DNA of 64,000 bases, from positions 5,835,985 to 5,899,984 of the forward strand of contig NC_088776.1 of NCBI RefSeq assembly GCF_954871325.1, written 5' to 3'. The first letter of the stretch is position 1, and the number at the start of each line of letters is the position of its first letter. The position numbers were made by a program, and so were the translations under genes. The notes below the pieces were generated by a model. The model was not told the DNA's origin. It did no database searches and saw nothing but the letters and a program-made list of their open reading frames with translations. This stretch comes from Gordionus sp. m RMFG-2023 (taxonomy: Eukaryota > Nematomorpha > Gordioida > Chordodea > Parachordodidae). This document shows, one piece after another, positions 1 to 64,000 of the stretch.

Positions 1-1773
1 GTAGTTCCATAAAACCCACTTTATATAATTTGGAAAAGTAGTGTAACTACGTGGGGCTGAAGGGTTTAAGAGGGGAATATAATCCTTCATTTAAAAAATT
101 TTCCCTTCCATAAAAAATAGCTCGTTAATTTTGGCATTTAAATTTGAAGAACGCACTTTTTTCGCAAAAGCATATATTACGCCGGTTTATTTTTAGTATA
201 GTGGCCAGTAATCCAAAGAATTCGATTTTAAAAATGAGCAGTTTTTTAAGTCTTATATCCTATACTCAAGTGAGATATTTAAATAAAAAGTGAAACCATT
301 AATAATACATAAAGAAAAGGAATTTAAATAAATTGTTTATAAATTGTAAACTTAAACTAAACTAAGTAGCCTAAAATCTTGACAAATTATACAAAAACTC
401 GCTACTTTAATTTAAATATTTTGTTATTTCATTAGGTAATGCTCCTCATTTGTAACAGCCACTTCTTTCCATATGTTGTTTGTTTAATTTTAACGAGGAT
501 GTTATCTATTTCAAGCATTGAATTTATAATTAATCATCTTTTAATGTTATATTCTTACATGCAAATCAGATCCAACTTGTTCTCGATATATTTTTTAACC
601 TAATTAATTTCTACCGACGACTGGTATTAAAGATGTTGAAATTTCTGGGAGCATATTTTTTAAAATAAATTTAAATAACAACTAAAAGTTGTAAATTTCT
701 AACCCGCCCGCTCATATTTTAAATATTAAACCCGCTCCTCGTTTGTTCTTTAAAAAATTCTAATCCGCTGACGGATTAAAAACCCGTCCAATGCAGACCT
801 CTAATCCTGATCAACTAAAAACACAGACCCTTAACTTTAGGACTAGTTTTGTAAAGGTCGATTTGAACTTAGACAACAATATTGCATAAGCCTCGAAATT
901 TCTCTAATAGGTACCCATCTCTCTCTGTCATCTATGAACAAAACCTTTAAGATTTGCTTAATATTTATCTGTGTTATGTTAAATAATCTGATTTTGTTTG
1001 TTATACCTTTCGGTGAAATAATTTTTATTTTATACTAACGTTTTTTTTAATATCATAATAACATTACATTTTTTTTGATACCAATTTGAATTTTTATTTT
1101 GACATAATTGGTTATTATTTTATTGTTAAAAAAAGATATAAATGAAAAAAAATAAAATGTTGCCAAAATCTTTTAATTTTTTTTTTTAAAAAAATATATA
1201 AAAATTTATAAAATGACTAAATAAAAACATATATTAAAAGTATGAAGGCTCTAAAAAGAGCTTAATTTTATAATGAAAATGTACCTAAAAAGCAAGTATA
1301 ATTGTGTTTAAAAATTTCCAATTGAAGTTTTAGTTTAAGAAATAAAGATCCGCGGTTTTCGTTTGTTATGCTAGAAAAATTTCGGGATAAAGTTTTAAAA
1401 AAAATATACTGTGAAAAATTGCCGTTAGTTTAAATGACTATTGGCTGAAATATAAAGTTATTTAATTTTGAATATTTATTAATTTTTTTATTTTCCCTAC
1501 AATTAAGAGGGTTTGTGTTAATTGATGTAGGAAAGGATGTACGCAGGTTGCATCCCAAAAAAGGGATTTCCCATTGGACCAGAAGGTGCAGGTTAAGTCG
1601 GGTCTAAGTTATACGCAAATCTTTTGTAATTTTCACGAATAAAAAAATATTCTAATTTTTATTAATATAAAAAAAATAATCTTTCAAAGGTTAATAGTGC
1701 TACAAAAATTTTTATAATTTTTTAAAAATAAAGAAAAAATAAATAATCCATAAATATTTTAAAATGATTTTAG
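1..1773. other. Upstream or intronic region of the carboxypeptidase gene
   Basis: AT-rich sequence with no exon I can support. The first exon recognised downstream opens in the propeptide part of the protein, so earlier coding exons (signal peptide, start of propeptide) must lie in here or left of the window. About 690-800 has C/G-rich stretches ending in a TGCAGACCTCTAAT-like motif, resembling the hAT-type short elements described elsewhere. About 870-980 is a diverged partial copy of the TA-flanked MITE family A. Confidence 0.5.
870..980. repeat. Partial, diverged copy of MITE family A
   Basis: The stretch carries the family A interior in order: AATATTGCATAAGCCTCG, then TCATCTATGAACAAAA, then TTTGCTTAATATTTATCTG. 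The terminal inverted repeats are too decayed to place. Confidence 0.45.
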
Positions 1774-4700
1774 ATTGATAGATTTTCAAAAGAATGAAGC
1801 ATATATAGCACGATTATCAATTAGCATGACCTCTTTCGACTTTGAATACTATCCCAGAATGGCTGAGGTTTGTCTCTCTATTTCAGCATTATTTCCAAAT
1901 ATTACTGCTAATTTTTTAAATCTCCTCATATTATTCAATTATATTCCATATTTTTGCTTAGAAAAATGTTATTCCTAGCACATAAGCCGTGACCCGGTAC
2001 GCCTCATTTCTAAACAATATGTTCTATTTAGCTATATATATATAGTGTCCTCTAAACATCCCGAAAAGGAAAGAGGCCATTTTAGATTATACGGCGCCAT
2101 TTGCTTTTATTTTTAAACCGATAAAATAATAATAAACAAATAATATTTATTTAATTATAATACATTTCGTTTTCTTTCAAATAGGGTGTCCTAAGTTCAA
2201 AATACAAGCTTTGAAAATAATTATTGCTGTTAAACGGATCGTTTAGAGCCGATTTAACGACGGCTACTTCAATATTTTGGCCAGAAAATAAAGCCTAAGC
2301 TTCGAGATTTCAATGATTCCTAGACCTTTGTGCCATCTATGAGCAAAATCTTCAGGATTGCAATATTATTCTGGATTAAATATTGAGTTAGCCTTTTTTT
2401 AAAATCGGCTCAAATCAAACCGTTTAACAACACTAAAAATAACACGGGTAAGGTCAAGGCTTTAGAGCTAAAACGACTTTATTTTAAAGTTTTAAAACTT
2501 TAATGAAAAATAAAGAGTTTAATCATTTTTTTAAGACAAAATTAACATGCAACTTTAACAAAAAATTATTCAAATTCCCTAAAATTTCTTAAATATTTTT
2601 TGCTTTGTTTATGATTTTTAAATTACATTTCAGGTGTATTATTGGTTCGAATTTTTAGCGGAAAAATATCCCAAATTGGTAACAATAATCGATATCGGAG
2701 AATCTTACGAAGGGAGGCGTATGAAAATTCTCAAAGTTATTTTTTCTTAAATTTATTTTAACTACATTAATATTAATTAGTAAACAATTAATTTAACATA
2801 ACATTTAGAGAATAACATTCTTTCAGAAAGGGTGTAGGAAAGCTCTTTGGATAGTAGATTGATGTGTTTAAGTATAGCTATGGCCAACCTTTGTAAAAAA
2901 ACCCTCTTTCTTCTGAGAGTTTGCTGATTTGTGATCCTAAATTTTTGAAGAATGCTATGGCAAGTTTGTCAAAGGTGGTAAGTGTATGATAGGAATGAAA
3001 CAATGGTCATTTAAAATTTCTGTGTATTTGAGAGATTTTATGTTGTTCCTTCTGATCAATGATGTTAAGGGCTTGGTTATATGAGGCCAGGGGGCCTATA
3101 CATGCATATTCCCACACCAATAATTGGCTTCTCCTTCACGGAATTTGAGTGATCCCGCCAGGACGTTTACCGTATAATCTAAAAAGACCCTGGATGTTCT
3201 AGTATAGGAGGTATTTGAGCTGATTTCAAGGCATGTTGGATGATTGAATTACATTGTGTGCCTGATGACTCGACCATTGCTGGAGCGACGATGTAAACTA
3301 TGTCTTCCTTTCATGTCGACGATTTACAACCTGAACAGAGTGAGGGTGGGTGATGGTGCAGTTTAGAAGAATGCCGATGGCATGAGTAAGTTCGTTGTTA
3401 GAACGTTGAAGTTGAAGATTGAGAGAAGGAATGGCCTTGATGAAACTCATGCCCAGTACCATTGAGCAGGGAAGAAAACAGGGTGCGGTCAGTGAATTGC
3501 ATTCTAGTGTTTCAACGCAGCGAGCAACTACCGGAGTGTCTCAGTCTTTCTGTCTATGGGTTGTGGGGGGGGAGGTCAGAGTTAACATTGATCCTTGTTT
3601 CCCAAATATTTATGGCCTCTTAGAATGATAAAAAAAATTATTCTTTTTTTTAAAGGTGGATGTAAATATATTCCCATTTATCGCTTTGCAGGTTCACGAA
3701 TAAAAAATTTTCCAAGTCTAGATTTTTTTTAATAAATAAGTTTTCAGCCAGGCTCCCCGAGTTTTAATTAATTAGATTACATTACAATGAAGATTTTAAT
3801 TTCTAAGGTATAGCTAGCATTACTATTCATGTGCTTTCATTTATTTAACGCAGAGTTCGGTCCGCCACAAGGGTAGGGCAATTGAAAGCTTGTTCAAAAC
3901 TATTTTACGGGCTAGACCAGAAAATATTCTTAAAACTTTGGCCTGGCCCGAAAATATTTTTGACAATATCTCTGGACTTAAACTGACCTCTAACTTAGAC
4001 TTAAAATAGTTTCGAGTTCTAGAAAAAAGGGATTTGATTCAAAAAATTTTTTTAAAAAAAAAGATGTTATGGTTCCAGATTTTAGATCTGATCCGGTTAA
4101 AGATTTTGTTTCCAATCTCTCAAAAATTTAAACACGAGATAAATCAACAAATTCAGTATCTACATGAAAAGTAGAATGGGAGGGGAGGGAAGGGGCATTC
4201 GCTTTAATAACTCTGAGAAGGATAGAGAGTAAATCATGTCTGCAATTTTTTTTCTTCTCTCGTGTAGACACACATAATTTTGAAAAATATAAGTTATTTG
4301 TAAGATACTTTGGATAAGACGGTTGTTCCCATTATTTTTTTAAGAAGAGGGAGTTCTCGAGTGTTCCAGTTTCTAGTTCCGGCTCCAATCTCTTAAAAGG
4401 AGAACCCAATTATGTTTTAATAGATTTTCTATTTAATTTTTTTTTAAAAATTAATAATATAGATAGGGCGCGATACGGGGTCCAAAAAACCTGCCTTTTT
4501 TGTAGATGGTGGAATACACGCGCGAGAATGGCCGACAGTTACTACCGCCATGTATTTTATATCTCGAGTAAACAATTTACATTTTAAAGAAAAAATTAAT
4601 AGAACTAATAATTTGATGAGTTGTTGGAACCTAGAAGATGGACACAAGATGCAAAAGTTATCAAAACGATGAGAGATTTTGTAATGACTGCTGACTTTTA

Positions 4701-7700
4701 CATAATGCCAATCCTTAACCCTGATGGCTACGAATATTCGCATACTAAAGTATATATATTTTTTTAATTTCGATCAAATTAAATGATAAGCGAAAATACC
4801 TAATAAAGTTTAATAGAAAATATATCGTAACGCCGAATAAAATTTTTTCGCCATTATTCGATCAAATTATACGTTTAATTTGAAAATGATTCGCAAACAT
4901 TCGAAATTATTTCGCAATATTCGGAATTATTCATAAATATTAAGATTAATCGTAAGTATTTAACTTGTTCCCCATGAGTAGAGTTGTTAAACGGCGTATT
5001 TTTAGGCGATTTTTTAAAAAGGCTAATTCAATATTTTAGCCAGGAAAATATAGTCTAAGCCTCGAGATTTCGATAATATACGTCTAGACATTTGTTCCTT
5101 ATATGAGCAAAATCTTCAGGCTTGCGTAATATTTTTCTGAATGAAATATTAAGTTTACACTACCCCTGAGGAACTATACTTCATTTTTATTTAAACTTTA
5201 TTTCCACCATTTTTTTTTATCTTCGATAATCCATTTTAATATGGAATTTAATTTTCGAATTATTTGTTACGAATATGAGTAAAAAAAAATTTCGATTTTT
5301 TATGATTTATACAAATTATTTGATTCTAAAAATACGAATATTTAATTTTGTATATAAGGTATTAGTTACGGTCAAGTTTATATTATAAAAATGGGAATTC
5401 ATAATATTTGTGTTGTGAAACGACTCGATTTCTAAAAACCAGCCCGATTAGCATTCTAACCAAAATTATATATTGTAAGTCCTGGAGAGATTTTAGGTGG
5501 CAGATAGGTTTGGTTTGGACCTCTAAGGTGGTTTACATAGTATGGGAGAAAATCTTAATCGGACCTAAAAATCGAATGAAAATTGGGCCGTTTAAACAAC
5601 ATCTAATGCAAAATTTACAAACAAAAAAAAATTCCTAACCAGAAAATGCTTTCGCCATGTTTTTGGCCGAAATGTAATAAAAGAATGTAACTAAGTGACG
5701 AATAGTGTTGTTAAACGGCTAGATTTGAGCCGATTTAAAAAAAAGGCTAACTCAATTTATTATTGTGAAAATATTACGCAAGCCTAAATATTACATTCAT
5801 AGATAGCACAAAGGTTTGGACATCTACATTGTTGTGATGATTTAATGAAACATATTGAACCCATTCATATAAAATGATAATATTTGCAAAAATAATTAAA
5901 ATATAGACAAAGAAGCATTATTGAAATTTCTTTTATTATTTCTTTTGTTGTACATTTGTAAAGATTATAATTATAAATGCATGTGTTTTAATTAAATCGT
6001 CTGTATGTTTCATTAAATCATCACAACACTGTAGTAGCGAAATCTCAAGGCATAGGCAATATTTTTATGGCTAAAATATCGAGTTCGCTCTTTTTAAAAA
6101 TCAGCTCAAATCGACCCGTTTAACAACACTAGTGACGAATACAATGTTTAATCATAAATTGGTTAATATTAATATTTAAAATAAAATAACGAGTATATTT
6201 CTAAAAAAAAGAAAAAATCCATAGGAAAGAAAGGACGGAAGGAAGACACTGAAATTGGTTCTTTATAGGGATAAAATATGTCATATGAACTCATGTCTTT
6301 TTTTTTGTACGGGGAAAGAACATAAAAATAGTATTGTTTATTATTATATAAATAAGGATAGGTCCTGGAGAAAGAACCGGCGGCCAGATCGGATATCTAA
6401 ATGTACCGGCGTCGATCTGAATCGAAATTGGGGTCACAAATCATGGGGAACGGATGAAAGTTTATTATTTTAAATGAAATTTTTTGGTACATTATATTTT
6501 ATTTAATACGATTATAAATCCGGTATTTACCATAAAGCGATGAGATTTGAATTTAGTGAAAGTCCCGCTGTTCGAAGGAACCGATGAAAGCGATTATAGA
6601 GAGTTTTGAATTATACCCGGTTCGAGCCTAAATTTTTTAAAAAAATGCCCGAACGTATATTTTAAATCGCTATTATTGGCTATAAAAATTAACGACAAAT
6701 AAAATTTATTTAAAAAAAATCTGGGGCGGACCTGAAAGTATAAAACCCGGGCCGGGAATTGCAAATGGTACCTTTGCAAATCTCTGATATAGACAAAGCC
6801 ATCCCGCAGTAGAAACCGAACTAATCCGAAGCGAATCGGTTTTTGAATATTTACAATATTTAACAAAAATATAATTATATATAAAATAAAATATGATAAA
6901 TAACACCCAAGAGTAATAAAATTATTTTTTATTTAAATAATATCGTCTTCAAATGAGATTTGATTATAAGAAAAAATTCCGGCAAAAGATTTTCCAATTT
7001 TTGAACCATGATTTTAATCATTTTGCTATTTCTCTGTTTAGTTGTCACCAGCTTTAGAAAATAATAGTTCACAAAGAACAGAAGCTCCTTGAATTCCCCC
7101 CCCCTTCTCACCAATATTTAAGAATTAATTTACAGGCAAAAGAATGATTTTTAATAAAGAATAAATATATAAGATAATCTTGGATCTCATTAAGTTTATT
7201 TTGACTTTGTTTAAATTCAATTAGAATTTAATATTTTTATTCAATAAGCATACCATAAAATGGCGCTACACTGATCCTATGTATGTAGGATATTATTAAA
7301 CGAATCGCCAAATTAGCAGTTTATATATTCATGAACCATAATTTTAGACAATATATGCGTTAACCAACTATAAAAATAATTTCGACAATGCATTGCCTGT
7401 TCTTTTTGCTAAGTCAAATTGGTTTTTTTTAATTTCCTAAACTTAGCATATAAACGTTTTATAATTTAAAGTTGCATTCTAAATACTAGTGTTGTTAAAC
7501 GGCTCAATTTGAGCCGATTTTAAAAACGGTTAACTTAACATTGCAGCTAGGAAAATATAGCCTAAGAGTAGAGATTTCGCCTATAGATGCTCAATCCTAT
7601 GTGCCATCTATGAGCAAAATCTTTAGGCTTGCTTAATATTTTTCTGGATAAAACATTGAGTAAGCATTTTAAAACTCAAATTGAGTCGTTTCAACACTAC

Positions 7701-9947
7701 TAATTACAACCTCGTTAATAATTAATATTTAGTATAATATATTAACAAAAAACGCAGAAAGCTAGTATGTATGTGAATCGAATTTGAATAGATTTGGGAA
7801 ATTTTTGATAATTTATATTCATTTTGATACTTATAAAAAGATTACATACAATGTTTCTCTCAATAGAAAAACTAAACCGAACTGCGGAGCAGATTCTAAA
7901 GATCTAATTGCCAGATTCCAAAAACCTAAATGCCAATGATTCTCGGTTCAAACAATTGACCTTCACTATTTAAATTATTTTTATAAGGAAATATTCTGAT
8001 GCAGATTTATAATCTTGCATGGAAGGAGGAATTTTGGTTGTTATTGAATTAAACTTGAGTGCTGCTATTAATTTATGAGTATAAGTTGTTTTTAAATTAT
8101 CGTTATTTTGAGATTTTTTTACATGCGTTTTACTGGAATTTGAACATGGTACAGTTTTCACAGTTCACTAGTGTTATTCATTCTCCTACATGGGAAAAAC
8201 TTGAATTTATATACGGTAGAGTAATAGCCAGTTGTTCATGATTACATATTGAATATCTTATAGATATATGTTGTTAATGTCATTTAATAATTCATTAAAT
8301 TTTGAAACCCAAGGTGATTCAAATATGTTTCATTTACTTGAGATCTTTCTTGTGAATCAGCATAGGCTGCTAGAGCATAGATAACGGTAGCAGTTCCACT
8401 AAAATTATTTCTTTTATTTATAGTTATAAAAAAATGAAGTGTATTAGTTATTATAAACAAAAATAAAATAATTCATATATGAAGCAGACGATAAAATTAT
8501 GAATAATAAGAGACGATAATATTTATAATGTAAACTTGAAATTTACAATTTTTTTTAATATTTGGCAGAGCTCGATTTTTGTTTCATATCTTCTAACATT
8601 ATATGCTAGACCGATGTGGTGTATAGTGAAATGAATCTAACTTATCATTACCAACACTAATTAAATTTTTAAAAATTATACAGTACCCGTATTTTAAAAT
8701 TTTGTATAAAATTCATTTCTAAACAAAATTGGGTTTATTTGTGCATAGAAATTAAATTTATAAAAATATATATATTATATAATCTATATTTCATATTACC
8801 AATCAGAATAACATTTTTATTCTAATGTTATTTACTATTCAATTTTCTCTCTTAGTTAGATCTAAAACAAAAATTTTGAACAATTAAGACACACGCTTTT
8901 AATTAAACTTATTTTAAAAAAGACGAATTTTTTCGTACTTAAAACTAGCCACATTAGAGTGTCCTTGTTCAAATACCTTATAGCCTGTACTAAAAAAGCA
9001 ATTAAGTATTCAAATTAAGCGATCCAGGGCAAAGTCTCCTTCTTTCTTTCTTTGAATATTATAAATAACACTTTATCTAATCATTAGGCTCCCATGGTGT
9101 GGCCTACGATAACCCATGCGAAGTAATTTATCAGGGATTAAGTCCTTTCTCCGAAATCGAGACGAGAAATTTGGCAGATTTTATAAGAAGCCGGAGATGG
9201 GATATCCTTTCCTATTTAACTATTCACGCGTATAGTCAAATGTGGATGTACCCTTTTGCTTATACTTATGACAACGCGCCCGATCACGAGGAATTAGTAA
9301 ATACATACTATATAACATATTTTTTTAAAAAATTAAAATTAGATGTGACAGTTAAACATTTTAAGTTCTTATTATTTTTAGAGCGATCTCATGAGGGAAG
9401 CAAAAAAATCGGCACCGAATTACAAAATTGGAAGTGTCGCCCAACTCTTATGTAAGTTTTATCACGGGGAATTTTGGACTGGGGTAAAATAAACCCCGAT
9501 TTCAATAATCGAAGGAAAGGAGGGAGGGGAGTGGGGTGAATAAAATTTATATTACATAATTATTTTTTTTGTAAAATATACTTTAATAATACATAAAATT
9601 AATTTCATAAACTATTACAAATGATTGTTTAATGTTAGCTCTAAATTATTTTTTAAAAAACCTATGGATGGCAAGGCTATTTATCATAAATAAGCAAATG
9701 GAAAACTTGATTACATTTTTTTTTACTGCTCGTTGTAATTAATATAAAAGATGCCGTAACTGGTTCATCACTTGACTGGGCCTACGACGATATGAAGATA
9801 AAATACAGTTTTGTGATTGAATTGAAAGATATGGGTCATGGATTTTTATTGCCAAGTACCAAAATCTTACCAGTAGCCTCGGAGGTGTGGACAATTTATG
9901 AGTATATAATTTCTTACGTGTTAAATCGTGAAACTGGCTATAAATGA
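1774..9947 (+). CDS. Metallocarboxypeptidase, M14 A/B type, eight exons, 5' end missing
   Basis: Secreted or digestive-type zinc carboxypeptidase that removes C-terminal residues. Exons read here: 1774-1867, 2634-2735, 4463-4567, 4621-4749, 6357-6459, 9088-9296, 9382-9451, 9751-9947 (stop TGA). Every junction is GT-AG and keeps frame, giving about 335 residues. Exon 1 is the end of the propeptide (SFDFEYYPRMAE). The catalytic domain shows GGIHAREW (zinc His and Glu), NPDGYEY, DRSWRKNR (Arg127 equivalent), GVDLNRNWG (Asn144/Arg145), TIHAYSQMW (third zinc His, Tyr198) and YAVTGSSLDWAY (Tyr248). The specificity position 255 is Leu, which favours CPA-like rather than CPB-like cleavage. FVIELKDMG holds the catalytic Glu270. 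The domain is complete; the signal peptide and most of the propeptide are not seen. One intron is only 53 bp (4568-4620), while others exceed 1.5 kb and contain MITEs. The family is certain; exact substrate is inferred. Confidence 0.93.
2226..2435. repeat. MITE family A copy
   Basis: Opens with TGTTAAACGGATCGTTTAGA and closes with the complementary CGTTTAACAACACTA. The interior has TGTGCCATCTATGAGCAAAA, as in the other copies. It lies in the first recognised carboxypeptidase intron. Confidence 0.75.
2736..4462. other. Long intron of the carboxypeptidase gene
   Basis: Runs from GTTATT after the exon ending in ILK to ATATAG before IGRDTG. It holds no recognisable gene. Less AT-rich sequence around 2830-3600 has no coding similarity I can name and may be an old repeat. 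Confidence 0.7.
4980..5165. repeat. Diverged MITE family A copy
   Basis: Left end GAGTTGTTAAACGGCG and interior CCTCGAGATTTCG, ATGAGCAAAATCTTCAGG match the family. The right inverted repeat is lost after about 5160. It lies in the carboxypeptidase intron between the exons ending at 4749 and starting at 6357. Confidence 0.6.
5703..6131. repeat. MITE family A copy split by a second MITE
   Basis: Ends TAGTGTTGTTAAACGG and CCGTTTAACAACACTA belong to family A. The middle is interrupted by a different inverted-repeat element at about 5824-6034, after which the family A interior resumes (GCGAAATCTCAAGGC). This makes the copy about 430 bp instead of 210 bp. Confidence 0.8.
5824..6034. repeat. Short inverted-repeat element nested in MITE family A
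   Basis: Terminal inverted repeat: CTACATTGTTGTGATGATTT at the left and the complement of CTACAGTGTTGTGATGATTT at the right, continuing into AATGAAACATA. No coding capacity. The insertion breaks an otherwise recognisable family A copy. Confidence 0.75.
6595..6830. repeat. GC-rich-ended hAT-like MITE, degenerate
   Basis: Contains a C/G-rich block with AACCCGGGCCGGG followed by TTGCAAATGGTACC and ATCTCTG, the same order seen at the right end of the 12893-13125 element. The left end (TAGAGAG, ACCCGGTTCGAGCC) is poorly preserved and no target duplication is clear. It sits in a carboxypeptidase intron. Confidence 0.45.
7487..7700. repeat. MITE family A copy
   Basis: Left end TAGTGTTGTTAAACGGCTCA and right end TTTCAACACTA, interior GTGCCATCTATGAGCAAAAT. 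Both ends abut TA, as in most other copies. It lies in a carboxypeptidase intron. Confidence 0.8.
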
Positions 9948-11080
9948 GCTCAAGAAAAAAATTAATTGATTAGTATACAATAATATGCGACCTGTATAAA
10001 AAAAAGAATATGATATTTTAGAAAAACTGTTTATTAATACTTTTAACGACAAAAACGATTTTTTTTAAAAAAAAACAATTGGTCTATAAGCGCAAAAATT
10101 TTACAAATATATATATATTTTTAAAAATATTATCTATAATATAAATATTAATTCGATATTTATTGAATAAATTGCACATTCTATTTCATATATTATAAAT
10201 ACAACATTTTATTACAAATAGACTAGTTTTCTTTTGTATATGTAAATTAAAAAAAAATTATTTTTAAATATTCTTTAAAAAAAAAATTTTCATTTATATA
10301 CATTTTAATATAATGTGTGATAAAGCTATTTATCTATAATACTAGAATGATCAGTGATAGTTTTAGCGGTGCTGTTGATCTAAAAATAAATAGTAAATTA
10401 TTAAATAACTACATAATCATATTCGAACATAATCTTATAGCTTAAATTAATAGAGAAGGAAGGGAATAATAATAATTACTTTCTTATAAGAATTTCTCAG
10501 TGGAAATCTACATCTGGTCTAAATATCGTTAATTATGCTCACCTAACACTTAAATAAATTCGGACCATAGGGTAGGGATTGGATCGGGCTTTGCAAGATC
10601 ACTATTTCTCAGTGCTCTCACGTGATTTTAATTTAACATCACAAATGAAAGATAATTATATATATCGCCGGGTATGGGATTACAGTATTCTATATTTAAG
10701 TACTGATTTTTTAATCAATGACATATAATAATGCCTAAGCTGACGATTCCTTCATAATAATGCATTCTAAAGCGTCGTTGAATGAAGATCAGCTAGAGAC
10801 CACGTGACAGGATCCAGAATACTTTAAATTATTTGAATTTGGCCTGCATAAATATATTTTTTTTGTTTGAGAATATCCTTGTAATAATTGTGAGGTAGGA
10901 TATTATTTTTCTTGGCTTACATTAAAATTTTAATTATATATATATATATATTCTATGCATAAAGGTGTCCTCAGCTGTTTTCTATTGATGTTCACTTTTT
11001 TTAGGCATTATTATTTGCCATTGGGTTAAACATGATATTATATTTTTTTTACGAAAATTTAGTTACTTTTATTATTTTAA
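9948..11080. other. Intergenic region after the carboxypeptidase
   Basis: Very AT-rich. Apart from a partial family B MITE near 10715, I see nothing in it. A polyadenylation signal for the carboxypeptidase cannot be singled out among many AATAAA-like words. Confidence 0.5.
10715..10815. repeat. Partial MITE family B
   Basis: Begins CAATGACATATAATAATGCC and continues through TGACGATTCC, CATAATAATGCATT and GTCGTTGAATGAAGATCAGC, which is one whole terminal inverted repeat. The opposite end is not found nearby, so this is one arm only. Confidence 0.6.
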
Positions 11081-11086
11081 ATGTGG

Positions 11087-11570
11087 AGAAGCGGAAGTAC
11101 GAGAAAGAATACTGTTTCAAATACCACTATAGATAGCCTATGAAAGTGACTAACATTCTTTAAGAAAAAAAAATTAGAGAAGAAACGATGAAAGAAATTC
11201 GAGATCATATCCAATCATTTCCCGTGATTAAAATCTCATTTCTAAAAGTAATCTAATAAAGATGATGCACAGCAGAACTTCAATTTAAAGAATAAAGAAA
11301 TGTATTAAAATGAAGTGCAAATAAAAAAAATACATTACTAAAATCCGATTTATTGCCTGCCTTACCGAAATATAATTAATTTTAATTTAGGGCTCAATCA
11401 TCCGAAAAGAGATAAATGTGATAAAATTAAAATTCTTCAAGGAAACAACGAGCGCCCAATTTAAAAGTCTAATCTTTTTTGAAAATTGTTTTAATAATTT
11501 ATATGTAACAGCGCATTGCAATATCAGCAAATTGAGTATAGTTAGCCTTGGGTAATAATTTCCATATTTT
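11087..11570 (+). pseudogene. Decayed transposase fragment, family not named
   Basis: Across different frames the sequence reads like a widespread animal transposase-like family that has a 'R.HI.SFP..SHY' stretch followed by 'P K.D.C D.C'. Visible here are EIRDHIQSFPVIK and, about 200 bp later, NHPKRDKCDKIKILQGN. Many stops and frame changes separate them. The assignment rests on memory of the pattern and is weak. Confidence 0.3.
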
Positions 11571-11774
11571 ATGCATTTTTATTCTAATAATTGATCAATG
11601 TGTCAATCAGAATTTTTGATTTCCTAATTTATACCTATTTTATTATCATAATTATTTTGACATCATTTTAGAATTCAATCAATTAAAAAAATCTAAAATT
11701 CCAAAAGTTACCATAATTTTACATATTTCCAATGTTAGAAAGGGTGTTTGATTAGGTGAATATGAACATCACTT

Positions 11775-12360
11775 ATGCTTGGTCATGGTTTAAATAATCT
11801 GGTTACAGTGGATGGTATCAAATACCTTTTTATTGAAGGTTCCATCAAAAGAACAAGAGAAATTATTAATGCTCTAAAATATAAAATTGCAAAGATTGAA
11901 TTTAAGTTCAAGGCAGGTCAAAGAAAATGTTCAAGTAAAATAGATCTAACATCAGATATGCTAGATATTGATTACCCACTTTCAAATTGGCGATTCCAAT
12001 GATGATAGTAAAATTAATGCCACACATATGAAAACGTTAAAATTAAATGTCCCAACCAGGCGGCATAGTATATTAATTATGCTTGAAAGCATATCTGGAG
12101 CAAATAAAAATTTAGTTAACGTTTTGAAATGGGAAATACTATCTCAAATTATGAATCATATTTATTATAAAAACTATTAGCTTCTTTCAAAATTTAAAGA
12201 AACAGAAAGAGTTGAATTTCTACCTGCGCCGACCTTAGACTTGGAATGATTTTTTAGAAGTAAAATGGAAGCAAATTTAATAGTAACTTTGAATGATGGT
12301 TCAGATATTATTTCCCTAAAGGAAAATATGCAAAAAAGTTACGATTTCCCTGCAAGTAAT
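11775..12360 (+). pseudogene. Open but frame-broken coding-like stretch, unrecognised
   Basis: Two overlapping open frames (11775-12002 and 11968-12180) followed by another stretch around 12265-12360 read like one protein with frame changes (for example IKYLFIEGSIKRTREIINAL, then LNVPTRRHSILIML). I do not recognise the family. It could be the tail of the decayed transposase just upstream. A family A MITE cuts it off at about 12372. Confidence 0.25.
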
Positions 12361-12371
12361 AATATTATAAG

Positions 12372-12594
12372 TAGTGTTGTAAGACGGCTTGTTTTGAGCC
12401 GATTTTTAAAAACGGCTAACTCAATATTTCCTCCAGAAAAATATTACCCAAGCCTGAAAATTTTGCTCATAGTAGGAACAAAGGTCCAGACATATATTGT
12501 CGAAATCTTGAGGCTTATGCAATATTTTTCTGGCTGAAATATTGAGTTAGCTGTTTTTAAAAATAGGCTCAAAACGAGCCGTTTAACAACAGTA
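12372..12594. repeat. MITE family A copy
   Basis: Left end TAGTGTTGTAAGACGGCTTG, then GAGCCGATTTTTAAAAACGG; right end GAGCCGTTTAACAACAGTA. The terminal inverted repeats are about 55-60 bp. One of the better preserved copies. Confidence 0.85.
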
Positions 12595-12892
12595 ATTATA
12601 AGTATGTCCATTTATTTAATTTATTTTTAAAATAATCTTGGCACTGGCTTCTCTTCTAGATTGTAAGATTTCAAAAAATTAAAAATTGTGTAGAAGTATA
12701 TTGACAGAACTGTTATAGTGGGATATATATATATTGATGTTTTGTAATAATGTATTGATTTTTTTTGGGTGAAGGGGGGGGGGGGATTTATATATATATA
12801 ATAATGTATTTATTATTTTACAAAAATAAAAGATAAAATTGATACACTAAATCCGTATTTCAATACTTATTGTTCATTTTATGTAGATATAT

Positions 12893-13125
12893 CCAGAGAA
12901 CCTGCAAGTTTGTTCGGGCCGGGCCGTATATTTTAAAACTAAATATTTGAAATCGCCATTAGCTATAAAAATCAAAAATAAGTATAATATATTTTTAAAA
13001 AATCCGGGCCGGGCCTGAAAAATTCTTTTTTTTAAAAAAAAAAAAATAGCCAGGGGCGTGCCGAAAAAAATTTTTGAAAAAAAAATCCGGTACGAGTCTT
13101 GCAAATGGCACCTCTGGAGTCTCTG
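12893..13125. repeat. hAT-type MITE with 8-bp target duplication
   Basis: Flanked by AGATATAT on both sides (12885-12892 and 13126-13133), a perfect 8-bp duplication typical of hAT elements. Left end CCAGAGAACCTGCAAG with GGGCCGGGCC following; right end, complemented, CAGAGACTCCAGAGGTGCC with TTTGCAAG. No coding capacity. Confidence 0.75.
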
Positions 13126-15118
13126 AGATATATAGAAAATAAAATCATGATTTATATTCTATCTCGAGAGGATATAGATTATGCCTATAAAATTTTTTGC
13201 AATTTGAAATTGGGTTTTTTGTTCTAATTTTTTTAAATCCAAAAACTTTTGATCATTTCGTTATAATTAAGTTTGTCCACTTATTATTTTTAGTGAGATC
13301 CTAAAAAAAAATCAAATTCTTCTATTTCTTACCGTTTTAAAAATATAAGAATGAAAAATCGATAGATGAATACTGCAATTCTATACCCACAATATTTTTT
13401 CAAAATAGATAATAATTGAATTACTTTAGAAATATTCCAAACTTCCGATTTACCCAGCAATGACATTGAGGACTGATCTGGACCCAATTTTCCATGAGGA
13501 TTCATAGGTTTCCAATACCCGCTCTTGTATCGGCCGAAAGAGTCCTTTATTTCGGATATATCGGCTTTAAGTTTGCCCAAATCGCTACCCAGAAGCATTA
13601 GCGACTATTTTATTTTTAAATGAAAGGAAATGTTTGTTTAATCCAGTTTAAAAAAAACCATTTCCAAATTTGAACTTGTTTAATTGCTTTACGGAAACGA
13701 GAAATTCGAACGTTTTACGAATGTTATACTGTAATATTTACCCCCTCCCCCATTTCTCAAATTGGGCATGGGTCATTATTCCATATCAAACAGATAACTT
13801 TACAACCCTCCCAGATTTTGCTAAAATTTGGTATATAAGTTAATGAAGTGTTGTAATTGACGAATCCAAAATATTAGCCCATTAACTCTACTAGAACAGG
13901 AGATATAGGGTAGCAAAGTGTGTTTGCCTGGCCATTTTCGAAAAAGAATGATTTTTTAAAATTGGGGTAATTATAAAAATGTACTATACATCTAATATGA
14001 CTCATTCTATAGCTCTAAGTAAACTCTTGCACATAGTTTTAATAAAATTAATTTTCATATATTTGTAAAAATTTGTTAACATTTTTTAAAATGTTAGACT
14101 AAATTATTTCCCCCAAATTTGAGATATTTTGTAAAATGTACCAAGATCTGTTCATATAAAAATTTTAAAAGCAGCCCCAAAAAAATTAATTAAGAAAAAT
14201 ACTTAAAAGTTAATAATTTTAATTAACTTAAAACTTAATTTTTGAAAATATAAGTCTATCTACATCTTTTTTATAGTCCATATTAATGATCAAAAAATTA
14301 AACTAATTTATGTTAGAAAAAAAACTGTTATTTTACAAGAAATAAATGCAATTAAGGATGCGATTATACTGCAAATAATAATAATTTAGTTTAATATTTT
14401 TTACTCTTATTTTGTATACAACCATTTTATAATAATTTTATACATTCTTATTTTGTACAAGTTTATAGGAAAAATTATTTGAGAATATAATCTGACTTTT
14501 AGCTAAACTAAGAATATATAATTGATGGTTAAATGTATTTTTTTAAAAAAAGTTTAGATGAATTGGACAATTGTCTAAGTTGGGCAAATGTTTTGGGCCA
14601 AGGGTGCTCATACTAAAATGGAATAGATAATCACCTTATATTTAAATTCTTGTAGTGTTAAAAAAACATTGGCCTATTTTGCATATTTTAGGCAAACTCT
14701 TATGCTCACTTTTATTTGTTGGTATTAAGAAGACATATGCTTGTAATTTATAGAATTTAAATAATTATAAAAAATTAGGATAATCTAATAAATAAATGGC
14801 CTTTAAATGGCTAAAGAATACACTAAAATTAATGATCCTTGCTGTATGATATTTACAATTAAAAGGATTGGGACAGGGTCTTAACTAAAAGTTTTATCAT
14901 TTGGGTCTAACCAGGCAGACTTGTTTACTATTAGGCCTTTTTAGGTGGAAGGTTGAACAAATAAATATTGAATATGAAACTTATTGCTACTGAGAATTGA
15001 TATTATCATCCAAAAAATAACTAATCAGTAAAAAATAATATTAAGGGAATATAATTTAAATATTTTATATAAAAAATATGAATTGACTCAATTAAAATAT
15101 TAATTATAGCCTACATGG

Positions 15119-16160
15119 CAGTGGCATAGGCATGGGGAGGGGGGGAATTCTTAATAACGCTTGATTTTTATGTTTTAAATTTATTATAGATAATATATAC
15201 ACATTTGATTATTTTTATATTTATCAAATAAATTATATATTATTTTGTATTTCATAAAAGTTGTCATATTCTATTTTATAAAAATTTATATTTCTCATTT
15301 TCAATTTGAAAACACAATCATTAATTAATTCATATTTCAACAAATCACATCCTACACCTATTACTACATTGGAAAATCTTCCTGATGGTGATGATAAAGG
15401 TATAATATTTTCTTTAATATTTTTACTTTATTTTATATCATATAGTAAGAGTTCATTCACCACCAACATATCTTCCCATCTCAAATTTGAAAGATCAGCA
15501 TTATTAATTATTTTAGCTACCTTGCCAATTAGTACCTGCACTAATGAAAGGTCTTTTTCAACTTTAAAAAGGTTAAAGACCTATTTAAGGAACACAACCA
15601 GTGAAAAACGTTTAAATGGATTAGCCCTATTGAATATTTATAAGGAGATTATTTTAGATAAAAATTTGATTCTAGATGAATTAGCAAAATCTCAGAGAAA
15701 AGTAGACCTCTCTTTTTAAATTCAAATCAAAAAATAGCAATAAAATTTTATTAGTTTTAATATATAATCAATTTTTTTTGTAAAAAAAGTATTATTTATA
15801 AGATACTATCATCATATTTTTTTAAATACCATTATTTGCATAAGAATTACACATATTTTATATAATTGTAAAAAAAAATTTTTTTTAAAATAGTCTTTAT
15901 ATATTATAATTTTTAATATTAAAATCTATATTATATAAAATATCAACATTTTGAAAATATTTTAATTAATAAAAATATATACATGATTAAATAAAGGAAT
16001 GTAAAATATATAATAAAATACCCTAAAATTTTGTTATATGAAAATATAAAACAATTTTAACAAATCCAAAAATATAAGGAATTAAGTGTTCAAAAAATGG
16101 GAGGTTTGGGGGCTTTAAACCCTCCCCCCCTTCCATGACAAAATCCTGGCTACGCCACTG
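15119..16160 (+). mobile_element. hAT transposon, internally deleted, 8-bp target duplication
   Basis: The left end CAGTGGCATAGGCATGG and right end, complemented, CAGTGGCGTAGCCAGG form the classic hAT terminal repeat. The 8-bp duplication CTACATGG is perfect (15111-15118 and 16161-16168). At 1042 bp it carries only a C-terminal transposase fragment, so it is non-autonomous. Runs of G at the left and C at the right lie just inside the ends. Confidence 0.92.
15306..15719 (+). CDS. hAT transposase C-terminal fragment (dimerisation region)
   Basis: The 137-residue frame ends in the hAT C-terminal dimerisation domain: ATLPISTCTNERSFSTLKRL followed by KTYLRNTT and KRLNGLALLNIYKEI. This matches the conserved 'P.S....ER.FS.L...K..LR..M....L..L.LL.I' pattern of the family. 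The RNase-H-like catalytic core and BED finger are missing, so no transposition activity is expected from it. The first third of the frame is probably non-coding sequence joined by deletion. It lies between the ends of the 15119-16160 element. Confidence 0.8.
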   Translation: MKTQSLINSYFNKSHPTPITTLENLPDGDDKGIIFSLIFLLYFISYSKSSFTTNISSHLKFERSALLIILATLPISTCTNERSFSTLKRLKTYLRNTTSEKRLNGLALLNIYKEIILDKNLILDELAKSQRKVDLSF

Positions 16161-16745
16161 CTACATGGAATAATTTAGTCTGATTTTATTGCACCTGGGT
16201 CAGTCTAATTTGGACAGAAATTTATTTAGAACTTAATTGATAATAAAATTTATTTCAAGTCAGACTCGAACCTTGACAAAATTTTAACTTATTTAGTTAT
16301 CCAAATGTTTTTAAAATAAATAGTAAATTACTTTCATAATTTGTAAGTTTTGTTTCTTTTGAATAATCTTAGATAAATCAATGTTTTTACTATAATTTTG
16401 ATCACCAAACTAAATGAAAATAAATATAATAAAAAAATATAGCATATGTTAATACTTTTTTGTCTGAATTTAAATATGTCAAATTTAATACTTTTGTTTT
16501 AAAATTATTTGTGTCTTTAAGCATTTCAAGATTCTTAATTTCAACTAGTTTTAATAATATATTATAAGCAATAATCATTAATAATTACTATATTTAAAAC
16601 GTGATGCCAAATTATTAATTTCTTGCTTTGTTTCAAGATGCATAAATATAATTGTAAGACTCAATATCAATGAAAGAAATAATAAAAATACCAAACATAT
16701 GCTGCATAGTTTGGTAATGTTTGTATGTTTTCTAGTAGATAAATA

Positions 16746-16994
16746 TTATAGAAAAATAAATGATATTAAAATGTACTTGGTACTTATTTTTCGCTTTTCC
16801 TGTAAATTTATTTCCTCTAATGAACTAGAAGAACCGGTAGAATTCTCCATTTTATTTATCTCAATATTTTCTAAGACATCGATATTGCCATTTTTATTTA
16901 TGTTTATATACCCCTTTGTACTGTGCTTTCTCGCGGGCATCATTGATTTGATTCTATGATTGAATAAGGCGTCTAATTCTTTCTTTTTTCGCAT
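16746..16994 (-). CDS. Hypothetical small frame, unrecognised
   Basis: An 82-residue minus-strand frame, Lys- and Glu-rich, with MPARKHSTKGY near residue 19 and a Ser-rich patch near residue 53. It matches no family I recognise and may be an exon or a chance frame in AT-rich DNA. Confidence 0.15.
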   Translation of the reverse strand: MRKKKELDALFNHRIKSMMPARKHSTKGYININKNGNIDVLENIEINKMENSTGSSSSLEEINLQEKRKISTKYILISFIFL

Positions 16995-17654
16995 TTGTCA
17001 ACTTGTTGAACCATCTCTTTCATTTTTACATATGGAAAATTCACTTTTTTGTAGTTTATAATAAAATTATATAGATGGCCTTATTTAACTTTTCCAATTT
17101 TATCCTATCACAACAAATTATTTCTTATTTAAATAATTTAGTTCGAAAATACATTTATGATAATCAATCATTTAATATTAATTATAACTTTAAACAAAAT
17201 AACGAAATACAATGTATTTGAAGTTAATACATTACAGAGTGAATTCACAGTACAAAAATGGATGTTAAATTATTATATTTATATCATTTTTTTTATAATC
17301 AACTATCTAAAACTTTACTCTTTAACAATTAAATTGGCTAGAGTATTTTAATATTATAAATCCTTTGCCTTTCCTTAATTATAGTGTTCCGAGCATTAGG
17401 TTATTATAATAAAAACAAAAAAATAAAAAAGGAATGAAACAATATGTGTCTTTATTTTTACATAATACTTAAAAAATAAATAAATATCCATTAATATATA
17501 ACAAAACAAACACTTCAAAAATACATATGGTATAAATTCTATGTTATTTTTTTGCATTTACAATATTTATATTACCTAAATTTTTTTATAAAATAAAGTT
17601 TAATATTTTTTTCAAATGTTTAATATACGACAATTTATCTGGTAACATAAATAA

Positions 17655-17817
17655 TTAAAATTCATTTACATCAAATCCTGATTTTATTTTATCTAATTCA
17701 ATACCTAATATATATGCTACAAATAATTTCCATATCAATTCTCCCTCTTTAAATGGTGATTCTATTATCGATTCAGCATATTTAATCTCGGCTATTCCCA
17801 AGAAGGGAATATAAAAA
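17655..17817 (-). CDS. Possible terminal exon of an unknown minus-strand gene
   Basis: On the minus strand a good acceptor (TTTATTATTCCAG) is followed by an open frame starting FYIPFLGIAEIKYAES and ending KIKSGFDVNEF then a stop. Composition looks coding, but no upstream exon could be placed because the neighbouring sequence is a transposase relic on the other strand. Family unknown. Confidence 0.25.
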
Positions 17818-17849
17818 CTGGAATAATAAAAAAATAGATATAGCAAAAA

Positions 17850-18680
17850 AATTATTATCTGTACTGTACCTGAGAGAGTGCGAAATGAAAGATATCGCTA
17901 AGTATTTAAATATGACTTTATCGACTATTAATAAATTAAGATGCGAAACCTTAACCGAAATCATCGGAGACCCTTTGAAAGATTATGTAATTGGAAAGAG
18001 AGGTAGAAAAAAAAGACACCTTCAATATAGAAAGAAAAATAATGGAACTTTTAATGGCTAAAAATACATTCACTATTATTAAAGATATTATAGAAAATTT
18101 ACCTCCGGGATTTCCTAAAAATGAAGGAACTATAAGAAAATATATTTAAAAAAATATGATGGCCCAAAAAATGTGCAGGAAATAAACCTGATACGAGGAA
18201 CATACGCCAAATTTATTGTATAAAAATATTGAATATATCCAATAAAAAAAATTTTTCTTAGACGAGACAGGCATAAATTTACATGTTGTACCTGTTCACG
18301 CCTAGGCACCATATAACGTTACCCAACTGTTAAAATCCCACCAACTAAAGGTAAAAATTTAAGTATATTATGTACTATGGGATTAGAAGATGTGATACTT
18401 TATCCCATATTCGAGGTACCTTATAATAGTCTACTATTTCGAGAAGATATAATAGAACTTATTAATATTATACCAAGCAATCAGTTATTGTTATGGACAA
18501 TAGATCCACAAAAGTCATCTCATAGATAGTTTTAAAAAGCGTATAGAATATTTGCCACCCTATTCGCCTCAAATAAATCCAATAGAAAATTTCTTTGGGG
18601 TATTAAAAAACAAATATAGGCCAATCAATCCCCAACCAAATACAAGAAACGAAATCATACATTGTAACATCAATTCTTAA
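17850..18680 (+). pseudogene. Decayed IS630/Tc1-like transposase
   Basis: A helix-turn-helix-like start (YLRECEMKDIAKYLNMTLST near 17870, then GKRGRKK) is followed by the DDE-superfamily landmarks FLDETGINLHVVP near 18258 and LPPYSPQINPIENFFGVLK near 18553. The order and spacing are those of IS630/Tc1/mariner-type transposases. Several stops and frame changes separate the blocks, so it is dead. Terminal repeats were not found. Confidence 0.75.
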
Positions 18681-19148
18681 TGAAATTATTACTATTCCTT
18701 ATGACTTTTCAAGTTATTAAAATAGGATGCATCAATATTTGTTTTATTGGTTACCGAGGACAACCATTGAATTAAGGTAAATTTATAAAAATATAAATTA
18801 TATTGAAATATATTTTAAAGGAATACAGAAAATCGGAATACATAAAGAAAAAACGAATATTAATCCAATTTTTTGCATATTTTAATGTATTTTTTAAATC
18901 TGTTTTGTTATATATTATATATTTGATCGTCATTTATTTTTTAAGTATTATGCAAAAATAAAAAAACATATAGTTACATCTTCTTAATTTTTTGCTTTTG
19001 ATATATTTGCATTGCATATAATAAGTCAAATGTGACAGATTTCTTTATAATTGACTAAAAGGCAATCCACAAATTTTAATAATAGACTTGCACTTGATCT
19101 TTATTTTAAAAATATTACCACGAAAAATTTATAACAACACATTGAGAT

Positions 19149-20585
19149 GAATCCCGGAAAAAAACCCCCGGAAAATAAACCCCCGGAAAATAAACCCCCC
19201 CCCCCCGAAAATAAACCCCCAGGAAAAAAAACCCCTGGAAAAAAACCTCCAGGAAAAAAAAAACCCCCGGAAAATAAACCCCAGGAAAAAAAAACCCCCG
19301 GAAAATAAATCCCCAGGAAAAAAAACCCCCGGAAAAAAAATTCCCCAATAATTTTTTTTCATTTTTATAGAATTTACTTAAGACCTAATAATATAGGTAT
19401 ATTTTTATTTGGCCTACTCTTCATAAAAAAATTCTTAAATAAGAAAAACTGATGTTTAAATTGGTACTGGGAAAAAATGCCTCAGTAAAATAACTATGAA
19501 TTGTAAAAAATTTTTGCTATAGTAAAAATATAATACCATCTTTAAATATGATATTAAATAGACTAAATTTGACATAATAAGAAATGTTTATTTTATTGGT
19601 AAATCATGATTATGTATATACAAATTTTATAATTTATAATAATATTATATGGGTTGACATCGAATATTGAAGGAAATCGCTTTTATAAAATCTGGAAGGC
19701 TTCGCACCCCATCACGGTATTCTTCGCAAAGTTTCTTTAGCTGAATCTGGTTGTTAGAACTCTGCGATTTTGATTTCGATGTCCAACTACCTACGCGCCA
19801 TCTTTCAAGTTTGGTTTCATCGGCAGCCACCTCGCATTTCATTTTTTTAATGAGTACCCAGATTGATGGGTGTTTATTCCCAACCAGATTAAAAAAACGA
19901 TGATTCCAACCTTCGCATTGGTTATTTGTTGGTTCTTCATCTGAGAGAGTGCTCTGATTCGCGTTCCAGGTTTCTGGAGGAAATCGAGGCTCAATTCGAC
20001 CTGTTTGGGATTTAGAATTGCTTTTTATGACCTCCCTTGATACTCTATTGACATAATTTTTATCGAAATAATCAAGAATATCCTTACCATTGCTCGGAGT
20101 ACCCGATCTCAGGAATGTCATTGCATTGCCCATATCACATAACGGAACGAATGCTAAGCCGTTTATCATACCACAAAAAAAACTTAGAGTATCATCGGTC
20201 CTGTATTCGTTTTCCAGACCCAGTTTCTGAATTTTTCTATGTGTACTTTGACACAAATGGTAAAAACATCCTCTAATTACGATGTGATTATTAACTTGCA
20301 ATTGACTAAATACCAATTCAATATAAATTATTGCTAGATTATACTTAAATATGAGAGTGTATAAAAATAATCCCAAGGGTTTTTTTTCCTGGGGGTTTTT
20401 TTCCGGGGGTTTTATTTCTTGGGGGTTTTTTTTCCGGGGGTTTTATTTCCTGGGGGTTTTTTTCCTGGGGTTTTATTTCCTGGGGGGTTTTTTCCGGGGG
20501 TTTTTTCCTGGGGGTTTATTTTCCGGGGTTTTTTTCCGGGGGTTTTTTTCCGGGGGTTTTTTCCGGGATTTTTTTTCCTATTACC
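19149..20585 (-). mobile_element. MULE transposon with tandem-array terminal inverted repeats
   Basis: 1437 bp between perfect 9-bp target duplications. The left end (19149 to about 19340) is an array of a 13-16 bp unit, CCCCCGGAAAATAAA and variants with CCAGG or longer A runs. The right end (about 20378-20585) is the same array inverted. The outermost unit is AATCCCGGAAAAAA on both sides. The interior holds a partial Mutator-like transposase on the minus strand, so the copy is non-autonomous. The right end has about 15 extra bases (GGTAATAGG when complemented) that the left lacks. Confidence 0.85.
19645..20376 (-). CDS. Mutator-like transposase, C-terminal half
   Basis: 243-residue frame. 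It opens within the MULE core: IRGCFYHLCQSTHRKIQKLG corresponds to the conserved 'GC.FH..Q' segment after the second catalytic Asp, GLAFVPL follows, and NNQCEGWNHRFFNLVG is the motif with the last catalytic Glu, followed by HPSIW. The zinc-finger N terminus and the first catalytic Asp are absent, so no full transposase is encoded. The first residues run close to the inner edge of the right array. The C terminus is charged and Ser-rich. Clearly related to, but different from, the transposase at 29465-30692. Confidence 0.8.
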   Translation of the reverse strand: MGLFLYTLIFKYNLAIIYIELVFSQLQVNNHIVIRGCFYHLCQSTHRKIQKLGLENEYRTDDTLSFFCGMINGLAFVPLCDMGNAMTFLRSGTPSNGKDILDYFDKNYVNRVSREVIKSNSKSQTGRIEPRFPPETWNANQSTLSDEEPTNNQCEGWNHRFFNLVGNKHPSIWVLIKKMKCEVAADETKLERWRVGSWTSKSKSQSSNNQIQLKKLCEEYRDGVRSLPDFIKAISFNIRCQPI

Positions 20586-20599
20586 CATTGAGATCAGTA

Positions 20600-22270
20600 T
20601 AATTTTTTAGTAATTTTTATGTAAATGAATATTTTATTGCAATATTTTTTGCTGAATTTATTAGAATATTATGTTGAAAGTGATTGATTAGACAGATATA
20701 AGTTAAAGAATTTATCTTTTATTTTTCCAAGTAATAATGAATTTTGTAATTCTATATATAGTGAATATATTTAACAAATACGAATAAAAATAAATAAGGT
20801 TTATAAAATTAAATGCTGTTAAAGTTTTAAATATAAAAAATGATGAATAGCAAAAATAAAAGGCAAAATAATTTTAAATTATACCAAATGTTAAAATATT
20901 CAGTTTGAGTAAGAAACAAATATTAAGTTATTTTGAAAAACTTAAATACAATTCTAAAAGGTTTTATCAAAATAAAATAAAATTATATAAAATATTTATC
21001 ATGCATTAAATGCTATATAAAGGATGAATTTAAATAAAAATATTTGTCAAAGAAAATAAAAGGTTTTTAGTATATCTAACAATTTAAATCCAATTGCTAC
21101 ACATTAATTAACTATTTAAAATTAAAAATTATTAACTTTACCTAAAATAGGCTGGTCTGAATTATTTTTAAAAGATGTATGAGTTTTTAATAGGTTTATA
21201 AAATTTGTTAGATTTATCTCTAACATCAAAATTTATTTTTATCTCCACCCTTTTTATTATAAGTTAGTGTTAAAAATTATATTATGTTAAATATGCATTA
21301 ACTAATAAAATGAGGGACTTTTTTGGGGTTCTGTTGTTTATAACAAATTAAAAAAATAAGCAAGATAATCATTTTTATTAAATTTTCATTGACACCATTT
21401 TATAGATCTGACCCATTCAATAAAATCATATTTTTAGATGAAATAAGTTAATAATTTATTTAAATCATCCACTTATTAAAATATATTTAAATATTCAAGG
21501 AATGCGATTTTTTTTTAATAAGCTAGTAAATCACTTCATACAAAAAAAAAATGGAAAGAATTAAGTAAATTTAGATATATTTTACAAAAAAGATTATGGT
21601 GGATTTTTTTTCTTTTTTTTTATACAATAACCATTAAAAATATTATATAAATAAATATTCATGTCAAATTGATTTTTTGGATATTGAATTTGTAAAGGGG
21701 ATTTGTAAACTCTGGACATTTATTTAAGGCGATTAAATTTGAACCATTATATTTGATTTATTGTATTTCAGCATGTGGAAAGCGTGTGCACTACAAATTT
21801 CGGACAATTTTGCTGTGAAAACTCTTTGCCAACTCTCCACATGATGGAATACATTTATCGTGATTTGAATTTATAATTCCTAGGATGCCAAATTTCTTAT
21901 GAATTCAATATCCCAAAAATATTTTCTTCGATTCAAATACAATTTATATCTCAACCGATTCGAGTATCGATTATTTATATAGAAGTACTTAATGTTAGGC
22001 CATTAATAAAAATTTTATTCCTTCCAAATGGCGTAGAATTTGTTCATTTATAATTTTAAATTAATAAAAATGATTATTTTAATGGAAATCATTTGACGAA
22101 TCTTGTAATACCGAATTATATTTCAATTCCCTTAGAAGATTAACCTTATATAAATTGTTTATTAGATATTTGGAAAAAAGAAAGGTTTAAATTTTACATT
22201 AAACATGCACCACAACAAAGCTCGAACTGAACATCCTTATGCTATTGAATCAAAAAATATTTTTTAAAAA
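20600..22270. other. AT-rich gap between MULE and P-element-like gene
   Basis: No gene recognised. A short frame after a good acceptor at about 21774 (TATTTCAG, then HVESVCTTNFGQFCCENS) could be an upstream exon of the P-element-like gene, but it does not match a THAP finger as I know it. Confidence 0.35.
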
Positions 22271-22282
22271 AGATTGTGTACA

Positions 22283-24599
22283 ATGCGTGCTGCTGGAAAT
22301 GGGAAGGCAGGAAATAAATTAAAATGTTCTCAGCAAAGGTCTAGTGGAGAATTCAAGAATTGTTCTTTAAAATTTGTTATAGAAAAATTAATAAAGAAGA
22401 AATTGTTATCCTCCAATGCCGAGATGATGATAGAAAATCATTATATTGAGACAGACTTCAAATTAACAAGAGTTGGAACGACGAACAAAATAAAATATAA
22501 CTATAATATGAGAACGCTGTCTATCATTCTTCACTATTATTCGCCTAAAGCGTACGCGCACCTTCAAAGATTTTTCAGGGTCCCATCCGAAGCTAGGATT
22601 AAAAGATGGTGTATTAAAGAGGAGATAGGACCTGGTTAGAATGAATAAATAAATACCCATTATTCTGTTTTATTATTATTTTTAAAGGGTTTCTAGCTGT
22701 ATCATTGAGGAAGATTAAATATTATGTTACCCTTCGATCCCAACCACAATATTGTTGTGTCGTGTTAGCCGAAATGCAACTAAGGCCAAATATACCGAAA
22801 GCTAGCAGGGCATTATTTTTTATGGCGGTCGCGTTAAACGATTCATGGAGGATTCCTATAGGATATTTTCTGGTTAGTTCGTTGACTGACCAAGTGGCAA
22901 AGGTATTGATATTGATTCGATATATTTCGGAAGCGGGAGCGATTTGTAAAGCCGTCGTCACTAGGAATCCATCCCAAGGGATTGCCCGAGTTTTTGGCGT
23001 AACCTTGGAAAATCCATATTTTATACCTCCTTTTCTTGGCGAGAAAATACATTTTATTTATGACGCGTGTTATGTTCTAAAATGGTTAAGGATTTTGATG
23101 AGTAATAACGGAACATACAAAAATAAAACAGGAAAAGTAAATTATACCGAATATAATTTCTCTATTTATTGTATATTTTTTTTTACTAAAGAGGGCTGAT
23201 TGGAAATTTATTCGAAAATTGTATGATTATCAATGTAGTCAGGTGATTAGCGCCGCAACTAAGACAACCTCACCTCACACATATTTCCGGCGTTTGAAGA
23301 TAAATGATCAACACTTGCAAATTTTTAATGAATCGGTAGCGAATTCGCTCCGATTGTTATTAGCTTTACGCGAACCTGATTTTATGTATTGCCAAGGAAC
23401 TATCGATTTCATAGATATGATTAATAGGTAATGTAAATAATTATTTTTCTAAAACGAATGTACATTAAATACATATATACACATATACACACACTTATCA
23501 TTTTTTAGATTGTCTGACATCTTAAATAGTAGAAATTTTTGCGCAAATGGACATAAATCTCCAATTGATAGCACTAATTTTTATTCTATAAAACATTTTT
23601 TCGTACAATGTGCCGCCTACCTTAAAAGCCTATCCCTCACGAATGGAACCAAAATGATAAATCATCATAAAGCGTTTATAAAAGATTTGCTAATAACGAT
23701 GAATAGTGTTATTGGTTTAGCCGAGGAGTTGATTATAAAAGAAAAATCACTAAAGTATACCTTATTTTATTATAATATTAAATTAAAAATAAAATAATAT
23801 TTTTAGATATTTGATGACTGGCAAACTGTGTCACGATTCAGTGGAAATTTTTTTTGAGATCTTAAGGAGCAAAATCGGGGCTGGTTATGATCTCGATCCC
23901 TATGCCATACAAGGGACAAGAGCGTTGAGAACCATGTTAATAGGTAATTTTCCCATGTTCGATAACGGGAACTGTATTGACTCGTCGGAGAATTTTGTGT
24001 GTTATGATAGGGACTCAATTCATGATTTCGATACGGATAAAGCAGAGAGAACAAATCAAAATTTACAATACATAAACTTGGAGGAAACTAAAGCAAATTT
24101 AATTACACAAAATATACCACTTTTGTCGATGTCTACCGTAAATATTTTTGACTATATTGGAGGCTTCATAGTCAGAAAATTAATATTGCTCGAAAGGATT
24201 GAGTGTAATACTTGTATAATTTTTTTGCTAAAAAAGAATTGTATCTTTCATGATTCCCTTCATTTTTTGAATATCATAAATGCCGTGGGTCAGGTTGAAC
24301 CGTCGTTTGCTGTCATCAAAATCTGCGAGATAACCGAACGAGCCTTCCGTTCTCTCGATATAAAGAATCAAATTTTGAATGACAGAATATATGAAATGGT
24401 AAACAATTTTGTTTTCGACTCCATCCTAAATTGTAAATATTTTGATACCTTGAAAAATCACTTATTGGATCAAGAAATCAATACCTTTACCCACTACGAA
24501 ATAACGATTAAATTGATTATAAAATGTTACATAGACATTAAACTCTATTATAAAATAAGAATTGCAAAGTTTAAAAAATACATTCTAAATGATATTTAA
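22283..24599 (+). CDS. P-element/THAP9-like transposase-derived gene, five exons
   Basis: Exons 22283-22634, 22688-23136, 23192-23427, 23509-23754 and 23807-24599 join at GT-AG sites into one uninterrupted 691-residue frame. Introns are 52-81 bp. Landmarks in order: LHYYSPKAYAHLQRFF (P-element 'LH.YSPKAY..LR'), GFLAVSLRKI, CCVVLAEMQLRPN (the usual 'LDEM' block, Asp replaced by Ala), VVTRNPSQGIARVFGV (the usual Asp-Gly after Thr is missing), FIYDACYVLKWLR ('FD..H..K' block), CHDSVEIFFEILRSKIGAG (family 'QD..E.FF..IR', both acids kept), and a C-terminal IGGFIVRKL...CNTC block. The THAP finger is not seen. The start is the first ATG of the open frame; an upstream exon is possible. Intact frame plus loss of two catalytic acids suggests either a domesticated gene or a mildly decayed element. 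Family is near certain, status is not. Confidence 0.85.
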
Positions 24600-25027
24600 A
24601 ACAAAAAAGAAGAATATATATATATTATATATAATAAAAGATTGCTTTACAAATTATTGTTATTCCTTTCTTAATGTCGTACGTAACAGGATATGAAATT
24701 TATGGGATTGGATTCGTGGGGGGGGGGCGATCCTTAAATGTGAAAAATCTGATTTGATCAGAAATGTATCCATCATACTCCTATTAATTTTTTTTTACAA
24801 TTTTTGTCATCAACTTTTGAATTATGATTATTATTATACAGATTTTTAAAAATATTCTTGGCAAAAATTGCGTGATTTTGTAAGATTATGAACACCTCTA
24901 TACCTGGGGGATTATACATTTTTCGGTTAAATAAGATCTTTTTTAACATTTTAAAAATTATCATTCAGAAAATGATTTAAAATTTTAAAAAGATCCAGAA
25001 TATCGCTTAGATTTTTTTTTATCGCGT

Positions 25028-25694
25028 TCACGACATATCGGTTTGAGTATTATACTGTTCTATATCCACTTTTTTTTTGCTTGAATATTTTTTTTCTTCT
25101 TTGATTAAATGTAACCACAAATGAAATGTTGTAAAATATAATGTATAGAATGATCCTTTATTTGTATTATTAGCTATTGAGATATCCTCTCTAAAATACG
25201 AGGAATATTCCTTTATATGTTCCTGAACAATTTTGAAAAATGGATATAGAACATATAATACAGAGCCGACGATGTATGATAGTTGGATTATATTTCCATT
25301 TTTAGCCGATTTCAAACATGGCCAAACCTAGTTTTACTTCTAGTATAAAAGTATCACATTTGCCTCGGGTTTTAAATTTTTGTTCGAAAAAGTTTTTCAA
25401 CATTTGAACACAGTTCGAATTTTCTATTGCACTCGCCTTTAGAAACAAAGTTAGCCTATTACCCAATAGCTCTAAAGCCGCGTTTTAGCTCGTCCTTTTC
25501 CATTTAAGAATTCTATATAATTGTCCAAATTGAATGTGTTTTTTAATCCTTGGTACTTTCATTTGCCTTATGTCGAAATCTATAATATTTGATAAATGAT
25601 ACCATATTATATTAATAATAATAATATATTGGAATAGTATCCTATCTACCTTTTTTTCAATACCAGTAATAAAAATGGTTGTTATATCGTACAT
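25028..25694 (-). pseudogene. Coding-like minus-strand stretch, unrecognised
   Basis: Read on the minus strand, 25485-25694, about 25310-25480 and 25028-25315 give successive open pieces in different frames (for example IKKHIQFGQLYRILKWKRTS, SNCVQMLKNFFEQKFKTRG, then SAKNGNIIQLSYIVGSVLYV). Amino-acid composition looks coding-derived. I do not recognise a family. It may be a decayed gene or transposase. Confidence 0.25.
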
Positions 25695-26021
25695 AAATTT
25701 ACGCGGCTAATGATAATACACATTTTAGGACAACCTGTATTAATTGCTAAATAGCGATCAAATTTTATAAAACCACTTTTTTCGATATATATATTTACTA
25801 ACCCCCCCCCCCCATATCCAACCCTAACCTCGTCGTCCAATAGGTTGGTTTCAGAGGCCCTGACAGTAATTATCGAATTGACCTTCTGTATCTATTACAT
25901 CGTTCATATGTACTAACCCTCTATTAAAATGTTTATTTGATTTACATCAACAATAACGATAAAGGATTTATATAGATTTTCGCTAGTATTGTCATCTGTA
26001 AAGCAAGAACTATATTTTTAT

Positions 26022-27052
26022 TAGTGTATTCAGTGGTCCGGTCGGACCGTCGGTTCGGTCTAGTCCAGTTCGGTCTCATCTCACTATTGGGTCCGACGGG
26101 ACGGTCCCAGGGTCCGGTCGAAAACCGAATAAAAAAGATAAAAGTTTACTATGAATTGTTTTTTTTTAGTTAATGTACATGTTCTTTAACACATAAAACA
26201 TGATTATTTAATGCCTAACATTTAATATCTCATTCTTCGTTTACTTTTATTATTCTTCCGTTTCATTCATTCGTTAAGAAATTTAAATTATTAGAAGTGG
26301 AAATTGAAATCATAGAAGATGATAATATTATTGAATCACCACCCTCAGCCAAAATATAACTATTGATTTAGAAAATAGTATTAGTAGTGCAAATGAAAAA
26401 GATCGATCAAATTCAAATTTGAAAATATGTTAAAGAATTATATAAATTTTTTGAAAGGATAATTCTGGGAAAACATGTAAAATATGTCTCTAGATATTTA
26501 CCAATTCTTCAAGCACAAGTAAATTATGCATATATATATATCAAATTGAGAGCTCAAAATTTTAAATAAATGAATGAAAACGTTATCAAATAAACCTACA
26601 TAGTTATGATTAGGGCTGGAGACAATAAAAACCCAAGATTAACGAAATATTATATTGGTATTTAAAAAAATTTTTTGATTTTTTAGTAGATAATTAGAAT
26701 ATTTATTTATAAATCAGTTATTTTATAACCAAATATTTATCACATTCAAAAACAAAAATTAATTAAATATGCTATTCAAATTTATTTAAATTTATATTCA
26801 ATAAATTTGTATTGGTTTTAATCTTTTTGAATAAATAATATAATAAAAATGATTTGATGATATAATTAAAATATTGTTAATTTAACACATTTCATTTTTA
26901 ATAAATTTCAGGCAGAAAATTTTTTTTTAGATGGAACCGGACTGGACCTAGGATCCCATGGTCTGGTCTCAGTTGCCTTAAGGGTCCATCTGCCCGGTCT
27001 CATTTAAAAAAAAAGAACTGATCTGGACAGAACCGGTCCGTTGCAAACACTA
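26022..27052. mobile_element. hAT-like element with GC-rich ends, 8-bp target duplication, BED-finger remnant
   Basis: Terminal repeats TAGTGTATTCAGTGGTCCGG and, complemented, TAGTGTTTGCAACGGACCGG. The 8-bp flank ATTTTTAT is identical at 26014-26021 and 27053-27060, though low in complexity. Just inside each end is a GGTCCGGTC-rich block. Around 26430-26500 a frame with SGKTCKICL suggests the remains of a BED zinc finger, as at the N terminus of hAT transposases. Otherwise no coding capacity. Confidence 0.65.
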
Positions 27053-27307
27053 ATTTTTATAGTCCCATCATTTAATAATAAAATGAACGGTGACACCCAT
27101 GAATGGAATTTGATTAGATGAGGTCCAGATGTCTACTGTAAAGGATACTTGGAATTAACATCTTCTATCAAATTTTTTATTCAATCGAATTCTTTAAAAG
27201 AAATTTTGACTATGTAATATTTTTAAAAGTGCTAACTTTGCAAAATTTAATATCATTGTAGTTAAGAAGCGATTTATTGACATATTCTATTTATATATTA
27301 TGTGCTT

Positions 27308-27487
27308 TAGTGTTGTTAAACGGCTCGTTTTGAGCCGATATTTTAACACGGCTAACTCAGTATTTTTTCCAGAAAAATATTACGCTAGCCTATAAATTTT
27401 GTTCATAGAAGGAGCAAAGGCTAGACATATAGTATCGAAATTTCGAGTTTTAAAAATCGGCTCAAAGTGAGCCGTTTAACAACATTA
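27308..27487. repeat. MITE family A copy
   Basis: TAGTGTTGTTAAACGGCTCG at the left, GAGCCGTTTAACAACATTA at the right. About 180 bp, with a deletion in the second half of the interior. Confidence 0.8.
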
Positions 27488-27639
27488 GTTATATTCGTCG
27501 ATTAGATATGATTATATATATATTTATGGTTATATAATAAGGTGTAGGTTCTTCGTGTATTATTGACACCAATCCTCATCATTTCCTATGTGTTAATAAA
27601 ATTGACGAATTGAAAGGAAAAATTAAATTATGACAGAAT

Positions 27640-28309
27640 GTAAAAATTATGATTATTTCCGTGAAGTGTGAGGATCAATTAACAAAACCTATGCCAATAT
27701 TTAGAGTCTTAATTGATCCTAATTGATCTTCAAACCAAACATCAGCGGAATCAATGGCTAATGAGTTATAAGCAAAATAAGAAAAGTGTTAAATTTTGAA
27801 GCTGGCGGAACGATTTGAGGATCAATTACCGAAACCTATACCATTGTATAGCCCGTTAATTGATCTTCTATTCGGAAAGCAGCGGAATAAAACGTTCATG
27901 AGTTATGGGATAAATAAGAAAGTGTTGGCACTTTGCCTAAACGGAAAATAAAAATGATCATGATCTGAAACTTGGCGATAATGTAGTATTCAATGTGTAC
28001 ATTAATAATCTGCAAACCGCATATCCGTATCATTAACCGTAATTGGGTTCTAACGTTTTTAAAAACTTGAAGTTAGCGGAATTTTTTTTAAAAGTGAGTA
28101 TTAATTACCGAATTCTGCCAAAGAGAGCGTTAATTGAACCTCCAGAATCTTTAAACCGCATACCAACGGAATAAACCGTTTGTGAGTTATGGGCAAAATC
28201 AAAAAATTGGCACTTTGCCAAAACCCGAAAATAAAAATGATTATGATCTGAAACTTGACGGTTATGTAGTATTTAAAATTTACATTTAAAACCTGCAAAT
28301 CGCGTATCC
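27640..28309. repeat. Degenerate satellite, left part
   Basis: Landmarks recur: GAGGATCAATTA at 27667 and 27817, GAGTTATGGGCAAAAT and variants near 27765, 27899 and 28184, ATGATCTGAAACTTG near 27960 and 28240. The full unit is about 280 bp, and the first copies are a shorter form of about 150 bp. The array continues at 31723 after the MULE insertion. Confidence 0.75.
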
Positions 28310-28650
28310 GGTTCCACGTCATTACAGAGAAACCATTACAGAGAAAACAATTACGGAGAAACTTTTACAGAGAAAACAATTAAAGAGAATGTCGTTTAAA
28401 GAGAAAACAATTAAAGAGAATGTCGTTTAAAGAGAATTTTTTTATAGAGAATTATTTTATAGAGAATGTATTTTACAGAGAAACTTTTACAGAGAAAACA
28501 ATTAAAGAGAATGTCGTTTAAAGAGAATTTTTTTATAGAGAATTATTTTATAGAGAATGTTTTTACAGAGAATGATTTTATAGAGAATGATTTTATAGAG
28601 AATGTTTCTACAGAGAATGATTTTATAGAGAATTTTTTATAAAATTTTAT
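28310..28650 (+). repeat. Left array-type terminal repeat of the MULE
   Basis: Some 20 units of 12-17 bp, each centred on AGAGAA and separated by T-rich words. Larger blocks are themselves duplicated (the CAATTAAAGAGAATGTCG block occurs three times). Confidence 0.85.
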
Positions 28651-29464
28651 TTAAAGAATATGATTATATTATAAAAAATGTTAATCTATATAATATATAA
28701 CATTTTTGTATAAATTTGTGTAATTATTACTTAGGGTGTGCATATTGTTTTTCTACTGGCCATATACTATGTGTTAACTTTTATTATAAATATTAAATAT
28801 TTCTATATGTATGAAATACTTACAACAGACCAATCTTACATCTCAGTTTACCATCATTTATTTAATACATTAATATCTTAATTATCTTTTTGCTAAACTT
28901 TCTTAAATTTGTTCATCATTTGAAATAAAGTGAGTTTTTTAGAAAGAGATACTAATTTTGAAAGAAATCGGTCCAATAGATAAAATTTAATTTTTTTATA
29001 TCATTATATTTGGTAGCATTAAAATAGAGTAAAATTGACACAATGCAAAACTCTATTTTTGAATTTCAGAAAGTTTTATAATCTTATATCATGTTTAAAT
29101 AAAATTTTCGAAGGTTACAAATTTTAAATTATAGATGTGACACACGATCGTACACCTCTATGTGGTTATCAAAATATTTTTATGGCAGTAAAAATGTTTA
29201 TCAATTGAAAACAATCTATGTTATGTTCTATATAAACGACATTCTCTATCAGTGTTTTCTCTATAAAAGTTTCTCCGTAATTGTTTTCTCTATAAAAGTT
29301 TCTCCGTAATTGTTTTCTCGATAAAAGTTTCTCTATAATTGTTTATTTTGTAAATGTTTGTCACTAAAGACCATTTTAGAATATTTTAAGTAATAATTTA
29401 ATTATTTTTTTAAGTAATAATTTAATTATTTTCTTTTTAAATTTTGATAAATTTTTTTTAAATT

Positions 29465-30692
29465 ATGGCTGAATTTATTTTAAGTAGTCGAAACAATAAG
29501 TTACTACTTCTTGATTTTTACTTATTTCAAAAGGAAAAAACATCTAACCAAACAACCTATTGGAGATGTATTCAATTCAATGTGGACGAATGCAGTGGAC
29601 GTGCAAGAACTAAGAACGGAATCCCTATATTCCACAATCATAAACATAACCATGTACCAGACATTGCAGATATTGAAGCAAGAAGAGAGCTAAATAGAAT
29701 TAAACAAGTGGCTTCTAGTTCCCAATCTCTGCCCAATAATATAATAGCCGATATATCTAGCAATATATCCATAGCCGCCACTGGTAAAATGCCCAGTTGT
29801 TCCTTAATTAAAAGGACAATTCAAAGGAAAAGACGCCAAGTAGGAAGAGCGCCTGCCGTTCCTGTAAGCCTGATTGACTTGGTCATACCAATCGAATATC
29901 AATTATCCAATAATAATGAACAATTTTTACTTTATGATAGTGGTCATCATGATCACCGATGCATAATATTTTTGATTGATTTTGAATTAGCAGCCTTATC
30001 TGCTTTTAAACAGTCATTTCCAATGACTGCAATGCGCGGGTGTCTGTTCCATATGTCGCAATGCATATGGCGCACGGTCCAGAAAAATCCCCGCATTTGC
30101 AATGCATACAAAAGCGAAACTAATTTTGCTATGTATATAAAGATGTTAATGTCACTGGCATATGTCCCAGTTGAGGACGTAATTCACGGATTTGAGGAAT
30201 TATGTGCCTCCATATTCTATCAAGAAAATAGGGCTATTCTCGCCCCCTTGATAGAATATTTTGAAGAGACATGGATTGGGAAAATGATAGCGATGGAGAG
30301 GAGGTCTCCAATATTTGGTATTTCCCTATGGAATTGTTATGAATCGACACTAGCTAGTGAACCGAATACAAATAATTCTGTAGAGGGCTGGCATCGGAGT
30401 TTTTCGTCTCATATAAGTTCCCATCATCCAACAATCTGGAAATTTATAAAGAGTTAGTAATTATATTGTATTTTAAATTTTAAAAATCTTTTCATTTATA
30501 GCTCTCAAAGACGAAGATAGCCTTAATAGTTACAAATTGGAACAATATTCTTTAGGACTATTAGCTCCAGTGTCAAAGAAAGAATATCGAGAAAGATCCA
30601 AAAGGATTCTTCTAATTGTTGAAGATTTCCATTCAAGAACCATGATGGATTATTTAAGGGCTTTATCCCACAATTTAAATTTAAATGTTTAA
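29465..30692 (+). CDS. Mutator-like transposase with FLYWCH finger, spliced, internally deleted
   Basis: Exons 29465-30452 and 30502-30692 join at GT-AG over a 49-bp intron to give 392 residues. Residues 1-65 form a FLYWCH zinc finger (TYWRC, CSGRART, HNHKHNHVPD). The MULE core follows: LIDFELAALSAFKQSFP (second catalytic Asp), MRGCLFHMSQCIWR, LAYVPVEDV, NNSVEGWHRSFSSH (catalytic Glu). The stretch that should hold the first catalytic Asp ('DGTF...P') is absent: the frame jumps from FLLYDSGHHDHR straight to IIFLIDFE, a loss of very roughly 80 residues without breaking frame. It lies between the array ends of the 28310-31722 element. An active enzyme is unlikely; the finger may still bind DNA. 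Confidence 0.88.
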
Positions 30693-31249
30693 TTTAATAA
30701 TATAATTGTATTTTTTTATATTGGTATATTATTTATACTATGTTTATTTGGATTTATTATGAATAAAAATTTATTTGATATTTCGAAATGAACATTGCTA
30801 ACCTCTTATTTGGTATTTTATCTAGGTTTATCTTATAATAACTTCATTTACAAATGGTATTCTATTCTCTAATTTGGAATTCACAAAATATAAGAAGCGC
30901 TCTATATAACATTTTTTTCTTATTTATCATCATTTTAAGATTATCTAAGGTTTATGATATTAAATCACCGATAAATTACACCAAAAGCTCAATAATTATA
31001 GTTTTCTCTATAAAAATTTCGCTAGTTATTTATGAAAAATAGTAGTGACTAGTTATATTTAAAAAAAGAAAACTAGTAACTGTAACTAGTTATATTTCTC
31101 CAAATTTAGCTTAACTTAACTAATTTCAGTTACATTTCCAAAGTAACTTTTAACAACATTATATAAGGTAATTATAATATTTAATATTATTTCAAATACT
31201 AAAAATTTTTTTCCTTGAAATAATTACACAAATTTTTTAAAAAATAATC

Positions 31250-31722
31250 ATATTCTTTATAAAAAATTCTCTATAATAGTTTTCTCTATAAAATAATCAT
31301 ATTCTTTATAAAAAATTCTCTATAATAGTTTTCTCTATAAAATAATCATATTCTTTATAAAAAATTCTCTATAATAGTTTTCTCTATAAAATAATTCTCT
31401 TTAAATATAAAAAATTCTCTATAATAGTTTTCTCTATAAAATAATTCTCTTTAAACGACATTCTCTTTAATTGTTTTCTCTGTAAAAGTTTCTCTGTAAA
31501 ATACATTCTCTATAAAATAATTCTCTATAAAAAAATTCTCTTTAAACGATATTCTCTTTAATTGTTTTCTCTGTAAAAGTTTCTCTGTAAAATACATTCT
31601 CTATTAAATAATTCTCTATAAAAAAATTCTCTTTAAACGACATTCTCTTTAATTGTTTTCTCTGTAAAAGTTTCTCTGTAAATGTTTTCTCTGTAATGGT
31701 TTCTCTGTAATGACGCGATACC
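31250..31722 (-). repeat. Right array-type terminal repeat of the MULE
   Basis: Inverse of the left array: units built on TTCTCT. From about 31250 to 31400 an extra block (ATAATCATATTCTTTATAAA followed by TTCTCTATAATAG) is repeated three times. The last 40 bases mirror the left tip. Confidence 0.85.
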
Positions 31723-32080
31723 CGCGTATCCGTATCACTTGTCGAGTTATAACGGTTTTAAAAACGTGAAGTTAGCGAAATTTTTTTTAAAAATTGAGGA
31801 TCAATTACTGAAAATTATGCGTAAATTGATGCTCCAGAATCTTTAAACGGCATACCAGCGGAATAAACCGTTCGTGAGTTATGGGCAAAATAGAAAGGTT
31901 TTGGCATTTTGCCAAAATTTAAAATTCGTGCAATCATTTTTTAGTTAAAGCCAATATTTAGTGTCTTAATTGATCCTCCCAATTTTTCAAACGGAATGTC
32001 AAAAAATTAAAGGAAAGTGAGTTATCAACAATAAATATTTCAAGGTCAAATTTCGACCTGACAAAATATGAAACTTATAT
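31723..32080. repeat. Degenerate satellite, right part
   Basis: Resumes the unit broken by the MULE: GTATCACTTGTCGAG, then GTGAAGTTAGCGAAATT, GAGGATCAATTACTG and CGTGAGTTATGGGCAAAAT, in the same order as in 28030-28210. Confidence 0.75.
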
Positions 32081-34260
32081 CATTTTTTAGTTCTCTGTTG
32101 ATAACAAGTGCTTAAGAAGTTTAATACCCGAAATTAAAATGTAAAAGTTAATAACAAAAGTAATGAAAACAAATTACGGTACACTAAAACAAAATCTAGT
32201 GCAGCGAGAGACATTCTATTATTTTTGCCATTATCTAATGATTGTAAATTTTTTTATGAGCTTACTAAATGTTTCAAGGTCAAATTTATACCACTGAAAT
32301 TATATATGCACTGTCCTATTAAATTTTATCGATTTAAAAGGCCAATGATAAAGCTCGAAAGCCTATTATATTACTCTTATAATAGTATATTCTTTTATTG
32401 ATGGATCTTATATGAAAAATATTAGAAGAATGTATTAGTAATCTTGAATTACAAGTAGCTATCTCGAAAAATTATGTATTATTTTTTTGTAATTGTCGTT
32501 ATATTTTAATATAAGCCGAAGATTTTAAATATTATCTGTATTTCATATTTAGGTACAAACGATAGTGTGTTCTAGGGGTAGGTATTTACTTCTTAAATAA
32601 TTTAAAAACTAATAAACTTTGAGATTAAAATTATCTCCCCCCCCCCGCTCCCCCCATCCCATTTATTTAAATTATAAAAAAATTAACCACATGTGTTAAT
32701 AAATCAATTATTAATTTTTAATTTGATGAATATAATATTCCATTTTATAAAAATATTGGAAATTATAAAAACCATTAATATAAAAGGTAAAATCATTATT
32801 ATATAATAAAAACTTAAAAAATATGTAATGTAAAGAGTAAAATAATGAAGATCGATTGAAGACAATATGTTTTAGAAAATAAATTAGTTTTTATATAACG
32901 AGATAAATGTTTGGGTAAGTTTAAAAAATTTAATTTGAACGCTTCTATAAAATAAATCCATTTTTTTTATAAAATGAGGTTTGATCCGCTAGATGGCGTC
33001 TTTTTAAAAATGTTTCATGATCTATAAATTTATATTTAAAAATAACATTTAAGTAAACAATTAAAGAGGACAAAAAATAAGTTGAAATAACTGGGGTAAG
33101 GGGGTCTTGAGATCTGAGGACATAACGTTGTGTATGCCTAAAGATTTTTTACCCATAGCTAGCAGAAACGCTTGGACATCTATCAAATCTAGATGTTTAC
33201 CGAATATTATTTTAGCTAAAATCTTGATAGGGCCTTTTTGAAAAATCGACCTTTATACACTAACTAAGATAGTTGTCTCGACACGGCGATTTGAGTTGAT
33301 TGTAAGATTTTTAAATTTGAGAAATCTTTCAAACGGGTTCAGTGAATATCATATATTAAGATATTTGTAAAATTGTAAATACAAATATTAATAATTTAAT
33401 GAGGTTATTTTTAAAAAAATATTTTCAATTTATTTAAATATAATAAGTATAAATCCATATTACAGATTTTAATTAATGATGAAGAAAAGATTTTTGCGAA
33501 AAGGCGTCTTTTTAATTTATAGATTACCACACCCATTTAATCGGATAATAATAGTTTGGATAAAGTTATTGAACATGATAGTTTACAAGAAAATACTTGG
33601 AAGAAGGTCAACGATTGGAGATTTGGAACGATAATGATTGAATAAAAGAATGGATGAGAAGGAAAATATTTTGCATTTTTAGGAGTCCGCTAAGCTGTAG
33701 TACCCTGATTTTATATATTTTATCCAAAACCTTATTTGCTGTTCCTGCAACAGAATATGATAAATTAAGGTTGCAGGAATATATTTAATAGAGGTTAGCG
33801 TTAAAAGATCTTTTTTAACATTATAAATTCATGAGATGGGCACTACACTTGGAAAATATTATGATAGTCTAAATAAATAATTTTTATAATTTATACATGA
33901 CTATGCTTTGCATTTTTAAATATATTTTGCCTAATAAATAAATGAAAATTTTTTTATTTTTTATACTAAAGTTATGTCGTTTTTTTTAAATTATGATTTA
34001 ATGATTTGAATATAGAATTTATTATTTTTTTTAAATTCAAAAAAATTCCTAAACCCGAGCTGAACCCGAAACCAACCTCTGATTCAACAATATTCCCATC
34101 TAGATTTAAACTTTTAAAATCAATTAAAAAATGATGCCGGACATACTTAATATTTTTTTATACCTTGAACCGAACCTGACTAAAGTTTTTGCCGGGTTTC
34201 GCATCCCTGGATAAAACTATTATAAATAATCCTTTTATTTAAAACGTCAATTTAACCCCA
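32081..34260. other. Gene-free AT-rich stretch
   Basis: No gene recognised. Contains a 12-base C tract near 32637, a fragment resembling the interior of MITE family A near 33165-33245, and C/G-rich words near 34050-34210 (AACCCGAGCTGAACCCG) like the hAT-type short elements. Confidence 0.5.
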
Positions 34261-34264
34261 TATT

Positions 34265-34391
34265 TTTAAAGAGATTTTAGCCAAAAAAATAATATTAAGA
34301 ATACTTGGAGATTTTGCCCTTAGATGGTAGTAAGGTTAGATATATTGGCATAACCTCGAGGCTCATTTAATTTAGGTTTAACAATACTAGA
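34265..34391. repeat. Half copy of MITE family A
   Basis: Reads GATTTTAGCCAAAAAAATAA, then CCTTAGATGGTAGTAAGG, then CCTCGAGGCTC and GGTTTAACAATACTA, the family A order with only one end preserved. Confidence 0.4.
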
Positions 34392-35902
34392 TATATATTT
34401 ATCTATTATTGAATTTTGGTTTTATTCCGAGATAAAATTTAAAATGGGGAGAGGAAAAAAAAATTAACTCCATATCATTATGACTTATAATGTAAAAAGA
34501 AATTTATTTTTTTTAAATTTATTAGAGTTTGTTACTATTTAGGGTACCGGTTATGATTAAAAGTACCCGCCGATACCACGAGATAATTCTGATCTCAAGA
34601 TAGTCTAATTCTTAAGAAGTCTGTAATATATTCACATAAAGCTCCAAGCGCGTAGCCAGCGGTTGAGGGGGGGGGATTATTGCATAGCCAAAAAAGTGCA
34701 AAATTATTTATAAAATATTTTTGAAGAAATTTAAATAGCTTTCTTGAAGCACAACCTTATCCTATTTCAAAAATTAAATATTCCCATTTTTAAATTATAG
34801 CGATAAGTATCTTATTACATTAATGCCTTTTTTTTCTTTGTATTTTTTTCTCTTCCATTTTTGAATCTTAAAAACACTGATGAACTTAAATTTTTTTTAT
34901 CAACCTTAAAAAACAAAGAACCGATATTACCAAATATTTCTCATACTAAACTTCTGAAGATGCAGACTATGGCTACCTCCTTTATTCATCTGACAGGGTT
35001 TTGCAAAAACTCTCATAAAATCGAAATAAACTTTTCTTTATATAATTTCGCGCTATTAAAAACTACTTTGGAACAGTAATTTGATTGAGATAAGGCCTGA
35101 CGTGCCTTTATCTTACTATCTTGACCTGAAGAAACTAAAACACTAATATTCCTCTACAAATATACGGCAAAACAAAAATCCAAAGATTTCATACAAATAT
35201 TTCTCAAGATATTGAGATGATATATATCTATATATTATATCCCAAATCTCAATAGTAAAGGTTACGTTAATGCCCAACTATAATGGGAATCTATTAGAAA
35301 CAACTATCATAGTAAAAAAAATGCAAACTTTGGGGGTTTAAAATAACGACAGTCTTTTTCTTCCTTTAAATTTAGTAATTAATGATCGAAACTTTAAATA
35401 GTATTTCTGAGTTACAACAATTTATAGAATTATAATATATAGCATATAATCAATTTTAGTTTAGGTATTTAAAATGTTAAAAGGTATGATCAAAGATAGT
35501 AAATGGGTAGGGTAGTTTTTAGTTAAGTTTACAGCGAAATCATACATTTACTTTTATAGTAATTCATTAATTGAAAAACATTATAAATATATGGTATATA
35601 TTATGGGTATGATAAAGATTAAATTAAGATAATCTAAATTCTAAAGCTTGTGGGTTTCATACATCATATTATGATTGTTAAATCCCTTATAAATTTTGTT
35701 GATAACGAGTATAATATGATTTAAGAGAGAAACATCGTCTATCATATTTTTTGCATGGCAGATAATAAGAACATGGTTTTTAAGCTTTCATTTGATTATA
35801 TTATTTATGGCACTTATATGATAAATTAAAAAAAATCTATACGATAAAATATAATATAAATAAATTTTCCTTTTTTTAAAAAAAAAAGTGTAAAAAAACA
35901 TT

Positions 35903-36122
35903 TCTGTTATATGGTTAGATTTGAGCCGATTTTTAAAAACGGCTAACTCAATTTTTTAGCCGGAAAAATATTTTCTAAGCCTCGAGATTTCGCTTATAGA
36001 TGTTCAAACCTTTGTACCATCTACGACCAAAATCTTCAGGCTTGCGTAATGTTTTCTTGGATAGAATATTGAGTTAGCCGTTTTTAAAAATCAGCTCAAA
36101 AACGAGCCTTTTAACAACACTA
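35903..36122. repeat. MITE family A copy
   Basis: Interior well preserved (GAGCCGATTTTTAAAAACGG, CCTCGAGATTTCGCTTATAG, CTACGACCAAAATCTTCAGG). Right end CTTTTAACAACACTA. The first 15 bases of the left end are diverged. Confidence 0.8.
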
Positions 36123-36539
36123 GGTGTATATCATCATAATCTATATAAGGTTATTTTTAAGACTTGAAACTATATTATTTATAATGTACCTCTGGTTCTC
36201 TATACACGGATTGTTGGGGCGAAATTAAATTATATTCTTTTGAGATACGCAAGCCTATTTACATCGAGTCAAACAGATCTTACAATATTGGCGTTTACCA
36301 CAAAAAAAAACATATTCTATACTAATTTTAGATAAGATTTATTCTTGACCCCAATCAATTAACTAGTGATTCTTGTTAAATAATTTACAAATATTATTAT
36401 CATGCAATCTGTCTGAAGGTATATTGATTCATGATTTATCAAAAAAAAATCAAATATCTTGCCCAATTTTATTCAGAGGATATTAAAGTATCTGAGGGCC
36501 AGTCAATTTAAGAATCATAAAGATTATTCTAGTAGATAA

Positions 36540-36800
36540 TCTTCCCCAAGAAACATCACCGAAATGTTAAAATATATTAAAAACTATATTTTAACAACTA
36601 TGCCAAACATGAGAACCTTTTCTGAAAATCCATTGTGGCTCTACTTAATATACATAGAGATTTTTTTGTTCCTCAATGTCTTAAAAAAAATTGGATCAAC
36701 ATTTATAAAAAGCGCCCACACTCCTCTTACCCCCATTCCTATGAGAACATTTTTTTGCACTTGGCATATTGGCATCGAGGTGAAAAGAGGGGGGGGGGGT
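36540..36800 (+). pseudogene. hAT transposase C-terminal relic
   Basis: EMLKYIKNYILTTM in one frame and, about 20 codons later in another, MALLNIHRDFFVP fit the hAT dimerisation region ('L..LK.YLR.TM....L..LALLNIHR'). One frame change lies between. No terminal repeats were assigned; a hAT-like tip (CGTAGCCAGCGGTTGAGGGG) lies upstream near 34650, but a link is unproven. Confidence 0.6.
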
Positions 36801-36959
36801 GCTATTTATTCTTTAAATTATCTATTCATATGTTTATCGATTGAAAACGAGGCACTAAAGTTGCTAACTATAGGAAATATAATTTTAAAAAAGATAAATA
36901 TATTTTTTAAAAAAGGACTAATTTTATGTATTTTATTTTAAAAAAGAAAATTTTTACCT

Positions 36960-38450
36960 CTTATAATAAACCTGCTATTAAGTTTTAAAATATATTCAGG
37001 AAAAACTTAATTAACATAATAATCCAATAAAAAGAAGAAAATAAATATTGTTTATGCTAAAGTATTTTATGTAAGATGCCATGCCAGATTAAATATAAAT
37101 AGTTTAAATAATTATTACATCATTAAAAAATATATAATTTAACAATTCTAGAAATTTTAAGAAATTTAACAACCAACGACTTCATAATACAAGGTATAAT
37201 AATGGGAATATAATTAGTGCAAATGATAATACGAGGAGGAAGGGGGGGGGGGTAATTTAAAAAAAAAAAAAGGGAAGAAGAAGAAGTAATTAATGGTAAA
37301 TTTATTTTTGGGTCAAAATAGATAATTTATAAAGAGTACAAATTAGAAAAATATTTTTAAAAAAAATAAATTTAGAAATCATTGATACATACGTAGGGTT
37401 TAGCCAAACCCATAAAAAATCTTTAAAAAATGATGAATTTACGTTGAAAACTATTAGCCCATATGCGTATTTTAGTCATATCGGATTATAGGCTCCTACT
37501 ACCACCAGTAAAATAAATATAAGTTTATTTATAGGAAAATCAATTCTGCACATTTTTTATTATAATTAATATATTTGGTAAAAAAATTCTAAATGTTTAT
37601 GTCTTCGATATTTTCAATTACAAGATAAAGAAAGTATCGATAATTAGCAGCAGCTGCTATGCCTTGCTTCTCTACATTTTCCCTTTTTATAAAAATCCTT
37701 GTATATAGAAGACGTAATTTGTTGTTTTTCACAAACACTTACATAAAAAATAAGTGTTGTTTTTGAGCTCGCGCCTATGGCGCAATTTTTAAGTTTAAAT
37801 TTAGCTGGAAGCTACCCTTCAATAGGTTATGCTATATAGCGGATCAACAAGGAGCGCCTGATTTTTGGATAAGTTATATATATATATATAATAATAATAA
37901 AGTTTTATAGAATTTTCATAAAATTTGGTTGTTATCTAGAAAATCGCTATACAATGACCAGAGGGTCTCTGTAAATAAAAAAAAAATTTTTAAGCTTGCC
38001 ATTATATAAATAATAATCAAAATATAAAACACGCCAATTTACACTGCCTGAAATAGTATTTAAAAATGAATTACATTTTTTTGTTATTTTACGCCATCTT
38101 ATGGAAATTAGTTTATCAAAATTTTTAAAAATTGGCAAATAATAAAAGATGAGTTATTATTCTTCTTTTTCAATGATATATTATTCGCCTTTATTACCTT
38201 TATATTATACATAGCTATACTTCATAAATATTTATTTTAGATATTGAAACATGATTTTAAAAAAATTATTGTAAATTATAAAAAATAAATAGTATATGTC
38301 ACTGATTTACAAACAAAGACAATTCATTGTAATATCATATCTTCTCGAAAATAAATTGAAAAACGTCCATATCTGTTGTTAATATATTTAAATTTTATTT
38401 TAAATTATATTAACTTAATTTTTATCTTACGGATTTATTGTATTATTTAT
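36960..38450. other. Gene-free AT-rich stretch
   Basis: No gene, RNA or clear transposon recognised. Confidence 0.5.
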
Positions 38451-38453
38451 TTT

Positions 38454-38701
38454 AGTGATCTGCATCGGGACTAATTTTTCAAGCCCAGCCCGGCCCGAAT
38501 TTATTTAAATATAGAAATTAATTTTTATAATAATTCAAAATAAACAATATATGTTATTTGGCGTCTATTTTCTATAAATAAAATCACATATTTTTATTTT
38601 ACATAAAAAATTCAACATAAAATTGATAAATTTAGATATATTTTAAAAAATTTCTAAAGCCCGACCCTTCGGGGCCAGAGCCTTCTTTTGCAGATCTCTA
38701 A
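38454..38701. repeat. GC-rich-ended hAT-like MITE
   Basis: Left TAGTGATCTGCATCGGG, right complemented TAGAGATCTGCAAAAG, with CCCAGCCCGGCCCG and CCCGACCCTTCGGGGCC blocks just inside. Flanks ATTTATTT and ATTTTTTT differ at one position, a possible 8-bp target duplication. Confidence 0.6.
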
Positions 38702-38719
38702 TTTTTTTCACTTGACATA

Positions 38720-39560
38720 ATATTAATAGTTTAATTGATTGTTATGACTAAATTGAATTCGGAAAAGTATATATAGACATGTAATTTAGTAGATAAAGAT
38801 AGTTGTATTTTAAAATCAATTAAATAAAATAAATTTATTTTTTATAACTCCTTACCTACCTTCACTTTTTCAGCATGGTGGCAGCGGAAATTATCCTTTT
38901 AAAATTTTCTTTTAATTTTTTTTCTTGAATAAATAAAGATTAGATTATGGGCACTGGAGTTGTTACACTAAATGGAAATGAATATGATCAAACTAGATGA
39001 ACCAATTATGGGCAGTGGAGTTGTTACACAAACGAAAATTTTTTGATTAAATTAAAAAGGATTCTTAAAGATTATATTAATTGAATTCTAATTATCATAT
39101 CAGATTGGATATATAAAGTAAAAAAAAATATTTATAAAATAAAGATATTGTAATAAAAAATAAAAATTGATAGATTATTTTCACTTTCACATAAATATAA
39201 TATAAAAATTTTTATAAAAAGTAAATTAATTAAAATATTTTTGATGTCCAACACTATTATCTTGTTTTTTCCGGAATATATCGGCTATATGCAATCTTAT
39301 ATTGCTTAGATTGATAATTTTTTTAAAGATAGTAAGCTCAACAGAAGATGTGGTGGCTATGCTATTAACTATTAGTTTACCCGATAGTATCTTTAGCTTA
39401 GTTAGGGCCATATCGACAGATGAGGAGTTTGTGTCTCCAGACGCTTTACTGAAAAAGCTCAAGCTTTTATTTAATATTAGGCAGATAAACATAAAATTAA
39501 TACACGTAAATTTAAATGAAATTCTTGAAAGAAATTTTAGTATATAAAGATAAAAATGAT
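38720..39560 (+). mobile_element. Possible copia-type LTR retrotransposon fossil
   Basis: A frame near 39340-39540 resembles the Gag region of copia-type elements in its 'LL.SLP......V.AI.....L....L' pattern. Upstream, a TATATATA word, AATAAA words and a TGGTGGCAGCGG stretch near 38876 could be the end of an LTR and a primer site. It is broken and partial, with no second LTR recognised. Old by its state. The call is tentative. Confidence 0.28.
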
Positions 39561-39564
39561 AATA

Positions 39565-41270
39565 ATATAAATATATAAATATAACCATAAGATCACACGA
39601 TGAAATCTTAAAAGAATATTATGACTGTGTAAATAATGAAATGAATCTTATAAATAAAAAAAATTAGTGAAATATATTATTTAAAGAAATTTTAGTAACT
39701 AAAGAAAACAGTGATAATGTAAATATAATACATAATATAAATGAAGTAGATGAAATTCCCATACATTGTGCATTTATTGTGAGACTTTATGTAACACATT
39801 TGAAGTGTTAAAAATAATAATGATATTAATTATTATTAAATCGACAATTAAGAAAATTGCTGATTGAAGAAATACATTTTTTTTTATATGGCTTACCATG
39901 AATCTTTTGTTTTGCTGTCCAACAAAAGAAAATTTTGATTTGTGTCAAGTCTGGATATACAATACATGTATAATTGTTAATTTACACAAGGATTAACAAC
40001 ATAAAAAAAATCAATAATTTGTTTGATTAAATTGTTTTTTTTATAAATTTTTATAAAATAAATTCGGTTTGGTATATCATGATATCATGCAAACTCCCTC
40101 TCATTTGATTCATTTTGCGACTGTTATTCCAAAAATGTCCACCTAGAAATTCAGTAATCTCAGAAATAAATCTTCAATAGTTTAAAAAAAGAATTTGTGT
40201 TACCATTGTCAGTCTGAGAGACCGTCCTCTCAAGCTGTAATGAATAAACAAATCGATAATTCAGTGTCCATGCCAACGAATATTTCAATGTAGCATAATC
40301 CAGACAGTTTGGGAATGACATACTATGATCATTGGCCTTTTCATCTGACTTTGATAGCTCGACAAATTTTGCATTGAAGCAGGGGGACGATAGCAATTTC
40401 TCTCATAATATCAATAATACTCACCATGAACATATATATGATATGGGAAGATCCTCTCAGTTTATATTTTATGTATAACATACGACTCTATGATTTAAAT
40501 ATTCAATAGATATTATATACAATATTTGGGTAAATGCCTCGCTCTTTTATTAATGATTATATCATCAATTGCCAGTTTAATTTGTTCATCACTTGATTTT
40601 GCATCAAATTCTGTTTTCGCGAGCTTTTCATTTCAATATAAATATTTAAATTTTGGCCAGTCAATGCATGGTCAGACAATACTCACCTTTCTATTATTAT
40701 TAAGCGCCTTTATATATCTATTAAATTAAACTTTTAAAGTCTATTTTTTGTGTAAATAATGTTAAATGTCTAAGGATAATATTTATACAAAATATCAGTA
40801 ATCTAAATTAGTAATATTTATACATAACAAAAAAATGTGTAACGTGATTTTTCCAGAAATAGGCACTAAAAAAAATTTATTTAAAATATTTTTTTATTGG
40901 ATTGCTATAACTTAGGTAAGGTACACATCATAAATGCACACCTTTTGACCAATTTTGAGAGAAATCGGTCCAATAGATAATAAGTTAAAGGGTGGTGGCC
41001 AGTCTTCAAACATGGCCATTTATGGCATATTTCTCCTAGTTTTTCTAATATCTGGAGTTGTAATTGTTTTCCTTGATTATTCCTTTAATAGTTGTTGTAT
41101 CTCAATGTCCACTGTTGTCTGTTATCGCACTTTGATTACGTATATTGACTTCTGTTGTCCTCATAGCTAACCATTTATCGATCTGCTTCCATCTTTTTTA
41201 CCTCGCTGCCCATCTAAATATTTTACTGATGATGTTTCACCATCTATTTTTTCATTTACAAATATATTTT
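39565..41270. other. Gene-free stretch left of the LINE
   Basis: No gene recognised. Near 40951-40980 it contains a 30-base word almost identical to one at 28954-28984 inside the MULE. Confidence 0.45.
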
Positions 41271-41378
41271 ATACTTTAGCAATTATTTTTTTTTTTTTCT
41301 CTTTAGCTTTCACCTTTTCTGGTAAGCTCCTTCAACATCTTCCACTTTATGTTATTCGTACTATCTTCTTTATCTATT

Positions 41379-44100
41379 TTATACTTTCATATTGGCTCTA
41401 ACTTTATGGCCCCATTGAAGTTTTGGCCTTCCTCTTTTACGTTTGCCCATCACTTCCAATCTTTCAACTTTATTTCGACAGTTCATAGGCCTTCTCATTG
41501 TGTGCCCATACCACCTAAGTCTGTTTACCATTAACTTAGTCTTAATGGGCACTACCTTTAAACTATTTAGTATTCTTGCAATTGGGTGCACCCATCTTTC
41601 TTGAGCATATCTCAGCAATCATCCTCAGCATTCTCATCTCCATAGTTTGTAGACTTCTCTCGTCTGATTCTTTGGTTGGCCATGTTTCAGAACTATATAG
41701 AATAGTTGGTTGTACTATGGAACTGTAAATTTTTCCCTTTAACTTGTGTGGGATTCTTTTGTCAAATAGCACTCCAGATAAAGATCTCCACTTAAATCCA
41801 CCCTTGATTAATCTTATCTTTACCTTTTTCACAGCGTTTGTTTGTATAGTGGAGCCCAAATATTTTCAGCTTTCAAAAAAAAAAAAAAAAAAAACATTTA
41901 TATCAATACTCTCCGCGTTCATCTCCTCCTATCACCATATACTCCGTCTTTTCTCTATTTACTTTTTAATCCGTGCGTTTCTAGGATATTTATCCAATTC
42001 ACTAACCTTTCTTTCATTTCATCCTTGGATTCGGCAAGTATCACAATATCATCTGCAAATATCATATTCCACGGGACTGTTTGAGGTATAGACCGTGCTA
42101 ATACATCTATTACTGTAATGCAGAGAAGTGGGCTGAGAGCCGACCCTTGATGAACTCCTTCTGCTATTGTGAAGCCTGCTGAAGTACCTGTTGTAATACG
42201 GACCATTGTTGTATGTCCCATATACATATCCTCTATTATTCTTATATATTTTTCGGGAACTTTTTTGCGGCGTAGCGCCCACCAGATAAGTTTTCTTGGG
42301 ATTCTATCGAAGGCCTTTTCTAGATCGAGAAAGACCATGTAGCTTTTTGTTCTTTTCCCCGTATTTTTCACTCATTTGCCTAATTGCATGGATAGCATCG
42401 GTTGTTGATCTTCCAGGTATAAAGCCAAACTGTGTCTCTCCTATTTCGACTATATCTCTTAATCTTTTTTCTATTATTTTTTCGTATAGTTTGTGACAGG
42501 ACATTGTTTTATGCTCCTTGTAATTTTTGGGCTATTGTGTGGATCCCCTTTATTTTTGGAAGATAGAAACCAGATAGCTCTGCCTCCATTTTTTGGGGAA
42601 TCTCTCATTTCAAGTATTTTTTATTGTACAGATTTGTGGAGAGATGTATTCCATCATTCCTAGTGTTTTTTAAGGCTTTCTATTGGAATATCGTCTTGGA
42701 CCCTAGCTTTGTTGTTTTTCATATGCTTGAGACATGTGATTATTTCTTTATTCTGTTATAGGTTGTATTTAAGGCTTTGACAAGGGGAGTGTTCGTCGAG
42801 GATGCAACAGGGAATAAAGTTGAGGGCTCCTGAAAATATTCTTTCCATCTATTCATTATTTCTTTTCCTTTATTATCAATTTCCCATCTTTATTTTTGAT
42901 TACTTTCGGAGCTCCGTTTATATCCCTAGAGTTCTTTTCTTCGCTGTTTGGCTAATCTGTATATTTTATTTTGCCCTTTTGGTATGTAGATCTTCTATGA
43001 TGTCAATGTGCTGTGATTTGGTCTCAGCCACCGCCTTTTGTAGCTAATCTCTTGGATTTCTTGTATCTTGACTTGTCATCTACTTCTTGATTTGTACTAT
43101 ATTTTGCAAAGGGCTTTTTTCTCCTGTATAGTGGTTTGTACCTCTGATTCTACCACCATAGTTCTTTGTGTGATTTGTTGCCTCCTCTTGTCAAGCCTAG
43201 CGTCGATTTTGCAGTGTCTATTAATCTGGATGAAAGGTCTGTCCATATTTTTTCACTGACTTGTGAGCAATTTATTGTTTCAATGTTTGCATTGATTGCA
43301 AAGGCATCTGTCATTGTTTTTAATTTGCCCCATTTGATGCATGGTTCCAGTTTTTTATCTATTTTGAGTGATTTTATTTGAGATTGTAAATCCATGATTA
43401 GTAGCTTGTGTTGCAGCATGATATCTTCCCTGATGACTTTGCAGTCTATTACATCTTTTAATCTTTCATGAGAGATTAGCATGTAATCTATCTGTGTTTT
43501 CCTAGTACCCACTTTCATATGTTATTAAATGACTATCTTTTTCCTATAGCAGGTGTTGGTTAAGGCAAGGTCGAAGGCTTCAGCAAATTTCCAAAGACAA
43601 GCCTCATCATTTCTTTCTTCGTATCCAAAACCACCATGATGCCTTTTGTAGCTATCTCTTGCTTTCCCCACATGCGCATTTAAGTCACCACCAATTATGA
43701 CTAGGTCATCCTTAGGGATTTCCAATACGGCTTCATCAAGGATAGCTCTAAAGTCATCTTTCTTTTCTTCCTTGCAACCCGTTTGAGGAGCATATACTGG
43801 ATAGGATGTGTAGTATTGATTGACCAATGCAGAGTTTTATCTTTCATTAGTCTATCAGAGATCCTGTTGACTTCTACAACTGAGGAGGCTAAAAAAAAAA
43901 AAAGACACTGTTCCTATTGATAACAAGTCCATTATAGTACAATTTATACCCATCTCCAATCATCAAAGTCTTCTGTCCTTCCATTTCGTCTCAGACAAAC
44001 GCTATATCAACTTTCTCCTGTTCAACATTGATGCCAATTCTCTCGTCTGGCCTTGCTGTCCCAATATTCAAACTTCTGTCTTGTCTTCTTTGCTTTGGAC
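41379..44100 (-). pseudogene. RTE endonuclease-reverse transcriptase, frame-broken
   Basis: Minus-strand pieces, 5' to 3': an endonuclease start near 44100-43860 (IGINVEQEKVDIAFV, then EMEGQKTLM); 43827-43525 (VYAPQTGCKEEKKDDF, IIGGDLNAHVGKARD); 43518-43150 (KTQIDYMLISHERLKDV); a linker; 42504-42304 (TQFGFIPGRSTTDAIHAIRQ); 42371-41955 (FLDLEKAFDRIPRKLIWWAL, GVHQGSALSPLL, FADDIVILAES); 41859-41563 (FDKRIPHKLKGKIYSSIVQP, TILYSSETWP); 41618-41379 (RLRWYGHTMRRP). These are the endonuclease and reverse-transcriptase motifs of RTE elements. At least five frame changes or stops interrupt it, including a 17-base A run near 41877. The FADD catalytic site is intact in sequence. Confidence 0.88.
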
Positions 44101-44336
44101 TTTACTTTATTTTTTCAGGATGGAGGTCTACACCCTGCGCGTCGCATGGAGGGAACGCTCTAGCTTTCATATTCATATTTTCATTTGTGTCCTTCATTTG
44201 TTTATTGAACAGGTATCCTTAGCATCCGTGCCCGTCGGTGACCGGGTGGTTATCTCTAAGCTCCGAAATTCATCATACCACATGTCTTTACACATCAGTC
44301 ATCGAAGAAAAACTTGAAAGTTTTTATGGTTCTTAC

Positions 44337-44408
44337 CAGGATTGAACCCGCGTCCTTGTTCATGCTCGTGTTTCCAAGCCTACATCTTACCCATTAGGGC
44401 CACCCCGG
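44337..44408 (-). other. tRNA-like head of the LINE (internal pol III promoter boxes)
   Basis: On the minus strand TGGCCCTAATGGGTAAGA fits a pol III A box and GGGTTCAATCC, about 45 bases on, fits a B box; both sit where they would in a tRNA. The sequence does not fold into a clean tRNA with matched acceptor ends, so I read it as a tRNA-derived SINE-type head, not a gene. It is inside the 15-bp duplication and so was inserted with the LINE. Confidence 0.7.
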
Positions 44409-45065
44409 TGATCTACTTTAGCAATTATATCATTTTTTTAATTCTTTCTTCTCTATTCCATTCCATATATACTCAAATTCGCTTATTATATAATGTTATT
44501 TTTACTAGAGATTTTCTGACGAATATTTTTATTTATAGATGATATTTTTTTTTACCTCTTCTATTACTCTACTATACGAACTTACATTTATTATTTAACA
44601 TACGGCTTACCCAATTGTTATACATTTCATTTTTATCTTAAACGGCCCCATTAAATTTAGTTAAATATGAAGCATGTGACCTTTCCAGGTGAAGTAATCT
44701 CAATCGTTCAATCAAATCTTTGGATTGATGAAGTCCGTCGATGAGCACACACCCTCCAGCTTTATGTATTCGTCATTAGGGGCAACTTCGTAATAAAAGT
44801 GTTTGCCTTTTCAATATCAGTTAGTTTTGAGTCCCTAAATATGGCCTCAAATAATCTTATAAACATCTTAACATTGCTTGAAAATGTAGGGTATTCTATT
44901 AATATTTTTAATTTATACCAATGGTTTCATTTTTATCAATTTTTTTCATTTATTTAAATAATTTATGATTTTATCAATTTATTATATGTTTTATAATAAA
45001 AAATATATGAGTATTCCACGATCTTCTCTGATATCGTTTCGTGTTTATCGCAAATACCACGCCGT

Positions 45066-45308
45066 CTAATCTATATATTCCGCACCATGGATATATCGAT
45101 GAGCCATCAGCCTGTCTTCTAAGTCATCGTAATAAAAATGAGCTCTGGATCTTTTCTTGTGTATTTGCAGCACGAAATCGCTGAAGTATTCATCGTAGAC
45201 GTATTTGATATTGTATTTTGATAGATATTTAACGACTATTAAATATTTGTATGTCTTGATCGGATTGGTTGAACTGCCACCATATAATTTGGCTCCTAGT
45301 AAACGCAC
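45066..45308 (-). CDS. Hypothetical frame of unknown origin
   Basis: An 80-codon minus-strand frame that looks coding (RLLGAKLYGGSSTNPIKTYK, later KRSRAHFYYDDLEDRLMAHR). It opens with GTG two codons after an in-frame stop and has no clear splice acceptor, so it is more likely a gene fragment than a gene. I do not recognise the family. Confidence 0.25.
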   Translation of the reverse strand: MRLLGAKLYGGSSTNPIKTYKYLIVVKYLSKYNIKYVYDEYFSDFVLQIHKKRSRAHFYYDDLEDRLMAHRYIHGAEYID

Positions 45309-47599
45309 GATTTAATTTTTATCCAAACATATTACAAGTTTTAAGAAACATTAACAACCACATCAAATAATGTTCGGGAAAGAAAATATTAATATTATCT
45401 ATAAATGATAATTTTTCAAATCATTGCAAAAGTCGTATGGCTGGAAATAATCCCTCGGTATACCAATATATTAACTCATTTTAATCCTATTTTTCGTTTA
45501 AACCTGAAAGTAACTTGCAGAGCTTTACTATCTAATCCCAGAAATGGCCGATGCGTTTTACTACTTCTATACCTTTGATAATTAGTTTTTATTTGAACTA
45601 TTTGATTAAAAAATAATTAGTAACATAACATGCCCTTTTGTAAAGTATTTGCCGCTTCTAAAAAAAATTAAAATAACCATCATTTATTACTTATTCAAAT
45701 ATAATAAAAACTTTGAAAAGTCTTAAATATTGGTCGAGTCATTTCAACTTTGAAGCATTAGATTATTCCTGACAAACTGAAATATAAAACACAATCAGGA
45801 CAAGTTATTTACTTTCCAGTATTTATCAATCTTTTGTTTGGAAATATTAATTTTATAACTTTCGTAAGCTATACATCGCAATACCCATTGGAGTAGCCAG
45901 GGTTTTGCTAAGGGAGATTTTTTTCTTTATAAAAATGTTTTTTTCTTTGTAAATAACATTTAAAAAATAAATGAATTTGTTATCGGTTTCCTGAGATTTT
46001 TTTAAAAAAAAATGGATTCTGATATAGTATAATCGGCTGAATACAAGGAAAATTATTTATCTCAAAGCCTAATATCTTAGGCTAAGAATATGCTAGAAGG
46101 TTCATGCATTATTATCGTTTCGAGAATATAATGCTAAAAGATGAACGAGCCAAAAATCGAGGTTCTAGATTGAGGTTTCGGTCGCTATATTTGTTCGGTC
46201 CAAGTCTAGGTTCAGTTTTCTCTTCCTAAATTTGTTAAAGTTATAGGTCCGGTTCCATGTTTGGATTTTTTTTTTCGAACAACAACTTTTTTTCAATATT
46301 AAATTTTGAAAGTATAAAACAAAATTATTTATTCTTAATTTGATTTTCAAAAAATAAAACGACAAGATTAATGTTAAGTAACTTCAGCGCAAATTATAAT
46401 AATTATATTTAAAAATTTTAAAAATAATATAAAATAACTCGTTTAAAATATCTTTTAATAGATTATTCAACTGACCATAAAAAAAAGAAATAATTATCTT
46501 TTATATTATACTTTTTTTCTGATTTAAATTAGATTTAAATGATTTAATTTAAAATAGAACCAAAAAACTATACGAAGCATGAAAAATAGCTATTTAACAA
46601 AGTTTAAATTTAATATATATTAAATTATTTAAATTATAGCACATTTATATTATGACGTGTTAAAAGGTCCTCCTATAATTTAAGGCATAAAATAGAAAAT
46701 TGAATTTTAAAAATCAAAATAATATAGAGATTTATTCAAACCCTGTAATCCTCACATTCTGACTATCTTCATCTCCATAGAGATCTCTTTTTAAAAGATA
46801 TAGCAGGTTTTAATATATATTATTGGAACCCAATATCTAGGATAAAATAAAAATGTATACCACCATTCACTATAAACAGAATTGTATTCACTTTTTTTAT
46901 ATACTAGATATTTTAATATATTATATTATTAAATGTTTCACTTTCTAAGTTTTCATTTGATTATTATAAGCATATTTTATTTTCATTTATGGTTTAAATA
47001 GTCATAATCGAAAAATAAAAATCTAAATTATTTGCTAAATAAAGCAACCTAGGTTATTTATGTATAATATGTTTAATTTCCTCTTATTATATCCTATCTT
47101 AATTTATTTTAAACGAAATTTAGCCGAAATCTCACTTACTCGTTTTTTCGTTAAGTTTCCGAGTATAAATATATTTTGCAAAAAATAAATAATTGAAATT
47201 AATTCTTCACTGATATTCCTAAGTCATAAAGCCCCGTTCTAGAATTAGAGGTTAGAATCTATGAAAAGTGTTTAAGGGCGTTAATCTTTAGGCATTTATT
47301 GACAGGATTTATATACTTTATAATAGGCAATCCAACAAAAAAATCGAAAGGTTCTGGAGATAAAATATCTCCCGAATATATCCCGAATTGGGAATTCAGT
47401 TGGTGCTATTGTAAAAGTCTGCAATAACTATGAAGACTTTTTTGGGCAGTTTAAAGAAACGGGATCTAGCTGTGTCCGCATGGAATTCATGATTACTAGG
47501 AGAATCGTTTGACATACCAGCAAAGATGCGAAGGGAATTTGTAGTTTGCATGCTTAAATTAAGCAATTTTTATAAGATAACAATGGTGTTATATAGCCA

Positions 47600-48365
47600 A
47601 AGAGAACTGCACGGGTTTTCTGTAACCCAACCCGAGCCCACATTATAAAAGATATTTTTCGGGTCGGCTAAGGTGGGGTTGTAAGATCTGTCCCACCCGA
47701 AACTCAACCCCCGACCCGAAAAGTAATAATATATATATCCTAAATAATTATCATAATTAATAATGTCAATTATAAAGCCATATCATTTTTTATTTCAGTA
47801 TTTTATAATTTACAAACAACCATATATCAAACTATTTTATGTGATTATATTATAGTACATTGCATTGCATTAACGATATTATTACATACTTTACTTTCAT
47901 TATATTCTATCAAGTTAAATAAAATATATTTTACTAACATCTATTTAGATAAATAGCCTTAATTTTCTTATTAAAAATTATTTCAGTGAATGCCAAATTA
48001 AAAAAAAAATTGGCGAAAAGATTAAGAGCAATGAAAGTAAGAGAAAATGCCAATGGCAAATCTGAGGCCCGGGAAAAGGTTTCATTTATATATGATAAAA
48101 AATGAAAAAATTAATTATTTAAGTGGCAATTTTCGCAAATATATATGTTTATAATTCTATAACAAGAGGTTAGTATATTTATACATAATTTTTTTTTAAG
48201 GTTATTATAATATTCAACCTCAAATTGTAAAATTTCGTGCTCGGATCGGGTTGGACTAAAAAAATGTGTACTCGGACTCGGGTCGGGTTCGGAATTTTTT
48301 TTAAATTAAATTCGGTCTCGGTTTGGGCTTAGACTGCGAAAAAATTATTTTGCAGACCTTTATGT
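47600..48365. repeat. Possible hAT-type non-autonomous element with C/G-rich ends
   Basis: Left block GTAACCCAACCCGAGCCC to ACCCGACCCGAAAAG and right block CTCGGATCGGGTTGG to GACTCGGGTCGGGTTCGG are in opposite sense, and the right ends in TTTTGCAGACCTTTAT, matching the TGCAGATCTCT tip of related elements. No target duplication was found. Confidence 0.4.
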
Positions 48366-50346
48366 AGCCATATATGCGTTTGATACATGTAATAATCTTG
48401 AAGCGAGGTATCTAACTTATCAGAGACTTGCCATTGACCTGTTAAAGGTTAAAAAGACTTAAAAGGCCTCAAAAATTAAATTGGTAAAATGAGATGATGC
48501 ATACTTGAGAAGGTATTTTTGATTAGACAAGAATGCTCTAATACCGACTAATGTAAGTGTCTTAATTATATATATAATATATATATAGCAAAAATTTTTT
48601 AAAATCAAAAACGATTTCTTATGGTTGCTGCCTATAATGGCACCTGCATGAGTAAAAAATTTTCTCTTTTCCAGCTAGGGCTCTATAGGAGTGTCGGTTA
48701 CCCATCTGCTCTCATGAGGAGTCTATTTACCTCGAGAGTTAATTGATTTTTTTTCCTCTTAAAAAAAAATTATTAATAAAAGTTACGATTTATTATATAT
48801 TATAAACAATAAAAAGTATATAATAATTAAAACTTTATGCATAAATATTTAATATAATATTTAATATATACCTATATATTTCTTATTCTTATAAACCTAA
48901 ACAGGAAATATTATAAGATATTTTTTATTTTATTTTTTATAGTGTTGTACTGGTTAAAAAAATTTTTTTATATATATTTCTCCCTATATATTAACAAATA
49001 GAAGGCGAAATTTTATTTAGTAATAAGTTTATAAACTCTAAGCTTATTCCACCAAAAACCAAAAATAAACACTAATTCTTGTCACATAAAACCTTTATAG
49101 GCTTTTATAAATGCATAAATGTAATAATAATAAATAAAATATAAAATATATTTAATTTCTCTTTTTTTATATTAATAATAAAAGTTTAACCTAATTGAGT
49201 AAAATAAAATCTATTTAATTTTAAATATTAAATTATTTTTTTTAAATGTCGCGCGCTTCCTTTGCATTTATATAAGTATATTTATGACAACATATGATAA
49301 TATACCTTTGAATAAACAAAAAAAAGATGAATTTCAAAAAAATAAATTTTTTTTTGTAAGATTTTTAAAAAAAATATATAATAAAATCAAAAAAATTAAT
49401 ATTTTCGCGCCTCCAAGAATTATATATATATTATCTTAATTTTTATTTTGTTTAATATTTATTGGAACATTAATCTTTGAAAGATCGAATTTATCTTAAG
49501 GTTTTTATATGCGAAAAACTATTTTTATTTTTTGTGGGAAAATCATTCTTTTATTGGAAATATCATCTGGAAAAATCTTGTTGCATACATAACTTTAAGT
49601 TATAATAATAAGGAAAAGGTAAATTAATTTTATCCTATTTTGTAGAAAAAAGTATATATAAATAAATTAAAACCCGGCGAAGCTATCGGCAAAGTAAAAC
49701 CGGAACTATCCGGGTCAGGCCAGGTTTGAAAATTAGTTTCAAATTAGGATTTATCTTAGAATCTGGGTCGGATCAAGCATTTCGAAAAAATATTAATTAA
49801 TTAGTTGAAAAAAGAAATAACGATTAGATTTATTTAGCATTTCAATTTGCTGTTCATATTTTTTTCTATTTTGAAATAATTTTTAAAAAAAACAGCCGTA
49901 AAAATATTCGACAAAATGTCGATTTTTTTTAAAAAAAAAAACCCGAGTATTTGAAAAACCAAAAACAAAATCAGATATGGGGGGGGGGAATCTTTTAATT
50001 CAAAGTCGCGGGTCTTAGTATTAGAATTAGATTATTTACTTATGATTTGGTGGAAGAATACACCCCCCCCCCCCTTCCCCAGAAGATAAAGTTCCCTATT
50101 CCTTCATTTTTATAACATATAAACGCTTGGAGAAGATAATAAAGAGATGTTGAATACAACCCTAAAAAATAATTTTCTACAATTTATTTCCAAAAAATAA
50201 GAAAGAATAATATTATAATTAGAAATCCTATTTTTAGGTATCTTACTCTTATCTAAAAGTGATTTTTTTTTAAATCTTCTTAAAAGATACATTTCGCTAT
50301 TTCATACGGCACTTTGTTAGAACCTAATCAAATGAATGAGTTTAAT

Positions 50347-50660
50347 CAATGACATATAATAATACCTAGACTGACCATTGCATTCATTAAAAAGTTTACA
50401 TCAATGAAAAACAGCTGGGGACGTTATTTTGGTAACCCATCATTATTAAAAATATTTAAACTAGAGGCCAATTTATTCCAATGTCTGACGCAAACTTTAT
50501 TAAAGAATTGCCTGATCATCGAGATAATAAGGAAGCAAGTTATCAATTTAATAGTAGTTTTTAACATGAGAATAATTACTATATTATGGGGTCCAGCTGA
50601 TTTGCTTCCAAAGACGCTTTATGAATGCATCGTCAGTCTAGGTTTTATCATATGTCATTG
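50347..50660. repeat. MITE family B copy
   Basis: CAATGACATATAATAATACC and TAGACTGACCATTGCATTC at the left; GAATGCATCGTCAGTCTAGG then TATGTCATTG at the right. The interior has AAAAACAGCTGGGGACG and TTATTAAAGAATTGCCTGAT. A frame across it is a by-product. Confidence 0.85.
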
Positions 50661-50806
50661 TTTTTAATATAATTTTAATTTTATTTTATTAGTTTTCTCA
50701 ATTGTATCCTTTCCTTTAACTTTCATTTATACCTCTTTTTTCTCAATTATAATTAATTTTTCCTTTTTTTTTGACTATTTTGCCCCTCTAAACATTTGAA
50801 TAGTAT

Positions 50807-50995
50807 TAGTGTTTGTTAAAAAGCCTGGTTAAGATTTTAGCTGAAATAATATTATGTAATCATCGAGGTTCGACAAATAGATGTACAAAGCATTTCTGCC
50901 AGCTATGAGAAAAATCTTTAGGCTTGCATAATGTTATTTTGGTTATTATCTTAATAGGACCGTTTTTTTTAAAATCGGGCTTGTTAATAATACTA
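50807..50995. repeat. Diverged MITE family A copy
   Basis: TTAGTGTTTGTTAAAAAGCC at the left and AAATCGGGCTTGTTAATAATACTA at the right in modified form, with CAGCTATGAGAAAAATCTTT and AGGCTTGCATAATG between. Older than the other full copies by its divergence. Confidence 0.65.
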
Positions 50996-50999
50996 AGCA

Positions 51000-52320
51000 A
51001 CATTATGTTACCATTGTATAAGAGCTTAATTGAAATAATCCTTGAACATTATATCTCACTCAAGAACGAATGAAAAATATTAAGGTTTAATGTTGAGCAT
51101 GGTGATTGACTTGTTTATAAAATGAGTTTAAATGACATATAAAAATTTACTTTTTTGGCAATATCTCTATTAAGATTTCATAACGAGTAATATATATATA
51201 TTAGTAAAATATATCTATATGCAAATTTATTTTATTATATAATATTCGTTTATCTCAAATCATTATTCATATACAAAATTTAAATAATCCAATTTTGTTC
51301 AATTCTTTATCAATTCTTACATAAGGAATATTAGATTATCCTTTTGGCTTATTAATATATATTTTCAAATCAAAAATAGTTTTCTCATTTCATATTGAAA
51401 AAATAAATAAAATAAGTTCACTTTCAATATGATGTTCATCCCAAAATTTTGATATATATATATATATATATAATTATATATTATGTTATTTAATATAAAC
51501 ATTTGAAAATATTTAGATTTCTATATAAGTAAGAATAGATAATCATTGTTGAAACATTTTATAAAACCATGAGGTAACCATATTATATATATGTGGAAAT
51601 TTTATCAAATTAATAAACATCATAATAATAATAATGGATAAGAGAAGACTTGCAGAGTATCCATTTACAGGCTTGGGTTTAAAGATTTTTTCGATTATTT
51701 GTCCTTCCGGCGGATTTCTAAATAATGGTTTATAAAAGGGGAATGAGAAGCAAATAAATGTTTAAATTTCATTATGCCAGTTTTCGACTAGTTAAACGAT
51801 AAATTGCTAGGACACGATATACTTCTTTCTTTTTTTACTTTCAGTCCAGAATGAACTGGGTCAGATTGGTCCGGTTTAAAAATATACCGTTTTATGGCTC
51901 AGATCTTCATAATTTATTAAATGAAAAGAATAAATTTCGGATGTGCGCGAATTAATTCGAATAAGGAAAGTGTTTAAGAAAATTTAAAAAAAAATTTGCA
52001 TATGGGATGTTTTTAGTAGAGGTTTTTAATATGAGATATATCGCGGAAGTTCAAATATAATCATTTAAAATTTCAAATAAAAAGATATTCTAGGAAGTCG
52101 GATTGAAAAATTGACATTTTTTGGGTCGATTTGAAGAATTCAACATTATTATAATTGGAAAAGAGAATTTTTTAAAATATTATTTCGAGTGCATTTAAAA
52201 TAATAATACTTTAGAACAATAAGTGATATGTTTTTATGAAATTGGCTTATTGAGGTGTGGAGAAAGGGGGGGGGGGGTGCTATCAAATAGGTAATAAGTG
52301 AGTTTTAAAATGTGGAGGCA
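51000..52320. other. Gene-free AT-rich stretch
   Basis: No gene recognised. A TA microsatellite lies near 51451-51471, and a 12-base G tract near 52266. Confidence 0.45.
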
Positions 52321-52464
52321 TTACTGAAATCGGGGGAGAGGTATTTTTAAAGGCTATTTCTCGCCGATCGCCTATAGGGCAAGGTGTCACTGGTATAGCA
52401 ACAATTGATAAAAACGGTGTAGCAAGAGCAATTGGTTTTCACGAGAGTGATTACGTATTAACAT
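52312..52464 (+). pseudogene. Isolated coding-like fragment
   Basis: A short frame reads CGGITEIGGEVFLKAISRRS followed by PIGQGVTGIATIDKNGVARA and IGFHESDYVLT then a stop. The composition is protein-like and the GC content higher than around it. I cannot name a family. No splice sites make it a convincing exon. Confidence 0.25.
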
Positions 52465-52737
52465 AACTTATGATATCAATAGTTTCGGCTTCTCTTAAAT
52501 AATTTTCAAAACTAAATTTACAGTTCACTCAAAACAGGTTTAAAATTAGTACTTATAGAAGTAACCCAAATCAAGTGTAATGGTGCATTTTGATGTCGTT
52601 ACTTTTTTTATGGTAACGCCATTAAGAATGTAACGCGCTTGTAAAGCCCTCTCTCATGTTAATATGAAACAGGGTCGCCATACACATATACCCCCCCCCC
52701 CACCATTTTATTTTATCAGATCAATAAATTATACATA

Positions 52738-53115
52738 TATTCTAATGGCGTAACGACCCCCCCCCCCCCAAAAAAAATTACTCGAGACGGGGCAGAATGG
52801 GACAAACTTACTTACTAAAAATGCTTACTAAATTACTTGCTAAAAAAATGAGCCATAATAAAATGTTAAGACAAATTTTTATACATAATGAATCAAAGCT
52901 GAACACCTATACATCATGATAAATTATATTTATTAAGTCATAAATATTCTAATGGCGTAACCCCCAAAAAATACTGGGGGGCGGGGCAGAATGGGACAGG
53001 TTTAAAATTAAAAAATATATTTACATTTTTACTTACTAAAAATGCTTACGAAATTGCTTGCCTAAAAGATAAGCCATAATAAAATGTTAAGACAAATTTA
53101 TATATGTAATAAATC
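52738..53115. repeat. Tandem duplication, two units of about 205 bp
   Basis: Unit 1 begins near 52738 (TTCTAATGGCGTAACGACCC) and unit 2 near 52945 (TTCTAATGGCGTAACCCCC). Both then carry GGGGCAGAATGGGACA, CTTACTAAAAATGCTTAC and GCCATAATAAAATGTTAAGA in the same order. A related start (ATTCTAATGCCATAACAATA) reappears at the right edge near 63959. Confidence 0.75.
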
Positions 53116-53492
53116 AACGCTGAAACACCTTTAATCGTATTTTAAGGATGTCATCACCTTATTTCAAAATTAATATTTTTAAAAAAATTTTAATGGTGTT
53201 TCAAGTTTACTTTAACTTAATTTAATTACGAAATAGAAACAAATATAAGACCCGGCCTAAATAACTATTTATTTTTACTTTTTTTTTTACAAAGAATAGA
53301 GTATGAAAATGTGAATTTTTCTCATATGCAATCTTGAAAACGTCTTTAAAAAAAGATTATTAACATAGAATTTAAATATTTTATTTATATATTTTTTTTA
53401 AATTTTAAACTAAACAATTATATTCTATTGAACTTGATTATATGAAGAAGGGCAACAATTGCACTCACAATTGTAAAGATTGGCCCCTTTTA

Positions 53493-53516
53493 GAAAGAAA
53501 GGAAGAAAGGAAGAAA

Positions 53517-53566
<50 letters not shown>

Positions 53567-53568
53567 AA
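53493..53568. repeat. GAAA/GGAA microsatellite
   Basis: About 19 units of GAAA and GGAA in a row. Just to its right, near 53628, TTGGCTACGCCAAC resembles a hAT tip. Confidence 0.9.
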
Positions 53569-54409
53569 TTCTTTCTTATAGATATTTGTCATGAGTTCCA
53601 AAGGGAGGCAATCCCTTCCCCTCCCATCCCCTTGGCTACGCCAACACATATTTGGTCATACTAATCTGATTCTCAACATTGGAACTCAAACTAACGTCAC
53701 CGACTTCAAAGATTACCTTCTATATTATCAATCGGCGTAAAGGTTGTTCGCTTTCCTCAACAAGCATTCAAGACGCAACAACTACACTCAATTTAGGGGA
53801 AATCACCCCGACAATTTTTTTATTTATCACACACCATATTTTGTAAATGATATTTTTTTTTGTCACCTTAAATATTATTACATTTATAATTTTGAATATT
53901 ATAAAATAATTTAAATATATTCAATAACCCTTTAACAATTTTTTAAATATGCCGTAAACCAAAACTTAAAATAAAAGTGTAAAAAAATTTAAATTTTTGT
54001 TGGAAAAATGATAATTTATTTTAAAATACATATATTATGTTTATTATATAATTATAATAATTACATATAAGGTGGATAAAGATATAAAGAAGAAGAAAAA
54101 TTTAAAAGGAAAAAAATTAAAAAATATAATATAATAATAAATGCAAAAAAATTTTTCTTTATACTTTTCTTTCAAAAACATAATTTTTTTTTTTTTGAAA
54201 ATTGAATCTTTAAAAAAAATATTAAAATTTTTTCAAAATAAAAAACAATTTTAATTTTTATAGCTTAATAATTTAAATAAAAAGAAGTTGACAATAATTC
54301 TGACGCAAAAGGATATAAATTTTTCTAGAGGATCGAGTGTAAAATAAATATTTAATTTTATATCAATAATATTATAATCATCACAGTTTCATTAAGCAAA
54401 ATTAAGTGT

Positions 54410-54895
54410 TATTAAAGTAACCAGTTACTAACCAACTGTATCTAGTTACATTTTTTGGAATGTAACTTAGGAAAGTAGCTTGTTACTTAAAAAATATTAA
54501 TTGATATCAAAGATTTGCAAGCGACAATGGCCTGGGCATTGCACAGTTTCAATTTTTTTAAATAAGGTTGCCCTGCCCTGTTCGATTTTTTTAAAATACT
54601 AGACCTAAACCAAAATTACATTTTGCCCAATCCGGGAGACGATACCCGGGCTGGTCTTTGTCGTAGACAACCTGCAATTGCAGATCTCTGATATATATCT
54701 CGTATATTATTTTTATTTGATAAATTTCCAATGTGAATAGTTAAACGTGAACTAAATGCAAACTAGTAATTAGTTATTTAACTCTAACTGATTATTTTTA
54801 AAATAATATAGCTAGTAACTTATCTTTTTTTAATAAATATAATTAGTAACTGTAACTAGTTACTTTTTCCAAAAACGGGCTTTTAGTTACACCAG
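54410..54895. repeat. Element with AGTAACTAGTTAC-like ends, split by another element
   Basis: AGTAACCAGTTACTAACC and ATCTAGTTACATTTTTTGG at the left, and the inverse (AGTAACTGTAACTAGTTACT, GGGCTTTTAGTTAC) at the right. Similar AACTAGTTA-rich sequence lies at 31040-31160 inside the MULE. The middle is occupied by a hAT-type MITE. Confidence 0.45.
54508..54690. repeat. hAT-type MITE nested in the AGTAACTAGTTAC element
   Basis: Ends CAAAGATTTGCAAGCG and, complemented, CAGAGATCTGCAATTG, with CCCGGGCTGG inside the right end. Flanks ATTGATAT and ATATATAT agree at 6 of 8 positions. Confidence 0.55.
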
Positions 54896-55042
54896 AAAAA
54901 TTCAAAAAATTTATTCGTTAGTGGTGTAATTTTATTTATTTAGGGAAGAATGAGATGGATACAAGGTAAAATATTGAATGACTTCTACTACGTTCTCTCT
55001 TGTTTTGCGCAGTTTGGGAGAAAAGGGAATCTTAATAAAAGA

Positions 55043-55236
55043 ATAGTGTTGTTAAACGGCTCGATTTTTTAAAAAAGGGGCTAACCCGATATTTTAGCCA
55101 AAAAATATTATGCAAGCCTGGAAATTTAAGGCTAAGACATCTATTAACGAAATCTCAAAGCTTGCCTAATTTTTCTTTTTTTAGCTTAAATATTGGATTG
55201 GCCGTTTTTTAAAATTCGAGTCTTTTAACAGCACTA
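55043..55236. repeat. MITE family A copy just upstream of the SLC6 gene
   Basis: TAGTGTTGTTAAACGGCTCG at the left and TTTTAACAGCACTA at the right. It ends about 150 bp before the transporter start codon, in the region where a promoter, 5' UTR or 5' intron would lie. Confidence 0.8.
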
Positions 55237-55382
55237 ATATAGAAAATATTCTGGAATAATATAATTTTTACAATTTAAATAATTTATTCGTTCATTTCAT
55301 AGTTTGGTTTTGCTAAGATGACAATTTAATTTTTTTTTTCTTTCTTCCCTTCATATTTTTATAAAACTGCAGTTGATTCTGA

Positions 55383-58300
55383 ATGAATGATCAAATCAAC
55401 CCGGGAGTCAAATCAGAGAGGAAGATCGATTTATACAAACGTTACGGGATAAACCACGCTATTCAAGAATCCCAACCTCTCAATAATAGCATCGATGATT
55501 CCCCCTGGGATAAAACGATCATCAATGGCGGGGCAAAGGATGCCGCGGGAAATCATCACCCAAATAACCAGAGTCCAAATGATTTGAAGGGTTCTGATTT
55601 ACAACACAAAAGGATACAACCGTACCCAGATATCTCCGATAAAAATTTCGACCACGTGTTCGTTATAAAAAATAAGCGAGCGAAATCTCTCGGGGATAAA
55701 TGTTCGATGGATACCCTGGAAAACTTTGGTAGTGGCAGGAGAAACCATCAAAATAAGTTGATTCTACTACCTGACCGTAGATACAAAAGCTTATGCAATG
55801 CGAATACTTTACAAAAGTTCGGCTTCGAAGATGAAGAACAGCAGGAAGAAAGAGAGGAATGGAGTAGCAAAGCGGATTTCTTGCTGTCAATTATAGGATT
55901 CGCCGTCGATCTCTCCAACATTTGGAGATTTCCCTACCTCTGTTACAAAAATGGAGGAGGTCAGATTATCTTATTACTATGTCAATTTTTTTTTAGCCAT
56001 CCCTCTGTAAATGAAAAATATTTTGTTGATAGTAATTTACTATCACAGGAAATGAGTCGCTAAAAGTGGGCTAACCGAACAAAATGGAATACGAACCGGA
56101 AGTGAGAGGTTACGGAGAAGTTACCGTGGGGTTACGAATTATATAATGGGGGCAAATAAAGGGTGCCACAATAGTTACCACCCATAAAGATTTATTCTTT
56201 TTAAAAAATAATTAGGGGCGTTCTTAATACCGTACACTATCATGTTAATATTTGGAGGTGTCCCACTATTATATATGGAGTTAGCCCTAGGACAATACAA
56301 CAGGGCCGGAGCTGTTGGAATATGGAAAATGGTCCCTTTCTTAAAAGGTTAATTTATCCATATATATATTCTAACCAAGTTTTCGTCGATTAAATTTATA
56401 CTTTGAGTCAGATTTGAAAAAATAGATTACTGTATAGTTAAATTTAGTGTTAGACGAAAAATTTTTGATATAGTCTTATTTAAGGGCCCATGCCAAAGTA
56501 TCCGCTAAACATAATATTTATACTACTTCCTATCTCTTAAAAAAATATATCCCTTGAAAGATAAATAGATTTGAAATACATCAAAGATACATATTTCGAA
56601 ATTTTTATAAAGCTCAAAAAAGCTAATATAATAATTGGAAAAAAAATAAAAATAAAAAAATTGAATTTAAAATAAGTAATTATCCTTCTATTTTTTAAAA
56701 TTATTTTTAAAATAACACAATATTTTTCATCCTTTATACAAAAAACAAAAAAAAACTCCATCATCAAAAAAACAATAATTTTTTCCGATGAAAGAGAAAG
56801 CGAAAAATAAAATTCAACGATGTTTTTGACATTTTCATCTAACAGTGTTGTGCAGATTTAATTTAAAATATTTCCATATTTTTTTAAAAATTTATTTGAA
56901 AATAAAATTATTTGACTTGCAAAAAAAATTGCTAGAATAACATATTTATTTATATATTCTTATCAATTTTTTTTACAAGTTAAATAATTTTATTTTCAAA
57001 TAAATTTTAAAAAAATATATGGAAATGTTTTAAATTAGATCTGCAAAACACTGTTATATTTAAATTAAGATTATAGCAATGTCATATAATAATATCCTAG
57101 ATTGAGGATGTATTCATATTAAAAGTGTACATCAAATGAAAAACAGCTGGGGACGCCATGGTTACCCGTATCATTATTAAAAAATTTTAAACGAGAGGAC
57201 AATTGATTCCTATGTCTGACCCAAACTTTATTAAAGAATCGCCTGATCATTGAGATAATAAGGAAGCAAGTTATTCAATTTAAGAATAATTACTATAAGG
57301 GTTATCAAAATGGCGGCTCCAGCTGATTGTAACCTAACTTTTTTTTTAAAAAAATCCTTTTTTACATATTTTAATTTTATGTTCTTATATTTAAAAATAT
57401 ATGATATAATATATAATTACGTAAATAATTTAATTGTTTGAAATAAATTTATACTTTTAAATATTATTTATAAATATACATAACAAGGAGTTTATCATCA
57501 TTATAAATATATTCAAAATATAAAAAAAAATTGCAAATTTAAATAAAATTTAAATTGACCATGTAAAGGAACGGGATACGCCGCCATACTGATGACCTTT
57601 TACGTTTCGTTTTATTACCCCGTAATATGCGGCTACGCGTTTTACTATTTGTTCGCCTCTTTCAAATCGAAGTTACCCTGGATCACGTGCGATAACTCTT
57701 GGAATACTCCGGCATGCGTAGAACATAGAACGCGTAACATGTCCCTGAAACCGTCTCATATAGCACCTATCCACGGTCTTAAGACTGCTAGCGAAGAATA
57801 TTTTGAGTTACAAAAAAAAATATCAGATGTTAATAAAACTAACTTTAATATAGCATTTATTACCTAATTGAAATTGTAAGATTCCATAAAAAAATAATTG
57901 CCTTTGGCATCTCGGCTTAACTTACTATGTTAAAATAGTATCAAAAAAAATATTAAATAGCTTGGAGGACATCAATTGGTAAAATATAGAATACCATTTT
58001 ATCCGGGGACTTCTAACTCCCCCTTCCCTTCCGCACCCAAACACCTGACGATTTTACCACTCACTACCTCCCCCCCCCTTAGAAATTTTTCCACTTATAC
58101 CCCTGAAAGAATCTACAAGCCCCCTTCTTGATGATTATTTTTGACTCCTAGCTTATAAAACGCACTAAGAACCCCAAAATTATCAATAATTGATACAAGA
58201 TAGATATAGCATGATTTGGAGTCACCCCGTAACGCGATACTTTATCACGCGATACTCTACCGCGCGACATTTAGTCATATTTTCAAAGTCGATTATTTAA

Positions 58301-61300
58301 ATTAGAAAATAATAGTTTAAAGGGTAAAAAATCAAGAGAACTGCAGGCCCGGCCTGGGTACACAGGCCGAGCCGTATTTTATTTTATTTTATTTTTTGAA
58401 CATACCTAGACATAATCTAGAAAATGTTTTTTAAAAATATCGGTCAGCGCTGAAATTATATAATATAATAATTATGTTAAGCACCGATGAACTGCTTGAA
58501 AAGGAATATCTAGATTCAAATATTCTTACATTTTTTCAAATTGCATCGGGAGTATTCTTGGGTGTTTATTTTAACCTAAAACAAAGTGTTAATTGGAGGA
58601 TTATCGATTTGGGCCTCATAGAAAATATATCTATTAATGACTTACATTTACTTATTTTATTGACTCTTATACGTTACAGACGAAGATGTTATCATCAGAG
58701 GTGGACGCGATCCAAATTTTTTATTCACGGCCCGCCCGCTCACGGTGGCAATAAAACAAATTTCCTTTTCATCGTCAATTGAAAATTTAATAAGACTTTT
58801 GATATTCAGATCATAAATTAAGCCCTACCTTGTGTAGTGGTTGCATAATAAATCTTTCCTTTAAAAGAAATGCTTTCCTGTATTTTTTTGGAGGGTTTTT
58901 GATTATTATTGTATCACCTTCAGACGGTTGACAATATTTTTACTAATTATTTTTTCCATATATAAACTTCATTTATTTTCTCATTATCTGAGCCTATTTT
59001 CAATATTGATAAAATAATTTAGTAAAGATAAACGAAAATAAAACATATTTAAACTAAATTTATTTATTACCAAATTTCCATTACTACTGTACGAGAGTTG
59101 AGAGATTTATTAGTTTTCATTTAGCAATTTTATGAGGACGAAAACAAAGAAAAATGTTGTTTATAAAATGCGGAAGTTTTCCTTTGTTTAAATTAAATTA
59201 AAAAATATATATTATTATAATTATAAAATTGTAAATTTATTTAAAAAATAAAAATTTCCGTGATTAGCGGAAAATTTATGTTCGTTATCAATCTTGCCCG
59301 ACAAAACATTTGGGAATGCCCGTCACGCCAAGTAACGGGGAATAATTCAAAATATATTCTCACTCACGCCATAACCCCTCGTGTCTGGGGGTAATTTTGC
59401 GGCCCGCGCTAACCTCTAGTTGTCATTACGCTTGATAACTTGAAGACAATATTAAAGATGAATGAATGGTTCCTGCTTTCCACTTTTGATAAAATATATA
59501 TTCGAGGACGTAGAAATTCTTATAAGAAATACAATAACATATAATAATACCTGGATTGACGATGCATTCATAATAATGCACTTGAAAGAGTCTTTGAATG
59601 CAAATCAGCTGGACCCGTCATTTTGGTAACCCATATAGTAATAATTCTCATACTAAAAACTGCTATTAAATAGATAACTTGCTTCCTTATTATATTAATG
59701 ATCAGGCAATAATAAAGTTTGCGTCAGAATAATAATATGGGTAATCAAAATGGCGTCCCCAGCGGTTTTCATTGATGTACACTTTTAACGAATGCATCGT
59801 CAGTCTAGTTATTATTGTATGTCATTGAAGAAATATTAAACTTGAAAAAAGGGTAACCCTTCCTTATAATGTAATGTTACTGAACAAATAACCTAGGACG
59901 GATTGTGGAAGCTACACCAATTAATTGTTATGAAAGCAGGTATTAAAGAATTCAATCCTTTTTAAGATATTCCACTCTTAAAAAAATTGTCATTTTTATA
60001 GCCATTGCCTGGGATTTTAAAAATTTCGATTTAAACAAATTTTTTGGAAATTATTTTATAGTAGAAAATTTGTAAATTTGATCAGTCAGTATATAAGGAA
60101 TATTTAATAATTTATTAAATTATTAAATACGATTTAAAATTATTCTTAAACGATTGGCCAACCACAGGTTTTGTATATAATTTTTTGCGGGCATTTACCC
60201 TAACTCACATAATTTTTTTTTTACCCCACTTAGATAAACAAATTTGAGGAAACAAAAATAATCGATTTTGAAAAATGCGACGAAATCTCGCCTAATAAAA
60301 TGTCGCGTTAGGAAAATGTCCTCGTGATATAGTGTCTTCATGAGGAAAGTGTCGCGTTACGAAATGACAGGCGATAGCATAATTATATCCATTTATTAAC
60401 ATATAGTTGAGAAATTGAAATATATTTCAAATAAATATAATGATATTTGCATAAAGTACGACATTGACTATGAACTAGAAGATTAATTACATATTTATAT
60501 TTTTTAATATTCATAATTATAATTTTGACAAAATTTTTAATAAACGTATTTGCGAGAAGAAGAAAAAATAGGAAGATAAATATTTACCTAAATAAATGTA
60601 ATATATAATTGAGATAGATCAGCTGTTAATAGGTAATATTTAAATTATATGTATTTTTTAAAAGACCAAAATTAACTCCCTATGGAAAAAAGGTTCAATA
60701 ATCTAAATCCCAGTTCCTAACCCCTCCCCCCTTCCCCCCTATCCTGAGAATTTTACTTTACCGATCCTGTTCGCTATTAGTAGAAGCCGGGGAGTTTATC
60801 TATTAAAGCATTAATCGCAAAAGAATCCCTTAAGTGAAGATATTAGGGTATTTTAATAATCGCATTAATTTTTCCCAAAATTTTATTAATATTTTAATTT
60901 TCACCCCCCTACCTCCCCTTAAAATCGTTAGACGAAAAGTGTTAGGCATACAGGATGGATCCGGTTTCCAACATTTTACTCCCATTAAATGGGACGTATG
61001 TTTATGCGCTCTACTCGTTTACCTCATAGTGTTTTTATCTCTGTTTAGAGGCGTTAAGACTTCGGGAAAAGTAATCATTTCAAAATTTTAAATAGATGAT
61101 TTAGTTTTAGTATTATTTTTATACGATGCAGAGTTGTTAAAAGATACTTTTTAATGGATCTAAATACAGATACATCGTCTAAAATAATATCTAGATACAG
61201 ATACAGATACCACATTTTTATATCTAGATACAGTAGATACTTGTATCTAGATCCTTTAACAACTCTGATACGATGAATATATTATATTATTTATTATCTT

Positions 61301-63387
61301 TATTATAGGTTGTATGGTTTACGGCGATTGCACCATACATCTTATTAACCATTCTACTCATCCAGGCATTATTGTTACCGGGTTCGTTAAATGGCATAAT
61401 TTATTATTTAACTCCTCAAATGCACAAACTAAAATCTGCTCAAGTTAGTTTTAATATTATTTTTTGGTAATTTGTTTGAAAAAAAAGCTTGATTAAAATT
61501 ATTTTAGTGAAAATATTCTTTAAACAAATAATATAAAATCTCCACAACATTTACGGGGTTTATTGGATCTTATTAAAATATAGTAAAAAATTCTAATTCT
61601 CCTTTAGATATTATATTATTTTTAGCTCTTTTAAACTCAATTACATTTATTAAAATATTTTATAATCCCATTTTGCGTCTTTTCAAAAAAACGTAACTTC
61701 ACATAAAAATTTAGATATATTGATATCTCATTTCAAATCATATATCCAGATAGAATCCTTTATATTCATTTATTCTCAATCCCCTGAGTCTGACTTAAAA
61801 AATTTATGGTTGCCTACTTTTATTAAAGAATTGACTTATTGCTATCTTGAGTCTCTGGACTCTTAGAATTCTCCTCAATTCTTTCCAAAGTGCGACTCCT
61901 CCTAGTTTGTTATCTCTCTTACCCTTACCTTGTTGACGTATACCTCTATATATTGACAGTCATTTAAAAGATTCTCCCCGATAAGATTTTTTTAAAAATT
62001 ATAAATTTAACCTCCCCCCTCCTTCATTCCGTTGTATTGATCTACGCATAAATCTTGCCATTGCCATAGGGTCAACATAATTATTTCAAGACATTAATTT
62101 TTATTTTGGTCTTATTCAAAAATGGCCGGTTTCTGATTCGAGTTTCACGGCAGCTAGCCAAATGTCACTGTTCGGATTGAAACGGAAGCCCCGAGAAAGA
62201 ACATCCATCCAGATTAATTTTCTCCAAAATCAATTGCAAAACTTTCACTGTATTACTATTGTCATGGATATTTTTTTACTGGCCAAAAAATTTATTCTAC
62301 ATAATGAATATGATTATGATGAGATCATTTTCTAGATTATTAATTACTCTTATTTCTTTTTCTCAAATAATTTTACTTTTGGAGGAAGTTAAAAAAAATT
62401 TTTTATTTTAAATATAGGTGTGGTATGAGGCGGCGGTGCAAATATTTTATTCCACTGGCCCAGGTTTTGGGGTGCATATTGCTTACGCGAGTTACAACAA
62501 ATTTCACAATAATATACAAACGTAAGAATATATAAATACAACGAGGGTATCATTAAACAAATAACGCCATTATTTAAAAATGGGAATAATTTTAGGAGAC
62601 GAAAAAATATAACACTATATAATATATGAGATAATTTCTAATTAAAATATTTTTTTTGGCCATCAAAGTATATCGATTTTTTGTTTAGTCACATCCAACG
62701 ACATATAATAATACCTAGACTGACGATGCACTCATTAAAAGTGCACTTCAATGAAAAACAGCTGGGGATGCCATTTTTGTTACCCATATCATTATTAAAA
62801 ATTTTAAACGAGAGACTAATTTATTCCTGTCTTGAAGCAAACTTTATTAAAGAATTGCCTGATCATTGAGATAATAAGGAAGCTAGTTATCAATTTAATA
62901 GTAGTTTTAAACTTGAGATAATTACAGTATAGATTACCAAAATGGCGGGTCCAGCTGATTTTCATTCAACGACTCTTTCAAATGCATTATTATGAATGCA
63001 TCGTCAGTCTAGGTATAATTTTATGTCATTGGTCACAATGGTATACCCTTGCAAGCATATGGCATCCGTTTTAAAATGCTAAAAGAAAAGTCTTTGTTCT
63101 ATAAAGAAAAAACACTATGTGACGGCCGGGGAAAAAAATGTTATATATCATCTTGTGATTTGTTTTTTAAAATGAGCCAATGAAAAGCTCCTAAATGACA
63201 AAATTTGTGATTGATCAATATAAAATATTATAATTAAAATTTTATAAATAAAAATTAATAAGGGATGTCATAGTGACATCGGCTGTCAATAGTTTAACCA
63301 GCTTTTTCGCGGGATTCGTCGTTTTCGCGTTTTTAGGTTACATGTCCATGCAGAGGGGTTTGGAGATAGATCGAGTGGCTAAAGATG
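55383..63387 (+). CDS. SLC6 monoamine-type Na+/Cl- neurotransmitter transporter, first seven coding exons
   Basis: Plasma-membrane symporter of the SERT/DAT/NET type. Exons: 55383-55959, 56216-56347, 57569-57806, 60932-61070, 61309-61443, 62418-62521, 63263-63387. All are GT-AG and in frame, giving 483 residues; the rest lies right of the window. Residues 1-160 are a hydrophilic cytosolic tail. TM1 is [20 protein letters not shown], whose Asp176 is the amine-binding Asp of monoamine transporters (GABA and glycine carriers have Gly). TM2 reads [20 protein letters not shown]. Exon 3 has TM3, the extracellular loop Cys pair ([10 protein letters not shown]) and an NMS sequon. EEYFERKVLGI forms across the exon 3-4 join, as expected. 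Then [20 protein letters not shown] (TM5), [19 protein letters not shown] (TM6) and [16 protein letters not shown] (TM7). A pyrimidine tract and CAG at 55331-55372 suggest a spliced 5' UTR. Which amine it carries cannot be told. Confidence 0.94.
56842..57054. repeat. TA-flanked inverted-repeat MITE in SLC6 intron 2
   Basis: ACAGTGTTGTGCAGATTTAA at the left matches the complement of the right end, ACAGTGTTTTGCAGATCTAA, and the match continues for about 90 bases per arm. TA sits on both sides. Confidence 0.75.
57077..57330. repeat. MITE family B copy in SLC6 intron 2
   Basis: CAATGTCATATAATAATATCC at the left, then GAAAAACAGCTGGGGACG and TTATTAAAGAATCGCCTGAT. The right terminal repeat is truncated after ATGGCGGCTCCAGCTGATT. 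Confidence 0.75.
57807..60931. other. Long SLC6 intron 3
   Basis: 3.1 kb between EEYFE and RKVLGI. It contains a GC-rich hAT-like tip near 58340 (GCAGGCCCGGCCTGGG), an open stretch at 58474-58782 that I do not recognise, and a family B MITE at 59532-59827. Confidence 0.8.
59532..59827. repeat. MITE family B copy in SLC6 intron 3, reverse orientation
   Basis: CAATAACATATAATAATACC at the left and CGAATGCATCGTCAGTCTAG then TATGTCATTG at the right. The interior runs opposite to the copies at 50347, 57077 and 62696. Confidence 0.85.
61137..61266. repeat. Short repetitive stretch in SLC6 intron 4
   Basis: Words such as ATCTAGATACAGATAC recur, and AGTTGTTAAAAGATAC at the start is the inverse of GATCCTTTAACAACTCTGA at the end. 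It is a small inverted-repeat element or a degenerate microsatellite. Confidence 0.5.
62696..63031. repeat. MITE family B copy in SLC6 intron 6
   Basis: CAACGACATATAATAATACC and TAGACTGACGATGCACTC at the left; GAATGCATCGTCAGTCTAGG and TTATGTCATTG at the right. Arms are about 80 bp. GTCACA directly precedes the left end (with two extra bases) and directly follows the right end, a possible target duplication. Confidence 0.88.
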
Positions 63388-64000
63388 GTAATCACTTTTT
63401 TATTTTCAATATTATTTAATAATTTTTAAAAAATTGTGAATAATAAAAATAAACTTGGGCTGCTTTAGCCTTTGAAAGATGGATCTTTACTAAGATGAGC
63501 GTGGCTGGGTCAAAATGGTATATTGTACGAAAATATAAATAGGACACTTGACACTAACGAACGGAAGCATATAATATATTGGATCGGATATTTAAAACAA
63601 AAGCAAAGAGTCTTTAAAAAATTATTTAGTGTTAGTTATAATTCTAGAGGAACTAAAGAGTTTCAATTCTGGGTTTCAAAAAGAGTTCTTGGGTTAGGTT
63701 TCCTAAGATTGTTTTAAAAAAAGTTCCCATTTTTGATTTCCTGTATTTTAAAAGGGATTCTGAATTAAATTTATATTAAGAGTAGGTTCTGAGAATTAAC
63801 CTGATTCAAGTTACAAAGTCCATTTATTTAGCAATTGTATCTTTTTTTTTCTAAACTTTGAGTATTTTGTAATTTTAAAATTACTTTTTGAAGGCATTTA
63901 TTATTTATAACTTGATACATTTTTTTTTTAAAAAACTTCCCATCCTTCATTAAATGTATTCTAATGCCATAACAATACCCATAAAATAATATTGGGAAGC
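63388..64000. other. Start of SLC6 intron 7, to window edge
   Basis: Begins GTAATCAC after the exon ending in VAKDG. No further SLC6 exon (the next should read like 'GPGLVF') is visible. The last 40 bases resemble the start of the 52738 tandem unit. Confidence 0.6.

What the first reader, a model, noticed from the sequence alone, without database searches (positions are those of the whole stretch)
28301..31731. MULE whose terminal inverted repeats are arrays of short AGAGAA-type units, with readable empty site
Both ends are 340-470 bp arrays of short degenerate tandem units in opposite sense. A perfect 9-bp duplication (CGCGTATCC) flanks them, and removing the element restores a regular satellite unit (compare 28010-28090). 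Boundaries are therefore proven inside the window. Tandem-repeat ends could give many transposase binding sites and could expand or shrink by slippage.
Basis: partly seen in the sequence, partly recalled or inferred. Interest (0 to 1): 0.8.

Follow-up and report, generated by a model that had tools for sequence, protein, structure and literature searches.

The report
Jumping gene with tandem-repeat ends
A horsehair-worm genome carries a jumping gene of the Mutator kind whose two ends are long arrays of 15-base repeats; a relative in the same genome has nearly the same outermost tips but a different repeat word at the same spacing, which hints that the spacing matters more than the word.

Summary
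Window 28310-31722 (3413 bp) is one insertion in a satellite-like repeat, flanked by a perfect 9-bp duplication, with a readable empty site. Its ends are inverted arrays of 14-16 bp AGAGAA units. The host is Gordionus sp. (Nematomorpha).

It is a MULE of the Phantom/foldback-like type. The family's tips have 301 genome matches (control 0). Of 26 paired copies, window copy included, 17 have perfect 9-bp duplications. Other copies encode FLYWCH+MULE transposase (annotated length 467 aa); the window copy lacks 77 codons including the first catalytic Asp. A second copy with that deletion sits elsewhere, so a deletion derivative was mobilised in trans.

This architecture is known (Tm1 in Meloidogyne, Muta1/Muta5 in Aedes): a new member of a known kind.

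New here: family 3 in this genome shares the asymmetric tips (12 of 12 and 11 of 12 bases) but has an unrelated unit (AATTCGGCGC) at the same period. In the capped lists of three families, 82 of 82 convergent tip pairs under 9 kb carry one tip of each type. Arrays grow by single units and by 91-bp or 49-bp blocks. The core lies in either orientation.

Best mechanism (inferred): tips mark cut sites; phased arrays are repeated transposase-binding sites.

The parts
28301..28309 (+). Left 9-bp target-site duplication CGCGTATCC
28310..28321 (+). Left tip GGTTCCACGTCA (L-type)
28322..28658 (+). Left terminal array, about 20-22 units of 14-16 bp ending in AGAGAA; inner part with a 91-bp six-unit block
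29226..29359 (-). Internal array of the same unit, opposite sense to the left arm, upstream of the transposase ORF
29465..30457 (+). Transposase ORF (330 aa as read through; exon 1 probably ends at 30452): FLYWCH domain + MULE domain missing 231 bp (77 codons) with the first catalytic Asp
30453..30501 (+). Inferred GT-AG intron (49 bp); the splice agrees with the annotated 467-aa protein P0002
30502..30692 (+). Inferred transposase exon 2 (to stop, ...LSHNLNLNV)
31254..31710 (-). Right terminal array, about 27-30 units, opposite sense, with 91-bp and 49-bp higher-order blocks
31711..31722 (-). Right tip GGTATCGCGTCA (R-type, read on - strand)
31723..31731 (+). Right 9-bp target-site duplication CGCGTATCC
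19149..20585 (-). Second array-ended MULE family (family 2) in the same window: 15-bp unit CCCCCGGAAAAAAAA-type, tips GAATCCCGG / GGTAATAGG, TSD CATTGAGAT at 19140-19148 and 20586-20594, transposase fragment 19645-20376(-)

Best explanation
A non-autonomous copy of a Phantom-type (FLYWCH + MULE transposase) cut-and-paste transposon with foldback-like ends. SHOWN: one 9-bp-duplicating insertion; fixed tips, one of each of two types per element; arrays of 14-16 bp units behind the tips; unit number that changes by single units and by 91-bp or 49-bp blocks; loss of the first catalytic Asp in this copy and in one other copy at a different site. INFERRED: the catalytic machinery recognises the short asymmetric tips as L and R ends, while the N-terminal FLYWCH finger binds the array unit many times at a fixed spacing of about 1.4 helical turns. 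This loads several transposase molecules per end, gives specificity and tolerates changes in unit number. The copy, or its parent, was moved in trans by a full-length transposase from elsewhere. Arrays grow, shrink and homogenise by slippage, unequal exchange or gap repair. Exchange between inverted arrays can also invert the core.
For: Pfam FLYWCH and MULE domains in an undeleted copy, with D-D-E motifs that I read by eye from its translation. 17 of 26 paired copies have a perfect 9-bp TSD. Tips: 301 family-1 and 695 family-3 matches, controls 0. L+R pairing in 20 of 20, 18 of 18 and 44 of 44 neighbouring convergent pairs under 9 kb in the capped lists. Spacing: 870 of 886 single-unit spacings are 14-16 bp (98.2%). 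Family 3 has nearly the same tips but an unrelated unit, 8 of 10 spacings 14-16 bp. The shared 231-bp deletion occurs in L029 (window) and L033, which differ by 9 substitutions in 3418 columns, one 49-bp array block and three indels of 1-3 bp, with different TSDs. Published precedent: yeast-active Muta1 (12-bp repeats with 3-4 bp spacers), and Galileo, where a footprinted proximal site led to further binding sites in the TIR tandem repeats.
Against: No binding or transposition was measured. The array-to-FLYWCH link is by analogy; the Tm1 authors left open whether their FLYWCH finger, which lacks a histidine, binds DNA. Family 3 rests on one fully read copy (L064), whose transposase holds stops and frameshifts. 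Three of 26 paired copies have no TSD in the test used. L031 (9-bp TSD with one mismatch) has only 2 right-arm units and L046 (weak 8-bp TSD) only 1, so a long array may not be strictly needed, unless they decayed later. In the family-1 tip list two convergent pairs of the same tip type lie 10.2 and 14.6 kb apart (C1:73148519/73158746, C1:53210513/53225121), beyond my 9-kb limit and not read.
Confidence: 0.72

Rival explanations
1. Only the 12-bp tips (plus perhaps the first unit) matter for transposition. The arrays are neutral tandem repeats that expand by slippage once a short repeat exists next to the tip.
For: The unit next to the tip is more constant than inner ones: ACCATTACAGAGAA in 15 of 26 left and 17 of 26 right arms, while inner positions show up to 17 variants. 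The tip unit itself (21 of 26 identical at each end) is no fair measure, because many copies were chosen by it. L031 and L046 have very short right arms. Array growth by simple unit or block duplication is obvious.
Against: Slippage alone does not explain why 98.2% of 886 single-unit spacings stay at 14-16 bp while the variable half of the unit differs, nor why family 3 with an unrelated unit and family 2 with different tips have nearly the same period (8 of 10 spacings 14-16, and 20 of 22 spacings 13-17). All seven period-15 rows of the window's TRF table lie in these two elements or in the family-4 fragment; other tandem repeats of the window have other periods.
Confidence: 0.2
2. The arrays serve expression or silencing: they carry promoters, or fold back as double-stranded RNA or hairpins, and are not primarily transposase-binding sites.
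For: The internal array sits just upstream of the transposase ORF (29226-29359). Long MULE TIRs are linked to promoters and siRNAs in the literature (passages of PMC6446971).
Against: Does not predict a fixed period or arrays on both ends; no transcript or small-RNA data were looked at.
Confidence: 0.07
3. A satellite or assembly artefact rather than a transposon.
For: The insertion lies in satellite-like DNA.
Against: Empty-site junction, 9-bp TSDs that differ from copy to copy, a transposase gene, 301 tips with control 0.
Confidence: 0.01

Closest known systems
Tm1 (Meloidogyne; Mutator/Foldback, Phantom-type; PMC3169594, abstract, Results and first part of Discussion read)
   Same: Composite TIRs with 1-9 consecutive tandem units, mostly 14 bp, different asymmetric 7-bp motifs at the two ends (both in 24 of 39 and 20 of 22 elements; A2 at both ends in one), TSD most commonly 9 bp, FLYWCH+MULE transposase of 496 aa, non-autonomous derivatives
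   Different: Different tip and unit sequences; Gordionus arrays are far longer (to 55-62 units) with 91-bp higher-order blocks; the core is found in both orientations; another family of the genome has nearly the same tips and another unit
Muta1 and Muta5 (Aedes aegypti; PMC5225508, passages and section 7 read)
   Same: Long TIRs made of a terminal motif plus 9 tandem repeats (Muta1 12 bp + 3-4 bp spacers, Muta5 15 bp), 8-9 bp TSD, two- or three-exon transposase, many non-autonomous copies; in Muta1 derivatives the repeat number varies
   Different: Muta1's terminal motif is an imperfect 10-bp palindrome; sequences were not compared here; Muta1 is shown active in yeast, Muta5 was not
Phantom MULEs (Marquez and Pritham 2010, not held, recalled; group 20 of PMC6446971, passages read)
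   Same: MULE transposase, FLYWCH in some members, 8-10 bp TSD where given, TIRs from none or short to long
   Different: Nematomorpha not among the host phyla listed for group 20 in the passage read
Galileo (P superfamily) of Drosophila (PMC3688188, abstract and passages read)
   Same: Long TIRs with tandem repeats that contain further transposase-binding sites; between species conservation is restricted to ~40 bp at the extremities
   Different: Unrelated transposase superfamily
Drosophila FB/FB-NOF and sea-urchin TU elements (recalled only)
   Same: Inverted ends built of short tandem repeats
   Different: Not compared here

Membership tests
Mutator-like elements (MULE superfamily) | MULE transposase domain with D-D-E catalytic residues | tested here: met
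   For the family: undeleted copy L022, PF10551 2.6e-14 over profile 2-98; motifs ADGTF, IDFE, VEGWH read by eye. The window copy itself lacks the first D and scores below the Pfam cut-off.
Mutator-like elements (MULE superfamily) | 8-11 bp target-site duplication | tested here: met
   9 bp in the window; 17 of 26 copies perfect 9 bp, 4 with 1 mismatch, 2 weaker, 3 none
Mutator-like elements (MULE superfamily) | Terminal inverted repeats | tested here: met
   Arms up to 170 nt at 98% complementarity, 112 nt at 90% at the tips
Phantom (FLYWCH-MULE) | N-terminal FLYWCH finger joined to the MULE domain | tested here: met
   PF04500 3.1e-12 in the window, 4.3e-12 in L022; named relatives outside Gordionus among the 120 listed of 334 hits are arthropods (aphids, copepod, firefly, mite, spider) at 37-46% identity, unnamed ones up to 53% over part of the query
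Phantom (FLYWCH-MULE) | Placement inside the Phantom clade of a transposase tree | not tested
   No tree with canonical Phantom sequences was built
Foldback-like (composite, tandem-repeat TIR) architecture | TIRs made mainly of short tandem units, variable in number between copies and between arms | tested here: met
Tm1-type ends | Different short motifs at the two outer tips, one of each per element | tested here: met
   20 of 20 family-1 and 18 of 18 family-3 pairs, 44 of 44 family-2 pairs, all under 9 kb and from capped lists
Tm1 | Tm1 motif sequences (A1 CGGTTAA, A2 CCTACCC, unit CGATTCAGTATCCGC) | tested here: not met
   Compared by eye: tips GGTTCC/GGTATC and unit ...AGAGAA differ from the motifs printed in PMC3169594; so Tm1-like, not Tm1
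Active transposon | Present transposition | not testable with these tools
   Near-identical copies with perfect TSDs suggest recent movement (L029/L033: 9 substitutions in 3418 columns) but no activity data

The most novel reading that the evidence does not exclude
In these array-ended MULEs the tips and the ~15-bp period are the constrained, functional parts, while the word repeated in the array can be wholly replaced. Each lineage's FLYWCH finger and its array word would then co-evolve like a lock and a many-toothed key read at fixed helical phase. Two families in one genome with nearly the same 12-bp tips and unrelated units (AGAGAA versus CGGCGC), plus family 2 and probably family 4 with further unrelated 15-bp units, would be snapshots of such turnover, and the rule would extend to Tm1 and Muta5.
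Probability: 0.4. Interest if true: 0.72.

Novelty: new member of a known kind. Interest (0 to 1): 0.48.

Why it matters
PMC3688188 (2013) states that whether the tandem repeats of Foldback and Phantom elements act as binding sites is untested, and PMC6446971 calls the reason for TIR-length variation unclear. One genome here offers a natural experiment: families with nearly the same tips but different array words, copies whose two arms differ in unit number, and cores that lie either way round. That makes the question directly testable in vitro and in a yeast excision assay. It also extends array-ended MULEs to Nematomorpha; two searches that named the phylum (11 papers, all listed; 157 papers, 10 listed) showed no paper on this by title and abstract start, but full texts were not read.

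Tried and rejected
Satellite or assembly artefact: rejected by TSDs, empty site and other copies. A phage relative: tblastn of the ORF against phages, no match. Relatives in viral contigs: one stretch matched a pattern, none confirmed by tblastn. NCBIfam for P0002: only IS1249 and IS256 models far below their cut-offs. Tip of family 4: a guessed tip GGTNNCRCGCGACACTTTATC gave 80 hits at <=2 mismatches against 32 in the control, none exact, and many coincide with the array places, so the guess was wrong and family 4 has no known tip or transposase. A claim of microhomology at the 231-bp deletion was dropped after the alignment. The 15-bp spacing in the family-4 hit list is built into the pattern in part, so I do not count it as an independent test. 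Core inversion: reversed cores need at least 3 changes on a 22-copy tree (three changes may be one gain and two losses), so more than one event, but the route (inversion or tip exchange) is not resolved. A search of the whole genome by transposase protein or Pfam family never ran. The Phantom paper of 2010 is not held.
Full report
WHAT IS THERE. The element is 28310-31722 (3413 bp) between two copies of CGCGTATCC (28301-28309 and 31723-31731). Its left end begins GGTTCCACGTCATTACAGAGAAACC; its right end, read inwards, begins GGTATCGCGTCATTACAGAGAAACC. Behind each tip is an array of 14-16 bp units that end in AGAGAA, in opposite sense on the two sides: 20 AGAGAA in the left 350 bp, 27 TTCTCT in the right 470 bp, none in the wrong sense; 500 first-order Markov resamplings never exceeded 2 and 3. 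The inner units form a six-unit block of 91 bp, present in both arms (98% complementary over 170 nt; units spelled). A shorter array of the same kind in right-arm sense lies inside the element, upstream of the ORF (29226-29359). Joining the flanks with one TSD copy gives a sequence that aligns across the junction, with small gaps elsewhere, to the neighbouring satellite unit (in one search, with one extra element base at the join, 27880-28199, 80% over 323 columns). The finding is therefore confirmed.

HOST. A protein 97% identical over the full length of the L022 query is annotated as LOC135929050 of Gordionus sp. m RMFG-2023, on a contig of 93,749,283 bases, which is the length of contig C1 of the window's assembly. 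Gordionus is a horsehair worm, phylum Nematomorpha.

THE TRANSPOSASE. The window ORF (29465-30457, 330 aa) has a FLYWCH finger (3.1e-12) and only the second half of the MULE profile (positions 52-98, below the Pfam cut-off). Copy L022 has a 407-aa first exon with nearly the whole MULE profile (2-98 of 99, 2.6e-14). The window copy lacks 231 bp (77 codons) with the first catalytic Asp of the ADGTF motif. An inferred GT-AG intron of 49 bp and a second exon complete the protein; the join agrees with the annotated 467-aa P0002. Copy L033 on the same chromosome carries the same deletion, differs from the window copy by 9 substitutions in 3418 aligned columns, one 49-bp array block and three indels of 1-3 bp, and has another TSD (CCTAATATC). 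A copy without the catalytic Asp has therefore been moved, so transposase must have come from elsewhere. The 49-bp difference shows array change on the time scale of about 0.3% divergence.

THE FAMILY. The tip pattern has 301 matches (<=2 mismatches) and its reversed control 0. I fetched 31 loci, one of them the window copy: 20 were chosen because both tips were listed close together, 11 because array or internal DNA matched. 26 of the 31 held a tip pair at <=4 substitutions: 17 perfect 9-bp TSDs, 4 with one mismatch in 9, 2 with one mismatch in 8, 3 without. The other 5 (L041, L047, L048, L049, L051) showed one tip or none and were dropped before the counts below. Unit number per arm varies widely: left 7-55, right 1-62 by the looser count. 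By a strict count, which stops at mutated units, the maxima are 55 and 61 and the arms are equal in 1 of 26. Growth is visible as runs of one identical unit (L038 left arm, L044 right arm) and as repeats of the 91-bp block (L026 right arm). Of 886 single-unit spacings, 135 are 14, 544 are 15 and 191 are 16 bp, together 98.2%. The unit next to the tip is ACCATTACAGAGAA in 15 of 26 left and 17 of 26 right arms; inner units vary more.

TIP RULE AND CORE ORIENTATION. Among the first 100 exact tip places listed for family 1, 20 neighbouring convergent pairs under 9 kb exist; all 20 join one GGTTCC-type (in one case GGTCCC) and one GGTATC-type tip. Two convergent same-type pairs lie 10.2 and 14.6 kb apart; I did not read them. 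The transposase core reads away from the GGTTCC tip (forward) in 14 of 26 copies and the other way in 10; 2 copies have no core. On a tree of the 22 copies with the 3' half of exon 1 (13 forward, 9 reversed) the label needs at least 3 changes, forced by well supported branches. So core orientation has changed more than once, most clearly in L027 inside an otherwise forward group. Inversion between inverted arrays is the simplest route, but not shown.

OTHER ARRAY-ENDED FAMILIES IN THE SAME GENOME. Family 2 lies in the same window (19149-20585, TSD CATTGAGAT). Its unit is a 15-bp CCCCCGGAAAAAAAA-type word; 20 of 22 spacings are 13-17 bp. Its tips are GAATCCCGG and GGTAATAGG (146 matches to each tip pattern, controls 0); 44 of 44 convergent neighbours under 9 kb in the two 100-place lists join one of each. 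Of 12 family-2 loci fetched, which reach only about 1.5 kb from the match, 2 showed a 9-bp TSD in a simple test (L052, the window copy, and L056), 3 gave none, and 7 did not show both arrays. Its ORF has no Pfam hit above cut-off itself, but many of its relatives carry PF10551. Family 3 came from a catalytic-motif pattern (94 sites at <=1 mismatch, control 0), not from a tip search. L064 holds an element at locus positions 270-4630 with TSD GAGCTCAGG, tips GGTATCACGTCA and GGTTCCACGTCA, and a unit with AATTCGGCGC; of 10 spacings read, 8 are 14-16 and two are 26 and 32. Against the window element the L tip is identical in 12 of 12 bases and the R tip in 11 of 12. The arrays share no match at E<=0.01; only short matches of 31-51 bp lie elsewhere. 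The transposases are about 35-40% identical over the main pieces, FLYWCH fingers 43%. Its tip pattern has 695 matches, control 0; 18 of 18 convergent neighbours in the 100-place list are L+R. By contrast L065, whose transposase is 74% identical to family 1 (FLYWCH 63%), lies beside AGAGAA-type arrays. Only one family-3 copy was read in full, and its transposase holds stops and frameshifts. A fourth array word, ACGCGACACTTTATC, occurs 86 times (<=1 mismatch, control 0), inward-facing in 21 of 21 opposite-strand neighbours 0.2-3.1 kb apart; its tips and any transposase are unknown.

MECHANISM. Shown: insertion by 9-bp duplication, fixed asymmetric tips, phased arrays, array turnover, movement of a deletion derivative. 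Inferred: tips position cleavage; arrays bind the FLYWCH end of several transposase molecules at about 15-bp spacing; unit number is free to drift because several sites suffice. Analogies: in Galileo a footprinted proximal site led to further binding sites in the TIR tandem repeats (PMC3688188, abstract and passages); Muta1, with 12-bp repeats and 3-4 bp spacers, transposes in yeast (PMC5225508, passages and section 7). Against: the Tm1 authors left open whether their FLYWCH finger binds DNA, and L031 and L046 have very short right arms.

COMPARISON. Tm1 of Meloidogyne has nearly the same plan: different outer motifs A1 and A2, tandem units of mostly 14 bp, TSDs most commonly 9 bp, FLYWCH-MULE protein (PMC3169594, Results and part 1 of Discussion). 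Ten of 12 long-TIR families of Aedes have short subterminal tandem repeats of 9-15 bp, so not all may share the ~15-bp period. A 2026 survey of 322 arthropod MULEs reports TIRs of 13-1193 bp and suggests cooperative binding; the word tandem does not occur in its main text (PMC13359780, passages). The window element is a new member of a known kind. What I did not find in the listings and passages is the combination of shared tips, replaced unit and kept period inside one genome; Galileo shows a related pattern between species.

VERDICT.

Noticed in passing
window 19149-20585: Second array-ended MULE family with its own 15-bp unit, 9-bp TSD and two different tips; 40 places with long matches to its ORF region, the window included (only 40 of 471 candidates were scored).
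   Followed up: yes
window 58232-58267; genome-wide: Fragment of a fourth 15-bp array word (ACGCGATACTTTATC / ACGCGACACTTTATC); 86 genome matches, facing inward in pairs 0.2-3.1 kb apart; no tip or transposase identified.
   Followed up: partly
G000:C1:78484769-78489129 (L064): Family 3 element with nearly the window element's tips but an unrelated array unit; 695 tip matches genome-wide.
   Followed up: partly
L065 1363-1487 and 3796-3921: Inverted 39-bp x3 repeats around a family-1-like transposase (74% identical), beside an AGAGAA-type array ending ...GACGGGATACC; the relation of the two arrays is unclear.
   Followed up: no
L039 (G000:C4:17779761-17785906): 6.1-kb copy with perfect TSD that holds extra ORFs (215 and 139 aa) unlike the family's transposase, perhaps a nested insertion; not searched.
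   Followed up: no
window 22274-24599 (+): Fragments of a P-element/THAP9-like transposase (PF12017, PF21787, weak PF22824).
   Followed up: partly
window 15306-15716 (+): hAT dimerisation domain ORF (PF05699, 3.2e-9).
   Followed up: partly
window 41958-42371 (-): Reverse-transcriptase fragment (PF00078, 4.9e-20).
   Followed up: partly
window 55383-56063 (+): ORF with the start of a sodium:neurotransmitter symporter (PF00209 positions 1-41, 2.4e-18), perhaps a first coding exon.
   Followed up: partly
window 27700-28300 and 31732-32000: Host satellite-like repeat of roughly 270-285 bp period (estimated from the offsets) in which the element sits.
   Followed up: no
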